Program-made: the position numbers and the translations under genes
NCBI GenBank assembly: GCA_029556545.1
Contig: JAKQEQ010000007.1
Coordinates: 1 to 64,000 of the forward strand
Source: Candidatus Hydrogenedentota bacterium
GTDB lineage: Bacteria > Hydrogenedentota > Hydrogenedentia > Hydrogenedentales > JAGMZX01
Direction of reading: 5' to 3'
DNA: 64,000 bases
Part shown: one piece after another, positions 1 through 64,000 of the stretch
Layout of the letters: the number at the start of each line of letters is the position of its first letter
How positions within the stretch are numbered: the first letter of the stretch is position 1
Notes under the pieces: generated by a model
Database searches by the model: none
What the model saw: only the letters and a program-made list of their open reading frames with translations
What the model was told of the DNA's origin: nothing

Positions 1-19
1 CCAGGATGCGCATGGCCGG

Positions 20-925
20 TCAGTGCGCCCGCTTCCACGGCGGGACTTCGGGAAGGTACTTGTCGAATTCGGCGATGAGCGACGCCTCGTAGTCGCCGGC
101 GTAGGTGCCCGCGAAGAAGCGGTCCAGCCCCTCGTCGTACAGGCGCTTCCAGGAGGCCTCCTCGTCGCCCGGGTTGATGGGGAAGAACAGGGCGTCGTTC
201 TTGCGGGCCGCCTTGAGGTCGCCGTTGGCGTCGCCGATCATGAGAATCTTGGTCGGGTCGAAGCGTCCTTGCGACGCGTATTCGATGTGCTGGCCCTTTG
301 TCCCCGCTTCCTGCCCGCAGACGGCGAAGACGTACCTGGCCACGCCCTGCTCTTCCCACTCGCGAACGAGCGCCTCGGTCGGCGTCTGGCTGCACACCAT
401 CATGTCCGCCTTGTCTCGCGCTTTTTCGAGACACTCGCGCACGAAGGGGAACGGCGGAAGGCCGCCCTGGACAATCTCCCCAACGCTCTTGTTCACGTCC
501 TTGGACCAGTGCAGCGCGCGGTGCATGTCCGGCGCTTCGGCCTCGCTATGGGCATCGCAATAGGCCTGCAACGCGGGATTACCCAGTTTGGTCTCGGACT
601 CGATCCAGTGGCGCAGATGCGGCGTTTCGGGCAGCGTAATGCCGCGCCGCATGGCCTGGGGCCAGTCCGCCAGCAGGTCGAACAGCTTTGTCAACGCGGG
701 AAAGCGGTTCACGCCCCGCCATTTCGAGTACAGATTGACGAACTCGCCCGCCGCCCGCGCGTATTTCGACACGGCTTGGAGCCCCCAATGCTTGATGATG
801 TTCGGAATGAAACATTCCTTGTGCTTAATTTCCATCGTGTCGAACGCGCAGCCGTCCGAGTCAATCGCGATAAGAAACTCGTGTTCGGGCTTGCGTGCTT
901 TGAGTTGGGCCACGGGATCGCTCAT
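20..925 (-). CDS. HAD-family hydrolase
   Basis: 301-residue cytoplasmic protein of the haloacid dehalogenase superfamily, expected to be a metal-dependent phosphatase or phosphotransferase. Motif I is visible as IAIDSDGCAFD, with the nucleophile and acid/base aspartates at residues 22 and 24. A motif II candidate is the threonine/serine stretch MMVCSQTP, and motif IV is the acidic GDANGD segment. A large helical cap lies between motifs I and II. The start has a GGAG-type ribosome site just upstream. It lies 30 nt downstream of the SDR gene on the same strand, so the two probably form one transcript and may act on the same sugar-derived compound. The substrate cannot be read from the sequence. 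Confidence 0.8.
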   Translation of the reverse strand: MSDPVAQLKARKPEHEFLIAIDSDGCAFDTMEIKHKECFIPNIIKHWGLQAVSKYARAAGEFVNLYSKWRGVNRFPALTKLFDLLADWPQAMRRGITLPETPHLRHWIESETKLGNPALQAYCDAHSEAEAPDMHRALHWSKDVNKSVGEIVQGGLPPFPFVRECLEKARDKADMMVCSQTPTEALVREWEEQGVARYVFAVCGQEAGTKGQHIEYASQGRFDPTKILMIGDANGDLKAARKNDALFFPINPGDEEASWKRLYDEGLDRFFAGTYAGDYEASLIAEFDKYLPEVPPWKRAH

Positions 926-955
926 TTGGAAGACTCCGGTGAATGGGTCGGGTTG

Positions 956-1786
956 TCAGACGCCCGAGAACGCGGAAAACCCGCCGTCAACGGGCACAAC
1001 AATGCCGGTAACGAAACGCGAGGCGTCGCTCGCCAGCCAGAGCAGCGTGCCGATCAAGTCCTCCGGCGCGCCGTATCGGTTCATGGGCGTGTGCGCGATG
1101 ATTGTCTTGCCGCGCGGCGTCGGCTCGCCGGTCTCTTTGTCCGTAAGCAGGAATCGGTTCTGTTCGGTGAGGAAGAAGCCCGGCGCGATCGCGTTCACGC
1201 GCAGTTTCGGGCTGTATTCCTGCGCCAGATGCACGGCGAGCCACTGAGTGAAATTGCTGACCGCCGCTTTCGCCGCGCTATAGCCTGGGATACGGGTTAA
1301 CGGTCGGAGCGCGTTCATGGACGAGATGTTGACGATGGACCCGCCCTCGGGATTCGCGAGCATGCGCTTGACGAACACTTGCGACGGTGCGAGACAACCT
1401 CCGAGGAAATTCAGATCGAACACCTTGCCGACAACCTCCGGCGGGAGATCGAAGAAGGACTGCTCGGGCGACGTGGTCGCGCCCTTCATGTTGCCGCCCA
1501 CCGCGTTGACGAGTATATCCACGCGCCCGAATTCGCGACAGATTGCCTCGCAACACGCCTCGATGTTTGCGCGCGCAAACACGTCGAGCGGATACGCGCC
1601 GGCCTTGCCGCCTCTTTCCTCGACGCGCTGCACCACGCCGCGGGCATTCTCAATGACCAAGTCCGCCACCGCGACCGTCGCGCCCGCGCCGGCCAGCCCC
1701 TCGACCATCGCGCCCCCGAGCACGCCGCCGCCGCCCGTGACGACGGCAACCTTACCCGTCAAATCAAACAATCCTGGTTCAGACAT
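956..1786 (-). CDS. SDR-family oxidoreductase, D-mannonate oxidoreductase-like
   Basis: 276-residue short-chain dehydrogenase/reductase, NAD(P)-dependent and cytoplasmic. The N-terminal TGGGGVLGG nucleotide-binding motif (from residue 17), the NAVGGN segment, the serine pair near 155 and the catalytic Y169-x3-K173 (YSAAK) are all present. The start LFDLTGKVAVVTGGGGVLGG resembles SDR enzymes annotated as D-mannonate oxidoreductase (hexuronate catabolism); that assignment is from memory of the family and is tentative. The reading frame stays open 79 codons further upstream, but the extension is arginine-rich, lacks SDR similarity and runs through a palindromic repeat, so the ATG at 1786 was chosen. 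Upstream of, and probably co-transcribed with, the HAD gene. Confidence 0.82.
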   Translation of the reverse strand: MSEPGLFDLTGKVAVVTGGGGVLGGAMVEGLAGAGATVAVADLVIENARGVVQRVEERGGKAGAYPLDVFARANIEACCEAICREFGRVDILVNAVGGNMKGATTSPEQSFFDLPPEVVGKVFDLNFLGGCLAPSQVFVKRMLANPEGGSIVNISSMNALRPLTRIPGYSAAKAAVSNFTQWLAVHLAQEYSPKLRVNAIAPGFFLTEQNRFLLTDKETGEPTPRGKTIIAHTPMNRYGAPEDLIGTLLWLASDASRFVTGIVVPVDGGFSAFSGV

Positions 1787-1803
1787 TTTCTCACCACATG
1801 TTT

Positions 1804-1825
1804 GTAGCACAGCCTTCAGGCTGCC
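1804..1825. repeat. small dispersed-type palindrome (GTAGCA family)
   Basis: GTAGCA is followed by a palindrome with 6-bp arms CAGCCT/AGGCTG (1810-1823). It sits 18 nt upstream of the SDR start. A second GTAGCA-plus-palindrome occurs at 9023-9047, which suggests a REP-like repeat family rather than a gene-specific operator. Confidence 0.5.
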
Positions 1826-1932
1826 TCGTAACCGATCGTTAATCCCCCGATACCGCGGGACTCCATGACGCGCGGAAAGACTACCAGATGATATTGGGGG
1901 GTTCAACGTCTCGACGCGCGTGATCCCGCGCG

Positions 1933-3363
1933 TCACAGGTATCCGAGCGCCTTGAGCGCATCCTCGGCTCCCTTGTCCAAAGGCGCGGCTTGTTCCGTGG
2001 GCGGCGGCTGCTCCGTGCGGCACCGGGTGAGGAACTTCCCCATACGCAGCGTCAATTCGTCTTTCACCGCGCCGTAGGTCGGGTCGTTACTCAGGTCCCG
2101 CATTTCCTCGGGATCGTTGATCAAATCGTACAGCCTGTGCCAACCGTCACTGCCGCGGATGAGCTTCATCCGGTCATAACGAATCGACGTCAAGCGTCGC
2201 TTGAACTGCCGCACGCGTGGATGCTTCCAGCGCCGGTCGGCAATCTTGGCGGCGCGAAACCGGGCGTGCTCGGCGTATTCACACACAATCGGGCGATCCG
2301 GTGGCACCGCGTCCGGCAATAGGCTGTAGCCCTGATTCGGGAAACTCGCCGGGTCCAAGTCGAGCAGTTGCAGGATCGTGGGGAAGACATCCGTCAACTG
2401 GACGCAGGCTGTTTCCTCCGATTCGCGTGGAAAGATCGGCGGGAAATGAATCATCAACGGAATGCGCACGACGGACTCGTAGAGGCAAAACTGATGGTTG
2501 AGCAGGCCGTGATCGCCCAGGTTTTCTCCATGGTCCGATGTGACGATGAAGACGGTATGGTCCCACTTGCGATATGCACGCAACACTTCCACCATCTTCA
2601 TGACGAGGTAGTCGCAGTAACGGACTTCGGCATCATAATGCTCGATAAGATGGGTGAGCCAACGTTCCTCCATCTGACGGCCGTTTACGAGAATCTCCAG
2701 CAGGTCGATATGTACCCGGCTGCGGTATGCCGGATCGCTGAGGAAACAGCCGAAGAATTGCCCGGATGAATCATAGGGATCGTGCGGGGCGATAAGATTG
2801 ACGAAGGCAAAGAAGGGACGCGAATCGTCCGCCCGGACCGCGGCGTGGAACGCACGAAGCGCGTTGCTGTCAATCTTGCGCGGTAATTGCCTGGGTATGG
2901 AGTAGGCCTCGAATCCCTTGGCGAACCCGAGACTGGGGCGCACCGCCGGATTCTCACAGATGCCGACCGTTCGATACCCGTTGATCTGAAGCACCTCGGC
3001 CAACGTCGTGAGCTGCTGGTCAAGACGATAATTCTCCCATGTCGCCGCGTGCGATACCGGGTAAAGACCGGTGAAGAGCGACCCGTGCGACGGCACGGTC
3101 CAGCAACTCGTCGCGTAGGCGTTCGCGTATACTCGCGCGTCCGCGGCCAGCCGGCGAAGGAAGGGCGTGGTCTCCCGCTCATAGCCGCAGCAGGACATGT
3201 GATCCTTGCGCGCCGTATCCATGACGACAATCACGATATTCGGACAGGAGTCACCGGGGGCCATCGCCGCCGCGTGCGTCGTCGCGGCGGCGCCAAGCGC
3301 GCCGGCCAAGGAAACGCGCAAGAAACCGCGTCGTGTAAGGCTGGGGATGTCGCGTGCCATCAT
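1933..3363 (-). CDS. Tat-exported sulfatase-like hydrolase (threonine nucleophile)
   Basis: 476-residue alkaline-phosphatase-superfamily enzyme. A twin-arginine signal (TRRGFLR, residues 10-16, then an Ala-rich hydrophobic stretch) predicts folded export by Tat. Metal ligands are visible: the N-terminal D49 in VVMDTARKDH and a DHGE motif later. The C-terminus has the usual LYDLINDPEE segment. Where true sulfatases carry C/S-x-P-x-R, this protein has T89-V-P-S-H, so a formylglycine cannot form and the nucleophile would be threonine, as in phosphoglycerol and phosphoethanolamine transferases. It is therefore better called sulfatase-like than sulfatase. The frame is open 43 codons further upstream, but the signal peptide places the start at one of two adjacent ATGs (3363/3360). 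Confidence 0.85.
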   Translation of the reverse strand: MMARDIPSLTRRGFLRVSLAGALGAAATTHAAAMAPGDSCPNIVIVVMDTARKDHMSCCGYERETTPFLRRLAADARVYANAYATSCWTVPSHGSLFTGLYPVSHAATWENYRLDQQLTTLAEVLQINGYRTVGICENPAVRPSLGFAKGFEAYSIPRQLPRKIDSNALRAFHAAVRADDSRPFFAFVNLIAPHDPYDSSGQFFGCFLSDPAYRSRVHIDLLEILVNGRQMEERWLTHLIEHYDAEVRYCDYLVMKMVEVLRAYRKWDHTVFIVTSDHGENLGDHGLLNHQFCLYESVVRIPLMIHFPPIFPRESEETACVQLTDVFPTILQLLDLDPASFPNQGYSLLPDAVPPDRPIVCEYAEHARFRAAKIADRRWKHPRVRQFKRRLTSIRYDRMKLIRGSDGWHRLYDLINDPEEMRDLSNDPTYGAVKDELTLRMGKFLTRCRTEQPPPTEQAAPLDKGAEDALKALGYL

Positions 3364-3551
3364 GCCACCCAAGACAACTTCTTCATTGGAGCGAGATCGT
3401 ACCGGAAACAGGAGGAGAAGTCCATTTATTCGGACAAGTGGGTTTGATTTCCGCGACGAAAGCTGCTTGAATGTCGCTTCGTAAGCGACCAAACGGCGGG
3501 AACACGGACGCGAAGCAAGGGGCGCGGCGTCCGCGAGGAAGGGAGTACCTC

Positions 3552-4562
3552 ATGGCGTTGAACGTGGCCATTGTCGGCATGGGCGGCATCGGGAACGTCC
3601 ACGCGCAGTGTTACGAGAAAGACCCGATCGCGAGAATCGTGGCGGTGTGTGACATTATTCGCGAGCGTGCCGACCGCGCCGCCGAGCGTTACGGTTGCCC
3701 CGCGTTCTACAGCGTCCGCGACATGTTGAAGTCGGGCGTTCGGATCGACTGCGCCAGCATGTGCACGGCGGGCGTCGAAAATGGCGGCGATCATTACAGG
3801 CCGACGATGGAACTGCTCGGCGGCGGAATCCCCGTATTGGGCGAGAAGCCCATTTCGAACGAGGTTGCAAAAGCCGAGAAGATGGTCGCGCTGGCCAGGA
3901 AGAAGCACCTTCGCTACGGCATCAACCTCAACCATCGCTTCACGCCCGCGGCCTGCAGGGCGAAGGAATGGCTCGATGAGGGCCGCTTCGGAAGGCCGCA
4001 CATCATCAACATGACCATGTGGATTGACAACCCGAACGAGACCTCGCCGTATTTCCACATTCGCGCGCTGCACCCGCACTCGATTGACGTGATGCGCTAT
4101 TTCTGCGGCGACGTGATCAGTGTCCACGCATTTTTTCTCCGGGGCGAGACCCGCGACGGAAGGAAGCGCAAGTGCTGGTCGAATCTTCAGGCCAACATGC
4201 TGTTCAAGAACGGCGTGGTCGGCCATCTCACCGGGAGTTACGACGCGGGCGGCGGATTCGGGCTCGAACGGTGCGAAGTCACCGGGAGCAAGGGGCGCTT
4301 CGTACTTAACGACGCCTGTGTCGACCTCACGTTCTACAGCCGCAATGGCACGGAAACGGAGACGTATCATCACCTCGGCGGCATGACGGGTTTCGGCGAA
4401 ACCTTTGCCTCGCGCATCCACCGGTGGCTCGAACAGAACGCGGCGAAGGTCGCGCCATCGCGGATCGATGGTTCCGGCGAGGACGCCCTGCGCGCGCAGA
4501 AGATCATCGAGGCCTGCATCGCCTCGTGGGAACGGAAGGCCGTCGTGGACGTGAAATACTAA
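3552..4562 (+). CDS. Gfo/Idh/MocA-family dehydrogenase
   Basis: 336-residue NAD(P)-dependent sugar dehydrogenase. The N-terminal Rossmann motif GMGGIGNVHA (from residue 9) and the GEKPIS motif near residue 100, containing the EKP lysine, are intact. The C-terminal part is the alpha/beta substrate domain. A strong GGAAGGGAG ribosome site lies 5' of the chosen ATG, so a longer in-frame start at 3471 is unlikely. First gene of a tight three-gene set with a TIM-barrel isomerase (19-nt gap) and a sulfatase-like hydrolase (10-nt gap), which suggests oxidation or isomerisation of a sugar released by hydrolysis. The substrate is unknown. Confidence 0.88.
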   Translation: MALNVAIVGMGGIGNVHAQCYEKDPIARIVAVCDIIRERADRAAERYGCPAFYSVRDMLKSGVRIDCASMCTAGVENGGDHYRPTMELLGGGIPVLGEKPISNEVAKAEKMVALARKKHLRYGINLNHRFTPAACRAKEWLDEGRFGRPHIINMTMWIDNPNETSPYFHIRALHPHSIDVMRYFCGDVISVHAFFLRGETRDGRKRKCWSNLQANMLFKNGVVGHLTGSYDAGGGFGLERCEVTGSKGRFVLNDACVDLTFYSRNGTETETYHHLGGMTGFGETFASRIHRWLEQNAAKVAPSRIDGSGEDALRAQKIIEACIASWERKAVVDVKY

Positions 4563-4581
4563 GCGTGGGGGAGAGGTTGCC

Positions 4582-5385
4582 ATGCGATTAGGCGTGAATA
4601 CCGTACTGTTCTGCGGTTTTGATTTCCGGACCGCGGTCGAGCACATCAAGTGGGCCGGTTACGACGCGGCGGAGATATCCGCCATCCAGGGCATGTGCGA
4701 GCACCTGTGCCTCGACACATGGGAGCAACAGGCCGCGGACATCAAGGCCGTTTGCGAGGACCTCGAATTATCGCTGACCGCCATGGAGGAGGCGGCGTTG
4801 GAGGAAAACCGGCTCATGAAGGCGTTCGAAGCGGGCGCGGCCATCGGAATCCCGGTGGTAAACATAGGCCCCGGCGGCTCGAAGGACAATCCCGACGACT
4901 TACGGCGAATCATATACCTGATGGCGAAGATGGCGGAGAAAGCGGAACCGTTCGGCGTAACGCTCTGCGTGAAAGCGCACGTCGGCGCCGCCATCTGGAA
5001 CACCGCGACCACGCTCGAAGCCATGGCGTGCATCGATTCGCCGGCCTTCGGCATCGACATGGACCCCAGCCATATTCATCGAGCGGGCGAGACGCCGAAG
5101 GACGCGCTCCGGCGGGTGATTTCGCGGGTGCGACACGTCCACATCCGCGACTGCGCGGGCCCCGGGCCGAGCCCCGGTCCGCCTGAACTGCAGGCCTGCG
5201 GGCGTGGCGACATCGATCTCGCTGGCTACTGCAGGGTGCTCGTGGAGGCCGGCTACGACGGCCCCGTCAACCTGGAAGTCATCGGCGCCGCGGAATATCC
5301 GCTCGGCAGGTGCGCCATTATTGCCGCGGAAAGCCGCGGCTACCTGAATGCGTGTTTGAAGGCCTGCGGCGCAGCCGCCTCATGA
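4582..5385 (+). CDS. Sugar phosphate isomerase/epimerase (xylose-isomerase-like TIM barrel)
   Basis: 267-residue protein of the AP endonuclease 2 / xylose isomerase-like TIM-barrel family. Family signs are the MRLGVNTVLF start, the AGYDAAEIS segment, GIDMDPSH in the middle with metal-ligand Asp and His, and RHVHIRDC followed later by GPVNLEVIG. These give the usual Glu/Asp/His metal site. It starts 19 nt after the dehydrogenase with a GGGAGAGG ribosome site. In such operons these enzymes typically isomerise or epimerise keto-sugars made by a Gfo/Idh partner; that role is inferred from context. Confidence 0.85.
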   Translation: MRLGVNTVLFCGFDFRTAVEHIKWAGYDAAEISAIQGMCEHLCLDTWEQQAADIKAVCEDLELSLTAMEEAALEENRLMKAFEAGAAIGIPVVNIGPGGSKDNPDDLRRIIYLMAKMAEKAEPFGVTLCVKAHVGAAIWNTATTLEAMACIDSPAFGIDMDPSHIHRAGETPKDALRRVISRVRHVHIRDCAGPGPSPGPPELQACGRGDIDLAGYCRVLVEAGYDGPVNLEVIGAAEYPLGRCAIIAAESRGYLNACLKACGAAAS

Positions 5386-5395
5386 AAGGACCCTT

Positions 5396-6760
5396 ATGGC
5401 CAGGCGATATCCCAACATCCTGATCTTCGCGATAGACAGCATCCGTCGCGACCACATGAGTTGCTACGGCTACCCGAGGCTCACCACGCCGTACTTCGAC
5501 CAACTGGCCGCGAAGGGCGTGCTGTTCGAGAACGGCTTCAGCGCCTATATCCCGACGACGCCCGCCTATTCGAGCATCCTCACCGGCCTGGACGTCATCT
5601 CGCACCAGGAAGTGGCGCTCGGGCCGAAAGTCCCCCTACCGAAGGACCGGCCCACACTCCCGGAGATATTACGCCCGGCAGGATACCGTTCCGCGGTCGT
5701 GGGGTTCGACAAGGGCTTCTACCGCGGGTTTGACAAGTACCTGAATTTCGAAGGCTGGCCCGCCTGGGAGGACCGGCCCGCGCGGAAGGCGGAAAACCTG
5801 AACGCCGTGGCGATACCGGAAATGGAACGGATGCACCGCTCAGGCAAGCCCTGGCTGCTGTTCCTGCGTCACATGGACCCGCATTCGCCCTACCTGCCGC
5901 CGCCGCCTTACGACCAGATGTTCTACTCGAAGGACCCGTGCGACAAGAAGCTGCCCAACACCATGAAGCCGGTATTCGACTTCAGGCCGTTCGCCGACTA
6001 TTTCAAATCGTGGATGCCGCCCGGCATCCGGGACAAGGATTACGTCATAGCGCAGTACGACGGCGAGATCGCGTACATGGACGCCTGCTGCAAGCGCATC
6101 CTGACCCGTCTCGAAGAACTCGGCTGCATCGAAGACACACTCATCGTCGTAACCGGCGATCACGGTGAGACCCTGTACGACCATGAAGCGTTTTTCGACC
6201 ACCACGGGCTATACGAACCCACGCTGGTCGTGCCGCTCATCTACTACTGGCCGGGCCGAGTGCCCGAGGGAGTACACGTGAAGGCGTTTTCGCTGCACGA
6301 AGACATGATCCCGACGCTGCTTGACCTCTGTGGCTTGAAGAAGTTCGCGAAGGGGCTCGCCTTTGACGGCGTCTCACTCACACCCTATTTCCGGGATGCG
6401 ACGGGCAGCCCGCGTTCCGAGTTCTACATCACCGAGTGTACCTGGATGCGCAAGCACGGCTGGCGCACGCCCATCTGGAAATTCTGGGACGCCCTCGAAC
6501 CCGATTTCCATTACAAGCCGCCGGTCGAACTCTATAACCTCGTGGAGGACCCGGAGGAATCGACAAACCTCGCCGACCGCGAACCAGAGATTGTCAAACT
6601 GCTGCGCCACCGCATGAACGCCTGGATTGACAAGCGGTGCAAGCAGACCGGGCGAGGCAACCCCATCCTTGACCATTGGGTCGGCAAGGAGAAATACATC
6701 GGGTCCATCGCCACGGCGAAGACGCTGCAGCAGAGCGAAAAGAAATCGGGGAAGAAGTAG
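5396..6760 (+). CDS. Sulfatase-like hydrolase (threonine at the nucleophile position)
   Basis: 454-residue alkaline-phosphatase-superfamily hydrolase without an evident signal peptide, so probably cytoplasmic. It has D14 in FAIDSIRRDHMSCYGY and the metal motif VVTGDHGETLYDH. At the site where sulfatases carry C/S-x-P-x-R it has T54-T-P-A-Y, so it lacks both the formylglycine precursor and the following arginine. The C-terminus has the typical LYNLVEDPEES segment. It shares the R-x-D-H-M-S-C-x-G-Y signature with the Tat-exported hydrolase at 1933-3363, which suggests common ancestry, but differs in location. Last gene of the dehydrogenase-isomerase operon. The substrate could be a sulfate or phosphate ester; the sequence favours a phosphate- or transferase-type reaction only weakly. 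Confidence 0.84.
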   Translation: MARRYPNILIFAIDSIRRDHMSCYGYPRLTTPYFDQLAAKGVLFENGFSAYIPTTPAYSSILTGLDVISHQEVALGPKVPLPKDRPTLPEILRPAGYRSAVVGFDKGFYRGFDKYLNFEGWPAWEDRPARKAENLNAVAIPEMERMHRSGKPWLLFLRHMDPHSPYLPPPPYDQMFYSKDPCDKKLPNTMKPVFDFRPFADYFKSWMPPGIRDKDYVIAQYDGEIAYMDACCKRILTRLEELGCIEDTLIVVTGDHGETLYDHEAFFDHHGLYEPTLVVPLIYYWPGRVPEGVHVKAFSLHEDMIPTLLDLCGLKKFAKGLAFDGVSLTPYFRDATGSPRSEFYITECTWMRKHGWRTPIWKFWDALEPDFHYKPPVELYNLVEDPEESTNLADREPEIVKLLRHRMNAWIDKRCKQTGRGNPILDHWVGKEKYIGSIATAKTLQQSEKKSGKK

Positions 6761-6769
6761 GCGGGATGA

Positions 6770-8989
6770 TTACCGGAACCACGGCGCCCGCAGCGAGGCA
6801 AGTGAGTCCCCGTCGTTCGGATCGGCCGGGTTGAGCCCAAGGACGATCTCCGTGAAGTCGTGGATGCCGTCGCCATCGGTATCGCGCAGCGTCGGATCGG
6901 TGCAGGGGCCGCGCACGCAGAAGACCTCCTCGTAATCGGTCAGGCCGTCCCCGTCCGTGTCCGAGTTATTTGGGTCCGTGACATAGCCGAACGTCTCGTT
7001 GATCTCGTCCCAATCCGAAATGCCGTCGCCGTCGCTGTCCAGGTCGTCGTCCACTATGGTGATCGTGATTGTGGCCGCTTCCGCATCCAGCGCGGCGCAC
7101 TGGGCATTGCTCAGGCTCAGGATGATCGTCTTGTCCGGTTCCGTGTGCGTATCGTCGATGATGACCACGTCGAGAGCGGCTTCGGTTTCACCCAGTGCGA
7201 AAGACAATACACCGTTTTCCAGATCAAAATCCGTGCCCGGCGTGGCCGTGCCGCCTGCCACGGCATACATAACGGACGCACCCGCCGCGCCCGCCGGCTT
7301 GCTGAGCGCCGCCCGGATGCTCACCGTGCCGATACCCTCGGGCGCGGAGACGTTCGTCTCCTCGAATCCGACCTCCGCCACAGCGTTGAGATAGCTTTCG
7401 ATAATCGGATAGGTGACGTCGAAGCGGCCATAATAATCTGGGGCGGTGAGGTCGATGCAGGATGCGCCGCCGCCCCAGAGTTGCCCGATGATCTGCTGCG
7501 TGGCAGTGATCATCAACGGGCTGCCGGAAGAGCCCGGTTCGGTCGTGCCGGCGTTCCAGGTTGCCTCGTGAAACCACTCGGCGTGCGGGTTCTCCGTGTC
7601 GGTGAGGCCGCCAAAGGAAATGCGTTTGAAATCGCCGCGCGGATGGTGCACGCACGTGACTTCCGTGGCGAGCGGCGGCGCGACGGTGCTCCAACCGAGG
7701 AACGTCATGCCGGGGGGCGGGTCGTTGCGTAGGCGCAAGAGACAGAAATCATTGCCACCGCCCTGATCGCCCCGACCGCCCATGAACGCGAGACGGTCCG
7801 CCCCGCCGGTAGTACGTGGTACGGTTGCGGGGCCCGGCGCGCTTCCGTTACAGGCGGCGGTCTGGTACAACCAATACACTTCGAGCGAATCCGACCGCTG
7901 TGTCGTCGGGATGCAGTGATTCGCCGTGAGCAGATACGGCGTCTGCGTGCAGAAATCGAGGTCGGCGATAAGCGAACCCGTACACCATAGCAGGCCCGTC
8001 AACCCGACGGTTCCGAGCCCGCCGACGCCCCGCGCCGTGGCCGCCCAATCAGAGTAACACGTGACGTCCAGGTTGCAGGCGCCCGCCGCGGCGCGCGTTT
8101 CGATCAATTTCACAGGATCGCGGTAGACATGTCCGATACGCGCTAAGCGCAGGGTGACGTTCTCCGGCGAGACGCCCGGCGGGACCCGGCACTCGAACGC
8201 CACTGCGTCGGAAAAACACGTCGGCGTCCAAAACACGCCCGAGTCCGCGTCCGACGCCGTGAACGGCCCGTAGCACTCTTTCGGATCGCGCACGTTGTAT
8301 ACAACTATCTCGACACCCGGCGGAAGACCCGTCGCCGTTATCTCCAGCCGCTGTCCAACCGCCTTGGGCGACTCGATCATCACGCACCACAAGAGTGCGC
8401 CGTCCGGCAGGGTCTGCCACGCGCTCATCCCTCGCGCCGCCATGCGCGTCTCCAGCGGCGGCGTCAGGTCGCGGAATATGCCGATGCGCAGGAGGCCCTT
8501 TTCGGCGTCCTCCGCCGCGCGGGCGTCCTCGTCAAGCAGCCGCCGCAGGTCCAGCGGTGGCAGCGTGGCCACGTGCGAAAAGCCGATGCCGTGACGCACC
8601 GACCACGGCGTGATTGCCTCCTGGACTTGTTGAGCCCGCGCGGGCGCTCGCTCCGGCCCCGCCTCGACCGGTCTCGGCATCCACGATTTCTCGCCTATGC
8701 CTAACGCTGCCTGCTCTGCGGCGCTGAGCAGGCGATCGTCCACAGCGTAGAGGTCGAAGGCCGCGCCATCTCCCCTTGCTCTTACCCGGTAACCGGCGAC
8801 GAAATCCGAATCGGCGAGTCGCGGGCGCTCAAGCCACACGTGTAGCAGCGCGTATTCTTGCTCAGGGAATCCGCTTGCGGCGAGAAACGCGACTGCGGTC
8901 TCATACGGAGGCGCTTCCTGCCCACTTGCGCCCTGCGCGAACGAGGCAAGCACAAGATACGCGAGAAACACCACGACTGCCAGGGACAT
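6770..8989 (-). CDS. Secreted trypsin-like serine protease with Calx-beta domain and calcium-binding repeats
   Basis: 739-residue exported protein. Signal peptide MSLAVVVFLAYLVLASFAQG; the start at 8989 was chosen for it, although the frame is open 40 codons further. A prodomain is followed by a chymotrypsin-fold protease: His358 in LLTANHC, an Asp in GNDFCLLRL, and Ser488 in EPGSSGSP. Then come a Calx-beta domain (GTATPGTDFD, VVIIDDTHTEPD, ITITIVDDD) and thrombospondin-3-like calcium repeats (DSDGDGISDWDE, DTDGDGLTDYEE, DTDGDGIHDFTE). It is paralogous to the next gene upstream on this strand but has a different C-terminus. It ends 9 nt from the convergent sulfatase-like gene. Probably acts outside the cell, with calcium-rigidified C-terminal modules for display or attachment. 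Confidence 0.88.
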   Translation of the reverse strand: MSLAVVVFLAYLVLASFAQGASGQEAPPYETAVAFLAASGFPEQEYALLHVWLERPRLADSDFVAGYRVRARGDGAAFDLYAVDDRLLSAAEQAALGIGEKSWMPRPVEAGPERAPARAQQVQEAITPWSVRHGIGFSHVATLPPLDLRRLLDEDARAAEDAEKGLLRIGIFRDLTPPLETRMAARGMSAWQTLPDGALLWCVMIESPKAVGQRLEITATGLPPGVEIVVYNVRDPKECYGPFTASDADSGVFWTPTCFSDAVAFECRVPPGVSPENVTLRLARIGHVYRDPVKLIETRAAAGACNLDVTCYSDWAATARGVGGLGTVGLTGLLWCTGSLIADLDFCTQTPYLLTANHCIPTTQRSDSLEVYWLYQTAACNGSAPGPATVPRTTGGADRLAFMGGRGDQGGGNDFCLLRLRNDPPPGMTFLGWSTVAPPLATEVTCVHHPRGDFKRISFGGLTDTENPHAEWFHEATWNAGTTEPGSSGSPLMITATQQIIGQLWGGGASCIDLTAPDYYGRFDVTYPIIESYLNAVAEVGFEETNVSAPEGIGTVSIRAALSKPAGAAGASVMYAVAGGTATPGTDFDLENGVLSFALGETEAALDVVIIDDTHTEPDKTIILSLSNAQCAALDAEAATITITIVDDDLDSDGDGISDWDEINETFGYVTDPNNSDTDGDGLTDYEEVFCVRGPCTDPTLRDTDGDGIHDFTEIVLGLNPADPNDGDSLASLRAPWFR

Positions 8990-9027
8990 ACCGGCGCCCC
9001 GTGCGGAGCGGCGCGGCTCGCGTAGCA

Positions 9028-9047
9028 GCGCGACTCCGGAGTCGCGC
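9028..9047. repeat. 20-bp perfect palindrome
   Basis: GCGCGACTCCGGAGTCGCGC is a perfect 20-bp palindrome preceded by GTAGCA (9023-9028, overlapping it by one base), as at 1804. It lies 39 nt upstream of the protease start at 8989 and inside the alternative N-terminal extension. It could be a REP-like element or an operator. Confidence 0.55.
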
Positions 9048-9081
9048 AATGCACGTGAGGACCTACTTATGGTGCCGCCCA

Positions 9082-9099
9082 TATGACCTATATGACCTA
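9082..9099. repeat. 9-bp tandem repeat (TATGACCTA x2)
   Basis: Two exact head-to-tail copies of TATGACCTA in the gap between the tandem protease genes. Similar 9-nt-period repeats occur at 24671, 58102 and 62573. Confidence 0.5.
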
Positions 9100-9150
9100 T
9101 CCGTCTCATACCACCTGTCGTCTTGCTCGTTTGCGGCCACTTGCCGTGGT

Positions 9151-11067
9151 TTATCGCTCCCGCAGCACCGCGATGACGACAAGTTGCAGATCACGCGCGT
9201 CCACAACACCCGAGCGGTCAACGTCCGCCGCGGGCGTGGACGCTTTCCCAAGCAACACGTTGATAACAACCTGGAGGTCCGCCGCATTCACGGTGCCGGA
9301 GGCGTTTACGTCGAACGCGCTGATTGCCGCGCCGAGATGCCCCGCGACGAGTGGGAAAGTCACGTCGAATCGTCCATAATAATCCGGCTCCATCGGCTCG
9401 CTGCATGACGCGCCTCCGCCCCATAGTTGACCGATAAAAACCTGCCGACCGTTCAGCAACAGGGGACTCCCCGAAGACCCCGGCTCCGTGGTGCCGAGAC
9501 TCCACAGGGATTCATGAAACCGCTCGGGCGACTGCATTGGCGCGCCGCCCAAAGAGGGGCTGCCGCTGTTCGTGAGCGCCCCGAACGAGATGCGTTTGAA
9601 CTCCCCGCGCGGATGATGCACGCAGGTGAGGCCCGTGCCCAACGGCGGCACCGCATTCGTAAGCCCCAAATAGATCAGTCCGCCCGGTGGCGCGCTTCGA
9701 AGGCGCAGAAGGGCGAAGTCCGTACCGGAGCTAGCCGGGCCGCCTGCCAGATAATCCGCGCCGCCGGTCGTGCGCGGGACGGCCTTCGGGTCCGGGGCCG
9801 CGCCCCCACATGCGGGATTCTGGTAGAGCCAATAGACTTCGATATTGTTTGCCGCCGCGGTCGACCCGACGCAATGGTTGGCCGTCATGAAGAAGGGTGT
9901 GTGCGTCGTGGGATCGCCGTCCACAATCAGGCTGCCAGTGCACCACAGCGAACCCGACGATCCAATCGTGCCGATGCCACCGACGCCCAGCGCCACGTTG
10001 GCCCAATCGCCATAGCACGCCACATCGAGATTGCACGACCCGGCCGCCTTGCTCCAAGGCAATTCGGAAAATCCCTTGTAAACATGGATGATTCGGTCAA
10101 TTTCCAACGACACGCTGTCCGGCGACGCCTCCGGCGGCAGAACGCACGCCACCACCACCCGATCGGAAAAGCACGTCGGCGTCCAGAACCCGGTTGTGGC
10201 CGGTCTCCCGACCGCGCCACCGCTACGACCGAAGGTTTCCCCATCCCCTCTCCCCGCAGGAGAGGGATAGGGTGAGGGTTCGAGAAGACCCTCAGGATCG
10301 TCCGGGTCGAACACATACCATCGCGCGGATAGAGGCGCCTCAAACTCAGCGACATGCACCCGTATCCCGATGGCCCCAGGCGAAACGATCTCCGCGCTCC
10401 AGACAGACTCGCTGCCGGCAAGTCTCGTCCAATTGTCAGCTTCCGCAGATTCCTCTGGTCCCTGCCGATTCTCCCCGGCCCGCAACGGCGCCGGCAAGTC
10501 CCTGAATACCCCAAACCGGACCGGGCCTTTCGGCGTGGCCGCCTCCGCCGCGGCGTCTTCCCGCCGGACCGCGTCGAGGTTCACCGGCGGCAGCGCCACC
10601 CGCTCGGCCACTCGCCCCGACTGCACAGCTTTCCGCGCGGCGCTCTTGCCCGCGCTTGTCCCGGCCGATGCGGCGGGCGGGAGGAGGAATCCCGGCCCGA
10701 TTTCAGGAGGCCATTCGAGCGGTGCGAAGTCCCAGGTTTTCGGCGACATCCCCAGCGCGGCGAGGTCTTCGAGGTCCAGCAACGCACCCGACGCGCCTCG
10801 ATAGAGTTCGAACGGTGCACCCCCTTCGCGCGCCGCTACGCGAAATCCGCATACGAGCGAGCCGTCGTTGGCGACCTCCTCCCAGCGCAGCAAGACGCGA
10901 AAAATCTCCGTCGGGTAGCCGATATCCGTCAGCCAATTCTCGTCAACTGCGTCCAGCGTCGCTTCCCCGCAGGAATCGCAGTCTTCCTGACCATATGCGA
11001 CGCGCGGCTGTGCCGCACCGGACAAAAGCACCGCCACGAGCAGAAACCATCCCGGAAGAATACGCAT
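9151..11067 (-). CDS. Secreted trypsin-like serine protease with C-terminal dockerin-like domain
   Basis: 638-residue exported protease. Signal peptide MRILPGWFLLVAVLLSGAAQ. The chymotrypsin-fold domain has His398 (MTANHCVGS), an Asp in GTDFALLRLR, and Ser532 (EPGSSGSP). The C-terminus carries two dockerin-type calcium repeats (DVNASGTVNAADLQVVIN and DVDRSGVVDARDLQLVVI), which would bind a cohesin-like partner or attach the enzyme to the surface. It is paralogous to the protease at 6770-8989 over prodomain and catalytic domain (both share FWTPTCFSD and LWCTGSLI). Compared with that paralogue it has about 19 extra residues just before FWTPT, encoded by two palindromic repeats (10193-10269). 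161 nt separate the two genes; tandem duplication followed by exchange of C-terminal modules is likely. Confidence 0.88.
   Translation of the reverse strand: MRILPGWFLLVAVLLSGAAQPRVAYGQEDCDSCGEATLDAVDENWLTDIGYPTEIFRVLLRWEEVANDGSLVCGFRVAAREGGAPFELYRGASGALLDLEDLAALGMSPKTWDFAPLEWPPEIGPGFLLPPAASAGTSAGKSAARKAVQSGRVAERVALPPVNLDAVRREDAAAEAATPKGPVRFGVFRDLPAPLRAGENRQGPEESAEADNWTRLAGSESVWSAEIVSPGAIGIRVHVAEFEAPLSARWYVFDPDDPEGLLEPSPYPSPAGRGDGETFGRSGGAVGRPATTGFWTPTCFSDRVVVACVLPPEASPDSVSLEIDRIIHVYKGFSELPWSKAAGSCNLDVACYGDWANVALGVGGIGTIGSSGSLWCTGSLIVDGDPTTHTPFFMTANHCVGSTAAANNIEVYWLYQNPACGGAAPDPKAVPRTTGGADYLAGGPASSGTDFALLRLRSAPPGGLIYLGLTNAVPPLGTGLTCVHHPRGEFKRISFGALTNSGSPSLGGAPMQSPERFHESLWSLGTTEPGSSGSPLLLNGRQVFIGQLWGGGASCSEPMEPDYYGRFDVTFPLVAGHLGAAISAFDVNASGTVNAADLQVVINVLLGKASTPAADVDRSGVVDARDLQLVVIAVLRER
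10193..10214. repeat. Dispersed palindrome, copy inside protease gene
   Basis: The sequence whose complement reads CGGTCGGGAGACCGGCCACA, with arms CGGTC/GACCG around GGGA. The same element recurs in an intergenic block at 49532-49552. Here it is in frame and encodes the residues VGRPATT. Confidence 0.65.
10243..10269. repeat. REP-like hairpin of the 'PSPAGRG' type inside protease gene
   Basis: Arms ATCCCCTCTCC and GGAGAGGGAT around a short loop. Read in frame on the minus strand the element and its flank give PSPYPSPAGRG. This resembles the widespread CCCTCTCC-GGAGAGGG intergenic repeat that often reads as PLPAGEG in translation. Confidence 0.65.
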
Positions 11068-11228
11068 AAGTCCTTTGCCGTCAATAAGCTACACGGAAGA
11101 TTATCTTGAATCGCGCGACGCGATTCCGCCTCAACTACTACCCAAGTGTACTCGATAACCTTCCCGGCGGCAAAGTGAGGGGATGGCAAATACGGAGCAA
11201 CTGTGAGATGTGCCAGAAGCAGGGGGCC

Positions 11229-12764
11229 TCATATCTGGCCGCATTCGTCCGGCACAGCCTCCGGCGATCGCGCGGCGAGGTGGGCAAGCAACGCGCAGTT
11301 ACGACAGGAAGGATTCGGTTCGCACCAGTCGTCGTGCATCTGGAGCAGACCCTGCTGCATGCGGAACGTCAACTTCAGCCGTTCCAGTCCGTCCGCAATG
11401 CGCGGCAGCATGACGCGCATTATCCGGTTCTCGGATTCGCGCGGCAATGCGGCAAAGAACGCGAAGACTTGTTCTTCACGAAGACGGTCTCGAACCCTCC
11501 GTGCGCGAGCCAGCGCGGCGGGTACAAAGACGTTGCCGATGATTCCCCGTATCCGGTCCGCTCCCAACGGGGCCATCGGGCGCATCAACGACTTCCCCGT
11601 CCACGTGCAGTGCTCGGCCCAGAAGCCTGTGCGGTCCGGGAACAACGCTTCGAAGACGCGGCGGCGCGCGATGGGGGAGAGGTCCTGACGCCACACGCCC
11701 TCGAGGGTCTCGATCAGGCCGTCGCGTGCGGTCCTTGCCAGAAAGCGCGCCGCGCCCGCGAGCCTGCGTTCCGGGTAATTGTTCGGGCGGACCCCGGTGC
11801 GTCGCCACGCCAGCGGAAGGGGGCGCAGTCCCCCAAGATGCTCCCGCCGCAAGGCGATCAGGCGCGCGTGGTGCGCGGCCCCCGCATTCCCTTCGGGTAG
11901 TTCCTCCGGGAGTAGTCCGGCGATCTGGAGCATCGCCGCCTCCAGAAGCAACGGGTTGGTGTGCGCCAGTTGCACGACGCGGTCGTAGGGCAAGTGGCGC
12001 GCCACGGCGCGGAACTGCTGCTTGAACGGCCCGTAGCCGCACGCGGCCAGTAACAGTTCGTGCACCGCCTGTGCCTCGCCCAATTGGTCCATGCGTTCCC
12101 GTAGCGCCCGCGCCTTGTACAGGATACGCCAATCGCCCGCGAGGTTCAGGAAATGTTCGAGGGCCGCCGTGTCGCGCCAGACCGCCAAGGCCGCGCACGC
12201 GCCTTGTGCCGCCGCGACGCCATACGGGTACGCGTCCGTCACGACGGTTTCCGCCAAACGTTCGAGCGAGGCGTCCACGTAATCCGCCAGCAACAAGGTG
12301 GGCAAGGACCTGCCGGCGGACGTACACGGCGGTTGCCTGGGCGGAGTCCGCTCGAAGACGACGTGCAGCAACACGTGATCATAGCGCGAGTCCAGGTGGT
12401 GTCCGTGAGCCGCCCAACCCGCATGCTGCAAGTGGATTTCCACGTCGCCCGTGCGCAGTCGCCCCGCTATCTCGAGTTGCGCGTTCTTGAAGTCCGGGCC
12501 CTCACCATGATTCCACCAACCTGGCGAGAGTACGCGCAAGGGGCGGCCGTCATCCAGACGCAGCCCCTCCTCGGGAAACAGGTGATCGTACCAGACGCAT
12601 TGGAGAACGTGTTCGAGTCCCGCCGTCTTTTCCTCCGCCGCGCCGTGGAAGCGGAGCGCGCGCCACCGTCCGTAAGCCTCGGAGAAGGCCCCGCCGGCCG
12701 TATCGAGGGCCGCGGCGGCTAAGAAATCGCCGCGGGGCGTCTCGCTTTGTCCTGAGGCGTCCAT
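11229..12764 (-). CDS. DUF2851-family protein
   Basis: 511-residue protein recognised as DUF2851 by the N-terminal block LQCVWYDHLFPEEGLRLDDG, the PGWWNHGEGPDFKNAQLEIAG and GDVEIHLQHAGWAAHGHHLD segments, the VLLHVVFE strand, and the C-terminal cysteine cluster (DDWCEPNPSCRNC). The function of the family is not established; the His/Asp/Glu-rich N-terminal half resembles a nuclease-like or metal site, and the four-Cys end could bind zinc. No signal peptide, so cytoplasmic. The ATG at 12764 was preferred over an in-frame start 26 codons upstream because the longer N-terminus lacks family similarity. It is divergent from the thiolase gene, sharing a 182-bp intergenic region. Confidence 0.8.
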   Translation of the reverse strand: MDASGQSETPRGDFLAAAALDTAGGAFSEAYGRWRALRFHGAAEEKTAGLEHVLQCVWYDHLFPEEGLRLDDGRPLRVLSPGWWNHGEGPDFKNAQLEIAGRLRTGDVEIHLQHAGWAAHGHHLDSRYDHVLLHVVFERTPPRQPPCTSAGRSLPTLLLADYVDASLERLAETVVTDAYPYGVAAAQGACAALAVWRDTAALEHFLNLAGDWRILYKARALRERMDQLGEAQAVHELLLAACGYGPFKQQFRAVARHLPYDRVVQLAHTNPLLLEAAMLQIAGLLPEELPEGNAGAAHHARLIALRREHLGGLRPLPLAWRRTGVRPNNYPERRLAGAARFLARTARDGLIETLEGVWRQDLSPIARRRVFEALFPDRTGFWAEHCTWTGKSLMRPMAPLGADRIRGIIGNVFVPAALARARRVRDRLREEQVFAFFAALPRESENRIMRVMLPRIADGLERLKLTFRMQQGLLQMHDDWCEPNPSCRNCALLAHLAARSPEAVPDECGQI

Positions 12765-12946
12765 GGGTTGCAAGCCTTCTTCATGCGCCCAACGCGAAGG
12801 ATATGCGGAGATCAGCCTACTGTTCCGCGCAGGACGATGCAACTTTCGGGCATTGCCTGCGACTGGCCGTGCCGTCCGGGGAATCTGTAGAATGCGACTT
12901 GGTCTTTGCTGAAGGAGAGGGACGAAGACGAACAGGAGGTTCTGTC

Positions 12947-14179
12947 ATGACGATGGTGCGCGAAGTGGTGGTCGTGGACGCGGTGCGCAGCGCGATTGGC
13001 AAATCGGGCCGCGATGGAATGAAGAAGAACGGCCAATTGTGCCAGGCGTCGGCGCAGGACCTGCTCGCGGCGGTCATGCGCGGGCTGGTGAACCGCGTCA
13101 AGGCGAAGAGCCCGAAGTTCGACGAACACGACATCGAGGACGTGATCGTCGGGTGCCTGAGTCAGATCGGCGAGCAGGGGATGAACCTCGCCCGAGTCGC
13201 CGCGCTGCTGGCTGGGCTGCCGCAGGAGATCTCCGCGTGTACGGTTAATCAGTTTTGCAACGCCGGCCTCAAGTCGATCATGTTCGGCGCGCAAAGCATC
13301 CAGGTGGGCGACGGCGACGTGATGCTGTGCGCGGGCGTGGAACTGATGTCGCATTATGGGATGGGATCGGACGTGCAAGTGGGAATGGACGCGAACTATC
13401 CCGTGCGGTTCTCGCCGCGCTTCGCCGATTCGGGAATGACCGTGCCGCAGGGCCTGTGCGCCGAGATGATCTCGGAGGCGGAAGGGCACACGCGCGAGGA
13501 CCTCGACGCCTTCGGCCTGCGTAGCATGCGCAACGCCGTCACCGCGCAACGCAACGGCTGGTTCGATAACATCATCCCCTTTGAATTCGAGTGGGAGGGG
13601 CAGACACGGCGGGTCGACACCGACGAGGTCTTGCGGTCCAAGGCGGCGGACGACCCCGAGGGGTTCATGCAGGACCTGGCGAAGCTGCCGACGCCCTTCA
13701 AGGAGGGCGGGCGCGTGACCGCGGGAAACTCGTCGCAGATTGTCGACGGGGCCGCCGCCGAGCTGCTCATGGGCGCCGACAAGGCCGAGGCCCTGGGTCT
13801 CGAACCGATAGTGCGCCTCGTGTCGTTTGCAGTCGCCGGCGGGGAGCCTGTGCCCATGTTGCTCGCGCCGATTCCGGCGATGAAGAAGGCTCTCGCGCGG
13901 TGCGGCAAGACCATGGACGACATGGACATCATCGAGCCCAATGAGGCGTTTGCGTCGCCGTGCCTCGCCTTCGCCAACGCCTTTGGCTACGCCTTCGACG
14001 ATCCCCGCGTGAACCCGACCGGCGGCGCCATCGCGCTGGGACACCCCATCGGAGCGTCGGGCGTGGTCTACTTCAGCGAGATGGTGCGGCATCTCAAGCG
14101 CACCCAAGGCAGGTACGGCATTCAGACCCTGTGCGGCGGCGGCGGCCTCGGCGTCGCCGCGGTAGTGGAAAGAATATAG
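12947..14179 (+). CDS. Thiolase (acetyl-CoA acyl/acetyltransferase)
   Basis: 410-residue cytoplasmic thiolase catalysing thiolytic cleavage or condensation of acyl-CoA. The acylated cysteine is C104 in VNQFCNAGLKS. The NEAFA segment, the catalytic His in IALGHPIGASG and the second Cys in TLCGGGGLG are all present, so it should be active. A perfect AGGAGGT ribosome site six nt from the ATG at 12947 fixes the start, although the frame is open 48 codons further. No hydratase or dehydrogenase of beta-oxidation is adjacent. The enolase-superfamily gene follows after 36 nt and may be co-transcribed, but no common pathway is evident. Confidence 0.93.
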   Translation: MTMVREVVVVDAVRSAIGKSGRDGMKKNGQLCQASAQDLLAAVMRGLVNRVKAKSPKFDEHDIEDVIVGCLSQIGEQGMNLARVAALLAGLPQEISACTVNQFCNAGLKSIMFGAQSIQVGDGDVMLCAGVELMSHYGMGSDVQVGMDANYPVRFSPRFADSGMTVPQGLCAEMISEAEGHTREDLDAFGLRSMRNAVTAQRNGWFDNIIPFEFEWEGQTRRVDTDEVLRSKAADDPEGFMQDLAKLPTPFKEGGRVTAGNSSQIVDGAAAELLMGADKAEALGLEPIVRLVSFAVAGGEPVPMLLAPIPAMKKALARCGKTMDDMDIIEPNEAFASPCLAFANAFGYAFDDPRVNPTGGAIALGHPIGASGVVYFSEMVRHLKRTQGRYGIQTLCGGGGLGVAAVVERI

Positions 14180-14215
14180 GTCTCAGGGAACCCATGAGCG
14201 TTCGGAGGTTTTCCG

Positions 14216-15358
14216 ATGTCTATCGCGGCGATTGAGACATACTTCTTCGAGCATCCGCTTGCGCGGCCCTTCCATCCCACATGGGTCCCGATGCACGAGC
14301 AGACGGCAAACCGCTGCCTGATCCTGAAATTGATTACGGATGACGGCTTGGAGGGTATTGCCGCGGCATCGGTGTTCAGCGAGGAGCAGGCGCGGCTGTT
14401 GAGATTCATCGTGCAGGACACAATCGGCCAGTTTCTCATCGGCGCGGACCCGAAGGACGTTGAACTCCTGGCGGAGGTTGTCCGCTTGTACGGCTTCATG
14501 ATCGGGGGGCGTCCGTGGCTTGTCGAGGCGGCGCTGTGGGACCTCGTCGGCAAAATGGCGGGCGAGCCGCTGTGTCGCTATTGGGGCGGCGCGCGCACGG
14601 AACTGGAACTTTACGCGAGTACGGGCGAATTGGCCACGGTCGAGCACGCCCCGGAACGCGCCCTCGCCGCGCGCGACGCCGGCTTCAGGGCTATCAAGCT
14701 GCGCGCGCGCCATTTCGACTATCGAGAGGACCTTGAGGCCGTCCGCGCGGTCCGCGCGGCGGTCGGCGACACCATGCGCATCCTGGTGGACGCGAATCAG
14801 GGCTGGACCCTCTCGCCTCTTGGCGTGAAGTGGGACTACGAAACGGCCCTGGCCTTTTGCCGCGGCGTCGAGGACCTGGACGTCTACTGGGTCGAGGAAC
14901 CGCTGCACCGATTCGACTACGACGGACTCGCGCGTCTCCGCGCGGCGGTTGACGTGCCCATCGCGGGCGGCGAAATGAATCAGGGCATGCATGAGTTCAA
15001 GGTGCTCTTGGAAAAAGATTGCCTGGACGTGTACCAGCCCGATGCAACGCTGGCCGGGGGCGTGTCCGTGGCGCGGGAAGTCGCGCGGCTTGCCCTAGCG
15101 CGGGGTCGCAGCTTTTCGCCGCACACCTGGACCAACGGCATCGGGTTCGCGATCAACCTGCAGATCGCGGCCAGTCTCACGGAATGCCCGTTCCTCGAGT
15201 ATCCGTGGGAGCCGGAGAGTTGGAGCCCTGAAGCGCGCGACGCCATGCTTACGCAACCGTTTCTTGCCAAGGACGGCGCAATCTCGGTGCCCGAAGGCGC
15301 GGGTTTCGGCGTCACCTTGAATCCGGAGGCGATGGGGCGCTTTGCGAAAAGGTTATAA
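14216..15358 (+). CDS. Enolase-superfamily (mandelate racemase/muconate lactonizing) enzyme
   Basis: 380-residue Mg-dependent enzyme that abstracts an alpha proton from a carboxylate. A capping domain precedes a TIM barrel. Visible residues are K161 in AIKLRAR (K-x-R rather than K-x-K), metal ligands D192 (LVDANQGW), E228 (VEEPL) and E253 (GGEMN), and a candidate catalytic His303 in SPHTW. It could dehydrate or racemise a sugar acid or similar; the exact reaction cannot be told. A GGAGGT site precedes the ATG. Downstream of the thiolase, same strand, 36 nt apart. Confidence 0.87.
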   Translation: MSIAAIETYFFEHPLARPFHPTWVPMHEQTANRCLILKLITDDGLEGIAAASVFSEEQARLLRFIVQDTIGQFLIGADPKDVELLAEVVRLYGFMIGGRPWLVEAALWDLVGKMAGEPLCRYWGGARTELELYASTGELATVEHAPERALAARDAGFRAIKLRARHFDYREDLEAVRAVRAAVGDTMRILVDANQGWTLSPLGVKWDYETALAFCRGVEDLDVYWVEEPLHRFDYDGLARLRAAVDVPIAGGEMNQGMHEFKVLLEKDCLDVYQPDATLAGGVSVAREVARLALARGRSFSPHTWTNGIGFAINLQIAASLTECPFLEYPWEPESWSPEARDAMLTQPFLAKDGAISVPEGAGFGVTLNPEAMGRFAKRL

Positions 15359-15371
15359 CAGACGCGCCACG

Positions 15372-15398
15372 ATCTGAAATCTCAAATCTGAAATCTCA
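15372..15398. repeat. Short tandem repeat, 14-nt period
   Basis: Two copies of ATCTGAAATCTCA spaced by one base, just after the enolase-superfamily stop and before the convergent regulator stop. AT-rich and unlike the neighbouring coding DNA. Confidence 0.55.
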
Positions 15399-15402
15399 GA
15401 TG

Positions 15403-16005
15403 CTACACAGTGCGCTTCGGGCGCGCCAGGCGCGCGTTAGGCAGATCAAACAGGCGTCTTACGCGGTCGCGCAACTCCGCCAATTGAAACGGCTTCTTCA
15501 AGAAGTCATCGAAACCATAGTCGCCCAACTCGCGAATCTCGTCCTCCTCGATGAACCCCGAGATACCGAGGATGCGCGTATTGCGCGTTTCCGCCCGACT
15601 CTTGATCCGCTCGCAGACCATACGGCCGTCCATGTCGGTGAGATGAATATCCAGGATGACCAGTTGCGGGTTGTGTTCGACCACCAGCGCGCCGGCATCG
15701 AAACCCGTGGACGCGGTCAGCACCTGGAATTCCTCCTCCTTCGTCAAGATGGACGGAATAATGTCCAGATAGTACGGGTCGTCGTCCACGACGAGGACAC
15801 GGCGCTCGCCTTGCTCGAGGCGCTCGAGCGGGATGCCGTGGCTGAGCATGAATTTGCGTAGGTTGTCATGGGGAATGCGCCGGTCGCCGCCGGGACCGAG
15901 GCGGTAACCGTCAATTTGCCCCAGGTCGAACCAGCGCGACACCGTGTCGGCGGACACCCCGCAGATTGCGGCCACTTCCCCTGTGGTGAAAACGCGGTTC
16001 TTCAT
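15403..16005 (-). CDS. HTH plus receiver-domain response regulator
   Basis: 200-residue regulator with the DNA-binding part first. Residues 1-55 form a MerR/excisionase-type winged helix (FTTGEVAAICGVSADTVSRW, then IDGYRLGPGGDRRI). Residues 69-190 are a CheY-like receiver with the acidic cluster DDD (74-76), phospho-acceptor D119 in LVILDIHLTDMDG, and the conserved lysine in FLKKPF. This order is the reverse of most response regulators. The ATG at 16005 starts directly at the HTH; a longer in-frame start adds only 14 unrelated residues. No histidine kinase is nearby, so the partner and targets are unknown. Confidence 0.85.
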   Translation of the reverse strand: MKNRVFTTGEVAAICGVSADTVSRWFDLGQIDGYRLGPGGDRRIPHDNLRKFMLSHGIPLERLEQGERRVLVVDDDPYYLDIIPSILTKEEEFQVLTASTGFDAGALVVEHNPQLVILDIHLTDMDGRMVCERIKSRAETRNTRILGISGFIEEDEIRELGDYGFDDFLKKPFQLAELRDRVRRLFDLPNARLARPKRTV

Positions 16006-16194
16006 GCAACCACCATGCCTCCATCCAAGCTCGCATCGCACATCCAACGTTTCGCGGCTGGAACGCCGCGGAGAGAGACCCCTCCGGAGTGTGCGAATCC
16101 TGCGACTTCACTATACTCCACCCCCTTCCCCCTGTCAAACCCCGCCAGACACGAAATGCCCGCGTATACAGGAAATCAGCGACTGTTCCGAGGC

Positions 16195-16242
16195 AAAAAA
16201 AGGGCGTTCCCCGCACCCCCTCGCGGGTCGAGGAACGCCCTT
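16195..16242 (-). terminator. Rho-independent terminator of the first pseudopilin gene
   Basis: Perfect 9-bp stem GGGCGTTCC / GGAACGCCC (16202-16210 and 16232-16240). On the minus strand it is followed by seven T residues (16195-16201). It lies 23 nt beyond the stop of the pseudopilin at 16266. Confidence 0.9.
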
Positions 16243-16265
16243 GCTGTCGCAAACGATCTTACAGA

Positions 16266-17267
16266 CTAGTTCAGGCTGGCAAGCAGACCGATCAGTGCGG
16301 CCATGCTCGGCAGCACTGGCGCCGTTGCCTGCGTATCCACGGGCGGATTGGTCGAGGGACTCGGGATGTAGCGAATCCAATCGACGTGGCCATCCAGGTA
16401 AAGCACATTGCAGCCGCCCGGCACGTGGTTGAAGAACTGGATCGCGCCCGCGCCCGCGAACAGGTCCATCATAATCCACACGGTGCTCTGGGCCTGGGCC
16501 GTTGCCGCGGGGTTGTTGATGTCCGTGATCAGGAAGCGCTCGATACCTTCACGCAGACGGTAGATCGTCGTGCCGCCGCCATTACCGTAAGGCGTCGCTA
16601 CTTCGACGTCCTTGTCCGCCGCCTTCTGGACCGCGATGCCAATCGGATTGCCGGACATTTCGCCGGCTGCGGTGGCCAACAGGCCGTCAATCGCGTAGCC
16701 GAACTGCGCGGTCACAAAGGCGTTGGTCGGAATCGTCACGGTGGCGCCGAAAAGCGTCACGATCAGATTCACGTTCGTGAAGGCCGAAATTGGCAGCGCA
16801 GGCAGCCCCGGCACATTCAGCCGGTCCAGCGTCCAGCCAATGTAGGCGTAGCTCGCGTCGACCGTACCCGGATCATCCGCGAATTTGGGCGTGCCGTCGG
16901 AGTGGAACATGTCCTTCACGTCGTCCTCCGCGTCTGACGGGCAGATGGCGATCGCGGGGTCCGTCAGATATTCCGGGTAGATCGTGTACACTGCCGGGCC
17001 AGCGGCCAGGTCGATGCAGCCCGTGCCTGTCGGCCAGTCCGCGTCCCGCTGATCTACGGCCTGCAAGGGCGGGTACCGTTCGCCCGGGTCCTCGTTTGAG
17101 TACATCTTGAACACGAGGCCCCATTCCTTGAGGTTGTTCTGGCAACTCGATCGTCGCGCGGACTCGCGCGCGCGCGCCAGCGCCGGCAGTAGAATCGCGG
17201 CCAGGATGCCGATGATCGCGATCACCACCAGCAGTTCAATGAGGGTGAAGCCTTTTCTCTTGCGCAT
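16266..17267 (-). CDS. Type II secretion-like pseudopilin with C-terminal H-x-DG motif (copy A)
   Basis: 333-residue protein with a class III (prepilin) signal: MRKRKG cut before [20 protein letters not shown], Glu at +5, methylated Phe expected, N-terminal helix as membrane anchor. The C-terminal motif [15 protein letters not shown] belongs to the H-x9-DG type found in large planctomycete families (here ten residues lie between H and DG). The middle of the protein is a family-specific domain. AAGGAG lies 7 nt before the ATG. It is a tandem paralogue of the gene at 17805-18815 (both contain [16 protein letters not shown] and [17 protein letters not shown]). No secretion ATPase, prepilin peptidase or secretin gene is adjacent; the role in a pseudopilus or as a surface protein is inferred. 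Confidence 0.9.
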
Positions 17268-17741
17268 TCCACTTCTCCTTTAGTCCGTTGAGAATGCCTG
17301 ATTAAGACAAAACACGCCCACCGTGGACGTAATTGCCGGGAGTATTGTGTACTTCGTTTGGTCGATTCGGCTGAATATGCGGGGGAAGAAGCATCTTGAT
17401 TTGCCTGCCTTAACCCACACAACTGCGCCTCCTTGCGCTTAACTACTCCTGATTCATCCCCACCGCCATCCCCGCAGAATGCGCCTGCTTTTCGACTTTC
17501 TATGGATATTATACCTAACCCAAGCGCGCTTTGCAAGTCTCGTTGCCCACCCTCGCCACCAAATCCATTATAACCCATCCTCAGGTCTGAAGGCAAACGC
17601 CTTTTCCCGACAACCGGACGCGGTGCCACAAAAGGAAGGGCCAGCGCGCAGCTCCCAATGGCCCCAAGGGAGTCCGCGGAGTCTCGTACCCATTGCCGGG
17701 GCAGGCCCGCTGATCCGTCCGGTCCGGCCGGCAACGCACGG
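17268..17741. other. Intergenic region upstream of pseudopilin A
   Basis: About 470 bp between the terminator of copy B and the start of copy A, less GC-rich than the genes. It must hold the copy A promoter, but I see no clear -10/-35 pair and no open reading frame with gene-like composition. Confidence 0.5.
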
Positions 17742-17778
17742 AAAAGAACCCCCCGGGTCCGTTTCCGAACCCGGGGGA
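17742..17778 (-). terminator. Terminator-like hairpin after the second pseudopilin gene
   Basis: Perfect 9-bp stem CCCCCGGGT / ACCCGGGGG (17750-17758 and 17769-17777), followed on the minus strand by a short T-rich stretch (TTCTTTTC). It lies 27 nt beyond the stop at 17805 and separates the two pseudopilin transcripts. Confidence 0.78.
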
Positions 17779-17804
17779 ACGATACTCGGGGGGGGTGCGA
17801 ATTC

Positions 17805-18815
17805 TCAGCTGCCGGTGTTGGCGATGGCGCCAATGATCGTCGCGACACTCGAGATGATCGGCGCAGTCCCCGGCGGGGGATTGGCGTTCTGTGGATTCGG
17901 GATGTAGCGGAGGAAATCCACGTGCCCGTCCAGATACAGCACATTGCAGCCGCCCGGAATGTGATTGAAGAATTCAATCGCGCCTGCGGCGGAAAGCTGG
18001 TCCATCATGATGAAGATCGTGCTCTGGGCCTGCGCCGTGGCCGCCGGGTTGTTGATGTCGGTGATGAGGAACCGCTCGATGCCCTCGCGCAAACGATAGA
18101 TGGTCTTATCGCCGCCGTTGCCGAAAGGCACAGGCACCTCGATGTCCTCGTCGATCTTCTTCTCGAGGGCCGTCGCCTGCGCGGCCGTGCCCACGGTCCC
18201 CGACGGGATGAAGGGCAGGTACTGCGCGCTAATCTTCGCGAAGAGCCGCTCCGCGGCATAGCCCAACTGCTGGTCCACAAGCGTGGACGGGCTGATGGTG
18301 GCGCCGCCCAATTGCGAAATGATCAACTGGACAGCCGCGAACGTTGAGAAAGGCATCGAGAACATGCCCACGCGATCGAGCGTCCAGCCCAGGTAGGCAT
18401 AACTCGCGTCGATGCGCTCCGCGTTGATGTGAATGATCGGGTCGCCCGTATTCGAGTCGTAGAAGTAATCCGACGTTTCCACCGCGTCGGAGGGGCAGGC
18501 GCCGATGGACGCATCCGTCAGATACTCCGGATAGATGGTCGCGACCTTGGGACCCGCGGCCAACGCTTCCACGTAGCTCCCAGAGCCCCACGGCTGTTCC
18601 TTCACTACCTGCATCGGCGGGTACCGCTCGCCCGGGTCCTCGTTCACGTACATCTTGAACACGAGGCCCCATTCCTTCAGGTTGTTCTGGCAACTGGCCC
18701 GCCGCGCGGACTCGCGCGCACGCGCGAGCGCCGGCAGCAGGATCGCCGCCAGGATGCCGATGATGGCGATCACCACCAGCAACTCGATAAGCGTAAAACC
18801 TCTTTTCCTTCGCAT
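17805..18815 (-). CDS. Type II secretion-like pseudopilin with C-terminal H-x-DG motif (copy B)
   Basis: 336-residue tandem paralogue of copy A. Prepilin signal MRRKRG before [20 protein letters not shown], then the shared [20 protein letters not shown] block and the C-terminal [15 protein letters not shown] motif. The middle part has diverged more. An AAGGAG ribosome site lies about 10 nt upstream. Each copy has its own terminator, so the two can be expressed separately and may be major and minor subunits of one structure or variants for different conditions. Confidence 0.9.
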
Positions 18816-19368
18816 TTCCCACTACTCCTTATTCTATTCCTGTTGCGCTAACATGCCTCAATGAACACAAAAAGACCGCTCTCTTGATACCGCGTCACGA
18901 AGGTGAAACGCCTCTTCCCAAAAAGCGTACCCCCTCATGTCGACCGACGCTCTCAAGGTCACAGCCAATTCGCCTTGCCAAATATCGCAGCTTCTTCGCA
19001 GTACCCGGACGCACCGCAACACCTCTGCGGTGCGCGTACTTTGCTGCTCCCAACGCAGCCACAGAATAGCAGGTTTTTCTCGGGCTGTCAATAGGGTTGG
19101 ACGGCACGTCATTTTCGGCGTCAAGAAACAGGTTGGGGACAGGGACGCTGCCAACTCGACGAAGTACCATTTGATGCGTTGGACGCGCCAGGCATTTGGG
19201 TTACCGACAAAGCCAAGAATAGAAGGCGCGCTTGACCGCCGATGTGGCCCCCGGGGAACTTCGGAAGTTCTCGGCGTATGATAGTAAATGACGTTGAGAA
19301 GTTGACTTAGCGGGAGTTTCTTGGCACAATAGCGACGCGTGTGTGCTTTAGGCGGGCGAGGTAATCTA
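18816..19368. other. Intergenic region before clpX
   Basis: About 550 bp between the divergent pseudopilin B and clpX promoters. No ORF here has gene-like composition or a ribosome site. It contains GGTTGGGGACAGGGACGC near 19130, reminiscent of RAYT-associated repeats, but no partner copy is visible in the window. Confidence 0.45.
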
Positions 19369-19397
19369 TTGACAAGCGCGCGCAAAAGTGATATATT
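19369..19397 (+). promoter_or_regulatory. Sigma-70-type promoter of clpX
   Basis: TTGACA (19369-19374), a 17-nt spacer, then TATATT (19392-19397). The -35 is perfect and the -10 matches five of six bases. It lies about 32 nt upstream of the clpX start codon. Confidence 0.88.
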
Positions 19398-19429
19398 CGC
19401 CTTTGCCCTTGTGGCAAGGAGGTGTTGGC

Positions 19430-20710
<1,281 letters not shown>

Positions 20711-20876
20711 GCGCGTTCACCGCCGCAAGGGTCTTCTTGCCCATCGGCGTTAGTTACGGCCTCTTCACCTGAGAAAGTCTTCCCCGCGTTGGATCGCCCG
20801 GAGAATTAGTCATTCAACTTTCGAATTACGTATACTTTCCTCGTCCCTTTCCATCCATGACATTGGAGCGTAACGC

Positions 20877-23231
20877 ATGCCCCCGAAAACGCAAGAACAG
20901 CATCAGACGGCGCGGTTGCCGCTGTTGCCTTTGAAAGACGCCGTGGTGTTTCCCCGGATGGTGGTGCCGTTGATCGTGGGCCGCGCGGCGTCGCTGGCGG
21001 CGGTCGAGGAGTGCCTGGCAAGCGAGATGCCGATCTTCCTGTTGACGCAGACGGATGCGTCGGAGGAGCACCCGACGGCGGAGCATCTGCATCGGGTCGG
21101 CACGGCGGCGAACGTGCTGCAAACGACGCGCCTGCCGGACGGGACGATGAAGGTCGTGGTCGAGGGCTTGGGTCGGGGCCGGGTGCGGCGATTCTACCTC
21201 GACGACGCGCCGCCCGAGGCGCTGGTGGTGCGTATCGATCGGCCCGCACCGCCCGGCGACGAGTTGGCGGGGATGATGCGGGCCGCGCTGACGCAGTTCG
21301 AGCAGTACGCGCGGCTCAGCGGGCGTGTGGCGCCGGAGATCGTATTGTCCCTGAAGGAGGTGGCGGAGGCGGACGTGTTGGCGGACATGTTGTGCGCGTA
21401 TCTGCCGGGCGGGGTCGAGGAGCGGCAGGAACTGCTTGAGACGACGGACGCGGCGCGGCAACTCGAGCGGATCACGGGCCTGCTGATGCGCGAGAACGAA
21501 CTGTTCGAGATCGAGCGAACCGTGCGCGAGCGGGTGCGCGAGCAGATGGAGCGTGGCCAGCGCGAGCACTACTTGCAGGAGCAACTGAAAGCGATCCATC
21601 AGGAGCTCGGGGGCCGCGAGGAGGGGGGGGACGAATTCACGGAACTGCGTACGCTGGTGAAGAAGGCGAAGATGCCGAAGGAGGTCCGGGAGAAGGCGGA
21701 GCATGAACTGGCGCGGTACACGCGCATGCCGATGATGAGTCCTGAGGGCGTGGTGATCCGCACGTACCTCGAATGGCTCGCTGAAGTGCCTTGGGCCAAG
21801 CGCACCAGGGACAGCATCGACATCGTGCATGCGCAGCAGGTGCTTGACGAGGACCACTACGGCCTCGAAAAGGTCAAGGAGCGTATTCTCGAGTTTCTCG
21901 CGGTGCGTAAGCTGAGCCAGGACGTGCGGGGGCCGATCCTGTGCCTTGTGGGGCCGCCCGGCGTCGGCAAGACGTCGCTTGGGCAATCGATCGCGCGGGC
22001 GATGAACCGGAAGTTCGTGCGCGTATCCCTCGGCGGCATCCGCGACGAGGCGGAAATCCGGGGCCACCGACGCACATACATCGGGGCGCTGCCGGGACGG
22101 ATCATCCAGAGCATGAAGAAAGTCGGGGTGAAGAACCCCGTGTTCATGCTCGACGAGATAGACAAGATGAACGTGGATTTTCGGGGCGATCCTTCTTCGG
22201 CGCTGCTCGAAGTGCTTGATCCGGCGCAGAACAAGGCGTTCAGCGATCACTATCTCGAAGTAGAGTTCGACCTTTCCGAAGTCTTCTTCGTGGCCACGTC
22301 GAACACGGAGTTCGATATCCCGCACGCGCTGCGCGACCGCATGGAAATCGTCCGCATGCCGGGCTACACAAGCTACGAGAAGGCGGCCATCGCCAAGGGC
22401 TTCCTGATCCCGAAGCAGATAAAGACCTGTGGATTGAAGGACACCCACCTTGTCTTCGAGAGCGACGGCATCGAAACGATCATCGCTCGGTACACGCGCG
22501 AGGCAGGCGTGCGCGAGTTAGACCGCCAGATTGCCGGTATCTGCCGCAAGGTGGCGCGCAAGGTCGTCACGGAGCCGGAACAGCCTCGAATTCCCGTGCG
22601 AAAGACCGAAGTCATCGAGTTTCTCGGGCCGCCGAAGTATTCGGAACAATACGCGGAGAAGAAACCGCAGGTGGGCGTGGCCGTCGGCATGGCCTGGACC
22701 GAGGCGGGCGGCGATATCCTCAACATCGAGACCAGCACCGCGAAGGGCAAAGGCCGTCTGACCTTGACCGGGCAACTCGGCAGCGTCATGAAGGAGTCGG
22801 CCCAGGCCGCGCATACGTACCTGCGCGCTCATGCGGACGCGCTCGGGCTGCCGGCGGACTTTCACAAGACGCTCGATATGCATATTCACATCCCCGAGGG
22901 CGCGATCCCGAAGGACGGCCCGTCGGCGGGCGTTGCCCTGCTCGTGTCGATGCTTTCCGCGCTGACCGGGAAGGCCCCGCGCGTCGGGCTGAGTATGACC
23001 GGTGAAATTACGCTGCGGGGCCGGGTGCTGCCCGTGGGCGGGATCAAGGAGAAGGTGCTCGCGGCGCACCGCGCGGGCATCCGGCGGATCATCCTGCCCA
23101 AGGAGAACGAGAAAGACTTTCCCGAGATTCACGAGGAAGTGCGGCGCGATATCGCCTTCACGCTCGTCGAAGAAGTGAGCGAGGCGCTGGCCGTGGCCTT
23201 CGGCGACGACGAAACGCCCGGAGGCGAGTGA
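20877..23231 (+). CDS. lon: ATP-dependent endopeptidase La (Lon)
   Basis: 784-residue cytoplasmic AAA+ protease that degrades misfolded and regulatory proteins. The N-terminal LonN domain begins at LPLLPLKDAVVFPRMVVPL. A coiled-coil region precedes the ATPase with Walker A GPPGVGKTS and Walker B VFMLDEIDK. The C-terminal protease domain has the catalytic Ser in PKDGPSAG and the Lys in GGIKEKVLAA. Length and motifs are normal for bacterial LonA. A GTATACT -10-like box lies about 35 nt upstream of the start without a good -35, so lon may have its own weak or heat-type promoter as well as read-through from clpX. Confidence 0.97.
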   Translation: MPPKTQEQHQTARLPLLPLKDAVVFPRMVVPLIVGRAASLAAVEECLASEMPIFLLTQTDASEEHPTAEHLHRVGTAANVLQTTRLPDGTMKVVVEGLGRGRVRRFYLDDAPPEALVVRIDRPAPPGDELAGMMRAALTQFEQYARLSGRVAPEIVLSLKEVAEADVLADMLCAYLPGGVEERQELLETTDAARQLERITGLLMRENELFEIERTVRERVREQMERGQREHYLQEQLKAIHQELGGREEGGDEFTELRTLVKKAKMPKEVREKAEHELARYTRMPMMSPEGVVIRTYLEWLAEVPWAKRTRDSIDIVHAQQVLDEDHYGLEKVKERILEFLAVRKLSQDVRGPILCLVGPPGVGKTSLGQSIARAMNRKFVRVSLGGIRDEAEIRGHRRTYIGALPGRIIQSMKKVGVKNPVFMLDEIDKMNVDFRGDPSSALLEVLDPAQNKAFSDHYLEVEFDLSEVFFVATSNTEFDIPHALRDRMEIVRMPGYTSYEKAAIAKGFLIPKQIKTCGLKDTHLVFESDGIETIIARYTREAGVRELDRQIAGICRKVARKVVTEPEQPRIPVRKTEVIEFLGPPKYSEQYAEKKPQVGVAVGMAWTEAGGDILNIETSTAKGKGRLTLTGQLGSVMKESAQAAHTYLRAHADALGLPADFHKTLDMHIHIPEGAIPKDGPSAGVALLVSMLSALTGKAPRVGLSMTGEITLRGRVLPVGGIKEKVLAAHRAGIRRIILPKENEKDFPEIHEEVRRDIAFTLVEEVSEALAVAFGDDETPGGE

Positions 23232-23245
23232 AACACGCCGCGGCG

Positions 23246-24157
23246 TCACTCCTCGAACGGTTCGATGTGCACCAGCACATCAACGACGTCTTCTCCTTCG
23301 CGCAGGAGCCGCCGCTTCACCGCGCGCGCGATCTCGTGCCCTTCATGCACCGTCAAGCTGGGATCGACAAGGACGTGCAGGTCCACATAAAGGTCCGGAC
23401 CAAGCCGGCGCGTGCGCAGGCCGTGCGCGGACCGCACGCCGCGGGTCTCGCGCACAAGCACGTCCAGGGCGGTGCGTTCCGCCTCGGTAACCCCCGCGTC
23501 ACTGAGTTGCTGCATCGCCGGCGCGACAATCCGCCACGCAGCCTGGAGAATCATCACGGCGACCAGCAGGGCGGCTACGTGGTCGAGGAAAGTCCAGGCC
23601 GGCTGTACGTGCGATCCGAGCACCGCTACCGCGACCGGCACCGAACTGAAGGCGTCGGAGCGGTGGTGCCAGGCGTTGGCCGCGAGCGCGGAAGACCGCA
23701 GGCGGCGACCAACGCGGGCGGTCCAGCGATAGAGACCTTCCTTCAGAACTATCGAGACGCACGCCACAACGAAGGCGAGCCAGCCCGGGGTCGATTTGTC
23801 CTCCGCGGCAAGCGTCGCGAGCGCGTTGTAGGCAAGGCCAAGCCCGACCAGCGCCAACGCGGCGCCGATGAAGACGGTCACCATTGTCTCGATGCGTCCG
23901 TGGCCGTAGGGGTGATCGGCGTCTGCCGGGGCGGCCCAGAACGGCGCGCCGATGATGACGACGATATCGGTCGCGGAATCGGAAAGGCTGTGGAAGGCGT
24001 CAGCGATGAGGGCTTGGCTGTGTGCGGCGACGCCGGCGACGAACTTGATCGCCGCGAGGACCAGATTCGCGCCCAAGCCCCACAACGTGACCCAGCGCAC
24101 GGTACGCGCCGCGTTGCGCGCCGTCGTTTCCGGGTGTGCGTCGTTTGTTTGCGTCAT
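23246..24157 (-). CDS. Cation diffusion facilitator (CDF) metal efflux protein
   Basis: 303-residue inner-membrane divalent-metal/proton antiporter. Transmembrane segments include LWGLGANLVLAAIKFVAGVA and TVFIGAALALVGLGLAYNAL. The two metal-site motifs are visible as AFHSLSDSATD and AWHHRSDAFSS, as in Zn/Fe/Mn CDF proteins. A C-terminal cytoplasmic domain (SAHGLRTRRLGPDLYVDLHV) follows. The ATG at 24157 overlaps the stop of the upstream gene as ATGA, so it is translationally coupled. Third gene of the operon with the 343-residue membrane protein and the PQQ-propeller protein. It converges on lon with a 14-bp gap. Confidence 0.9.
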   Translation of the reverse strand: MTQTNDAHPETTARNAARTVRWVTLWGLGANLVLAAIKFVAGVAAHSQALIADAFHSLSDSATDIVVIIGAPFWAAPADADHPYGHGRIETMVTVFIGAALALVGLGLAYNALATLAAEDKSTPGWLAFVVACVSIVLKEGLYRWTARVGRRLRSSALAANAWHHRSDAFSSVPVAVAVLGSHVQPAWTFLDHVAALLVAVMILQAAWRIVAPAMQQLSDAGVTEAERTALDVLVRETRGVRSAHGLRTRRLGPDLYVDLHVLVDPSLTVHEGHEIARAVKRRLLREGEDVVDVLVHIEPFEE

Positions 24158-25185
24158 GAGCCGGTTCCCCGATCGCGGCGCGCGATGCCCCAGGCCAGCG
24201 CGCCTGAGACCGCCGCCGCCCCGAATACGCCCAGCGCCAGCAAGCCCGTCATTCTGCCAAAGGCGGTCTTGATGTGCGGCGGCGCGCCCAAGACATCCTC
24301 CACGAGCGGCGTCACCGGCGTCACCGGCGTCGACATGGCCAGCGCGCGCTCGGTGATGGTGTCGTCCCACAACATCGGCAAGTCCAGCCCGAAACGCACG
24401 GACTGGTGCAAGCACGTACACGGCGTGGCCAGGGTTTCGAGAAGACGATTGAGGCTGTCTTCCGAAATATCGTCGCCCGTCAGGGGCGGCGCGAGCAACG
24501 TGCCTTTGCCGAATACGACGCCCAGCCAATCAGGTCCCTGCGGGGGTATCCGCGCGAGGGCGCACACGATGCGCTCGCGCGGGTCGTCGCGCTGTAGACG
24601 CACCACGGCGAGCCCCGGCGGTTGTTTTTCGGCCCATGTCGCGCACGCCGCGCCGATTATGGCCTCGCTCTCCGACGTGTCCGACGTGTCCGACTGGTTC
24701 GACAATTCCGGCGCGTGCAGCAGCACGGCCCAGTGCGTCGCGAGCGCCGCCTTAATGGTCTCCCGCGCCGGGGAGTCGAGCAGCCCATCGAAGTCTTCCG
24801 GCGCGGGCTCCCACCCGCCGATTACGAAGGGATTTCCCGAAGGTACGGACTCGCCGATCAAGGCCGTCGCGGGCAGCCGCGGCGGCCTTGACGGGATGCC
24901 ATAGTCGCTCCAGGTTACCTCGGGGTCGTCGGGAAAAACCCGCTCGATGCGCAGGTTGTGCGCATCGCCCCGCGCCGTCAACCAGGTATCGAGTCGCTCG
25001 GCGATGGCGTCGCCGTCCGGATCGCCGTGAGCGGCAAAGACGCAAAGCCGGTGCACGTCGCGCTGCCGGCTGAACGCCGCGTCGCGCACCGTGCCGCTGT
25101 CGCAGGCCCATGCCGACGCCTCGGCGATAAGCCAAGTTCCAAGGACCGCCGGCAGACATGGCCATCTGAAAGACATTGCGGTCAT
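24154..25185 (-). CDS. Exported protein of unknown function with C-terminal membrane anchor
   Basis: 343 residues. The N-terminus (MSFRWPCLPAVLGTWLIAEASA) looks like a signal peptide and the C-terminus has a single transmembrane helix (LLALGVFGAAAVSGALAWGIA) with a positive tail, so the body is probably periplasmic. Cysteines occur near the N-terminus and in TPCTCLH. An SDTSDTSES linker is encoded by a 9-nt tandem repeat. I do not recognise a domain. Both ends overlap neighbours through ATGA: it starts in the stop of the 1271-residue propeller protein, and its own stop overlaps the CDF start. This middle position suggests it works with those proteins at the envelope. Confidence 0.75.
   Translation of the reverse strand: MTAMSFRWPCLPAVLGTWLIAEASAWACDSGTVRDAAFSRQRDVHRLCVFAAHGDPDGDAIAERLDTWLTARGDAHNLRIERVFPDDPEVTWSDYGIPSRPPRLPATALIGESVPSGNPFVIGGWEPAPEDFDGLLDSPARETIKAALATHWAVLLHAPELSNQSDTSDTSESEAIIGAACATWAEKQPPGLAVVRLQRDDPRERIVCALARIPPQGPDWLGVVFGKGTLLAPPLTGDDISEDSLNRLLETLATPCTCLHQSVRFGLDLPMLWDDTITERALAMSTPVTPVTPLVEDVLGAPPHIKTAFGRMTGLLALGVFGAAAVSGALAWGIARRDRGTGS
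24671..24703. repeat. 9-nt-period tandem repeat inside the unknown membrane protein gene
   Basis: TCCGACGTG, TCCGACGTG, TCCGACTGG, then TTCGAC. On the coding strand it encodes the Ser/Asp-rich SDTSDTS linker. Related GTCCGAC units occur at 62573-62599. Confidence 0.6.
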
Positions 25186-28100
25186 TTCTCCGGCGCGCCC
25201 AACGGGACGCGACGACCTTCGGTGTCGTATATCCGCGCGCCGACGGCCCAGTCGCCGCCCCATTGGGTCACCTTGACGAGCAGTTCGTTGCGTCCCTTGC
25301 GGCCACGGACCGGCAATTTGTCCTGGTCCGGCGCATAGGCGCGGCCTCCATCGAAGCGCCCCGCCTCCGCGCGGTTGAACCAGCATTTGAACCCGTCGTT
25401 GCTGCCGAGCGCGAGCACGTAGTCGCCGTCCTCGGGCAGGAACACTTCCGCGAAAGCGTATACGGCCTTGTGTTCGAGCGCCCCAAACAGGCTGCGCAGC
25501 GGCACCATGCCCTCGGGACTGACCGCGACGTACTCGCGCCAAGTCAGCCGATCGCGCCCGATCCGCACCGGGCGCGCGGTGTTGACGTTGGGTTCGCTCG
25601 CGAAGACGCGGTCTATCGGGTGTTGGTCTTCGTCCCAGGGAACTGGGCCAAGGACGCGCCAATCCGTGACGACCCCGTTTTCGCGGAGATCGCCCAGCAC
25701 GTCCACGCCGAGATCGCGTAGCCTCGCCAGGAGCATAGCGCGTCCCTCCTGATCATGGACCGATTCGAGGCCCGCCTCGAGCCGCCGGACGACGTGCGCC
25801 TGGTCGGCGATCCCCGTGCGGGCCATGGCGGCAAGGCCCGCCAGGTTCGCCTCGAGCGCCGCCACGTCGCCCCACGCCGCCACGCTGCCGTCCTGCATCG
25901 CGACGAGAACACGGCCGTCGCGGTCGATGGCAAGCCCGTTAAGACGCGGCGCCGCCGGCAGTTCGTCCGTCCACACCACCTCGCCCGTTTCCCGCGAGAG
26001 CAAGCTCACGCGGTAGTTGGGACGGAGCGACCGGGGCCGAGGCGTCGCATACGTGACTGCCGCGACGTTCTCGGCCAGCACAAGGGCTTCCACCCGCGCG
26101 TCGGCGAGCCGTTTCGCCTCCCATAGCCGTTTCGGCAGGCGGACGCGGTCCCGCTTGAGTTCCGCGAACAGCGCGTCGCTCTCGAAGACGACCGGGACCG
26201 CGTCGCGGCGCGGCACACACGCGAGCAGTGTGTCGTCCCACGCGGGCATTACCCTGCCCGATGCGAACTCGACCTGTTGCCCGGCGCCGTCCGTGAAAGC
26301 GAACCGGCCCGGATTCACCACGTTCTCCGCCGAGGAATACCGCAGACGCCCGCCGTAGACCAGAAAGCGGTCCGCGAACGCGCCGATTTCCTCGCCTCGG
26401 TTCACGCGCGGCGATCCGTCCCCGACCGCTGGATCGCCGAGATACGCGCCTGTTGCGAGGTCATACGCCGCAGGCGGCATCACATTCCCCGCCGCGAGCC
26501 AGAGTTTGCCGCCCATGATGGTCAGATTGCCTTGCGCGGACACGCCCTTCCGCAATTCCTTGTCGAGGTGCCCCGTAGTGTTGTTGACCCACTTGAGCGC
26601 GCCCGTCGCGGCGTCCACCGCATACACGTAGGTGCCGTCGTAGTCGATGATGCCCGCGGCGAAATAGGCGACGCCGTCACGCACAAGCACACCGGTGTTC
26701 ACCGGCCACTTCGAGCCGAGCGCGCCATAAATCATCGTGCGACGCTCGACGGGCACCGCCCGGAATTTCCAAAGCAGCCGGCCCGTGGCGGCCTCGATCG
26801 CGTAAACGCTGCCATCGCCCGAACCGACCAACACGCGCCCTTCCCACGCCGTGGGCGGTTGCATAATCGCGCCCGCCGTCGCGAATCGCCAGCGCAGTTC
26901 CCCCGTCGCGGCGTCAATTGCGCGCACGTAGCCGTCATCACCGCCCAGCAACACCAGACCGCCCGCGGCCGTGGGCGCGGTCGGGAGAAACGTCGCCTGA
27001 TCGTCCGAGGGCGCGTTTCCGTTCCAGCCCTCTTTCCACGTCCACAGCGGCAGCAGCGCCTGCGAAACCGCCACGCCGGATGCGCCACTGTGCGCGTTCC
27101 CGCCGCGGTAAGCGGGCCAGTCGCGCTCGTCCACGGGCGTCGCGACGACACTCAGGTCTTCAGCGAGGTAAACCCGCTCGCCCTGGAACGCGGCGGGATC
27201 GAATTCGCCTGCCGACGCCAGCGTCACCGAGCCCATGAGCGAAAGGTTGCAGTCGCACAACCAGGGACCGATATACAAAAGGCCGTTCGCGCCAATAGCC
27301 CCGTCATTGCAGGCCGGGCGAACCGAACCATCGAAGTAGATGCGCCTCGTGGCGCGGTCGTATCGTGTCAGCCCCTCGGGATATCCCCGCACGAATAACG
27401 AGTCCGGCGTCGCCGTCAGCCGCACGCACGAACGCTTCTTGAAGCCCAGGTCCTCGAATGTCTCGCCCGTCAACGGGTCCAGCGCCAGCGTCGAGCCCTC
27501 GACGCCGATGCCCGCCAGCACATTGCCGTCAACGTAGAGCACGTTCGGGTTGTTCGACGTTTTTCGGCGATGCCACATCAGGCGTCCGTGGTCCTTAGAT
27601 ATGGCCACGAGGTTGGCTTGCGCCTGACCCTGGAAAAACAATCCCTCAGGCGTATACACGCAAATGCAGGCCGTGCGGAAGCCCGGCGTCGAGAAAAGGC
27701 CGCGCCCCTTCTCTTCGATTAGCGCGCGAATCTCGGGATCCTCGTTGGTCCAGACCACCTCCCCCGTGCGCGCGTCGAGCGCGCCCAGTCGCGCGTCCGG
27801 CGCATAGAAGAAGACCTTCCCGTCGCCCAGCGCCATCGCCCGCGCGTCAATGGGCGCGTCCTCCCAACGCACCCAGAGCAGCTTCCCGTGCGTCACGTCA
27901 AATGCCGCAACGGCGTTGCCGAAACCCCAGGGGATGCGGTCCTCATAATAGCCCGTGCTCAGTTCTTCCCAACTCCACGCCGGATTCTCGCTTCGCACGA
28001 CCGTGATTTGCCCCGGGTCGCGTGTCTTGCCCTCAAGCACGTAGAGCACCCCGTCGTCCAGCGCCATCCACTTCCACTCGCCCGACAGATCGGGCAGCCG

Positions 28101-28997
28101 GATGCGCCCCTTCTCCGCGCCCGTCTCCGGATCGAGCAGCAGACACCCCGAGCCGTCCAGGTCGATCATGTAAAACGTGTCGTCCGTCGCGATGAACGCG
28201 GATCGGTGCACCAGGTAGCCGTCCGGCAGGCGCCGCCGCCAGAGTTCCTCACCGTTGTAGCCGTTGCGCGCGAGCAGCGTATTGAGCCACGGTTCCTCTC
28301 GCTCGTGATGCGCGATGTGCCCCATCGCCAGGAAGATGCGCCCGCCAGCCGCCGTCGTGACGGCCGGCATGGCGATGTAATACGGCTGGCCCAGCCACCG
28401 CGTCGCATACGGCGCGCGAATGACCGTGTCGTTCGAGACGGGATTGTTATCCGGCCCATGTTCCCAATGGGACCAGTTGTCCACACCCGCCTGCGGCGGC
28501 TCTACCCGCACCTGCCACGGGGCATCGGCGGAAGCCGCCCGCAGATACAGCTTGCCGCCCGGACGAAGCACGCGCAGCGCTTCCTCTTGCCGCGCCGGAC
28601 TCCACGCCTCCGGCGGCGCGTCGAGCGCCACCACCACGTCCACGAGATCGTCCGCATAGGGAAGCAGCGGTGTGGTCTTGTCGATGCCCTCGATCCAATG
28701 CTCGACCACGAATCGCGGCGGACGCAGCCCCCGCACCAGACCGCAATCACGAACCGCACCCGCCCGCGCGCCGTCTGTTTCGAGCACATGGACTACCCAG
28801 TTGCTCTCACGCCCAATCGCGACCGCGAAATCCGGGTCCGCCGCGCCGACCACGCAACACACGCCTCCGGCGAAACCCGCGTCCCGCACGAGATCGTGCG
28901 CCCGGCTCCACGCGACGCCCTGCGCCTCCGCGCCGAACCCCCATAACGTCATCAACACGACAATCGAAACCAGAAACCATGACCATGCGCTGCGCAT
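25182..28997 (-). CDS. Secreted fusion of methyltransferase-like domain and PQQ-type beta-propeller
   Basis: 1271 residues. Signal peptide MRSAWSWFLVSIVVLMTLWG. Residues of about 30-165 look like a class I methyltransferase fold (VVEHWIEGID, VVALDAPPEAW, EALRVLRPGGKLYLR) but lack a clean SAM-binding glycine loop. A long quinoprotein-like propeller follows, with repeated blocks such as AIDAATGELRWRFA, AIEAATGRLLWKF and AVDAATGALKWVN. The C-terminal 150 residues (FAEVFLPEDGDYVLALGSND, NELLVKVTQWGGDW) resemble a carbohydrate-binding beta-sandwich. A similar fused layout is seen in planctomycete proteins. AAGGGAGG precedes the ATG. First gene of an ATGA-coupled operon ending in a CDF efflux protein. 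The catalytic role is unknown; the propeller may be structural or a true quinoprotein. Confidence 0.8.
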   Translation of the reverse strand: MRSAWSWFLVSIVVLMTLWGFGAEAQGVAWSRAHDLVRDAGFAGGVCCVVGAADPDFAVAIGRESNWVVHVLETDGARAGAVRDCGLVRGLRPPRFVVEHWIEGIDKTTPLLPYADDLVDVVVALDAPPEAWSPARQEEALRVLRPGGKLYLRAASADAPWQVRVEPPQAGVDNWSHWEHGPDNNPVSNDTVIRAPYATRWLGQPYYIAMPAVTTAAGGRIFLAMGHIAHHEREEPWLNTLLARNGYNGEELWRRRLPDGYLVHRSAFIATDDTFYMIDLDGSGCLLLDPETGAEKGRIRLPDLSGEWKWMALDDGVLYVLEGKTRDPGQITVVRSENPAWSWEELSTGYYEDRIPWGFGNAVAAFDVTHGKLLWVRWEDAPIDARAMALGDGKVFFYAPDARLGALDARTGEVVWTNEDPEIRALIEEKGRGLFSTPGFRTACICVYTPEGLFFQGQAQANLVAISKDHGRLMWHRRKTSNNPNVLYVDGNVLAGIGVEGSTLALDPLTGETFEDLGFKKRSCVRLTATPDSLFVRGYPEGLTRYDRATRRIYFDGSVRPACNDGAIGANGLLYIGPWLCDCNLSLMGSVTLASAGEFDPAAFQGERVYLAEDLSVVATPVDERDWPAYRGGNAHSGASGVAVSQALLPLWTWKEGWNGNAPSDDQATFLPTAPTAAGGLVLLGGDDGYVRAIDAATGELRWRFATAGAIMQPPTAWEGRVLVGSGDGSVYAIEAATGRLLWKFRAVPVERRTMIYGALGSKWPVNTGVLVRDGVAYFAAGIIDYDGTYVYAVDAATGALKWVNNTTGHLDKELRKGVSAQGNLTIMGGKLWLAAGNVMPPAAYDLATGAYLGDPAVGDGSPRVNRGEEIGAFADRFLVYGGRLRYSSAENVVNPGRFAFTDGAGQQVEFASGRVMPAWDDTLLACVPRRDAVPVVFESDALFAELKRDRVRLPKRLWEAKRLADARVEALVLAENVAAVTYATPRPRSLRPNYRVSLLSRETGEVVWTDELPAAPRLNGLAIDRDGRVLVAMQDGSVAAWGDVAALEANLAGLAAMARTGIADQAHVVRRLEAGLESVHDQEGRAMLLARLRDLGVDVLGDLRENGVVTDWRVLGPVPWDEDQHPIDRVFASEPNVNTARPVRIGRDRLTWREYVAVSPEGMVPLRSLFGALEHKAVYAFAEVFLPEDGDYVLALGSNDGFKCWFNRAEAGRFDGGRAYAPDQDKLPVRGRKGRNELLVKVTQWGGDWAVGARIYDTEGRRVPLGAPEK

Positions 28998-29134
28998 CGG
29001 CGGCCTCCCTTCTCATCAATATGTACGCCCTGCGGTGGGCTCTTGCTCCAGAACAATAACGTACACCCTGAATACCCCTTTCGCCAAGCTGAGACGCGCC
29101 GGTTGAAGTGTTCACCGCCGACAGAGGCGAATCC

Positions 29135-29164
29135 TTGACGTGTGATCGCTTTAGTTCGTAGTCT
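29135..29164 (+). promoter_or_regulatory. Promoter of the GTPase pair, probably giving a leaderless transcript
   Basis: TTGACG (29135-29140), an 18-nt spacer, and TAGTCT (29159-29164). The predicted transcription start is about 29171, only a base or two before the ATG at 29173. No Shine-Dalgarno sequence lies between. Confidence 0.55.
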
Positions 29165-29172
29165 ATGCGCTT

Positions 29173-30954
29173 ATGGATGAAACTTTGGGAGAGGGTCTGT
29201 CCGCGTTCGAGGCCGCGCTTGGGCGGCTGCGCGACGCATTGGTCGCGCAACCCGATGTCGCGGCGTTTCTCTTCGCGGACACGGACGAGTGGCGCGCCTT
29301 GCTCACCTATAAGCTCGTGCCGCATCTTGCGGGGGCCGGTTGTCTCGTGGCTGCCGTGGCCGGGGGCACGAATACGGGCAAGTCCACAGTCTTCAATCTG
29401 CTGCTCGGCGAGACGGCGAGTCCCGTGCGCGCGACCGCCGCGGCGACGTGCCGGCCCGTACTCGCGGCGAGTCCGGTTCGCTCGGCGCAATGTCTTGAGG
29501 CGAAACTCGTCCCCGAGTTCACGCCCGTTCCCCTTACGGCGCCGGAGGCGATTCTGCATTACGACGGACCGGAGAACGCCCTCTACATCTACGAAACGTC
29601 GCGCCTCTCGGACGGCCTCGTCCTGCTCGATACGCCGGACATCGACTCGATCATGACGCGGCACTGGCGGGTGGCGGAACACTTGCGCGCCGCGGGCGAC
29701 GTGCTCATCGGCACACTCACGCCGGAGAAGTACAAGGACGAACGCGTCGTCGCATTCTTCCGCGCGGCACACGCGGCGGGGCGGCTCGTGGTCCCGGTCA
29801 TGAACAAGGCCAACCCGGCCGAGGACTACGCCGCGGCACGGGCGCAAATCGACGACTTTCGCGCCGCCGTCAACCTTGGCGCAACGCCCTGCTTCGTCAT
29901 CCCTTACGACCCCACTCTCGCCGAGGACCCGACCCGGCCCATCCAGTCGCTGAACGGCCACGGCGCCCTCCGCGAGTATCTCGCCGGTATTGACGTGTCC
30001 GCCCTCAAGCGCCGCGTCTATCGCGACAGCGTCACGCGCTTCGCGGAACAGGCCGGGCTCTTCGTCGAGAAGGCGGACCGCCTTGTCGCGGAACTGCGCG
30101 GCCTGCGCGCGGACCTCGCCGCGCGCGCGCGACGGTTCGCGCAACAGTACGACCCCGCGCCCGGCCCGGAAGTCGGCGGCCTCTTCCACGAATTCGTGCA
30201 ATCCAAGCGCGGCGCGGTGGGCCGCGCCATCGGGCAGGCCAGCGGCGCGGTCGCCCGCGGGGCCGCGGCCCTCGGCGGGGCAGTGCGCCGCGCCATCACA
30301 CGCCGCGCCACGTTCGAGCGCGGCGACGAGATCGAGACCGAGTCAGCGCTGCGCCAGCGGCACCGCGCCGCCATCGAGCGCATCACGCGCGACCTGGCCA
30401 CGGACCTGATCGACCTGGCTCGCCGCATCGACCCGCCTTCCGCGTCGCTGCTCCAGCGCGACCTCGAGTCGATGGACCTCGCCTCCGTCGGCGCGCGCGT
30501 GGCCGATGAGGCGCTCAGCGCCGACGACATCTCGGAGGCGTTTCGCCGCCACGCGCGCAAGACACTCGAAACGTGGTGGGAGAATCACCCCGAGAAGCGT
30601 CGGGCCCTCCTCGCGCTCGATATGATCCTCGCGTTGACGCCTGCGGCCATCGCCGTGCCCATCTCGCTGTACACAGGCGGCATCGGCGTGCCCGAGGCGA
30701 TGATCTTCGCCGGGCCGCTTATGGAGCAATTCGTCGCGCGCGTCATCGAGTACCAGTTCGGCGACGCGCTCTTCGACTTTCTGTCGCCGTGGCGCGAGGA
30801 ACAGCGGGCCGCGCTGGCGGCGGCGCTCGAACGCCATTTGATCGAGCCTGCTGCGCGCGGTCTGGCCGACGCCCTTGCGCCGCTCGAAAGCGAGGCATGT
30901 CTCGCATTGGGAGAACAGTTGGAACTGTGCCGGAAAGCCTTGCCGAAATCCTGA
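29173..30954 (+). CDS. Membrane-associated dynamin-like GTPase, first of a pair
   Basis: 593 residues. G1/P-loop GGTNTGKST at 64-72, G3 LLDTPDIDS and G4 MNKAN define a GTPase of the Era/dynamin type. An Ala/Arg-rich helical region follows. Near the C-terminus a hydrophobic hairpin (LALTPAAIAVPISLYTGGIG, then EAMIFAGPLMEQFV) suggests membrane insertion. There is no ribosome site before the ATG, and the promoter is so close that the mRNA may be leaderless. The next gene, also a membrane GTPase, starts inside the end of this one, so the two are probably made together and may form a hetero-oligomer, as in paired bacterial dynamin-like proteins. The process served (membrane remodelling, division, stress) is unknown. 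Confidence 0.82.
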   Translation: MDETLGEGLSAFEAALGRLRDALVAQPDVAAFLFADTDEWRALLTYKLVPHLAGAGCLVAAVAGGTNTGKSTVFNLLLGETASPVRATAAATCRPVLAASPVRSAQCLEAKLVPEFTPVPLTAPEAILHYDGPENALYIYETSRLSDGLVLLDTPDIDSIMTRHWRVAEHLRAAGDVLIGTLTPEKYKDERVVAFFRAAHAAGRLVVPVMNKANPAEDYAAARAQIDDFRAAVNLGATPCFVIPYDPTLAEDPTRPIQSLNGHGALREYLAGIDVSALKRRVYRDSVTRFAEQAGLFVEKADRLVAELRGLRADLAARARRFAQQYDPAPGPEVGGLFHEFVQSKRGAVGRAIGQASGAVARGAAALGGAVRRAITRRATFERGDEIETESALRQRHRAAIERITRDLATDLIDLARRIDPPSASLLQRDLESMDLASVGARVADEALSADDISEAFRRHARKTLETWWENHPEKRRALLALDMILALTPAAIAVPISLYTGGIGVPEAMIFAGPLMEQFVARVIEYQFGDALFDFLSPWREEQRAALAAALERHLIEPAARGLADALAPLESEACLALGEQLELCRKALPKS

Positions 30955-32570
30955 ACGAACTGCGGCGGCTCGCGTCGTATGACGGCCCCTGGCGGCGGCT
31001 CCGTCAAGAGACCGCGCTGCTGCGCAGGCGCGTCGATGAACTCGGCAGCCGCGAGGCGCAACTGAGCGACGTGCTCGTCATCGCGCTGGTCGGCGGCTCC
31101 GGCGTAGGCAAATCGACGCTGCTCAACGCGCTCGCGGGCGACCACCTGGCGCGGGTCTCCGAGTTCCGGCCCTGCACACCCGCGCCCACGGTCTACCACC
31201 CGCCCGGCGTCACCCTCGACGTGCCCGACTGGACCTCCGTATCGGGGTCGGCCCTCGAACACCTCGTTATCATCGACACGCCCGATTCCGACACCATTGT
31301 CCGCGAGCACCGCCAGAGTGTCATCGAGGTCCTGGCGAAGTGCGACCTCATCATGCTGTGCGGCAGCCCCGACAAATACCTCGACGAGGCCACCTGGTCG
31401 CTCCTGCGCCCGCTCCAGGGAGAGCGCTCGCTTGTCTGCGTCGAGACGAAGGCGGAAGTCGCGGACGGCATCCGCGCCCATTGGATTGGGCGGCTCGAAG
31501 AGCAGGGCTTTCACGTGGCGGACTACTTCCGCGTCAACGCGCTGCGCTCGCTCGACCGGAAACTCGCGGGCCGTCCGCCGAGCGCGGACGAATTCGATCT
31601 CCCGCGCCTCGAAGCGTTCCTGCGCAACGAACTGAGCGCCGAGCGCATCGCGCGCATCAAGCGGTCCAACGCGGCGGGGCTTCTCGGGAAAACCGTGGCC
31701 CGCCTCGATGAGCAAGTCGGCGGCGCCGCCGAAACCCTGCGCGAACTCGAAACGCGGCTTCACGCCGCGGACCAGGCGGTGGCGCGCGGGTGCATCGAAA
31801 TCATCGAGCGGCGGCTGTTTACCGACCCGCATCTCTGGCACTACGCGATCGGGCGCGAGGTCTCGCTGCGCGCCCGCGGCATCGTCGGCACGCTCTACCG
31901 CCTCCTCGAGGGGCTGCGCACCCTGCCCGCCCGCGCCGCCGGCTGGCTGCCCCGCAACGTGGTCCGTGCCCGGCTCGGCCGTCGCGCAGCGTCGATACTC
32001 ACGAGCAAGGGCACCTTCGAGGAGGAACTCGAGGTTGCCTCGCGGGACGTCATCGAGCTTCACCGGCGGTACCAGAGCGACGTCGCCTTCGCGTTCACCC
32101 GCGCCGGTTTTGATCCGCCCGCCGAAGGCGCGGGCGTCGATCCGTTCCGGCGCGAGGTTAATGCGCGCGTCACCGCCGTCCTCGAGGGGCCCGCCCGCGA
32201 AGGCGTCGCGAAGCGCGCGCGCCGCCTGACCGCCCTGCCCGCCGCGCTGGCCGCCGACGCGCCGCCGCTCCTTTTCATGGCCTACGCCGGATTCAAGATC
32301 GTGTACGCCTTCTTCGCGCCCGATCCGTTGCCGCCCGGCTTCATGGGCCACGCCCTGGCCGTGCTGATCATCCTTCTCGGCCTCGAACTCTTCTGCTTCG
32401 CCGCCCTCACACGCCTGCTCGCGTGGTCCGCGCGCCGCCACGCCGCCAACATGCTGCGCATCGCCCTGCACGGACCCTGCCTTGCCTTCGCCCCCGAACG
32501 GGCCGCCCTCCACGACGCCAAAGACCGCGTCGAAACCATCCGCGCGCTCAAGGCCGCAGTCTTCCGGTGA
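30897..32570 (+). CDS. Membrane-associated dynamin-like GTPase, second of a pair
   Basis: 557 residues from the ATG at 30897, which overlaps the preceding GTPase gene by 58 nt. A GTG at 30927 is an alternative start. P-loop LVGGSGVGKST (G66-T74) and G3 IIDTPDSDT are clear; the G4 position reads ETKAE rather than NKxD, so nucleotide specificity may be relaxed. A helical stalk-like region follows. The C-terminus has two hydrophobic segments (APPLLFMAYAGFKIVYAFFA and ALAVLIILLGLELFCFAALT) that should anchor it in the membrane. Same layout as the upstream partner but low sequence similarity outside the motifs. Confidence 0.8.
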   Translation: MSRIGRTVGTVPESLAEILNELRRLASYDGPWRRLRQETALLRRRVDELGSREAQLSDVLVIALVGGSGVGKSTLLNALAGDHLARVSEFRPCTPAPTVYHPPGVTLDVPDWTSVSGSALEHLVIIDTPDSDTIVREHRQSVIEVLAKCDLIMLCGSPDKYLDEATWSLLRPLQGERSLVCVETKAEVADGIRAHWIGRLEEQGFHVADYFRVNALRSLDRKLAGRPPSADEFDLPRLEAFLRNELSAERIARIKRSNAAGLLGKTVARLDEQVGGAAETLRELETRLHAADQAVARGCIEIIERRLFTDPHLWHYAIGREVSLRARGIVGTLYRLLEGLRTLPARAAGWLPRNVVRARLGRRAASILTSKGTFEEELEVASRDVIELHRRYQSDVAFAFTRAGFDPPAEGAGVDPFRREVNARVTAVLEGPAREGVAKRARRLTALPAALAADAPPLLFMAYAGFKIVYAFFAPDPLPPGFMGHALAVLIILLGLELFCFAALTRLLAWSARRHAANMLRIALHGPCLAFAPERAALHDAKDRVETIRALKAAVFR

Positions 32571-32653
32571 GTCGCAGGGATTGCTTGCAGGTTCGGCGCG
32601 GAATCCCTAGAATACCGCCCGTTGGAGAGCGCGGAGCGCGGGGAGACACGATC

Positions 32654-33682
32654 ATGAGCAAGCTCGGGGTCGGTATAGTCGGGGCCGGTTGGGTCGCGGG
32701 CGAGTACGTGCGCGCCTTTGCGGCCAACCCGCATACCGAGGTGCGCGCGCTGTGTTCGCGCACGGAAGATCGCGCCAGGGCGCTCGCCGCCGAAAAGGGC
32801 GTCCGCTGCAAGATTCTCACCGATTACGAGCGTATGCTCGGCCTGGACGGCGTCGATATCGTCGTCATCGCGACACCGCCCAACTGCCATTGCGCGCAGG
32901 CGGTGGCCGCGGCCGAGGCGGGCAAGCACCTGGTCCTTGAGAAGGCCATGGCCGTCACAATTGACGAAGCGCGGTCCATCCGCAGCGCCGTGGCGAAGGC
33001 CGGGGTGAAGTCGGTGGTCAGTTTCGTGCTGCGCTGGAACCCGCTCTTCGAGATCATCAAGCGGCAACTGGCGGACGACGCGATTGGCCGGGTGTATCTT
33101 GGCGAGGTGGACTACTTCCACGGCATCGGGCCCTGGTACGCGCTATACGGCTGGAACGTGAAGCGGGACGTGGGCGTCAGTTCGCTGCTTTCGGCGGGGT
33201 GTCACGCGATGGACGCGCTACGCTGGTTCATGGGCGGCGAGGTGGTCGAGGTGTACCAATACGCGACCTTCGGGGGAGGCCCCGATTTCAAGGAGTACGA
33301 GTACAATCCGACTTCGTGCACCCTCTGCAAGTTCACCGACGGCCGCGTGGGCAAGGTGGCCTCGTGCATCGAGTGCATCCAGCCTTACGTGTTCAACATC
33401 AACCTGGTCGGCACGCAGGGGACGATCCGCAATAACCAGATTTACTCGCGCTCCAAGTTTCCAGGCCAGACCACGTGGGTCCAGGTGCCGACCGTGCTGC
33501 CGGACAGCGGCGACGTGACGCATCACCCCTTTTCGCACGAGGCGGCCCACCTCATCGAGTGCATCCTCGAGGACCGGGAAAGCCACGCCAACGTGGCGGA
33601 TGCTTACAAGACCCACGAAATCTGCTACGCGGCGGACCTCTCGGGCAAGGAAGGGCGGCCCGTACGCCTGCCGCTGCCATGA
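32654..33682 (+). CDS. Gfo/Idh/MocA-family dehydrogenase
   Basis: 342-residue NAD(P)-dependent oxidoreductase. Rossmann motif GIVGAGWVAGEY at the N-terminus. At the usual EKP position it reads LEKAM, keeping the Glu-Lys pair but not the Pro. The substrate domain contains an unusual run of cysteines (SCTLCKF, SCIECIQ). GGGAGA precedes the ATG at 32654; the longer open frame overlaps the GTPase gene and was rejected. It is followed after 30 nt by a sugar-type ABC permease, which suggests a sugar or polyol substrate imported by that permease. Confidence 0.86.
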   Translation: MSKLGVGIVGAGWVAGEYVRAFAANPHTEVRALCSRTEDRARALAAEKGVRCKILTDYERMLGLDGVDIVVIATPPNCHCAQAVAAAEAGKHLVLEKAMAVTIDEARSIRSAVAKAGVKSVVSFVLRWNPLFEIIKRQLADDAIGRVYLGEVDYFHGIGPWYALYGWNVKRDVGVSSLLSAGCHAMDALRWFMGGEVVEVYQYATFGGGPDFKEYEYNPTSCTLCKFTDGRVGKVASCIECIQPYVFNINLVGTQGTIRNNQIYSRSKFPGQTTWVQVPTVLPDSGDVTHHPFSHEAAHLIECILEDRESHANVADAYKTHEICYAADLSGKEGRPVRLPLP

Positions 33683-33712
33683 AAGCGCGGTGAAAGGTAA
33701 GAAGCGACCCCG

Positions 33713-34696
33713 ATGTGGAATGAAAGCGTGAAACGGTTCGTGGCGAAGCACTCGCCGCTGTTTATTCTTGCGGCGATATGCATCGTGTTCGCCGTGGTGT
33801 CGCCGCCGTTCCGCACCTCGAACAACTTGCAGCAGGTGCTCGCGCGCACCACCTTTGTAGGCGTCCTCGCCATCGGCGAACTGCTCGTGATCCTGACCGC
33901 GGGCATCGACCTCTCGGTCGGCAGCGTGGCGGCCCTCGCGGGGATGGTGGGCTGCATGTGCATGAAGGCCGCCGGGCTCGAAAGCATCTTCGGCGAAAAC
34001 GCCACCGTGCTCCTGTTCCTCGGAATCGTCGCCGGCACGGCCACCGGCCTGACCTGCGGCGCGGTCAACGGCGCGCTCGTGGCCAAGGGCCGCATCCCGC
34101 CCTTCATCGTCACGCTCGGCATGATGATGATCGCCCGCGGCGCGGCGCGGCTCCTCTCCGGCGGCCAGAACGTCTCGGACCTGCCCAAGGCCTTTGCCTG
34201 GCTCGGCGGCTCGCGCGCCTGGTGGTTCCCCGTGGCGATCACGCTCGTGATTACGGGCGCCGGCGCGATTGTGCTCGCCTTCGCGCGCTTCGGGCGCTAT
34301 CTCTACGCCGTCGGCGGCAATCGCGAAGCGGCGCGGCTGTCCGGCCTCCCCGTGGACCGCGTGCGCATCGCCGCCTACGCCATTTCGGGCACCCTGGCGG
34401 GTTTCGGCGGCATGGTCCTCGCCTCGCGGACCATGATCGGATCGCCGAATGCCGCCGAAATGAGCGAACTGGACGCCATCGCCGCGTGCGTCATCGGCGG
34501 CGCGAGCCTGATGGGCGGGGAGGGGGGCGCGCTCACCGCGCTCGCGGGCGCGCTGATCATGGCCGTGCTCACCAATTTCTGCATCCTCATGGGTCTCAAC
34601 GACAATTGGCAGCGCGTGCTGATCGGATCGCTGATCATCGTCCTGGTCTTTTACGACAACCTGCGTAAGCGCCGCGCCGGCCTCCTCAAGGAATAG
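33713..34696 (+). CDS. RbsC-type sugar ABC transporter permease
   Basis: 327-residue inner-membrane permease of the BPD_transp_2 (ribose/xylose/galactose) family. About eight to ten hydrophobic segments, with family marks LTAGIDLSVGSVAAL, GAVNGALVAKGRIPPFIVTLG and AVGGNREAARLSGLPVDRV. The usual partners (duplicated ATPase RbsA, periplasmic binding protein RbsB) are not next to it, so it must share components encoded elsewhere. It sits 30 nt downstream of a Gfo/Idh dehydrogenase in the same direction. Confidence 0.92.
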   Translation: MWNESVKRFVAKHSPLFILAAICIVFAVVSPPFRTSNNLQQVLARTTFVGVLAIGELLVILTAGIDLSVGSVAALAGMVGCMCMKAAGLESIFGENATVLLFLGIVAGTATGLTCGAVNGALVAKGRIPPFIVTLGMMMIARGAARLLSGGQNVSDLPKAFAWLGGSRAWWFPVAITLVITGAGAIVLAFARFGRYLYAVGGNREAARLSGLPVDRVRIAAYAISGTLAGFGGMVLASRTMIGSPNAAEMSELDAIAACVIGGASLMGGEGGALTALAGALIMAVLTNFCILMGLNDNWQRVLIGSLIIVLVFYDNLRKRRAGLLKE

Positions 34697-34726
34697 CGGT
34701 AATCGGGCGCGGCCTGCGCCTTCCAT

Positions 34727-34747
34727 GTCCCCTCGGTATGAGGGGAC
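34727..34747 (+). terminator. Hairpin after the permease gene
   Basis: GTCCCCTC / GAGGGGAC, a perfect 8-bp stem with a 5-nt loop, 30 nt after the stop. Only a weak T run (CCTTTCC) follows, so termination may be partial. Confidence 0.55.
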
Positions 34748-34870
34748 GGCCCTTTCCCGCGCGACGGCGTCCTTCTATGCCGTATGCAAGGGCGGGTCCT
34801 GGCACGAAATTTGCTTCCCCATAAGGCGATATCTGTGGTTCTCACCAAAAAAGAAATCTGCGGAAACCCC

Positions 34871-34899
34871 TTGACGCCCAGAGACTTTCGGTCTATCAT
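34871..34899 (+). promoter_or_regulatory. Promoter upstream of the Glu-Gly surface protein
   Basis: TTGACG (34871-34876), a 17-nt spacer, and TATCAT (34894-34899). The start codon of the next gene is at 35162, which leaves a leader of about 255 nt with no evident gene. Confidence 0.6.
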
Positions 34900-35161
34900 G
34901 GAGTTGGACGAAACGCGACGAGGGTTGCACGACAGAATTGAAGTCAATGACCGAGCGCGCGTGATCGCATCGCCCTGCTGCGACGCCACCGCAGTGTGGG
35001 AATCCCGATGGGCTCCGTGCGCGAGGCGGGGGTAAGGCTGTCGCGTCGATCATTCGCCGTGAAATTCCAAGTGGGCATGGAGTGCATGGGTAAACCGCCT
35101 CTGCCTGCCCGAAATGTTTGTGCGCGTGGTGGGACAGAGGCCCTCTAAGGAGGCAGAAGCG

Positions 35162-37381
35162 ATGTATCAGGTCATCAGGAGTGTATCGAGCGTCGGGGGG
35201 CTTGTGGCGGCTTTCGTCTTGATCGGAGGGGGAGCGGCTTTCGGGGAGGTGTGCAATGCGCCGGATAACGGCGGCACCGTGGCGCTTCCAGCGAACTGTC
35301 CCTACGTGAATCAAGGGGGTACGCTGGACATCGTGGACGGCCTACCACCCGGCACCACGATCCAGATCGATTACCAGATAGACAGTTTTTTTGACGTCTT
35401 TACGGAGGTCGGCGGTGACTTGGGCGGACAACAGATTACCTTCGGCGCAACTATGCGAATGAAGATGACCGGTACGGGGATGCTTGCGGGCTACACGTAT
35501 GCCCTCGACATGCCGCTGCTGTCCGTGGTCGAACACACGGCCCCACGCACGCCGGGCCAACCGGTGCAGCGTTTTGCCTGCCAGTTGTTCCAACTCGACG
35601 GGCAGGTGACCGGCGATTCGCTTTTCGATCTCCTTCGAGTCGAGTCGGGCACCGACGCGGGCCTTCTCGCCGCAGGTCAAACTATACTGACCCAACTTCC
35701 CGGCGGTGACTGGCACGTGGACAGCTTCTTTGATATCACGTACCGAATCGAATTTGTCGGGGCGCCCGGCGGGCCGCTCGCGGGCATGTCGGGTACGAGC
35801 ACAGACACGGTCCGCACCCAACAGGGGGAACCCTACCCGTGGGACCACTGCAACGTCTTCAACATCGAGTTTGGTGATGCCGGCGAATTTCTCGGCGGCG
35901 GCGGCGACGGCTGGAACGGCGACGGCCTAGGCCCTTGGTACTATTACGAGAACACCGATTGGTGGAACGAGTGGTATTACGACGGCGAACTCGACCTGGA
36001 ACGCTATAAGGACGTGTGGCTGCAGTTGAACGTCAACCCCACTGACGTGGGATCTAACGTCACGATCGCTCTCAACTACAGTTCCGGAGGATACCCGCCC
36101 GCCACAGGGGAGCCGCCGGTTCCGCCACTAGACCCGGTCGACGAAGAGCAGTGGATCGTCCGAGACATCCTGTACGGACCTATCGAGGTGACGGGACCCA
36201 CACCGCTTGACTTTTTCGTGAATATTCCGGACTTCAACCCGGAATGGGTCTCCATTGACGTGCGGGGCGTGGACGTGTTGATCAACGGCACGATCTGCCA
36301 TTCCTGCCTGCCGGCGGCCGAAGGCGAAGGCGAGGGGGAGGGCGAGGGCGAGGGTGAAGGTGAAGGCGAGGGTGAAGGCGAGGGCGAGGGCGAGGGCGAA
36401 GACTGCCCTCCCGACACCATCTACGGGCAACGACCGTTTACCCCCTTGGAGCCTGTGGCGTACTTCCCGAGCGATGAGACCGCCGCGCTCTTGGGCTATC
36501 CGTTGCCATGGGACAACTTCCCGCCGCCGGGCGTGCCGATCTGCGACCTGCATTGGTGGGGTTTTGAAGTGGACGCGACAACGGCGCCCTGTATGCGCGC
36601 GCCGGATTTGTTCAATATCGATATTGCCGTTGATGTCGGTGGACATGCGGGTCCCCCTGTGTGCACGTACACCGTATCGGCCACGAAGACGAACACGGGT
36701 ATCAGCTATCTCGCCTACACGCTCTACCGATATGACGCGGTGCTGGATCCGTGTTGTGTACTTCCGCCGGGAACAATGGGCTGGCTGAACATACGGGGCA
36801 CGGGCAGCATGGCCTGCTTGTTCGTCTGGCTCGGTTCGCCGCAGGGCGACGGGCAAATGACGCTCTTCAGCAGCAGCACGGGATTCGTCCCATACGCCGG
36901 CGATCTCAGTTTCTGCCTGACGCCCGGGGGCGCGGAAGGTGAGGGCGAAGGCGAGGGTGAGGGCGAGGGTGAGGGCGAGGGCGAAGGCGAAGGCGAAGGC
37001 GAGGGAGAATGCGTAAACAATCCCCAAGGGTGCCCGCAACCTTACGGCGGTCTCTACGAGGTTGGCGGCGAGCTTTGCTTGTGCGTGCCGTGTCCCATCT
37101 CCGCAACCACCTCGTTCGTGTGGGCTAAAGACGGGATTGCGCTCGCAAATGACGGGCGGATCACCGGCGCTACCGCCCGGACGCTGCGCATCCTCACGCT
37201 GGTGGAAAGCGACAGCGGGGTGTATTCGTGCATCTACGACGACGGGACAAAGGTGGTGCAGGTCTTCGAGGCCCATGTGGTCGTGGGTGAAAACGTGCCC
37301 GCGTTGGGGCCAATCGCCCTCCTCGTGCTTGCCGCCGCGTGCGGCGCCGCAGGGGGCGTTATGCGATATAGACGCCGCTGA
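35162..37381 (+). CDS. Surface protein with two Glu-Gly linkers, Ig-like domain and C-terminal anchor
   Basis: 739 residues. AAGGAGG eight nt before the ATG; signal peptide with core GGLVAAFVLIGGGAAFG. The N-terminal domain (about 360 residues) is unrecognised. A linker of 27 residues alternating E and G follows, then a Cys-containing middle domain, a second 25-residue E/G linker and an Ig-like domain (SFVWAKDGIALANDGRI, TLRILTLVESDSGVYSC). The C-terminus reads VPALGPIALLVLAAACGAAG then RYRRR: motif, hydrophobic helix and basic tail, like a sorting or anchoring signal. Long E-G runs as interdomain linkers are common in Hydrogenedentota proteins as far as I recall. Probably displayed on the cell surface; no catalytic motif seen. 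Confidence 0.85.
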   Translation: MYQVIRSVSSVGGLVAAFVLIGGGAAFGEVCNAPDNGGTVALPANCPYVNQGGTLDIVDGLPPGTTIQIDYQIDSFFDVFTEVGGDLGGQQITFGATMRMKMTGTGMLAGYTYALDMPLLSVVEHTAPRTPGQPVQRFACQLFQLDGQVTGDSLFDLLRVESGTDAGLLAAGQTILTQLPGGDWHVDSFFDITYRIEFVGAPGGPLAGMSGTSTDTVRTQQGEPYPWDHCNVFNIEFGDAGEFLGGGGDGWNGDGLGPWYYYENTDWWNEWYYDGELDLERYKDVWLQLNVNPTDVGSNVTIALNYSSGGYPPATGEPPVPPLDPVDEEQWIVRDILYGPIEVTGPTPLDFFVNIPDFNPEWVSIDVRGVDVLINGTICHSCLPAAEGEGEGEGEGEGEGEGEGEGEGEGEGEDCPPDTIYGQRPFTPLEPVAYFPSDETAALLGYPLPWDNFPPPGVPICDLHWWGFEVDATTAPCMRAPDLFNIDIAVDVGGHAGPPVCTYTVSATKTNTGISYLAYTLYRYDAVLDPCCVLPPGTMGWLNIRGTGSMACLFVWLGSPQGDGQMTLFSSSTGFVPYAGDLSFCLTPGGAEGEGEGEGEGEGEGEGEGEGEGEGECVNNPQGCPQPYGGLYEVGGELCLCVPCPISATTSFVWAKDGIALANDGRITGATARTLRILTLVESDSGVYSCIYDDGTKVVQVFEAHVVVGENVPALGPIALLVLAAACGAAGGVMRYRRR
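36320..36400 (+). repeat. Codon repeat encoding (Glu-Gly)13-Glu
   Basis: 81 bp of alternating GAA/GAG and GGC/GGT/GGG codons. A low-complexity 6-nt period, prone to slippage, in frame between two domains. Confidence 0.95.
36935..37009 (+). repeat. Codon repeat encoding (Glu-Gly)12-Glu
   Basis: 75 bp of the same 6-nt-period repeat, placed between the middle domain and the Ig-like domain of the same gene. Confidence 0.95.
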
Positions 37382-37415
37382 TACATGATAGGCGACAGTA
37401 CGTGACAAACATAGT

Positions 37416-37447
37416 CGGGGCCGTTGCGGTGCGTGGCAGCGGCCCCG
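37416..37447 (+). terminator. Terminator-like hairpin after the surface protein gene
   Basis: CGGGGCCG (37416-37423) pairs perfectly with CGGCCCCG (37440-37447), 34 nt after the stop. The downstream T content is modest. Confidence 0.55.
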
Positions 37448-37607
37448 GCTCTTGTTGCCAAGATCCGTAGTGTTTCTGGGCGGTTGTCGCCCTCTTCCCG
37501 GCTGTGTTCCAGCTTCCTGCATCCTGTTTCCGTTCATCCGTTCTGTTATCATGGCGCCCGCGTGGCCGGTATTTGCGTTTCTCGGTCCGATACGTGGAGA
37601 GTGCCCG

Positions 37608-38960
37608 ATGACAAAACGGCAATATGTGCTTCTATCTCTGATCATGGCGGCCTGCTCGTTTCTGGGCGGCGCCGTCGCCTCGTTCTTCTTTCACGGCGTT
37701 CCGGTGTATGCGGCGAGTCCCACGCTGCGCGCCGAGCAACTCGTGCTCGTGGACGCGCGCGGCAAAATACGCGCGGCGCTCGGCGTCACCAGCGACAACG
37801 TGGCGAAACTGGGCTTCTTCGACGCGGCGGGCGCGCCCGCGGGCGCCGTCGGCGCGGCGCCGACCGCGGGGGGCGGGCTTGGCTTCTACGACCGCCGCGG
37901 TCTGCTGCGCGGCCTCGTCTCGATGGCCGACGACGGCGCGACCGCCATCGGACTTTACGACAAGGAGGGCGTGTCGCGGGTCGCGCTTGCCATCGACGGC
38001 CAGGGCGCGGGCTCGCTCAGTTTCGACGATGGCGCGGACCAGCCGCGACTGCTCCTTGGCGCGGGTGCAAGCGGCGCGCCGGCAATCAGCATGCGCGACG
38101 CCGCAGGGCGCGCGCGGCTGGCCCTCAGCATGACACAGGACAATAAGACCGCCCTCGGTCTCTACGACGAGAGCGGCTTCGCCCGCGCCGCCACCGTGGT
38201 CTCCGCCGATGGCACGGCCAAGCTCGGCATCTACGGTAACGCGGGCGCGGCCAGCGCCGTGCTCGCCACCACACCCGGCGGCGCCACCGAACTGGGCCTC
38301 TACGATGCCGCAGGGCAGGCCCGTGTCTCCCTCGGCGCGGGCGCGGACGGCAGTTCGACCTTGAGCCTTCACGACGCGGAAGGCACGGCCCGCGCCCTGT
38401 TCGCCGCCCGCGTCGACGGCGAATCCCGGCTCGTGTTCAACGACCCGCAGGGCGTGGTCCGCGCCGCCATCGGCGCGGGCTCGAACGGCGCGCCCGCCCT
38501 CGGACTGCGCGACGCCGCGGGGGTAGACCGCGTCGCGCTCGTCCTCGCTGAGAGCGGCATGCCGTCGCTGAGCCTCCACGACGGCGCGGGTGCGGGCAGA
38601 ACCGCCCTTACCGTGGACGAAGAAGGGCGGTCAAGCATCGAATTCGCTGATGCCGCCGGCACGGTACGCAGCGCCGTTGGCGCTGCCGCGAACGGCGCGC
38701 CTTCCTTGAGCCTGCGAGACGCCGCCGGCGTGAAGCGGCTCGCCCTCGCCGTCGGGGTCGATGGGGCGACCACGCTGTTCTTCGTCAACGCGGACGGATT
38801 GCCCCAAGCCTCCCTCGCCGCGCAGCCCGGCGCCAAGCCAGGGCTCAGCTTCTACAGCGATGCCGGCGATACCTTGGCCGTCTTCGGCGTCAGCCCGGAC
38901 GACAAGCCCGCGCTCATCCTCAAGGACAAGGATGGCAACGTGACTTGGTCCGCGAAGTAG
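37608..38960 (+). CDS. Exported protein made of seventeen 23-residue repeats
   Basis: 450 residues. An N-terminal hydrophobic segment (YVLLSLIMAACSFLGGAVAS) acts as signal or anchor. From residue 45 to 435 the protein is seventeen consecutive repeats of exactly 23 residues with no insertion or deletion, then a 15-residue partial repeat to the end. The consensus is roughly L-x-L-x-D-x-x-G-x-x-R-x-x-L, then about nine variable, Gly/Ala/Asp-rich residues. The regular alternation predicts a beta-solenoid or similar elongated fold. Single units of this type (LVDARGKIRAAL) occur in other bacterial hypothetical proteins; I know of no established function. GGAGAG precedes the ATG; an earlier in-frame start lacks a ribosome site. 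It stands alone between terminator-like and promoter elements. Confidence 0.85.
   Translation: MTKRQYVLLSLIMAACSFLGGAVASFFFHGVPVYAASPTLRAEQLVLVDARGKIRAALGVTSDNVAKLGFFDAAGAPAGAVGAAPTAGGGLGFYDRRGLLRGLVSMADDGATAIGLYDKEGVSRVALAIDGQGAGSLSFDDGADQPRLLLGAGASGAPAISMRDAAGRARLALSMTQDNKTALGLYDESGFARAATVVSADGTAKLGIYGNAGAASAVLATTPGGATELGLYDAAGQARVSLGAGADGSSTLSLHDAEGTARALFAARVDGESRLVFNDPQGVVRAAIGAGSNGAPALGLRDAAGVDRVALVLAESGMPSLSLHDGAGAGRTALTVDEEGRSSIEFADAAGTVRSAVGAAANGAPSLSLRDAAGVKRLALAVGVDGATTLFFVNADGLPQASLAAQPGAKPGLSFYSDAGDTLAVFGVSPDDKPALILKDKDGNVTWSAK
37740..38912 (+). repeat. Seventeen in-frame 69-bp coding repeats
   Basis: DNA of the 23-residue repeat array. Units are divergent in sequence but identical in length, seen by aligning each L-x-x-x-D-x-x-G start. 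Confidence 0.88.
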
Positions 38961-39089
38961 CGAGGAATCTAATAAGTCTGAGAAACTCTAGGCGACTTAA
39001 GCTCACTCGCGCACGGCCGTCGGGGAGTTCCCAATAAGCGCCTGCCCGCTACCCGGAGGCAGCATTTCGATATCGCTGTCAGCGGCCGT

Positions 39090-39118
39090 TTGCACTTCGC
39101 ATTATTTCCTGTTATGAT
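39090..39118 (+). promoter_or_regulatory. Promoter of the MarR-racemase operon
   Basis: TTGCAC (39090-39095), a 17-nt spacer, and TATGAT (39113-39118). Transcription would start about 39125, some 30 nt before the first gene. Confidence 0.78.
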
Positions 39119-39138
39119 ATTTCCCATGCAAAATATCA
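39115..39138. promoter_or_regulatory. Inverted-repeat operator over the -10 box, probable MarR site
   Basis: TGATATTT (39115-39122) and AAATATCA (39131-39138) form perfect 8-bp arms with an 8-nt spacer. They cover the -10 box and the transcription start. An AT-rich palindrome at this place directly before a MarR gene is the usual arrangement for autorepression. Confidence 0.75.
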
Positions 39139-39154
39139 ACCAAGAGAGGCGCTC

Positions 39155-40219
39155 ATGCCCTTGACCGACTGCGAAGAAATGGTTGTCGAGCTGCGTAAGA
39201 TCATACATTTACTTGACTTACACTCCAGATGGCTAAACCGGGAATATGCGCTGACCAGCCCACAACTGGTCTTCCTGAAGGAGATTGGCGGCCAGGAAGG
39301 CATCACTATCGGGGACTTGGCCAAGCGGACCAGCCTCAGTTGCGCCACGGCCACAGGCATTGTGGACCGTCTCGAACGGCGCGGTTTGGTGGCGCGCAGT
39401 CGAAATGGGCGCGATCGGCGTCAGGTACAACTCCACTTGACGCCAACTGGCCGCGAGACCTGCGAACGCCGCCCGCCGATACTGCAGGAGACCTTCGTGC
39501 AGGGGTTGGAGCGTCTGGAACCCGCGGAACGGCGGCGGCTTCTGGACAGCCTGCGACGGTTGACCGCGATGATGTCGGGCCTGGTGGAAGACCGTATGCC
39601 ATCCCCCGCGGCGGTCGCGGAAATACTGGCGAACGCTCCGGAGGCCGCCTGCGCGGCTCAGGATTCGCCCGCGGAGTTTCTCGAGTCCTGTCGCATGTTG
39701 TTGGCGGGCGCCTCGAATGCGGATTCCCCCGACGCCGCTCCAGGAAACGGGGGGCCGGACGGGGTAGGTATCCATGTGGCGCGCTCGCGAACGGCGCTTG
39801 AGGCGCGCGTCGCTGTACCCGCGCTTGCCCGATTCCTACACGAGCACCTCAAACCTTACGAGGATCCGGAAGACGCGGTCCTCGAAGGCATCGAATACGC
39901 GCTCTCGGAGGAGCCGGGCAAGGGCGGATTCGTGCTGCTGGCCGAACTGGACGGCGAATTGGCGGGCGCGCTGGTGATGCTGAACACGGGGATGCGCCGC
40001 TACGTGCCGCCGAACCTGCTCCTGTTCATCGCGGTGGACGCCGCACACCGGGGCCGGGGTATCGGTGCCCGACTTGTTCGTAAGGCGCAGTCGCTGGTGG
40101 AAGGCGACATCAAGCTGCACGTCGAGTACGAGAATCCCGCACGTCGCTTGTATGAGCGACTCGGTTTCTCCAGCAAGTACGCGGAAATGAGGTGGGCTCA
40201 TGAGCCGCGTAACGGTTAA
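39155..40219 (+). CDS. MarR-family regulator fused to a GNAT acetyltransferase
   Basis: 354 residues. Residues 1-145 are a MarR winged helix (LTSPQLVFLKEI, ITIGDLAKRTSLSCATATGIVDRLERRGLV, SRNGRDRRQVQLHLTPTG). Residues of about 210-350 are a GNAT domain with the acetyl-CoA-binding HRGRGIGARLV motif and the closing ENPARRLYERLGF. Such fusions probably repress DNA and acetylate, or sense through, the same small molecule. A promoter overlapped by a perfect inverted repeat lies directly upstream. The stop overlaps the racemase gene by 20 nt. It resembles self-resistance or amino-acid-modifying switches; the substrate may be the amino acid handled by the operon. Confidence 0.9.
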   Translation: MPLTDCEEMVVELRKIIHLLDLHSRWLNREYALTSPQLVFLKEIGGQEGITIGDLAKRTSLSCATATGIVDRLERRGLVARSRNGRDRRQVQLHLTPTGRETCERRPPILQETFVQGLERLEPAERRRLLDSLRRLTAMMSGLVEDRMPSPAAVAEILANAPEAACAAQDSPAEFLESCRMLLAGASNADSPDAAPGNGGPDGVGIHVARSRTALEARVAVPALARFLHEHLKPYEDPEDAVLEGIEYALSEEPGKGGFVLLAELDGELAGALVMLNTGMRRYVPPNLLLFIAVDAAHRGRGIGARLVRKAQSLVEGDIKLHVEYENPARRLYERLGFSSKYAEMRWAHEPRNG

Positions 40220-41288
40220 TATCGAGGCGCTTTCGGCGAACCTCGAGGCCATAGACCGGTTGATGACCGGTCACGGCGCCGCCTGGACGCTGGTGACCAA
40301 GGTGCTGTGCGGCAACACCGCCATAATGCGGGTGCTCGCGTCGATGGGCGTGCGCTCGGTCGGCGAGTCGCGGCTGACGCACCTGCGTGCCGTACGCCGC
40401 GTCTTCGAGGACCCGGAAACCTGGTACCTGCGGATTCCCCGGCTCTCGATGTGCAACACCGTGGTCACAATGGCCCACGTAAGCCTTAACAGCGAAATCG
40501 AGACCATTGCGCGCTTGAACGAAGCCGCGGCCGCCAAGGACAAGGTGCACCGCGTCGTCATCATGATCGAACTCGGCGACCTGCGCGAAGGCATTCTGCC
40601 CGGCTCGCTCATCGCCTTCTACGACGCGGTCTTTCGCCTGCCGCACATCGAGGTCATCGGGATCGGCACGAACCTCGGCTGTCTGGCCGGCGTGCCGCCG
40701 ACCGTCGACCAACTGATGCAACTGGTGCTCTATCGCGAATTGCTCGAACTCAAGTTCAATAAGCCGTTGCCGCTTATTTCGGCTGGCTCCAGCGTTGTCT
40801 TGCCCTTGCTTGTCGAAGGACAGGTTCCCAAGGCCATCAATCACTTTCGGATCGGCGAGGCCCTGTTCCTGGGCTCGGACCTCGTGCATGGCGGTACGCT
40901 GCCGGGGTTTCGGGACGACGTCATGCTCCTCGATGCGGAGATCGTCGAGTTGAAGGAGAAGGGCATGGCGCCGATCGGCGAGAGCGGGGTGACATCCCCC
41001 TTCCAGGCCATGCCCAACGGAGATGCCGCGCCCGGACAGCGCGGTTACCGCGCGCTGGTAAGCATGGGCCAGCTGGATACGGAGATCACGGGGCTGACGC
41101 CGACCCAACCGGACTACCAGATTGTCGGGGCCAGCAGCGACATTACCGTCGTCAACATCGGCGAGAACCCGCGCAACCTGCGTATCGGCGACACGGTAAC
41201 GTTCCGCATGAATTACGCCGCGCTGTTGCGCCTCATGAGCAGCCGCTACGTGACGAAGGAAATCATTGGCACAAGGGAGGATGGCTGA
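40200..41288 (+). CDS. PLP-dependent amino-acid racemase, ornithine racemase-like
   Basis: 362-residue fold type III PLP enzyme of the alanine/ornithine racemase family. The PLP lysine is K34 in LVTKVLCGN. Whole-length landmarks match ornithine racemase: LRIPRLS, VSLNSEIETI, VHRVVIMIELGDLREG, GIGTNL, NHFRIGEALFLG, VELKEKGMAPIGE, GQLDTEI and IVGASSDITVV. It would interconvert L- and D-forms of an amino acid, with ornithine the best guess. GAGGTGG lies before the ATG, inside the end of the MarR-acetyltransferase gene, so translation is coupled. The methyltransferase and symporter that follow suggest that the D- or L-amino acid is imported or further modified. Confidence 0.88.
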   Translation: MSRVTVNIEALSANLEAIDRLMTGHGAAWTLVTKVLCGNTAIMRVLASMGVRSVGESRLTHLRAVRRVFEDPETWYLRIPRLSMCNTVVTMAHVSLNSEIETIARLNEAAAAKDKVHRVVIMIELGDLREGILPGSLIAFYDAVFRLPHIEVIGIGTNLGCLAGVPPTVDQLMQLVLYRELLELKFNKPLPLISAGSSVVLPLLVEGQVPKAINHFRIGEALFLGSDLVHGGTLPGFRDDVMLLDAEIVELKEKGMAPIGESGVTSPFQAMPNGDAAPGQRGYRALVSMGQLDTEITGLTPTQPDYQIVGASSDITVVNIGENPRNLRIGDTVTFRMNYAALLRLMSSRYVTKEIIGTREDG

Positions 41289-41321
41289 CCGCGCCGCGCC
41301 CGCGACGGGAGGACAGCACAG

Positions 41322-42368
41322 TTGAAGCTACATGAACGGATTGCCAGCGACCTGTCTACGTGGAACCGCTGCGCCCGCGCGTATGAAGATGCGATTGTGC
41401 TCGGACACCCGGACGTGTGCGCCTATGAAGCCTTCGAGGAGGATTTCCTCGATGCGCTTCTCCTGTACCTCATTCGTGACGCGGGCGTTTGCGTGCGATT
41501 GTTCGACGTGGGTTGCGGCTCGGCCCGGCTGCACCTGCGCTACGGCAGGAAGACCACGCCGCTTCCGCGAAATGAAACGAATGGTTCCATCGCGCCGGAC
41601 CCCATCATGGCCGCGGGCCTGTCGCGGATAGACGGCATCGACTTCTCCGCGGAGATGCTCGAAATCGCGCACGCCAAGCTTGAAGCCGCCGGCCTGCTCC
41701 CGAGGGCGGCCGACCGTATCGGCCTCCGGCAAGGGTCGGCGTTCGATCTCGAGGCCATGCCCGGCGAGGGCGTTCCGGTGGCCGTGGCGGTGTGTAACAC
41801 CATCGGCGTCATGCAAGGCCCCGAAGGCGCGCGAAAGCTGCTCGATGCCGTGCGCCGCGTCGTCGAACCGGAGGGCGGCGTCGCGCTGATCAGCGCATAC
41901 CGGAAAGACGCCGTCGCCAGCCACGCACTCGGCAATTACGAAAGTACCATGCACGTTTCCGGCCAGCCGTGTTGGCTGAAGCCGGCGAAGTTTGTGTCGC
42001 GCGACGTCGTTCCCGTCCCTCTCGATATCAAGCGCGCGTTCGACCCGAAGGCGACGATTCGCGTTGCCGCGCGGAACCAGGCCGGCGAAACCGTCGAGGA
42101 ATACCTCCTTGAACGCGACCCCGACGAAGTAAAGCGGACGATTTCAAGGGGCCACATTCGGACGTATTGGGATTACGAGTCGCACTGGTACTCGACGGCG
42201 CGCCTGCGTCGATGGATGGATGAAATCTGGGCCGGGCTGCCGCACCGGCATATCGCGGGCGGCGCCCTCGACCGTGTGCGCGCCGGCCCCGCCCAGTTGG
42301 CCGTGCTCGACGCGGGCGGCAGGCTCGAGGCCTTCTTCGCGCGCCTCGGTATGCGGAAAGGAACGTGA
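41322..42368 (+). CDS. Class I SAM-dependent methyltransferase
   Basis: 348 residues. The SAM-binding motif I is VRLFDVGCGSARLHLRYG, followed by the acidic loop IDGIDFSAEML and the substrate-site strand AVAVCNTIGVMQG. The gene starts with TTG, supported by a GGGAGGA ribosome site eight nt upstream and by the lack of a nearby ATG. It lies 33 nt after the racemase and 4 nt before the symporter gene, in the same direction. The methyl acceptor is unknown; the operon points to an amino acid or its derivative. No membrane segment or signal peptide. Confidence 0.83.
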   Translation: MKLHERIASDLSTWNRCARAYEDAIVLGHPDVCAYEAFEEDFLDALLLYLIRDAGVCVRLFDVGCGSARLHLRYGRKTTPLPRNETNGSIAPDPIMAAGLSRIDGIDFSAEMLEIAHAKLEAAGLLPRAADRIGLRQGSAFDLEAMPGEGVPVAVAVCNTIGVMQGPEGARKLLDAVRRVVEPEGGVALISAYRKDAVASHALGNYESTMHVSGQPCWLKPAKFVSRDVVPVPLDIKRAFDPKATIRVAARNQAGETVEEYLLERDPDEVKRTISRGHIRTYWDYESHWYSTARLRRWMDEIWAGLPHRHIAGGALDRVRAGPAQLAVLDAGGRLEAFFARLGMRKGT

Positions 42369-42372
42369 CGGC

Positions 42373-44208
42373 GTGAGCGGCAACTGGATTATGTGGGCCA
42401 TCGTGCTTGGCTATCTCACCTTCGTGTTTTCGAAGGGCGTGCTCAAGGTGCGGCAGGTCTCAAATACGGACGACTTCCTCGTGGCGGGCCGGAATGTGGG
42501 GTGGTTCTTCCTTCTCTGTACAATGGGCGCGACGGTTGTGGGCGGCGGCGCGTCCATCGGCGCGATCGGGCGCACCTACGACTGGGGCGTGCTCATGCTC
42601 CTCGTGTCCTTGGGCTGGTACCTGCACTTCATTTTCGCCGGCCTTTGGGTGGCGCCGCGCTTTCGCGAGGCGAAGTTGTACACCGTCGCCGGATATTTCG
42701 GCCATCGCTTCGGCGAGGGGCCGCGCTTTTTCGCCCTGTTATTGTCCCTATTGTTCTCCGTCTTTATCGTCGCCGCGCAAATGGCCGCGTTCGGCAGCGT
42801 CATGGCGGCCATTGCGCCGCAACTCGCCGATGCCGAGAACGTGCTGCGCTGGGCCATCCTGATCGGCGGCGTGCTCGTGATCACCTACAGCACGGCGGGC
42901 GGCCTGCTCGCCGTGATCCACACGGACGTATACCAGTTCATCATCCTGATCGTGGGGTTCGCCATCACCCTGGCGTTTTGCGTGCCGGACCTCCTCGAAT
43001 CCTACGACGACCGCACCGGCAAGTTCGTGCCATTGCGCTTCTCCAGCGTGGATATACGGTCCCCGGAGGCGTTCGCCGAGACGTTGGGCCGCGGCGACGA
43101 TCCCGTGGCCCGTTACCTGCTCGAGACCGCGGGCGCCGCGGAAGCGACGAATGACGGGAAGATCGACGCGGCCGCGATCGCCGCGATGCTCAATCGCGCC
43201 CTCGACGACCCGGAACTGTACGCCCCGGAACGCTTCGCCCATGTATCGCTCAGCCGCCAGGTGCGCGAGTTGCTCGAAGGTGAGGCCAACGGAAGACGGC
43301 TACGGCGGCTGAATCTCTCGCTAATCCAAGACGCCTTTCCCGACTTCATATCGCCAAACCGCGCGATAGCGCCGTCCTTCTTTCGCATGCATGGCGATAA
43401 GGGGTGGCTCTTCCTCATCACCACCTTTCTCGCTTTTCTCCTCGGCGAGTGTTTCGCGCCCGGGTATGCGACCCGGTACTGCGTGGGCAAGAACATCCGC
43501 GAAACCCGCATCGGCATCGTCGGGGCCGGCGTGTTTCTCGCCTTGGTCTTTCCCGCGATTCTTTTCTTCATCGCCCTGTACGCGCGTATTCATTACCCGG
43601 CCATCGACCCGCAACAGGCATTGCCGCGCGTCGTGTATCAACTGCACAATCCCGCAATCACGGGCCTCATCATCGGCGCGCTGCTGATGGCCGTCATGTC
43701 CTCCGCCGACAGCGCCCTCAACTCGGCTACCGCCATCTTCGTCAAGGACCTTTTCGAGCACCAATTCGGCTGGCGCGACGACCAGCGGCATCGCCTCCTC
43801 AAACTTGCCCGCCTGTGCAGCATGGCCCTCGGCGGCATGGCGATTCTTGTCGCTGTGCTCTGGTCCGACATCATCGGCCTGCTCTTGTTCACCTACCACG
43901 TCTGGGCGCCCGCCGTTATTGTGCCCGTGTGCGTGGGCGCGCTGTCGCGCAGTCCCTCGCGCCGCCAGAACCGCATTGTGCTCGCCACCATGATCGCCGC
44001 CACCGCCGCCACGCTGCTCTACCGCCTGCCCCAGGCACTCGAACACCACTTCGGGCTGCGCATCCTTCCAGATGCACTGCACGACTTGACCGCCCGTCTC
44101 GACCCCGCCGTATTCGGCGTCGCCGTGTCCCTGCTCGTCTTTGGCGCGCTTACCGGGACCGCAAGGGGGCTCTACGGCCCCGCGCCCAAGTTCACCCAAG
44201 GCGGATGA
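42373..44208 (+). CDS. Sodium:solute symporter (SSS family) with large internal insertion
   Basis: 611-residue membrane transporter. The helices include WAIVLGYLTFVFS, NVGWFFLLCTMGATVVGG and the family segment ITYSTAGGLLAVIHTDVYQF; later ALLMAVMSSADSALNSATAI is the conserved sodium-site region. Between about residues 207 and 344 lies a hydrophilic insertion of some 138 residues, much longer than the usual loop, with helical and charged character. The start is GTG at 42373 behind AAGGAA; an ATG six codons later is possible. It starts 4 nt after the methyltransferase stop. It probably imports the substrate of the operon, such as an amino acid or a quaternary amine. Confidence 0.88.
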   Translation: MSGNWIMWAIVLGYLTFVFSKGVLKVRQVSNTDDFLVAGRNVGWFFLLCTMGATVVGGGASIGAIGRTYDWGVLMLLVSLGWYLHFIFAGLWVAPRFREAKLYTVAGYFGHRFGEGPRFFALLLSLLFSVFIVAAQMAAFGSVMAAIAPQLADAENVLRWAILIGGVLVITYSTAGGLLAVIHTDVYQFIILIVGFAITLAFCVPDLLESYDDRTGKFVPLRFSSVDIRSPEAFAETLGRGDDPVARYLLETAGAAEATNDGKIDAAAIAAMLNRALDDPELYAPERFAHVSLSRQVRELLEGEANGRRLRRLNLSLIQDAFPDFISPNRAIAPSFFRMHGDKGWLFLITTFLAFLLGECFAPGYATRYCVGKNIRETRIGIVGAGVFLALVFPAILFFIALYARIHYPAIDPQQALPRVVYQLHNPAITGLIIGALLMAVMSSADSALNSATAIFVKDLFEHQFGWRDDQRHRLLKLARLCSMALGGMAILVAVLWSDIIGLLLFTYHVWAPAVIVPVCVGALSRSPSRRQNRIVLATMIAATAATLLYRLPQALEHHFGLRILPDALHDLTARLDPAVFGVAVSLLVFGALTGTARGLYGPAPKFTQGG

Positions 44209-44449
44209 GATCCCGACGTGCGAGATATCTCGGTCGTGGCGCACGGGGGATGCTGCTCGCGTTGATGTCCCGCATGTGCTGGACTGCCCCGAGGCAGCGT
44301 CAACATGTTCAGGCCCGTAACTTGGAAGAGCTTTTTGGACGGGACGTTCCGGTATTGGCATGAGAATCCACGCCTCGGGGTGATTCTGCCAGTATCCCCC
44401 GCATATACTCTGTGGCGCGTCGGGATACCTGAGGCAGGGGGTGAGACCC

Positions 44450-45427
44450 ATGGAAGTGCGCCGCATCTCGAGTCCGCCGCCCAATGCGGCGGCGTTTATT
44501 GCGGAGATTGCCGCCGGAATCGAAGCGCTTTACGGGCCTCTAGCCGCGGAGCATTATCGCCGGACGGCCCCTGAAGGGTTGTGCGCTACCTTGGCCCATC
44601 CGACGGTGTACGCCGTGGCCGCGTTCAACGAATGGGGTGAGGCGCTGGGTTACCTCGTCGCCGTGCAACGGGCGCCTGCGGCGCACATCACGTTCCTTCA
44701 TGTCCTGTCGGGGTGGGACGGACAAAGCATCGAGAACCGGCTGGTCGAGCGCGCGGCGGGCGACTTCCAGCGCGCCGGCCTGGACCATATCGTGTGCGAG
44801 TGTGTCCCTTTCTGCCGCCTTGACCTTTCGTGCACGTTCTCGGCGTTCGGTTTCGAACGCATCGAGCGTGTTCTGATGATGGCTTCGGTGCAAGACACGG
44901 GGAGCGCGCCAAAGGCCCGAGCGCCGATCTCTTCCGCTGTAGCCGGTCCTTCCACCCCGCGGGTTCTAACCCTGGATGCCGGCCTCCGGCGTGCGGCGGC
45001 GGAGTGCCTGGTGGAAGCGTATCGCGACAGTCGTGGGCGTCGGCTTCACATGGAGGTCACGGATGTAGACCGTGCCCAGGTCTTTGTCTCGCGCGTGGCC
45101 GCGGGCGGTTTTGGCCATGTCCACGCGGAGTACGGCAAGGCGGTTTTCGAAGGGGACCAATGCGTGGCCGTCGCGCTTGGCTGCGAGACCGCGCCGGACG
45201 TCGGGTTTGTCCTGCAGGTGGCGGTCCGGCCCAAATGGCGCCGGCAAGGATTCGGCACGTTACTGCTGCACGAACTGGCCGCGTCGTTCCGGCAGACGGG
45301 GCTGACGCGCGTCGCGCTCGGCGTGACGAGAGACAATCCCGCGCGTCTGCTCTACGAGCGGCTTGGCTTCACCGCGTTGCGTCCCGTCGACGCCTACGTC
45401 TGGTGGCGGCCGGGGCGGGAACCTTGA
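44450..45427 (+). CDS. Protein with two GNAT acetyltransferase domains
   Basis: 325 residues. The C-terminal half is a clear GNAT domain (FVLQVAVRPKWRRQGFGTLLLHEL, acetyl-CoA motif RRQGFG, and NPARLLYERLGF). The N-terminal half (residues 1-140) has the size and strand pattern of a second GNAT domain (ALGYLVAVQRAP, TFLHVLSGWDGQSIENRLVERA) but lacks a clean acetyl-CoA glycine loop, so it may be a degenerate copy. ATG at 44450 with GGGGGTGAG upstream; a GTG at 44441 is an alternative. It follows the symporter after 241 nt and may belong to the same functional group. Confidence 0.78.
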   Translation: MEVRRISSPPPNAAAFIAEIAAGIEALYGPLAAEHYRRTAPEGLCATLAHPTVYAVAAFNEWGEALGYLVAVQRAPAAHITFLHVLSGWDGQSIENRLVERAAGDFQRAGLDHIVCECVPFCRLDLSCTFSAFGFERIERVLMMASVQDTGSAPKARAPISSAVAGPSTPRVLTLDAGLRRAAAECLVEAYRDSRGRRLHMEVTDVDRAQVFVSRVAAGGFGHVHAEYGKAVFEGDQCVAVALGCETAPDVGFVLQVAVRPKWRRQGFGTLLLHELAASFRQTGLTRVALGVTRDNPARLLYERLGFTALRPVDAYVWWRPGREP

Positions 45428-45445
45428 TTCGGCTACCGGCGCACC

Positions 45446-46657
45446 TTATGGCGCGGCAACCGGTATGGTGGTTCTGACCTCATTGCTGGTGACAAGGTCG
45501 CCGGTGGTGTGATAGAGCGCTGTCGTCGCAAGCTCGCGCGAGGCGCTCTCATTCTCCGGGATGCGTACGCGATACGAGAGTCGTGCGGGCCACTCGGGAA
45601 CCTCGATCCACGCGAATTCGAGGATGCCGGTCCGGCCCTGTGGCGGCGCAACGGCGGGCGCGGCGCCCCCAGCGATTCCCTCGAAGGCCCAACCGGACGG
45701 CAGCACGGTCTGGAGTCCCACCGCCGTAATCGGGTCCGTGCCCGCGTACCCTAACTCAAGGTCGATTTGGACAACCTCGCCCGGCGCGACGGACGGATTC
45801 GCAATGGACTGCGCCACCACAATGCCGCGTTCCTCGGGTGCGGGCGGTGCTGATTCCGCTTTCGCGGTATCCGAGGAAGATGCCTTCTGGTTGGCGGCTT
45901 GTGCCTCCGGCGCAGGCGCTGCCGCTTCCGGCGCTGACCCGGCAATCGCCGCGGGGGCGCTTGGCGCGACGCCGGGCTGTTGCAGCAGTTGGCCGGCCGG
46001 CGCGATCGACGGTTGTGCGGGGCTCATCGCCGCGGCTGTTGTCGGCACTGGCTCGCCTTGTTCAACGGGTGTCACAATCAGCCCCGTTCGCAGTTCGTCG
46101 CCGCTCGTTCGGTAGAGCGCTTCGCCGGTGATATCCTTTACCCCCGAGGCGTCCGCCGGGGTACGGACGCGGTACGCGAACGTGGCGGGGTACTCCGGTA
46201 TATTGAACCACGCGAATTCCACCTTGTTGCCGATCACGCGCTTGATGTCCGGAAGCGCGCCGCTTTGATCGGCGTATCCTTCGAAGGTCCAACCCTCGGG
46301 CAGCGTCTCCTCCATGCCCATCGCCGTAATCGGTTCGGTGCCTTCGCGGAGAAACGACACCGCCACGTCCACCGTCCCGCCGGGCTGATATCGGCTGCCG
46401 CGCACCTCGCGGGTCAGGAACAGTTTCGCCGGGGTGTACTGCGGCTTGTCCGGGGCCGCCTGCGGCGTTTGGGGCGGGGTCGTCGGACGCTGCACGGCGG
46501 GCGTCGCCTGCGGCTTTTGGACGGGCGTCGCGGTGGGACTCGCCCGCTCCGTGACGCGCACGTCCTGCGAATCCCGGCCCATGTCGAGTAGGATGTAGCC
46601 GACAACGCCGATGCACACCAAGCCGAACACGAATCCCACAACGGACCATTTGTTCAT
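45446..46657 (-). CDS. Membrane-anchored protein with two duplicated beta-sandwich domains
   Basis: 403 residues. An N-terminal transmembrane helix (VVGFVFGLVCIGVVGYILL) anchors it, with a Thr/Pro-rich spacer after it. Two similar domains of about 110 residues follow. Domain 1 contains PITAMGMEETLPEGWTFEGY, EFAWFNIPEYPATFAYRVR and ALYRTSGD; domain 2 contains PITAVGLQTVLPSGWAFEGI, EFAWIEVPEWPARLSYRVR and ALYHTTGD. They are joined by an Ala/Pro-rich linker. The domains look like DUF11- or cohesin-like beta sandwiches used for surface assembly or ligand binding. GGAGAG precedes the ATG at 46657. Function unknown. Confidence 0.75.
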   Translation of the reverse strand: MNKWSVVGFVFGLVCIGVVGYILLDMGRDSQDVRVTERASPTATPVQKPQATPAVQRPTTPPQTPQAAPDKPQYTPAKLFLTREVRGSRYQPGGTVDVAVSFLREGTEPITAMGMEETLPEGWTFEGYADQSGALPDIKRVIGNKVEFAWFNIPEYPATFAYRVRTPADASGVKDITGEALYRTSGDELRTGLIVTPVEQGEPVPTTAAAMSPAQPSIAPAGQLLQQPGVAPSAPAAIAGSAPEAAAPAPEAQAANQKASSSDTAKAESAPPAPEERGIVVAQSIANPSVAPGEVVQIDLELGYAGTDPITAVGLQTVLPSGWAFEGIAGGAAPAVAPPQGRTGILEFAWIEVPEWPARLSYRVRIPENESASRELATTALYHTTGDLVTSNEVRTTIPVAAP

Positions 46658-46809
46658 TGCTTCTCTCCAGACCTTCCCCTGCACTCGGGTCCAACCTCGA
46701 AAGCACTCAGTTTACCACGCGCGCCCGGCGACGCGTCAAAAAGCAATCCTGCCGCGCTTCACCAAGAACGTGCTTGACGCCGACTTTGATGACGCCGTTG
46801 TCCTGACGC

Positions 46810-48144
46810 TTACGGTCTCCGCCACGGCGCGAACACCGCCTGGTATCCCAGGTGTATCATGTATTGATCCAGCAGGATGATTGCCAGGAACGCCTCGGCC
46901 ACCGGCCAGACGCGCGCCACGATGGTCGGGTCCCGGCGCGTAACCGCCGACAATACCTTATTTTCGAGCGAGACCTTGTCGATGGTCTCCTGATCCTTCG
47001 CGATGGTGGGCGTCGGCTTCACCGCGATGCGTGCGACGAGCGGCTGGCCCGTGGTCAGCCCACCCGTGACGCCGCCCGCGTGGTTCGACGCGAACACCAC
47101 CTTCCCGTCCGTCACGCGCAGCGCGTCGTTGCATTCCGAGCCGCGCAGGTCTTTCACCGCGTAGCCCGCGCCCACCTCGACCGCCTTCACCGCGCCTATG
47201 CTCAGCATCCTGCCGATTTCGCCGTCGAGCTTCTGGAACACGGGTTCGCCCATGCCCGCGGGCAATCCCGTCGCGACAACCTCGACGAGGCCGCCGCTCG
47301 AGTCGCCTTCGTCGCGGATTTCGAGGATGCGCTGCTCCATCGCGAAGGCGGCGTCCACGTCCGGGCAATTCATGGTGAAATGAATCCCGTGTTCCTCGCG
47401 GATGGCTTGTGGATCGACCGCCTTGGCCGTGTCGCGGATTTTGAGCAGGTCGCGCTCAAGTTCGGCGATCACGGCCATCTTGTGCAGGAACCGCATGTGC
47501 GGGTTGATCCGGCCCTCGCCGAAAACCCACTGGTAGATTGGGTCGTAATCGCGGCGCACCTTGCGGAAGGTCTCGACCTTCTCGCGCGCCGTATCGAGGG
47601 CCACGTCCGCCGCGCGAACGCCCGCCGCCTCCTTCACATACGCGAATACCTCGATGCCGTGCTCCTTCAGGATGCGCCGCGCCACCGCGCCCGCCGCCAC
47701 AATCGTCGAGGTGTATCGTCCGCTGAAGAAGCCCGCCCCGATCGAGTCGTCCCATTCGGCGTATTTCTGATACGAGGCGTAGGAAGCGTGCCCGGGGCGC
47801 GGCGTCCGATTCGTCACCTGGTACTGCTCGATGTGCTCGAAGTGACGGTCCACGTTCGGGATCAGAATCGTCATCGGCGTGCCGTTCGTATAGCCCGCGT
47901 TCGAGAAGCCCGGCATCGTGTCCGCCGCGTTCACGCCCGTGTAGATGACCGGCACGTCCGCCTCACGCCGCGGCGAGGCCAATTCGCTCTGGCCCGGCTT
48001 GCGCGTGAGCAGCGCCTCATAGATATCCGCGTCCGTAATGTACAAACCCGGCGGCACGCCCTGAAGCACCACCGTCAGCCCTTCCTGATAACTGCCCCCC
48101 GCCACTGTCGTCTGGAACATCGTCCCGTACGTACAACCCAGCAT
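46810..48144 (-). CDS. aroC: Divergent chorismate synthase-like protein
   Basis: 444 residues, longer than the usual 360-390. Family landmarks are clear: the N-terminal VVLQGVPPGL, RKPGQSELASPRREAD, NGTPMTILIPNVD, RPGHASYASYQKY, GDSSGG, SNHAGGVTGGLTTGQP and VKPTPTI. Several hallmark residues are changed. GESHG near the N-terminus reads GGSYQ (Y19 in place of His), GGGRSSARET reads GAGFFSGRYT, and RHDP reads RRDP. The RPGHA histidine is kept. Normal AroC converts EPSP to chorismate with reduced FMN; whether this protein does so is uncertain. GGGAGAT lies seven nt before the ATG. No other shikimate gene is in the window. Confidence 0.75.
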   Translation of the reverse strand: MLGCTYGTMFQTTVAGGSYQEGLTVVLQGVPPGLYITDADIYEALLTRKPGQSELASPRREADVPVIYTGVNAADTMPGFSNAGYTNGTPMTILIPNVDRHFEHIEQYQVTNRTPRPGHASYASYQKYAEWDDSIGAGFFSGRYTSTIVAAGAVARRILKEHGIEVFAYVKEAAGVRAADVALDTAREKVETFRKVRRDYDPIYQWVFGEGRINPHMRFLHKMAVIAELERDLLKIRDTAKAVDPQAIREEHGIHFTMNCPDVDAAFAMEQRILEIRDEGDSSGGLVEVVATGLPAGMGEPVFQKLDGEIGRMLSIGAVKAVEVGAGYAVKDLRGSECNDALRVTDGKVVFASNHAGGVTGGLTTGQPLVARIAVKPTPTIAKDQETIDKVSLENKVLSAVTRRDPTIVARVWPVAEAFLAIILLDQYMIHLGYQAVFAPWRRP

Positions 48145-48334
48145 GTGTGTGATCTCCCGTTGAGGCCGCTTGCTATGAATCCCCGCGCGGTCTTCGTGCC
48201 GAGGGGGCGCAAACGGCAGGATTATAGCATCTTTCGGCGCACAATTCGCTCGGAATCGGCACTGACCATCGAACCGGTCTGACGGGTCCGATTCATCCGA
48301 CGCCGGCCACGCTAAAGTGCTAAAACTACACTAT

Positions 48335-48363
48335 TTGACGACCTTACAGGCGCGTGGTAAGAT
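48335..48363 (+). promoter_or_regulatory. Promoter of the third pseudopilin gene
   Basis: TTGACG (48335-48340), a 17-nt spacer, and TAAGAT (48358-48363), about 40 nt upstream of the start codon. Confidence 0.7.
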
Positions 48364-48404
48364 GATCATGTGACGCATGTGTCAACCCATGGGGAGTGTG
48401 TATC

Positions 48405-49433
48405 ATGAATCGGCGGACTATCCGGGGGTTTACTCTCCTGGAATTGCTGACGGTTATTGCGATTATTGCGATTCTTGCAGGGATTACCTTCGCCGTTTTC
48501 CCTCGCATACGGGAACGGGCACGGGTGCGGTCGCTCCAGGCGACGATGAACGAGTTGCGCACGGCCCTCGCCCAGTACTACGCGACACACGGGACCTATC
48601 CGCCCGCATACGGCTACCTCGATTTTCAGGCTGTTGCGAATTACGAACGGACCAGTGTTCGTCCTGCGGATAACGTACTCTTCAATCTGAAGCCGTTCAT
48701 GACCTTTATCAGACTGCATGGCGCGGACGACCATTACGACAACTTCTCGGAAGGCTATGACGCGGACCGGGACGGCGCCATAAGTCTCTTCGAGTTTTCG
48801 CCCGTTGGTGCGAAGGACCAGGCCACCGGTAGATACTCGTTCCCCGATACGGTGCGCTATAACGGCAATAACGCTTCGCAGTTGAGCGAGTTCCAGCGGA
48901 TGGGCGAGGAAGATCAGCGCCCGCTCATCTATATCCCGGTGAACAAGAGGCAATTCGATCGCGCGCGCAAGTATTGGATCAGGAAAGCGGCCGAGGACCC
49001 CGCCGGTCTCGATTTCTACGCCCTGAGTTGGGACCCGACGGACCCGATGCTCCAAGGGGTCGTCTTTCCGCCAAGCAGCTACGACACGTTCGTGCTCATC
49101 AGCGTCGGTCCCGGCGGCACCACCTTCGGCATACCGCCTCCGGCCCCGATCAACAATGACCAGTGGGACCAGGCGACGCTGCACGTCATGAATAACTACC
49201 CCGACGACATGTACCACATCATCGGGATGCGCGCCTACTTCGTCGCCACCCGCGACCTGGATGACAATGGGAAGCTTGACTTCCATTTCGAGGATCGCCG
49301 CACCGGCGAGGCCCGCGGCACAGACACCTATCAGATCATCGTCGACGGGAGCACGGTCACGGTGCCCCTCGGCAACCTGCTGCCCGACCGCCGCGCCCCG
49401 AACGGCTACGGCCCGTACATTTACAAGTACTAG
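48405..49433 (+). CDS. Type II secretion-like pseudopilin with EF-hand-like calcium loop
   Basis: 342 residues. Prepilin signal MNRRTIRG before FTLLELLTVIAIIAILAGIT with Glu at +5; cleavage by prepilin peptidase is expected. The globular part contains DADRDGAISLFE (residues 119-130), a textbook 12-residue EF-hand loop, and later DLDDNGKLDFHF, a second related loop. It lacks the C-terminal H-x-DG motif of the two pseudopilins at 16-19 kb, so it is a different type. GGGGAG lies eight nt before the ATG. It has its own promoter and stands alone, without other secretion genes. Confidence 0.88.
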   Translation: MNRRTIRGFTLLELLTVIAIIAILAGITFAVFPRIRERARVRSLQATMNELRTALAQYYATHGTYPPAYGYLDFQAVANYERTSVRPADNVLFNLKPFMTFIRLHGADDHYDNFSEGYDADRDGAISLFEFSPVGAKDQATGRYSFPDTVRYNGNNASQLSEFQRMGEEDQRPLIYIPVNKRQFDRARKYWIRKAAEDPAGLDFYALSWDPTDPMLQGVVFPPSSYDTFVLISVGPGGTTFGIPPPAPINNDQWDQATLHVMNNYPDDMYHIIGMRAYFVATRDLDDNGKLDFHFEDRRTGEARGTDTYQIIVDGSTVTVPLGNLLPDRRAPNGYGPYIYKY

Positions 49434-49598
49434 CGGCCCCGCGTTTTCAAGTAGGGAGCGCGTCCTTTAGGGCGCCGGATGCGGGCTGAAGCCCGCACTC
49501 CGAACGGGGGGCTGCGGTCGGTGCTGTGGCTCGGTCGGGAGACCGGCCACAACGGAGAACTGCCCCACGCGAAGCGGGGAAAGGGCTTATCCCAGCTA
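49434..49598. repeat. Intergenic block of three different palindromes
   Basis: In order: an imperfect GCGCGTCC-TTTA-GGGCGC palindrome (about 49459-49475), a perfect TGCGGGC-TGAA-GCCCGCA hairpin (49480-49497), and CGGTC-GGGA-GACCG (49532-49545). The last one continues as GGCCACAAC, the same element found inside the protease gene at 10193-10214. All have short four-base loops. No ORF is credible here. Confidence 0.65.
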
Positions 49599-49628
49599 TT
49601 GACCGCAGTTGGCACATCCGGCTATAAT
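49599..49628 (+). promoter_or_regulatory. Promoter of the FitAB-like toxin-antitoxin pair
   Basis: TTGACC (49599-49604), an 18-nt spacer, and a perfect TATAAT (49623-49628), 45 nt upstream of the antitoxin ATG. Confidence 0.82.
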
Positions 49629-49636
49629 GGTTCCAG

Positions 49637-49662
49637 AATGGTGTCGTAATGGATGCACCATT
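49637..49662. promoter_or_regulatory. Inverted-repeat operator before the antitoxin gene
   Basis: AATGGTG (49637-49643) and CACCATT (49656-49662) with a 12-nt spacer, between the -10 box and the ribosome site. FitA-type antitoxins bind inverted repeats of this kind in their own promoter, so this is the likely autoregulatory site. Confidence 0.65.
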
Positions 49663-49673
49663 GGAGGACGAAT

Positions 49674-49916
49674 ATGGCTACCATCACACTCAAAGGCGTT
49701 CCGGACGGCTTGTACGAACGTATCCGACGGAGTGCAGCTGAGAACCGACGCAGTATCAACAAGGAAATCATGTTTCGTCTTGAGTATGCGTTGACCGAGC
49801 AACGCCCCGTGCCGCTGGCGGTATTGGAGCGCATTGATCGCCTGCGCGCCCGGGCAAAGCTCCCTCCGGTATCGGAACGGTGGCTTAAGGCCGCGAAGGA
49901 GAAGGGGCGGGCATGA
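49674..49916 (+). CDS. FitA-like ribbon-helix-helix antitoxin
   Basis: 80-residue DNA-binding antitoxin. The N-terminal ribbon-helix-helix (ATITLKGVPDGLYERIRRSAAENRRSINKEI) matches FitA/VapB-type antitoxins. The C-terminal helical tail (LERIDRLRAR to KAAKEKGRA) would wrap the toxin. TGGAGGA precedes the ATG at 49674. It overlaps the PIN toxin by four nt (ATGA) and is preceded by a strong promoter and an inverted repeat, so the pair is probably autorepressed. Confidence 0.88.
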   Translation: MATITLKGVPDGLYERIRRSAAENRRSINKEIMFRLEYALTEQRPVPLAVLERIDRLRARAKLPPVSERWLKAAKEKGRA

Positions 49917-50317
49917 TCGTCGTGGACACGAATGTCCTGGCCTACTTGCTTCTGGGCGGGGAGAAGACGCCGCAGGCGCGTGCCGCGTTCGTGAAAGACC
50001 CCGAATGGGCGGCGCCGCGGCTTTGGCGCAGCGAATTTCGAAGCGTACTGGCCGGTTACCTGCGACGAGGACACCTGACAGCGGCGTTGGCACGGTCTTT
50101 CATGGGTGAGGCGGAAGCGCTTCTCGGGGAAGCCGACTACGAACCGGATTCCAACGACGTATTGCGCGCGGTGGCATCGTCCCGCTGTTCGAGTTATGAC
50201 TGCGAGTTTGTAGCGCTCGCGGAGGCTCTGCGCGTAACTCTGGTGACTTGTGACCGCCAGATACTCGATGCGTTTCCCACTGTGGCGGTCTCGTTGGACG
50301 TGTTTTCAACGAAATGA
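49913..50317 (+). CDS. PIN-domain (VapC/FitB-type) ribonuclease toxin
   Basis: 134-residue metal-dependent RNase toxin. The four acidic residues of the PIN active site are visible: D5 (VVDTNVLAY), E41 (RSEFRSVL), D96 (SYDCEFVALAEAL) and D114 (VTCDRQIL). The ORF is intact and full length. It starts within the antitoxin stop (ATGA). Expected to cut RNA when the antitoxin is lost or degraded; the target is unknown. Confidence 0.9.
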   Translation: MIVVDTNVLAYLLLGGEKTPQARAAFVKDPEWAAPRLWRSEFRSVLAGYLRRGHLTAALARSFMGEAEALLGEADYEPDSNDVLRAVASSRCSSYDCEFVALAEALRVTLVTCDRQILDAFPTVAVSLDVFSTK

Positions 50318-50414
50318 GCCGCGCCGGAGACGCGGTTGTGAACGAGAAAGTGGGGGAGGGCGCCTGCCGATCAAAGCAGTCCCCAATTGGAGCGCGCGCG
50401 GCCTTGGGATGCGC

Positions 50415-51371
50415 CTACTCGAGGTAGCGCCGCACTTCCGCGAGTACGTCTTCGCGGTCCACCCAGGCCTTGTACACAAGCCGCATGCGCACGCCGTATT
50501 CGCGCCCGACTTCCGGGTCCGGCACGATCAACTGGAAATCCCAGGCGGGGCACGTGTCCGCGCCGTCGGGCGTGAGGCCGCCGCCCGAAGGGGAATGGGC
50601 GAATCGGACCAACGGCCCGGGCCGGAAAATGTAGATCAGCACCCGGTCGCGGAACCGGCCATAGAAGAAAGGCTCCTCGAATCGGAGCGGCGAGAAGCTT
50701 GAATACAACATGCTTCCCGGCTGCTCGAACGGCAGTTCGAGCGTGTCCGCCACGTGCCGCACCGTGCTGTCGCGATCGTGAAGCGCCGTGCAGTGCTGCA
50801 CCCAGAGCGTCTTGTCGCCGCCGGGACCGGTCCCGCGCATGTAGAGGCTCTTGTCGCCGGGCGCGTTGATGTACGACGCCCAGAAGACGCCGAAGAACCC
50901 GCCCCGGAATACGTCCTTCCGCGGCACGCAGCGGAATTCCATATCGATGTAATACGGTTCCTTGAGTTCGAAGCGCGTCCAGCTCTCGACCCCGTAATGC
51001 GGCGTCGGCGGCTGATGCAATTCGGCGGTCGTCGCGTTGACTCGCGTGAACGTCATGGGCGTGCGGCGCGGCTCGAACAGCACATTGTCGGTGGCGCGCG
51101 GCCGCGCGTCGAAGTAGTGCTCCAGATTCAGTCCGGCGTACAGCGGCACAAAGGGCGACTCGTCGATCCCGGGCGCCCGGATGCCGAATACGCCGTTGTA
51201 GCCCGCGCGGTGCTCGCCCAACGCCGCGTTGCCGCCGATGACACACCGCAGCCCGGATACCGCGAGCTCGCCGCAATCGTTCATGTCAATCGTCTCCTCG
51301 GCCGGGACATTGGCGAATGCGACCGCCAGGATCGCCATGGTTCCCATAATCCGTCGCGCACGCGCCTCCAT
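50415..51371 (-). CDS. Secreted protein of unknown function
   Basis: 318 residues. An N-terminal signal peptide (core MGTMAILAVAFANVPAEE). The body is rich in Phe, Tyr and Trp and beta-strand-like (ESWTRFELKEPYYIDMEFRCVP, FFGVFWASYINAPGDKSLYMRG), suggesting a carbohydrate- or glycan-related beta-sandwich, but I do not recognise a named domain. It lies 18 nt downstream of the alpha/beta hydrolase gene on the same strand and is probably co-transcribed with it and with the DUF1080 lipoprotein gene. Confidence 0.7.
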   Translation of the reverse strand: MEARARRIMGTMAILAVAFANVPAEETIDMNDCGELAVSGLRCVIGGNAALGEHRAGYNGVFGIRAPGIDESPFVPLYAGLNLEHYFDARPRATDNVLFEPRRTPMTFTRVNATTAELHQPPTPHYGVESWTRFELKEPYYIDMEFRCVPRKDVFRGGFFGVFWASYINAPGDKSLYMRGTGPGGDKTLWVQHCTALHDRDSTVRHVADTLELPFEQPGSMLYSSFSPLRFEEPFFYGRFRDRVLIYIFRPGPLVRFAHSPSGGGLTPDGADTCPAWDFQLIVPDPEVGREYGVRMRLVYKAWVDREDVLAEVRRYLE

Positions 51372-51389
51372 TATCCCGCCTTTCTCCGG

Positions 51390-52892
51390 CTATGCGGCCT
51401 CGAGCCGGTACTCGAGTTCGATCAGCGCCGCGCCCAGCGCCTCCACGGTCAACGTGTCTCCAAACGGCTTCAGGGGGCACTCGAGGTAGAGCGCTTCGAG
51501 CCGCGCCGTGTGCTCCGGGCCGAGACTCGCGTAATCAAGCAACCCCACCAGCACGTCGCGTTGCTCGATCTCGGCGTAATTCAGCCGGTTGGCCGGCTCG
51601 CCCGAGTGCAGCATCGGCGGGTTGACCGGCGTCCTCGTGTAACGCCGCATCAGGTGTTCCAGCTTTGCCGCGTTCAGGATATCCGGCGTCGGCGGCGCGT
51701 CGCGGTAATGGTCCGTGAAGCTGTCGGGCGACATGTCCCACTCGAAGGTGGTATGCCCGGCCTGTGGCGCGGGGCCGCCTTCATCGAGGTACAGCAGCGA
51801 CCACTGATGATTGCGGCTCCAGGGCTTGTCCTCGTTCTTCGGGCCGGGTTTCGGCTTCTTCTTCCGGTTCTGGATCATCTCGAAGGTAATCTCGAAGCTG
51901 TCTTCCTGCGTCGGGGCCACATGGAGAAAGACCGCCTCCGGCGGCAGCAATTCCTCGAAGGTGACCCGCGCCTTCGCGCACGGGGTCAGCGCATCGAAAT
52001 CGCGGCGGTATCCCTCGGGAAGACGCGCCGGGTCGAAAGGCCGCGCGTGCCGCCGCGTCATCTGCTCGATGGGCACGAGCATATCGCCCGTGGCGCATGT
52101 CACGAGCACTGGATTCGCGATGCGGTCCAGATAGGAAATCGGGCTCACGTAGTACCAGGCGTCGTCCGAGAGGTCGCTCGGGAAGTACCTGTACGACCAG
52201 TCCGCGAGCATCGTCACCGACGCGAGGATCGGCAACGGCGATTCCGCGCCTGTCGCGGGATAGCGCATGGGCCCCTTGTTCGCCTCGAAGTAACCCAGGT
52301 TGTACGCCCAGTTGACCACGGGCACGTCCGATGTCGTCGAGGTCACGGGAAACATGTCCGCGCTCATGGCGAGCGCCATGTACCCGCCCTGGCTGCCCCC
52401 GTCGATGTGGAGCCGCGTGCGGTCGATGAACGGCAGACGCCGCGCCCACTGGATGATCGCCCGCGCCAGATTGTTCCCGTTGCCGATCGAGCAGTCGATG
52501 GGCGACTCGCCCTTCTCGTCCGTGTAATGCGCCGTGAAGACCGCCCAGCCGCGATCGCACCATTTCCTCGCACCGCCCACGTCCTTCTCATAGTGGACGT
52601 GGCAGAAGGCCGGAATCGGATCGCCCGCCGCGACGACGCGCCGATGCACGACAAGCCGCGCCAGTCCGGTCTTCGCGTCGCCTTCGATGCCGAGATAAGG
52701 GACCCTGACGGTCACGACACCGAGGTCGCCGTCATGATCCGTATCGACCACCGTGACCGCGCCCTCGAAGCCGTGCTCGCTCGACACTAGGCCGTTGACG
52801 AAGGGGGCGGGCCGCGTAGCCACGAACACAGCCGCCGCGACGGCCGCCGCGACCGCCACTCCCGCCGCCAGGATTCTCCATCGCGTGCTCAT
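51390..52892 (-). CDS. Exported alpha/beta hydrolase (prolyl oligopeptidase-like)
   Basis: 500 residues with an N-terminal signal-anchor (ILAAGVAVAAAVAAAVFVA). The nucleophile elbow is GGSQGG in LHIDGGSQGGYMALAM, followed by the Asp-containing strand NPVLVTCATGDMLVPIEQM. The fold matches S9/dienelactone-type hydrolases; esterase or peptidase activity is likely. GGAGGG precedes the ATG. Part of a minus-strand cluster (DUF1080 lipoprotein, this hydrolase, secreted unknown) with gaps of 31 and 18 nt. Probably degrades polymers outside the cytoplasm. Confidence 0.78.
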   Translation of the reverse strand: MSTRWRILAAGVAVAAAVAAAVFVATRPAPFVNGLVSSEHGFEGAVTVVDTDHDGDLGVVTVRVPYLGIEGDAKTGLARLVVHRRVVAAGDPIPAFCHVHYEKDVGGARKWCDRGWAVFTAHYTDEKGESPIDCSIGNGNNLARAIIQWARRLPFIDRTRLHIDGGSQGGYMALAMSADMFPVTSTTSDVPVVNWAYNLGYFEANKGPMRYPATGAESPLPILASVTMLADWSYRYFPSDLSDDAWYYVSPISYLDRIANPVLVTCATGDMLVPIEQMTRRHARPFDPARLPEGYRRDFDALTPCAKARVTFEELLPPEAVFLHVAPTQEDSFEITFEMIQNRKKKPKPGPKNEDKPWSRNHQWSLLYLDEGGPAPQAGHTTFEWDMSPDSFTDHYRDAPPTPDILNAAKLEHLMRRYTRTPVNPPMLHSGEPANRLNYAEIEQRDVLVGLLDYASLGPEHTARLEALYLECPLKPFGDTLTVEALGAALIELEYRLEAA

Positions 52893-52923
52893 GGTTCCCT
52901 CCGTTGGTTACGCGCGCCGACCT

Positions 52924-54225
52924 TCACAACGGCTTGATGCGGATGTTTCGGAACGCGACGTAATTGCCGTGATCCGTAAGGCCGATAAACCCACGCCGCA
53001 GCCGCGGCGCCAATTCCTCGTGCTCGTCGAAGTCGACGTCCTGCACCAGGGTGTCATTGATCTTCACGCTGATGCGCGAGCCCTGGCAAACCACTTCGAG
53101 GTCGTTCCAGAGGCCGTCCTCGCGGGTCGGCAGGCACAACGGCGGTATCACGTCGTAGATGGCCCCCGTATTGTCCTTGGTCAATTCCTCCGTTCCGTAG
53201 TCGCCGCGCATCTGCACCTCGAAACCGAATTTCGACTGGCGCGCCCCGCGCGTCGCGCGCAGCCATACGCCGCTGTTGCCGTCCGGCAGGATTTTCCATT
53301 GCAGGCGCAGCACGAAGTCCCCGTAGCGTTCGCGCGACATGAGCGCGCCCCCGCCGCCGCTGCGCCACTCGATGAACCCGTCCTCGCTTACCTGGAAACA
53401 TTCCTTGTTGTCGTCCTTGACCCACCAGCCGTCCAGCGTCCTGCCGTCGAACAATGCGATGAATCCGTCCTGCCGCTCCGCCTCGCTTAGCACGGTGTTG
53501 TCGGGCGTCCAGGGCGCTTGCTCGACCTCCGTCCTCAGCGCCGCGTCCAACGCGGCATAGTCCGCATCATGGCCTTCAAGAAGAAAATGCACCGCCCCGA
53601 GACTGAAATCCGGCAATGCGCCCACCACGAGCACCGCATGATCGGGCTCGGCCTGAGGCGCGGCGGCGATCACGCGGATGTCCCCGTTCTCCGGCGCGGC
53701 GACCACCAATTGCGGCGCGGCCTTCTTGAACGCCTTCGCGAGGTCGGCGGCGTCCGGCCCGTCGATCAGATACACCGCCTTGCCGTGCCCCCGAAACGTC
53801 TTCGCCGCCGTCCGCACCGCCCGCCTCCGGAATCCGGCGTCGGCGTTGTCGCCCAGCACACGCACCAGCGCGCACATACGCGAATCCTTCGCGCGGTGCG
53901 CGATGGCGTCCACTGTCTGCACACCCGCCGGGTCGAGTTGCGATCCGTCTTCGTTGAATCCCCACAGATCGAAGCACACCGTGTTCCCGCCGACCTCCGC
54001 CACGCGCGCCATCGCCGGAATGACCTCGCCCGGCGCGCCCGAGGTCGCGCCCAGACCCGGTGTCCTGAAACCGTACATCGTGAACGCGCTCGTTCCCCGA
54101 TACAGCTTGCCGTCCTCGATCCGAAAGTCGTCTTTGCCAAGACCAATCGACCGGCAGCCGGTTCCGAATACTACCGCCGTGAGTAATAAGGTCAACATCA
54201 TGGACTCGGGCGAAAACCGAAACAT
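52924..54225 (-). CDS. Lipoprotein with C-terminal DUF1080 (3-keto-disaccharide hydrolase-like) domain
   Basis: 433 residues. The lipobox LLLTAVVFGTGC predicts a lipid-anchored protein. The N-terminal half resembles a degenerate TIM-barrel-like region (GNTVCFDLWGFNEDGSQLDP). The C-terminal 200 residues are DUF1080, with GFIALFDGRTLDGWWVKDD, GDFVLRLQWKILPDGNSGVWLR, GFEVQMRGDYG, LWNDLEVVCQGSRISVKIND and IGLTDHGNYVAFRNIRIKPL. DUF1080 proteins are concanavalin-like sandwiches reported to bind or hydrolyse 3-keto-sugars. GAGGGAGA precedes the ATG at 54225. First gene of the hydrolase cluster; probably acts on glycans at the outer surface or periplasm. Confidence 0.87.
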   Translation of the reverse strand: MFRFSPESMMLTLLLTAVVFGTGCRSIGLGKDDFRIEDGKLYRGTSAFTMYGFRTPGLGATSGAPGEVIPAMARVAEVGGNTVCFDLWGFNEDGSQLDPAGVQTVDAIAHRAKDSRMCALVRVLGDNADAGFRRRAVRTAAKTFRGHGKAVYLIDGPDAADLAKAFKKAAPQLVVAAPENGDIRVIAAAPQAEPDHAVLVVGALPDFSLGAVHFLLEGHDADYAALDAALRTEVEQAPWTPDNTVLSEAERQDGFIALFDGRTLDGWWVKDDNKECFQVSEDGFIEWRSGGGGALMSRERYGDFVLRLQWKILPDGNSGVWLRATRGARQSKFGFEVQMRGDYGTEELTKDNTGAIYDVIPPLCLPTREDGLWNDLEVVCQGSRISVKINDTLVQDVDFDEHEELAPRLRRGFIGLTDHGNYVAFRNIRIKPL

Positions 54226-54309
54226 ATTGATCTCCCTCAGGTTTGTCTCCAAGCATGCGTGCCGACGCGGAGAATGCTGCCGTACATTAGCAAATCGCGC
54301 GGGACGCCG

Positions 54310-55386
54310 TCATGCGCGCAGGCTCGCGGCGTGGTCGCGAATCTGTTCCTCGCTGATGCCCGCCGCGGCGTACATGGCGAAGATATTCGCGTCGGGCGCC
54401 TCGGGAGGAATGGCGTGGGAAGCGGCGAGGATATAGCCGCCGCCATCGGCGGTCATGCCCTCGATGAGCCGCTCGGTGGCGCGGCGCACCTCGTCCGGCG
54501 TTCCGTTCGGCAGGAGGCCCTGCGTATCGACTCCGCCCATGAACGCGAGCGCGTCGCCGAATTCGCGCTTGAGCTCGAGCGGGTCCATGCCGGGGCAATT
54601 GCACTGGACGGGATTCAGCACGTCGATGCCGATTTCGATCAGGTCCGGGATGAAGGGCCGCACGGTCCCGCAGCAGTGATAGGCCACGGGCAGGCCGCGA
54701 CGCTTGCCCACCGCGACGATCCGTTCGAGGTGCGGCTTGATCAACGTGCGCCAGAGCGTCGGGCTCATGATGGGCGCCTGCTGCCCCGCCACGTCGTCGC
54801 CCGTCCACAGCCAATCGAGGGGAAAGCGCTCGCAGGCGGCCTCCGACAGCGCCACGGCGAAATCGGCGCAGCGCCCGAGCATCGTATCCGCGAGTTCCGG
54901 GTCCTCGACCAAATCGAGCGTGGCCGCGCCCATGCCGCGGATGCGTCCGTACATCTCGTACACGCAGGGCGATACGTCGCACCCGATGAAGAATTCGCTG
55001 GCCTGTCGCGTCACCGGGTCCATCTGGGCCAGCAGCGTGTCCAGATGCTCATAGGGGAAGGCATAGTCCAGGCAGGCCACGCGGTCGGCCTCCTCGAGCG
55101 GCGAATGGACAATCTGGTTGAACTCGCCTTCTTTCCGCCACGTGACGCCCCAGTAATCCGTGTGCGACTCGCCCTCGTGCTCGTGGACGATCCCCTCCAT
55201 CGCGTAGTTGTTGTTTACCCACGCCTGCCGCACGTCGTCGCCCATCACGTAACCGAGCGCATCGCGGGGAACGTCGAGCAGCCGCGCGAGCCGCGCCGTC
55301 GTCGAGGGATGAAACCACATCCACACCGGCACGCGGTCCGTCGGCGCGCGCAAGAGGGCGTTCCTGACCCGTTGTTTCGCGTTCAT
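54310..55386 (-). CDS. Uroporphyrinogen decarboxylase-family protein (methyltransferase-type)
   Basis: 358-residue TIM-barrel protein of the URO-D superfamily. It lacks the strict heme-pathway HemE N-terminal motif and instead has AYHCCGTVRPFIPDLIEIGIDVLNPVQ, with His and Cys zinc ligands as in corrinoid methyltransferases (MtaA/CmuA type). FMGGVDTQGLLPNGTPDEV follows. Such proteins are abundant in Planctomycetes- and Hydrogenedentota-like genomes, often near sugar and methylated-compound genes. The substrate is unknown. It is followed by an 84-nt gap to the DUF1080 gene on the same strand and is divergent from mdh. Confidence 0.85.
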   Translation of the reverse strand: MNAKQRVRNALLRAPTDRVPVWMWFHPSTTARLARLLDVPRDALGYVMGDDVRQAWVNNNYAMEGIVHEHEGESHTDYWGVTWRKEGEFNQIVHSPLEEADRVACLDYAFPYEHLDTLLAQMDPVTRQASEFFIGCDVSPCVYEMYGRIRGMGAATLDLVEDPELADTMLGRCADFAVALSEAACERFPLDWLWTGDDVAGQQAPIMSPTLWRTLIKPHLERIVAVGKRRGLPVAYHCCGTVRPFIPDLIEIGIDVLNPVQCNCPGMDPLELKREFGDALAFMGGVDTQGLLPNGTPDEVRRATERLIEGMTADGGGYILAASHAIPPEAPDANIFAMYAAAGISEEQIRDHAASLRA

Positions 55387-55475
55387 TGCATGGCCTCACG
55401 ACGCGCCGCATTATGGCATATCAGTGCAGCCGCATGCGGCGGGACGGCTCGGAGAAAACCAGGGAAAACCCCGGA

Positions 55476-55504
55476 TTGTCCGGGGAATAATCGGACGGTA
55501 TAAT
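55476..55504 (+). promoter_or_regulatory. Promoter of malate dehydrogenase
   Basis: TTGTCC (55476-55481), a 17-nt spacer, and a perfect TATAAT (55499-55504), about 60 nt upstream of the start codon. Confidence 0.8.
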
Positions 55505-55565
55505 CCAGTTTTTACGAAGAATCCTTGTCGTTGTCAAAGTAACGCAAACCGTGGAGGGGACAAGC

Positions 55566-56516
55566 ATGTCCGTCGGAAAGAAATTCAAGATCGCGTCGAT
55601 CGGCGCGGGAAACGTGGGCGCGTCCGTCGCGCAGTACTGCCTCGAACTTGAACTGGGCGACGTGGTGCTTACGGACATTGTTGAAGGACTGCCGCAGGGC
55701 AAGGCGCTCGACATGACCCAGGCGGGGCCGATCCGCGGTTACAGTTGCCAGGCTGTGGGCACGAACGACTACAAGGACCTCGCGGGCGCGGACCTCGTCA
55801 TCATCACGGCGGGCCTGCCGCGCAAGCCGGGCATGACGCGCCTCGACCTCCTCGAAAAGAACGGCGGCATCATCTCGGGTATCTGCGAGAACGTGAAGCA
55901 ATACGCGCCGGACGCGATCGTGATTGTCGTGACGAATCCGCTCGACACCATGGTCTATCTCGCGCACAAGAAGCTCGGCTTCCCCCCGAATCGGGTCATC
56001 GGCATGGCGGGCTGCCTCGACAGCGCCCGGATGCGCGCGTTCGTCGCGATGGAACTCGGCGTGAGCATGAAGAACGTGGACACCATGGTCCTCGGTTCCC
56101 ACGGCGACGACATGGTGCCGCTGCCGCAGTACACGGTCGTGTCGGGCATTCCAATCACGAAACTGATGCCGCAAGACCGGATCGACGCGATTGTCGACCG
56201 CACACGCAAGGGCGGCGGCGAAATCGTGCAACTACTGAAGACCGGCAGCGCCTACTATGCGCCCGCGGCGAGCGCCGTCCGCATGGCGCAAAGCGTCCTG
56301 CGCGACGAGAAGCAACTGCTGCCCTGTGCGGCCTACCTGACGGGCCAATACGGCCTGGATGACATCTTCATGGGCGTGCCGTGCATCCTGGGCAAGGACG
56401 GTGTCGAACGGATTGTCGAACTGGACATTACTGAGGCGGAAAAGGCGTCGCTCCACAAGTCCGCCGAAGAAGTGCGCACCGGCATCAAGCAATTGCAGGA
56501 ACTCGGTCTGCTCTGA
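55566..56516 (+). CDS. mdh: Malate dehydrogenase
   Basis: 316-residue NAD-dependent malate dehydrogenase of the LDH-like type, converting malate to oxaloacetate in the citric acid cycle. NAD motif SIGAGNVGASVA, acidic residue in VLTDIVEGLPQGKALDM, substrate-loop arginines in GLPRKPGMTRLDLL, VTNPLDTMVYLA, and catalytic His in GSHGDDMVPL. A GGAGGGG site lies seven nt before the ATG at 55566. Monocistronic, with its own strong promoter; a hairpin separates it from the convergent rhamnulokinase gene. Confidence 0.95.
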   Translation: MSVGKKFKIASIGAGNVGASVAQYCLELELGDVVLTDIVEGLPQGKALDMTQAGPIRGYSCQAVGTNDYKDLAGADLVIITAGLPRKPGMTRLDLLEKNGGIISGICENVKQYAPDAIVIVVTNPLDTMVYLAHKKLGFPPNRVIGMAGCLDSARMRAFVAMELGVSMKNVDTMVLGSHGDDMVPLPQYTVVSGIPITKLMPQDRIDAIVDRTRKGGGEIVQLLKTGSAYYAPAASAVRMAQSVLRDEKQLLPCAAYLTGQYGLDDIFMGVPCILGKDGVERIVELDITEAEKASLHKSAEEVRTGIKQLQELGLL

Positions 56517-56523
56517 ACCGCGG

Positions 56524-56541
56524 CCTTGCGAGACCGCAAGG
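56524..56541. terminator. Hairpin between convergent mdh and rhamnulokinase genes
   Basis: CCTTGCG / CGCAAGG, a perfect 7-bp stem with an AGAC loop that fills the 26-bp gap between the two stop codons. No T run, so if it terminates transcription it is not a classic rho-independent site. Confidence 0.5.
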
Positions 56542-56542
56542 T

Positions 56543-58006
56543 CTACCCGATCCGGTCCCAACTTGCCGTGTCGCGCGGCGCGTACTGTTCGAGCGTCACG
56601 CTGTTCGCGATGACGCGGCGCAATTCATCGAGCGAGGCGATCGCGCCCACCGCCATTGCCTGCACGCCGATGTTGCCGAGGGCGGTCGCCTCGACGGGCC
56701 CCGCCACCACCGGCACACCGCAGGCGTCCGCCGTCATTTGGCAGAGCAACTTGTTCTGCGTGCCGCCGCCGATGATGTGCAGGCGCTCCGTCTTGCGCCG
56801 GAGCACGCCGTCGAGCGCGCGCAGGGTCTTCCTATACTTGAGCGCCAGACTTTCGAGCGCGCACCGGATGATCGGCCCGCGTCCCTCGGGAACCGCCTGC
56901 CCCGTCTTACGGCACATGGACTGAATCAGCTCCGGCATGTTGTCCGGCGCGATGAGGCGCGGGTCGTCGAGGTCGATGTGCGAGACAAACGCCGGGCTCG
57001 CCTCGGCCTCCGCCGTGAGCGCGGCGTAATCCAGCTTCTCGCCCGAGCGTTCCCACGTGCGCCGGCACTCCTGCACCAGCCACAGGCCGAAGATGTTCTT
57101 CAGGAAACGTATCTTGCCGCCGACGCCGCCCTCGTTCGTGAAGTCGAGGGCGAGGCTTTCCTCGGTGATGTTCGGTTCGTCCAGTTCCGCGCCGAGCAGG
57201 GACCACGTCCCGCTCGACAAATAAGCCCACGGCCCCGCGTCCGCCGCCACCGGGACCGCCGCCACCGCCGCGCCGGTGTCATGTGTCGCGGGCGCGATGA
57301 CGGGCACCTCCGGCGCGATGCCCGTTCGCGCGGCGATTTCCGGGAGCACCGGCCCAAGCACGGTGCCCGGCGGCACGGGGTCGAGCAGGATATGGCGGGG
57401 CAGACCCAGCTTACGGATCAGTTCCTCGTGCCATGCTCGGGCGCGCGGGTCGAGCAACTGCGTCGTCGAGGCGTTCGTATACTCGCACGCGCGCTTGCCC
57501 GACAGCAGGTAGCCGAAGAGGTCGCCCATCATCAGCAGACAGTCCGCGACTTCCAGCAGCGGCGACTTCGCGCGCACCAAGCTCAGCAATTGATACACCG
57601 TGTTGAACGGCAGAAACTGGATGCCCGTGGCGCGGTAAATGTTCGCGCGCGGCACGACGGCGAAGGCCGCATCCTGCATCCCCTCGTTCCGCTTGTCGCG
57701 ATAGTGCACCGGATTGCCGAGCACCGTGCCGTCGCGCGCGATCAGCCCGAAATCCACGCCCCACGTGTCCACGCCCATCCCGTCGAGTTCCGGCGTGTGC
57801 TCGCGCGCGCATTTCGCGAGACCTTCGCACATCTCCTCGTGGATGCGGGCGAAGTCCCACTGTCGCGTGCCGAGGATGGTCAGGCCTTCCGTGCGGAAGC
57901 GGTGAATCTCCTCGAGGGCGATGCGCCCCTCCGCAAGGGTCCCCAACACGGCACGACCACTTTCCGCGCCGAGATCGAATGCAAGAAAACGGTATGTCCT
58001 GGCCAT
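56543..58006 (-). CDS. rhaB: Rhamnulokinase-like FGGY kinase
   Basis: 487-residue sugar kinase that phosphorylates L-rhamnulose in rhamnose breakdown. The N-terminal LAFDLGAESGRAVLG phosphate-binding motif, GVDTWGVDFGL, NAVxY-type FNTVYQLLSL, the catalytic Asp in APATHDTGAAVAAVP, SSGTWSLLGAEL, and the adenosine motif IIGGGTQNKLLCQMTADA all match rhamnulokinases. GGAGGGC precedes the ATG at 58006. No rhamnose isomerase or aldolase gene is next to it, so the rest of the pathway lies elsewhere. Confidence 0.92.
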   Translation of the reverse strand: MARTYRFLAFDLGAESGRAVLGTLAEGRIALEEIHRFRTEGLTILGTRQWDFARIHEEMCEGLAKCAREHTPELDGMGVDTWGVDFGLIARDGTVLGNPVHYRDKRNEGMQDAAFAVVPRANIYRATGIQFLPFNTVYQLLSLVRAKSPLLEVADCLLMMGDLFGYLLSGKRACEYTNASTTQLLDPRARAWHEELIRKLGLPRHILLDPVPPGTVLGPVLPEIAARTGIAPEVPVIAPATHDTGAAVAAVPVAADAGPWAYLSSGTWSLLGAELDEPNITEESLALDFTNEGGVGGKIRFLKNIFGLWLVQECRRTWERSGEKLDYAALTAEAEASPAFVSHIDLDDPRLIAPDNMPELIQSMCRKTGQAVPEGRGPIIRCALESLALKYRKTLRALDGVLRRKTERLHIIGGGTQNKLLCQMTADACGVPVVAGPVEATALGNIGVQAMAVGAIASLDELRRVIANSVTLEQYAPRDTASWDRIG

Positions 58007-58101
58007 GACTGCCCTCCGCTGAGGTTCGTCCCACGGCCAAGACAATACCGAATCCACCGGGAGAGGCGCTACTTGCCCGCTGGTAAGTCGATCAGCGGCG
58101 G

Positions 58102-58137
58102 TATGGACGATATGGACGATATGGACGGTATGGAGAA
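58102..58137. repeat. 9-bp tandem repeat (TATGGACGA type)
   Basis: Four head-to-tail units, TATGGACGA twice, then TATGGACGG and TATGGAGAA, in the intergenic gap before the phosphoesterase stop. Related in period to the repeat at 9082. Confidence 0.65.
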
Positions 58138-58141
58138 AGCG

Positions 58142-59179
58142 TCATCTTCGGGCGGAAGTCAGGGGTATGGGCGTCTTGCCCGGCGCGAAGACTCTGAGAA
58201 TGCGCTCCTGGACTTGTTCGAGTCGTTGTTGTGGTGATTCGCCCCCGGGCACATGGCCGCCCGCCATCGTGCGGTGGCCGCCGCCCGAGCCGATGTGCGC
58301 GACCACGCGCCGCATCTGTTGCGCCATGTTTCCGCGGGCGTCCGCCGCGCGCGCCGAGATCAGGATGTCGCTCTCGAAAAGGCCGTAGCACACGGCTCGG
58401 CGCATGCCTTCGAGCCGCATGAGCAGGTCCGCCACTTCGGGGATCATGTCCGCGTTGACGCAGTTTCTGATGCAGCTTATTACCGTGTTTCCCGCAATAA
58501 GACAGTTGGCCAGACTGTCGGCGAGCATGCAGAAATAGGCCGCCGGCACCGGGGCGCGGCGAATATGCGCCAGCTTCCGCTTGTCGGCGAGCAGGAAAAG
58601 TTCCTGATACGCCTGCAACCCCGACGGGCTGAACTCGCGGCCCAGGTCCTGCGTATCCGACTGGATGCCGTAGAACAGCGCCGTCGCCAGCGCCGTACTG
58701 ATCTTGATGTCCGCGGCCTTCGCGTATTCGTAGAGGATGGTCGAGGTCGCGCCGTAATCGGGCCGGATATCGACGAGTTCCGCCTCGATTGGCCTGCCCC
58801 GGCGCACAAGATGATGGTCGATGACCACGTCGGGGCGACGCCCGCCGAGCACGTCGCTGTTGCCGGACGCTGGTTGTGCGTCCACGAGACATACCGTTCG
58901 AAACGGCGCGAGTTCCGAGGGGTTCATGCGCCGCGCGTCGATGCGCAGCGTCTCGATCATCGCGCGGTTCTCCGCCCGCCCGCAAATGCCCGCGTAGCCG
59001 ATGGCGACCCGCTTCCGGAGACGCTGTTGCGCCAGGTCGCGAATGGTCATGGCGCAGGCCAGGGCGTCCGGGTCCGGGTTGTCCTGCATCACTACTACAA
59101 TCCGCCCCGGGCGGGCGCAAACGTCGAGCAGGCGCGCAACCGCCGCCCGGGAACGCCGCATCGCCTCGTCAATGTTCAC
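58142..59179 (-). CDS. DHH-family phosphoesterase (NrnA/RecJ-like)
   Basis: 345-residue metal-dependent phosphoesterase. The DHH core shows NPDPDALACAMTIRDL, VCLVDAQPASGNS and VVIDHHLVRRG; the DHHA1 domain has GSGGGHRTMAGGH. It resembles NrnA-type nanoRNases/pAp phosphatases and the DHH enzymes that cleave short oligonucleotides or cyclic dinucleotide products. The start codon is GTG, with GTGGAGGCG upstream. It lies 28 nt downstream of the large esterase gene's stop in reverse orientation terms (same strand, upstream in transcription), so the two could be co-transcribed without an obvious functional link. Confidence 0.85.
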   Translation of the reverse strand: MNIDEAMRRSRAAVARLLDVCARPGRIVVVMQDNPDPDALACAMTIRDLAQQRLRKRVAIGYAGICGRAENRAMIETLRIDARRMNPSELAPFRTVCLVDAQPASGNSDVLGGRRPDVVIDHHLVRRGRPIEAELVDIRPDYGATSTILYEYAKAADIKISTALATALFYGIQSDTQDLGREFSPSGLQAYQELFLLADKRKLAHIRRAPVPAAYFCMLADSLANCLIAGNTVISCIRNCVNADMIPEVADLLMRLEGMRRAVCYGLFESDILISARAADARGNMAQQMRRVVAHIGSGGGHRTMAGGHVPGGESPQQRLEQVQERILRVFAPGKTPIPLTSARR

Positions 59180-59207
59180 TGCCGCGCCTCCACTATCCGT
59201 GCCGCGT

Positions 59208-61232
59208 TCAAGTCGCCGGACCCACAGCCGCCTCGATTGTCAGCTTCGCGCCCAGCGTTGCCGCGAGGTCCGGCAGATCGTACACCGTCAACGCCCCGTG
59301 TACCGCGTTGATCAACTGGTTATCCGTGGGCCACGTGTGCACGACCTCGGCCCAGGACCGCAGCACGCCGACAAGCCGCACAGACACGAAAAGGTCCGGT
59401 TCGAGCGCGGCGGCGTGCAGCGCGGGCACGCCGACGTCGCCGAAGGCGCGCAACGCTACCGCGCCGCCGGTCTCGGTTGCCAAATACCGCGCGCAGACAA
59501 GCAGGTCTTCCGCGCGCATGCCCACGTAGGAACGCCCCAGCGCATACGCCGCGAAGAAATCCTCCCAGTCCGTGCCGAATCCCTCGCCCAAGTGGCTCTG
59601 TCCGGTCTGTTGCGTCTCACCCGTGCCGCGCAGGTCCACGGCCAGGACCGCGCCGCCCGCCCGCAACAAGTCTTCGAGCGCCCCGCCGGACACCGCGGCG
59701 GCGAAGCCTGCCTCGTGCACGCACAAGTTCGCGGGCGTTGCGGTACTCGACATGGCGGGGAAGTAGAGGGCGGGCAGGAGAATGCCTTCTTCGGGCCTTA
59801 GAATCAGTTTCTTCGCCGCGCGCCCCGCGACCTCCGCCTCGCCCGCCTCTTCGACAAGCGGCGCGGCCAATTCCGCCAACGGTCGAATACCCGCCGTCGC
59901 GCGGACCTTCTCGAACAGCGCCCGCGTGTCTTCGGTCGCCCAGAGCGCCTCGCGCTTCACCGCCAACTCTCGTTCGTAATCCGCGTTGATCTCGTAGCCC
60001 GATCGCGCGCCGTCAAGCAGCATGACCTGGCCGCGCGGCGTGCTGTGCATCTCCTCCTCGGTGAACAGCGTCAGTTCCGGTTCGGTGATCGGCTCGTCGC
60101 GCTTGAGCAGCCAACGGGCCAGCCACCGCGCGACGCCTTCCCGTTGCAGCTTGTTGTAATTGTGCTCCGCGTCGTTTTCGAGCAGGTCCACACGCTCCGC
60201 GAAGCCCATCATCGTATACCGCCGCTTCGCGAAGCGGAACGACTCCCACGTGGCGCGGATGTCGAAGAAATCCTTCGTGGCCGCGGCGATGAGGATCGGC
60301 GTCGGCGCGCGCATCATAATGAAGTCCGCGTGGTCCATACCCCATGCCAGTTGCCCGAAAATGTTCTGTTCCGCGTCGCCCGTGGCCACCTCGAGCTGCC
60401 GCGTCACGTGGTTGAGATAGCAGCTTGGCGCGGCGCAGAGAATCCGATCGTCAAGCGTCATGAGAAACGACGTCTGTGTGCCGCCGCCGCTGTTGCCCGT
60501 GCAGCCGATGCGCGCCGGATCCACCTCGGGCCGCGATAGCAGGTAATCGATGCCGCGCATGCCGTCCCACACCTCGAAGCGTGCCGTGTTCCGCCCGAGC
60601 AGGATGCAGCCCACCCCGAACATGGTGTGCGCGCGCGTGCCCCACATCACGTGCTTCCCCTCCGCATCGAGAATTTGCATGCGCTCGCCTTGTTCGATCG
60701 GGTCGAAGACCAGCGCCGCCATGCCGTTCAGCGCGAGGAACGCGCCCATCGACTGATAGGTGTCGTGCGCCTTCGCCGCCTGCGCGTGGCCGCACGGCAC
60801 GAGCACGCCCGGATAAGGCGGCGCGTGCCGGGCCGGGTCGGGCAGAAACAGGGCCGCCGTGACGAAAAGCCCCGGCTGACTCTCGAAGATGACCTTCTCG
60901 ACGCGGTAGCCCTCGCGTTCGAGCACGCCCGTGACTTGCGGGTTCAGCGGTGTGCGTTCGGGGAATCCGCCGAGCGTTTCGACGAACTTCGCGCGCAGGC
61001 GGTGCTGGTACGCCGCTATCTCTTCCGGCGTCTTCACCTGCTCGAAATCCGCCTTCCATCGGTCCCACGCCGCGTAGGCGCGCCCGATGAGGTAGCGGCG
61101 CATCATGTCCCCGCTCGGACGCCCGTCAATGGTCTCGGGCAGAACCCGCGGCAACGCATCCTCCGCAGAGCAGGACGCGCTTCCCCCGAAAAGCATTCCG
61201 ATGATCATGGGCAGACAGAATACGCGCCACAT
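59208..61232 (-). CDS. Large secreted esterase with two alpha/beta hydrolase-like domains
   Basis: 674 residues. Signal peptide with core FCLPMIIGMLFGGSASCSA. The first domain (to about residue 400) is an acetyl-xylan-esterase-like hydrolase: YPGVLVPCGHAQAAKA, GMAALVFDPIEQGER, the nucleophile elbow GCTGNSGGGTQT, and the Asp strand PILIAAATKDFFD with a later His. The second domain (from about 410) has strands of the same fold (LCVHEAGFAAAVSGG, VLAVDLRGTGETQQTGQ, LLVCARYLATETGGAVALRAFGD) but no serine elbow, so it is probably a degenerate copy. GGGGAGGA precedes the ATG at 61232. Likely removes ester groups from plant or algal polysaccharides. Confidence 0.84.
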   Translation of the reverse strand: MWRVFCLPMIIGMLFGGSASCSAEDALPRVLPETIDGRPSGDMMRRYLIGRAYAAWDRWKADFEQVKTPEEIAAYQHRLRAKFVETLGGFPERTPLNPQVTGVLEREGYRVEKVIFESQPGLFVTAALFLPDPARHAPPYPGVLVPCGHAQAAKAHDTYQSMGAFLALNGMAALVFDPIEQGERMQILDAEGKHVMWGTRAHTMFGVGCILLGRNTARFEVWDGMRGIDYLLSRPEVDPARIGCTGNSGGGTQTSFLMTLDDRILCAAPSCYLNHVTRQLEVATGDAEQNIFGQLAWGMDHADFIMMRAPTPILIAAATKDFFDIRATWESFRFAKRRYTMMGFAERVDLLENDAEHNYNKLQREGVARWLARWLLKRDEPITEPELTLFTEEEMHSTPRGQVMLLDGARSGYEINADYERELAVKREALWATEDTRALFEKVRATAGIRPLAELAAPLVEEAGEAEVAGRAAKKLILRPEEGILLPALYFPAMSSTATPANLCVHEAGFAAAVSGGALEDLLRAGGAVLAVDLRGTGETQQTGQSHLGEGFGTDWEDFFAAYALGRSYVGMRAEDLLVCARYLATETGGAVALRAFGDVGVPALHAAALEPDLFVSVRLVGVLRSWAEVVHTWPTDNQLINAVHGALTVYDLPDLAATLGAKLTIEAAVGPAT

Positions 61233-61381
61233 GGTGTTCCTCCCCAAAGCCGTCTTGCGGCCGGTTATGGTCTCCGAGTTCAACGCCGCTTCACCATAAA
61301 ACCCGTTAGCGCGCGTGTCAACCTCCGCGGCACGGACATGCTGCCCGTGGCCGCGCATGGGTAAGTGGATGCCGCGCACGC

Positions 61382-62476
61382 CTACCGGTCGAGGGGCTGC
61401 ACCGATTCCTCGAAGTAGCGGTGAACCGACCGGGGCAGCGCGTGATAGTCCAAGTGCGTAATGTCCCTGCTGAAATCGCGCGAATTGTACGTGTTCCAGA
61501 AGAGCGCGGTCCGGTCGCGCAACCGGCCCGCCGCCGCATCCACCAGGATCGCCGCGAACGTCTTACCGGTATAGGTTCCCTCAAGTTTAAGGTCTTCGGT
61601 CTCTCGCGCCATCCTCACGGCGCGCATGCCTGCCTCGGTGTATTGCCCATACGCCTCCCCGTAGAACTCGTGGCGCATTTCGAGGCGGTCTTCGGGGAAC
61701 GGAAGCAGCGGAAACGACGGGTCCGCGCGGTGTAACAGGCGGTTCGTGGCGGCGAAGAACCGCCGCGCCTTCCGCATCGAGGTAAACTGCGGTTGCGTAA
61801 CACGGACCGCCACGACGCGCGTGTCGAGCCCCGCCGCGACGAGACCCAGCAAGAGCCCGATGACGGTGCCCATCGTGCCCGACGCCGCATAGAGGCGGTC
61901 CGGCGCGGGCATTGCGCCCGCGTCAACCTGTCGCTTCAACTCGAATGCCGCGGCGACAAAGCCCGCCATGCCCAGCGGCGTCGTGCCGCCCGGCGGAATG
62001 ATCATCGGCAGGACGCCGTCCCGCAGCCCGTGCCGCAGGTAGTGGTAGACCGAAGGAAGAACGACTTGGACCATGCCGCCGTGGTGGTGCAGTTCGGCCT
62101 CCGCGGCGTGGCTCAGCAGCAGATTGCGGCCCACGGACCGCGCGTTCGGCTGCGGCACGAGCATCGAGATGCTTCGGAGCCCCGCTTGCCGCGCGTACAG
62201 CGCCGTGGCCAGCGCGTGGTTCGATCCCGCCGCGCCGAAGGTCATTACGCATTTGCGTCCGTCCCGCAGTGCCCGCCCGAGAAGGAATTCGAGCTTGCGC
62301 ACCTTGTTCCCCCCGTACAGCGACGCGCTCAGGTCGTCTCGCTTCACGTAGAGATTCGGCGCGCCGATGGCCGCGCCCAGCCGCGCGAGCGGCTCGATCG
62401 GCGTCGGCAAGTCCGCCAATGCGACATACGGGAGGGACTGCCGCAATCCCGGGTACAGTTCAAAAAGCGCGTTCAC
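61382..62476 (-). CDS. PLP-dependent deaminase/desulfhydrase (ACC deaminase / D-cysteine desulfhydrase family)
   Basis: 364-residue fold type II PLP enzyme. The PLP lysine is K58 in LYGGNKVRKLEFLL, in line with the family's GGNKxRKL motif. MTFGAAGSNHALATALYA and the phosphate-binding ASGTMGTVIGL are present. D-cysteine desulfhydrase and 1-aminocyclopropane-1-carboxylate deaminase cannot be separated by eye. Starts with GTG at 62476, behind GAGGGGA. It is divergent from the DUF1460 gene across a 146-bp gap containing a 9-bp repeat. Confidence 0.86.
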   Translation of the reverse strand: MNALFELYPGLRQSLPYVALADLPTPIEPLARLGAAIGAPNLYVKRDDLSASLYGGNKVRKLEFLLGRALRDGRKCVMTFGAAGSNHALATALYARQAGLRSISMLVPQPNARSVGRNLLLSHAAEAELHHHGGMVQVVLPSVYHYLRHGLRDGVLPMIIPPGGTTPLGMAGFVAAAFELKRQVDAGAMPAPDRLYAASGTMGTVIGLLLGLVAAGLDTRVVAVRVTQPQFTSMRKARRFFAATNRLLHRADPSFPLLPFPEDRLEMRHEFYGEAYGQYTEAGMRAVRMARETEDLKLEGTYTGKTFAAILVDAAAGRLRDRTALFWNTYNSRDFSRDITHLDYHALPRSVHRYFEESVQPLDR

Positions 62477-62572
62477 CAGTCTTTCCCCTCGGACGATTCC
62501 CGCGCGGAGTATATGCTATTAGCGGCCGTTTCGCACGCCGGATACGTGGTATAGTGTCGCCCGGTAAACCAA

Positions 62573-62599
62573 GTCTGACTCGTCCGACCGGTCCGACTC
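62573..62599. repeat. 9-bp tandem repeat (GTCCGACTC type)
   Basis: GTCTGACTC, GTCCGACCG and GTCCGACTC, head to tail, just upstream of the DUF1460 gene. Similar units occur within the coding region at 24671-24703. Confidence 0.6.
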
Positions 62600-62622
62600 G
62601 ACCACCTTGGGAGACCCTGAAC

Positions 62623-63411
62623 ATGCTCGCTTGGCGCCTGCCGTTGTTCTTGCTCTTGGCGCCGCTTTTCCAGATGCAGGAAGCGGACGTGGACGACTTC
62701 CTCGCCGGCCTGCAATCGCGGAACCTGAGCTTCGAACAACGCCTCTTGGAAGTGGCGCGGGGCTTCGTGGGCGCGCCCTACAAGGACGGCCCGTTGGGCG
62801 AGGGGCCCGACGGCAAGTACGACAAGGACCCGCTCATCGATCTGAGTTGCGCGGACTGCGTGACGTTTATCGAGCAGGTCATCGCGCTGGCGGCCTCGGA
62901 CACCTATGAGGAGGCGTTTGCGCTGCTCCAGCGTATTCGCTACAAGAACGGGCGCATCGACTTCGAGACGCGCAACCATTTCATGATTGCAGACTGGGTG
63001 GTCAACAACCCCTTCTGCCGCGACGTGACGCGGATGCTCGACGCGCCGACGCGGGAGGTCACCCGCACTATCAGCAAACGCGCGTTCTTCGAACGGGTCA
63101 AGGCTCTGGAGCTGGGCCGTGATACCCCGGCCCGGGAGATGACCGTCGCCTATGTCCCGCTCGATCACGCGGCGGCGGCCATCGACCACCTGCCGAGTCC
63201 GAGTCTCATTCTCCTGATCGGCAAGGTGGACTGGCTTTTCGCCGTGCATACCGGCCTGTTTCTGCGCGACGCCGCCGGAAACGGGCATTTCTTCCACGCG
63301 AGTTCCAAGAGCGGCGCGGTGTTGGACGACGATCTTGCGGCCTACCTCGACGGATCGACGCGTCACCTCGGCTTCTCCGCGTATCGCATCGAGAAGCCCG
63401 ACGCGCGCTAG
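62623..63411 (+). CDS. DUF1460-family exported amidase-like protein
   Basis: 262 residues with a hydrophobic N-terminus (LAWRLPLFLLLAPLF) as signal peptide. The family core is LSCADCVTFIEQVIALAAS, with the predicted nucleophilic Cys in ADCVTF, followed by an N-x-F/W-rich segment (ETRNHFMIADWVVNN) and a C-terminal His-containing strand (VDWLFAVHTGLFLR). DUF1460 proteins are NlpC/P60-like, related to N-acetylmuramoyl-L-alanine amidases and peptidoglycan-recycling enzymes; cell-wall peptide cleavage is likely. GGGAGA lies before the ATG at 62623, and the longer open frame overlaps the divergent gene. Confidence 0.85.
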   Translation: MLAWRLPLFLLLAPLFQMQEADVDDFLAGLQSRNLSFEQRLLEVARGFVGAPYKDGPLGEGPDGKYDKDPLIDLSCADCVTFIEQVIALAASDTYEEAFALLQRIRYKNGRIDFETRNHFMIADWVVNNPFCRDVTRMLDAPTREVTRTISKRAFFERVKALELGRDTPAREMTVAYVPLDHAAAAIDHLPSPSLILLIGKVDWLFAVHTGLFLRDAAGNGHFFHASSKSGAVLDDDLAAYLDGSTRHLGFSAYRIEKPDAR

Positions 63412-63528
63412 TTCTTACCGGCAAAGCCGCCCGGCGCCCGGCTCAAGACTACGGAAGGTCATTCGCGCTTCTCTTACTCGAGAAAAGTTGGTACACTGGC
63501 GATGCGTGAGATATTGGTGGAGGTAGAC

Positions 63529-63762
63529 ATGACCCCACAAAGCGAGAAGGTACTGGCGGACGCCTTGGCGCTGTCTCCGGCGGAGCGCGCGGCGCTTGTC
63601 GAGGACATCCTGTCGAGTCTCGACTCGTCCTCGCGCGAGACGTTGGACGCACTATGGGCCAAGGAGGCCGAAGACCGGATTGACGCCTATGAACGCGGCG
63701 AGATGCGTTCTGCTCCCGCGCAAGAGGTCTTCGCCCGGCTCGACCGGCGCCAGGACGCATGA
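63529..63762 (+). CDS. Addiction-module antitoxin (TIGR02574 / unstable antitoxin type)
   Basis: 77 residues. The pattern ALALSPAERAALVEDILSSLD, then a short acidic linker and AYERGEMRSAPAQEVFARL, is typical of the small antitoxins paired with ParE/RelE toxins. A GGAGGT ribosome site precedes the ATG at 63529. Its stop overlaps the next gene's start (ATGA), so toxin and antitoxin are coupled. Confidence 0.85.
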   Translation: MTPQSEKVLADALALSPAERAALVEDILSSLDSSSRETLDALWAKEAEDRIDAYERGEMRSAPAQEVFARLDRRQDA

Positions 63763-64000
63763 AGGTCGAATTCCTTGCCGCCGCGCAGGCCGAACTCGTG
63801 GACGTCGTCTCCTACTACAACGAACGGGCCGAAGGGCTTGGATATGAGTTCGCGGCGGAAGTAAAACAGACCCTCGCGCGCATCTTGCAGTTTCCAGATG
63901 CGGGGCGCCCGCTATCGCGGCGGACGCGGCGCGGTCGCACCAGGCGTTTCCCATACGGCGTTGTTTACCAAGTGCGCGCGGACCTTGTCCTCATCGTTGC
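63759..64000 (+). CDS. ParE/RelE-type toxin, cut by the window edge
   Basis: The first 80 residues are visible: MKVEFLAAAQAELVDVVSYY, then ERAEGLGYEFAAEVKQTLAR and RRFPYGVVYQVRADLVLI. This is the ParE/RelE plasmid-stabilisation fold, expected to inhibit translation or gyrase. The 3' end lies beyond the window. The start overlaps the antitoxin stop by four nt. Confidence 0.85.
   Translation, partial: MKVEFLAAAQAELVDVVSYYNERAEGLGYEFAAEVKQTLARILQFPDAGRPLSRRTRRGRTRRFPYGVVYQVRADLVLIV

Follow-up and report, generated by a model that had tools for sequence, protein, structure and literature searches.

Ectoine clusters are composed of ectABC(D) together with EctR/CosR and EctI, and their acetyltransferase EctA acts on a diamino acid. 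The DNA site of the repressor EctR is an A/T-rich pseudo-palindrome made up of two 8-bp half-sites, and it overlaps a -10 region (PMC5924519), and CosR represses ectABC, betIBA-proXWV, bccT3 and proVWX (PMC7876524). EctI is an SSS-type importer of compatible solutes encoded beside ect clusters (PMC13342039). N-acetylated lysines are likewise known compatible solutes (PMC4685198; PMC1224877), and beta-amino acids suit this role since they are not built into proteins (reviewed in PMC1224877). The abl operon encodes the lysine-2,3-aminomutase AblA and the acetyltransferase AblB, and its product is N-epsilon-acetyl-beta-lysine. Two racemase systems are also relevant here: Orr, which occurs with the D-ornithine aminomutase OraSE, and pairs of a racemase with DgcN (DUF1611), whose gene dgcN has been described as the key to a pathway of irreversible racemisation (PMC12363236).

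The locus described here resembles each of these systems in part. It shares with the ectoine clusters an EctR/CosR-like MarR regulator, 8-bp half-sites over a -10 box, a GNAT and an SSS importer. Unlike them, it contains neither ectB nor ectC and carries a racemase and a methyltransferase instead, its GNAT is not EctA by profile, and its MarR is fused to the GNAT. An EctC search of the organism's own genome gave no match, but the control genomes were equally silent. As in the abl operon, a non-protein amino-acid isomer would be formed and then acetylated, but the locus has a PLP racemase rather than an aminomutase, with inversion of the alpha-carbon instead of a shift of the amino group, and no match to AblB. 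The racemase has the superfamily, full-length similarity, PLP lysine and active-site residues in common with Orr; it differs in its separate, long-branch clade, its score below the NCBIfam cut-off, the lack of oraSE and the constant presence of a GNAT. The DgcN pairs also place an N-acetyltransferase immediately before an amino-acid racemase, but this acetyltransferase belongs to an unrelated family, their racemases fall on the other side of our tree, and neither EctR/CosR nor SSS was seen with them.

Four genes on the + strand make up the locus within the window, which is the whole stretch of 64,000 nucleotides that was analysed. They encode a MarR-GNAT fusion (39155-40219; Pfam MarR E 3e-16, Acetyltransf_1 E 1e-12), a PLP racemase of a sister clade of Orr (40200-41288; Ala_racemase_N E 1e-16) with the GNAT as its constant partner, an accessory class I SAM methyltransferase with a TTG start (41322-42368; Methyltransf_25 E 3e-7) and an SSS (sodium:solute) symporter with a GTG start (42373-44208; SSF E 2e-34). 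The TTG and GTG starts align with the starts of the orthologues. The layout is as originally predicted, with a 20-nt overlap, gaps of 33 and 4 nt and a perfect 8-bp inverted repeat, all at the coordinates given. A double GNAT does follow 241 nt after the SSS gene, as had been noted, and was rejected as a member of the operon because no orthologue adjoins the operon in any other locus compared. A scan of genome contigs with a single racemase sequence as query returned one locus only, and a search against Rfam returned no RNA element.

A sigma70-like promoter precedes the first gene on the + strand (TTGCAC, 39091-39096; TATGAT, 39113-39118), and its -35 and -10 boxes recur in relatives. The promoter scan of 38900-44600 yielded one promoter-like site only, reported there as TTTGCA plus TATGAT, a count that is no proof by itself as 1.1 sites were expected in shuffles. 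The -10 box is overlapped by a putative operator, TGATATTT-N8-AAATATCA (39115-39138, no strand assigned), which is a perfect inverted repeat of 8-bp half-sites (39115-39122 and 39131-39138) with an 8-nt spacer. No site of this type is expected by chance in the window, where the only other match (position 15375, 3 mismatches) lies inside a tandem repeat, and the operator is unique within two or fewer mismatches in the organism's own 6.1-Mb genome. The promoters of four relatives (G001, G016, G038 and G041) show the same footprint 14-21 nt before the start codon, with matches at 14-17 of 20 positions; the consensus was drawn from the very sequences compared, so that the shuffle fractions are partly circular, whereas the constant position is not. 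The site agrees with the AT-rich pseudo-palindrome of 8-bp half-sites over a -10 box expected for EctR/CosR, apart from a spacer of 8 nt and not 2. We predict that this inverted repeat is probably the operon's own operator.

The window's phylum is probably the Hydrogenedentota, to judge from the Gly-Glu repeats of the genome. Racemases of the same clade were found in 8 of the 68 genomes of this phylum that were compared, the window's own included, and a ninth racemase match (G054) fell on the other side of the tree. All four genes, from MarR-GNAT through racemase and methyltransferase to SSS, occur in order in G001 and G016, fusion, racemase and SSS without the methyltransferase in G038, and a GNAT at the contig edge followed by racemase and methyltransferase in G051. 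The remaining three (G041, G043 and G045) have fusion and racemase, with methyltransferase and SSS not seen on their short contigs. In each of the phylum's seven relatives the racemase gene overlaps the end of the gene before it by 20 or 26 nt, and the retention of this overlap suggests translational coupling. Since the flanking genes differ between relatives, we consider the arrangement an operon and not mere synteny.

The racemase-GNAT pair is the core of the operon and is conserved as a unit across phyla. This was seen in a racemase profile search of 386 genomes, after which the neighbourhoods were read. A GNAT comes first and the racemase immediately next in G358, G251, G374, G265, G155, G324, G312 and G362, and likewise in G330, G195, G189, G097, G147, G148 and G100, while on a Persicobacter plasmid the two lie in one cluster with two genes between them. 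The pair thus occurs in at least six phyla, namely those of G000, G097, G100, G251 and G265 plus the Bacteroidota. In another phylum, G251 carries GNAT, racemase, methyltransferase and SSS, and G390 of that same phylum carries racemase, methyltransferase and SSS on a contig that ends upstream. MarR, GNAT, racemase and SSS are all separate genes in G265, without a methyltransferase beside the pair, and G100 has a free MarR, GNAT and racemase. Neither a MarR nor an SSS of the window's type adjoins eight of the pairs (G155, G324, G312, G362, G330, G195, G189 and G097), which leaves room for a broader function of the pair. The original prediction had held that the operon would fall if the four genes were never conserved together. 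Their order recurs in the genome comparison, racemase, methyltransferase and SSS appear together in G001, G016, G251 and G390, and the idea of a self-regulated operon is now well supported by this conserved order and by a unique operator site over the -10 box.

The racemase contains the Ala_racemase_N domain (PF01168, 61 bits against a cut-off of 24) with a presumed PLP lysine, K34, that is conserved in all aligned relatives. It aligns over its full length with the NCBIfam model for Orr (NF040742; 297.7 bits, E 1.1e-88), below the curated cut-off of 480 bits, and is about 34-37% identical to the Orr of Ilyobacter and to an Acetoanaerobium protein, with which it has residues of the active site and the PLP lysine in common. 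When 45 racemases were placed in a maximum-likelihood tree, in which sampling outside the window's phylum comprised one or few genomes per phylum, they split into 27 and 18 with a support of 100/100 and a branch length of about 1. A GNAT is adjacent or in the same cluster for 24 of 24 assessable racemases of the clade and for none of the 18 on the other side; three of the 27 begin at a contig end, where the partner is not assessable, and the labels on the tree do not count as independent events. Among the 18 are the Ilyobacter protein that bears the annotation Orr and the racemase of A. noterae (Acetoanaerobium), which follows OraS/OraE-like genes (ORFs identified by eye). Seven residues (Y76, Y141, D170, Q174, L177, Y178 and L181) are peculiar to the racemases on the GNAT side, and many others are common to both sides.

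The window's racemase does not group with the Orr of D-ornithine aminomutase clusters but lies on the opposite side of the 100/100 branch. With GNAT on one side of this split and true ornithine racemases on the other, the GNAT-linked racemases are, by sequence, a sister family of Orr and not Orr itself, with a substrate that is predicted. An assignment as Orr was therefore rejected, given the separate clade and the score below the NF040742 cut-off. The earlier label 'ornithine-racemase-like' is right as to superfamily and full-length similarity; it misleads as to position, as the enzyme is GNAT-paired and far from the Orr that lies beside D-ornithine aminomutase. Among the papers searched, none contained both ornithine racemase and GNAT. 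The racemase and methyltransferase profiles had no relative by sequence among solved structures, and the AlphaFold models of both were of low confidence (mean pLDDT 37 and 34, respectively).

The GNAT part occupies residues ~206-354 of the fusion and matches PF00583 with 48.7 bits against a cut-off of 20.7. The arginine and both glycines of the acetyl-CoA motif R-x-x-G-x-G and a C-terminal tyrosine (Y of YERLGF) are invariant in nine sequences. It gave no match to the EctA and AblB NCBIfam equivalogs at 1e-3, and the solved structures nearest to it by profile belong to uncharacterised acetyltransferases and to protein N-alpha-acetyltransferases. Most lineages encode the GNAT as a free gene of ~145 aa that lacks a regulator and has the racemase as its only fixed partner. 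MarR and GNAT are free in G265 and G100, from which we infer that the first gene of the window's operon arose by joining two genes that are elsewhere adjacent. The original prediction had seen in it a sensor or acetylating regulator; since the GNAT stands free beside the racemase in other phyla, with the MarR separate where present, the fusion would rather join a repressor to a probable pathway enzyme.

The MarR part (residues ~1-145) was compared with 72,556 plasmid records, of which 233 matched, and eight relatives were chosen from among the top matches. Six of these eight adjoin compatible-solute genes (ect, proVWX or BCCT), a fraction that is indicative only, as eight were picked out of 233 matching records. 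The neighbours comprise ectAB with proVWX, ectABCD, ectABC-ask and BCCT carriers, the last with Pfam E-values below 1e-170; of the remaining two, L111 has no compatible-solute genes in view and L117 is unannotated. An unrelated MarR paralogue from the organism's own genome matches other plasmid records. With most of the fetched relatives lying beside compatible-solute genes, the MarR part is EctR/CosR-like at the sequence level, and all three lineages in which a regulator was seen have one of this kind. A C-terminal signature of the type D-x-D-[AV]-[AS]-P-[VL]-L, seen in the fetched relatives, is absent from the fused MarR, in which the linker and the GNAT stand in its place; the APLL/APVL ending of the EctR/CosR-like family is retained where the MarR is unfused, in G265 and G100.

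The methyltransferase and the SSS symporter are accessory, each being missing in some relatives. The methyltransferase is a class I SAM enzyme (Methyltransf_25, 31.6 bits against a cut-off of 27) that reached the cut-off of none of the named subfamilies, and its orthologues come directly after the racemase in five genomes besides the window's own, which belong to two phyla (G001, G016, G051, G251 and G390). The symporter carries the SSF domain (PF00474, 119.8 bits against 22.8) with an insert of ~110 aa at residues ~212-330, and scored 66.7 of the 515.5 bits set as cut-off for the PutP equivalog. Its orthologues are 57-80% identical in six loci, and it is also present in G390. A search of plasmids for this SSS yielded distant symporters only, the best one outside an osmolyte context.

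Antibiotic, osmolyte and D- or L-amino-acid pathways had all been proposed for this locus, and the kinship of the regulator with the EctR/CosR repressors of ectoine, betaine and BCCT genes favours the osmolyte; taken as a whole, the original interpretation is partly supported. We tentatively posit, with the balance still tipped slightly against us, that the locus is a self-repressed compatible-solute operon. At low osmolarity, a dimer of the MarR(-GNAT) protein would block the operon's promoter, and under salt stress the repressor would let go and the enzymes would be made. The racemase would invert an amino acid to its D form; given the enzyme's kinship to Orr, the most likely substrate is a diamino acid, for instance ornithine, lysine or 2,4-diaminobutyrate. 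The GNAT may then acetylate an amino group, and the product would be a neutral zwitterion with no part in protein synthesis. PLP racemases require a free alpha-amino group, so the racemase should act before alpha-acetylation or on a side-chain-acetylated substrate. The SSS may import the solute or its precursor, and in some lineages the methyltransferase would modify the solute further. By analogy with beta-amino acids, D-amino acids would likewise be suited to this role, as they are not built into proteins.

The compatible-solute explanation is supported by the conserved order of the gene set, the clade-wide pairing of racemase and GNAT, the kinship of the MarR part with regulators beside ect and BCCT genes, an operator that overlaps the -10 box as EctR's does, the SSS-type importers beside ect clusters, the DoeB2-like M20 hydrolases of related clusters and the acetylated-lysine solutes. 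Against it count that MarR specificity can change while the fold stays, that the fused MarR has no C-terminal signature and its operator a spacer of 8 nt instead of 2, that the GNAT is neither EctA nor AblB by profile, that the SSS fits a general SSS profile better than that of any osmolyte transporter with a name, and that many GNAT-racemase pairs lack an adjacent MarR and an SSS of the window's type. A bolder form of the proposal is possible, if somewhat doubtful: that N-acetylated, sometimes methylated, D-amino or D-diamino acids are an undescribed class of compatible solutes, made across at least six phyla by a dedicated racemase-GNAT pair whose acetyltransferase here carries the EctR/CosR-type repressor of the operon.

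The main rival, which we consider doubtful, is salvage or detoxification of D-amino acids, where the SSS would import D- or mixed amino acids, the racemase convert them and the GNAT trap one enantiomer as an N-acetyl-amino acid, giving a one-way flux like that of DgcN, with the MarR sensing the amino acid. Three of the 18 racemases on the other side of the tree, from Vibrio lentus, G072 and G364, are indeed preceded by a DgcN-like (DUF1611) acetyltransferase (Vibrio lentus against the DgcN profile: E 2e-46, below cut-off). As GNAT and DgcN-like pairs both exist, the pairing of acetyltransferase and racemase would have arisen with two unrelated acetyltransferases. Most GNAT-racemase pairs are without an adjacent osmotic-stress gene, and pairs without MarR or SSS would fit salvage equally. 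Yet the regulator is EctR/CosR-like wherever seen, the predicted operator is autoregulatory and resembles an EctR site, and the locus shows no D-amino acid dehydrogenase, oxidase or deaminase.

We judge it unlikely that the product is a methylated, acetylated D-amino acid for the envelope or a secondary metabolite and not an osmolyte. Orr-like enzymes make D-diamino acids and the methyltransferase recurs after the racemase in those five other genomes, but the operon contains no ligase, NRPS or Mur-type gene, and G038, G041, G265 and other carriers have no methyltransferase beside the pair. Decidedly unlikely is that proteins are the substrates of the GNAT, be it the racemase, its own regulator or some target, which would make the first gene a regulatory device and the racemase the sole metabolic enzyme. 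The fusion of the GNAT to a DNA-binding domain and the protein N-alpha-acetyltransferases among its nearest solved relatives would agree with this, yet the GNAT is mostly a free gene linked to no other gene but the racemase, a pattern that fits consecutive steps of one pathway. A chance assembly of unrelated genes that merely share a direction could explain why several relatives lack the methyltransferase, and several the SSS, next to the pair; the same order across genera and phyla, the overlapping starts, the shared promoter and operator and the differing flanks make it very unlikely.

The link of a racemase subfamily to a single acetyltransferase in several phyla marks a putative two-step pathway, and databases would call this racemase an ornithine racemase. 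If a D-configured osmolyte is made, it would represent a new chemical class of compatible solutes and a use for D-amino acids inside cells, together with a new fusion of repressor and enzyme, where the enzyme of the pathway might signal the presence of its own substrate. The clusters of three other lineages (L049, Persicobacter and G100) contain, besides the racemase and an SSS, genes for an M20 hydrolase and an alanine-racemase-like protein; the SSS of Persicobacter and G100 is only distantly like the window's. The best-scoring named function of these hydrolases is DoeB2, N2-acetyl-diaminobutyrate deacetylase (171-212 bits, below the cut-off of 550), and together with the second racemase-like enzyme they may take the solute apart again. 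Salinicoccus too has an M20-like hydrolase with an alanine-racemase-like partner in its lysine-type cluster (PMC4685198), so that these two genes by themselves are no specific mark. Persicobacter sp. JZB09 is a named isolate that carries a related cluster, which makes the system experimentally accessible.

The racemase paired with a GNAT acetyltransferase, from the sister clade of the ornithine racemase Orr, also occurs in clusters where genes for an SSS symporter, an M20 hydrolase and a second protein resembling alanine racemase accompany it (loci L049:23-4942, L097:1840-7074 and L043:6805-12600). In L049 the last three genes of the cluster overlap by 4 and 1 nt. In genome G324 the gene after the GNAT-racemase pair (L086:8491-9180) looks, by eye, like one for an Asp/Glu racemase. 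The SSS symporter of the window (42373-44208) carries an insert of ~110 residues (residues ~212-330), which is present in the window's phylum and missing from the orthologues in L082, L084 and L049.

The double-GNAT protein (44450-45427), encoded on the operon's strand and starting 241 nt past it, is probably unrelated to the operon, judging from gene neighbourhoods, because no orthologue adjoins the operon in any relative's locus. Directly upstream of the operon, on its strand, lies a ~500-aa protein with degenerate repeats of the type LGLYDxxGxxRxxL (37452-38960), which was not seen adjoining the operon in relatives' loci. A surface-type protein of 755 aa (35114-37381) has two low-complexity Gly-Glu (GEGEGE) stretches (36319-36401 and 36935-37013).

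A DUF1611/DgcN-like protein is a second acetyltransferase, unrelated to the first, that is partnered with a racemase. A conjugative plasmid of Vibrio lentus and two genomes carry it together with an Orr-type racemase. The racemase gene directly follows that of the acetyltransferase in L099 (4706-7044), L048 and L103.
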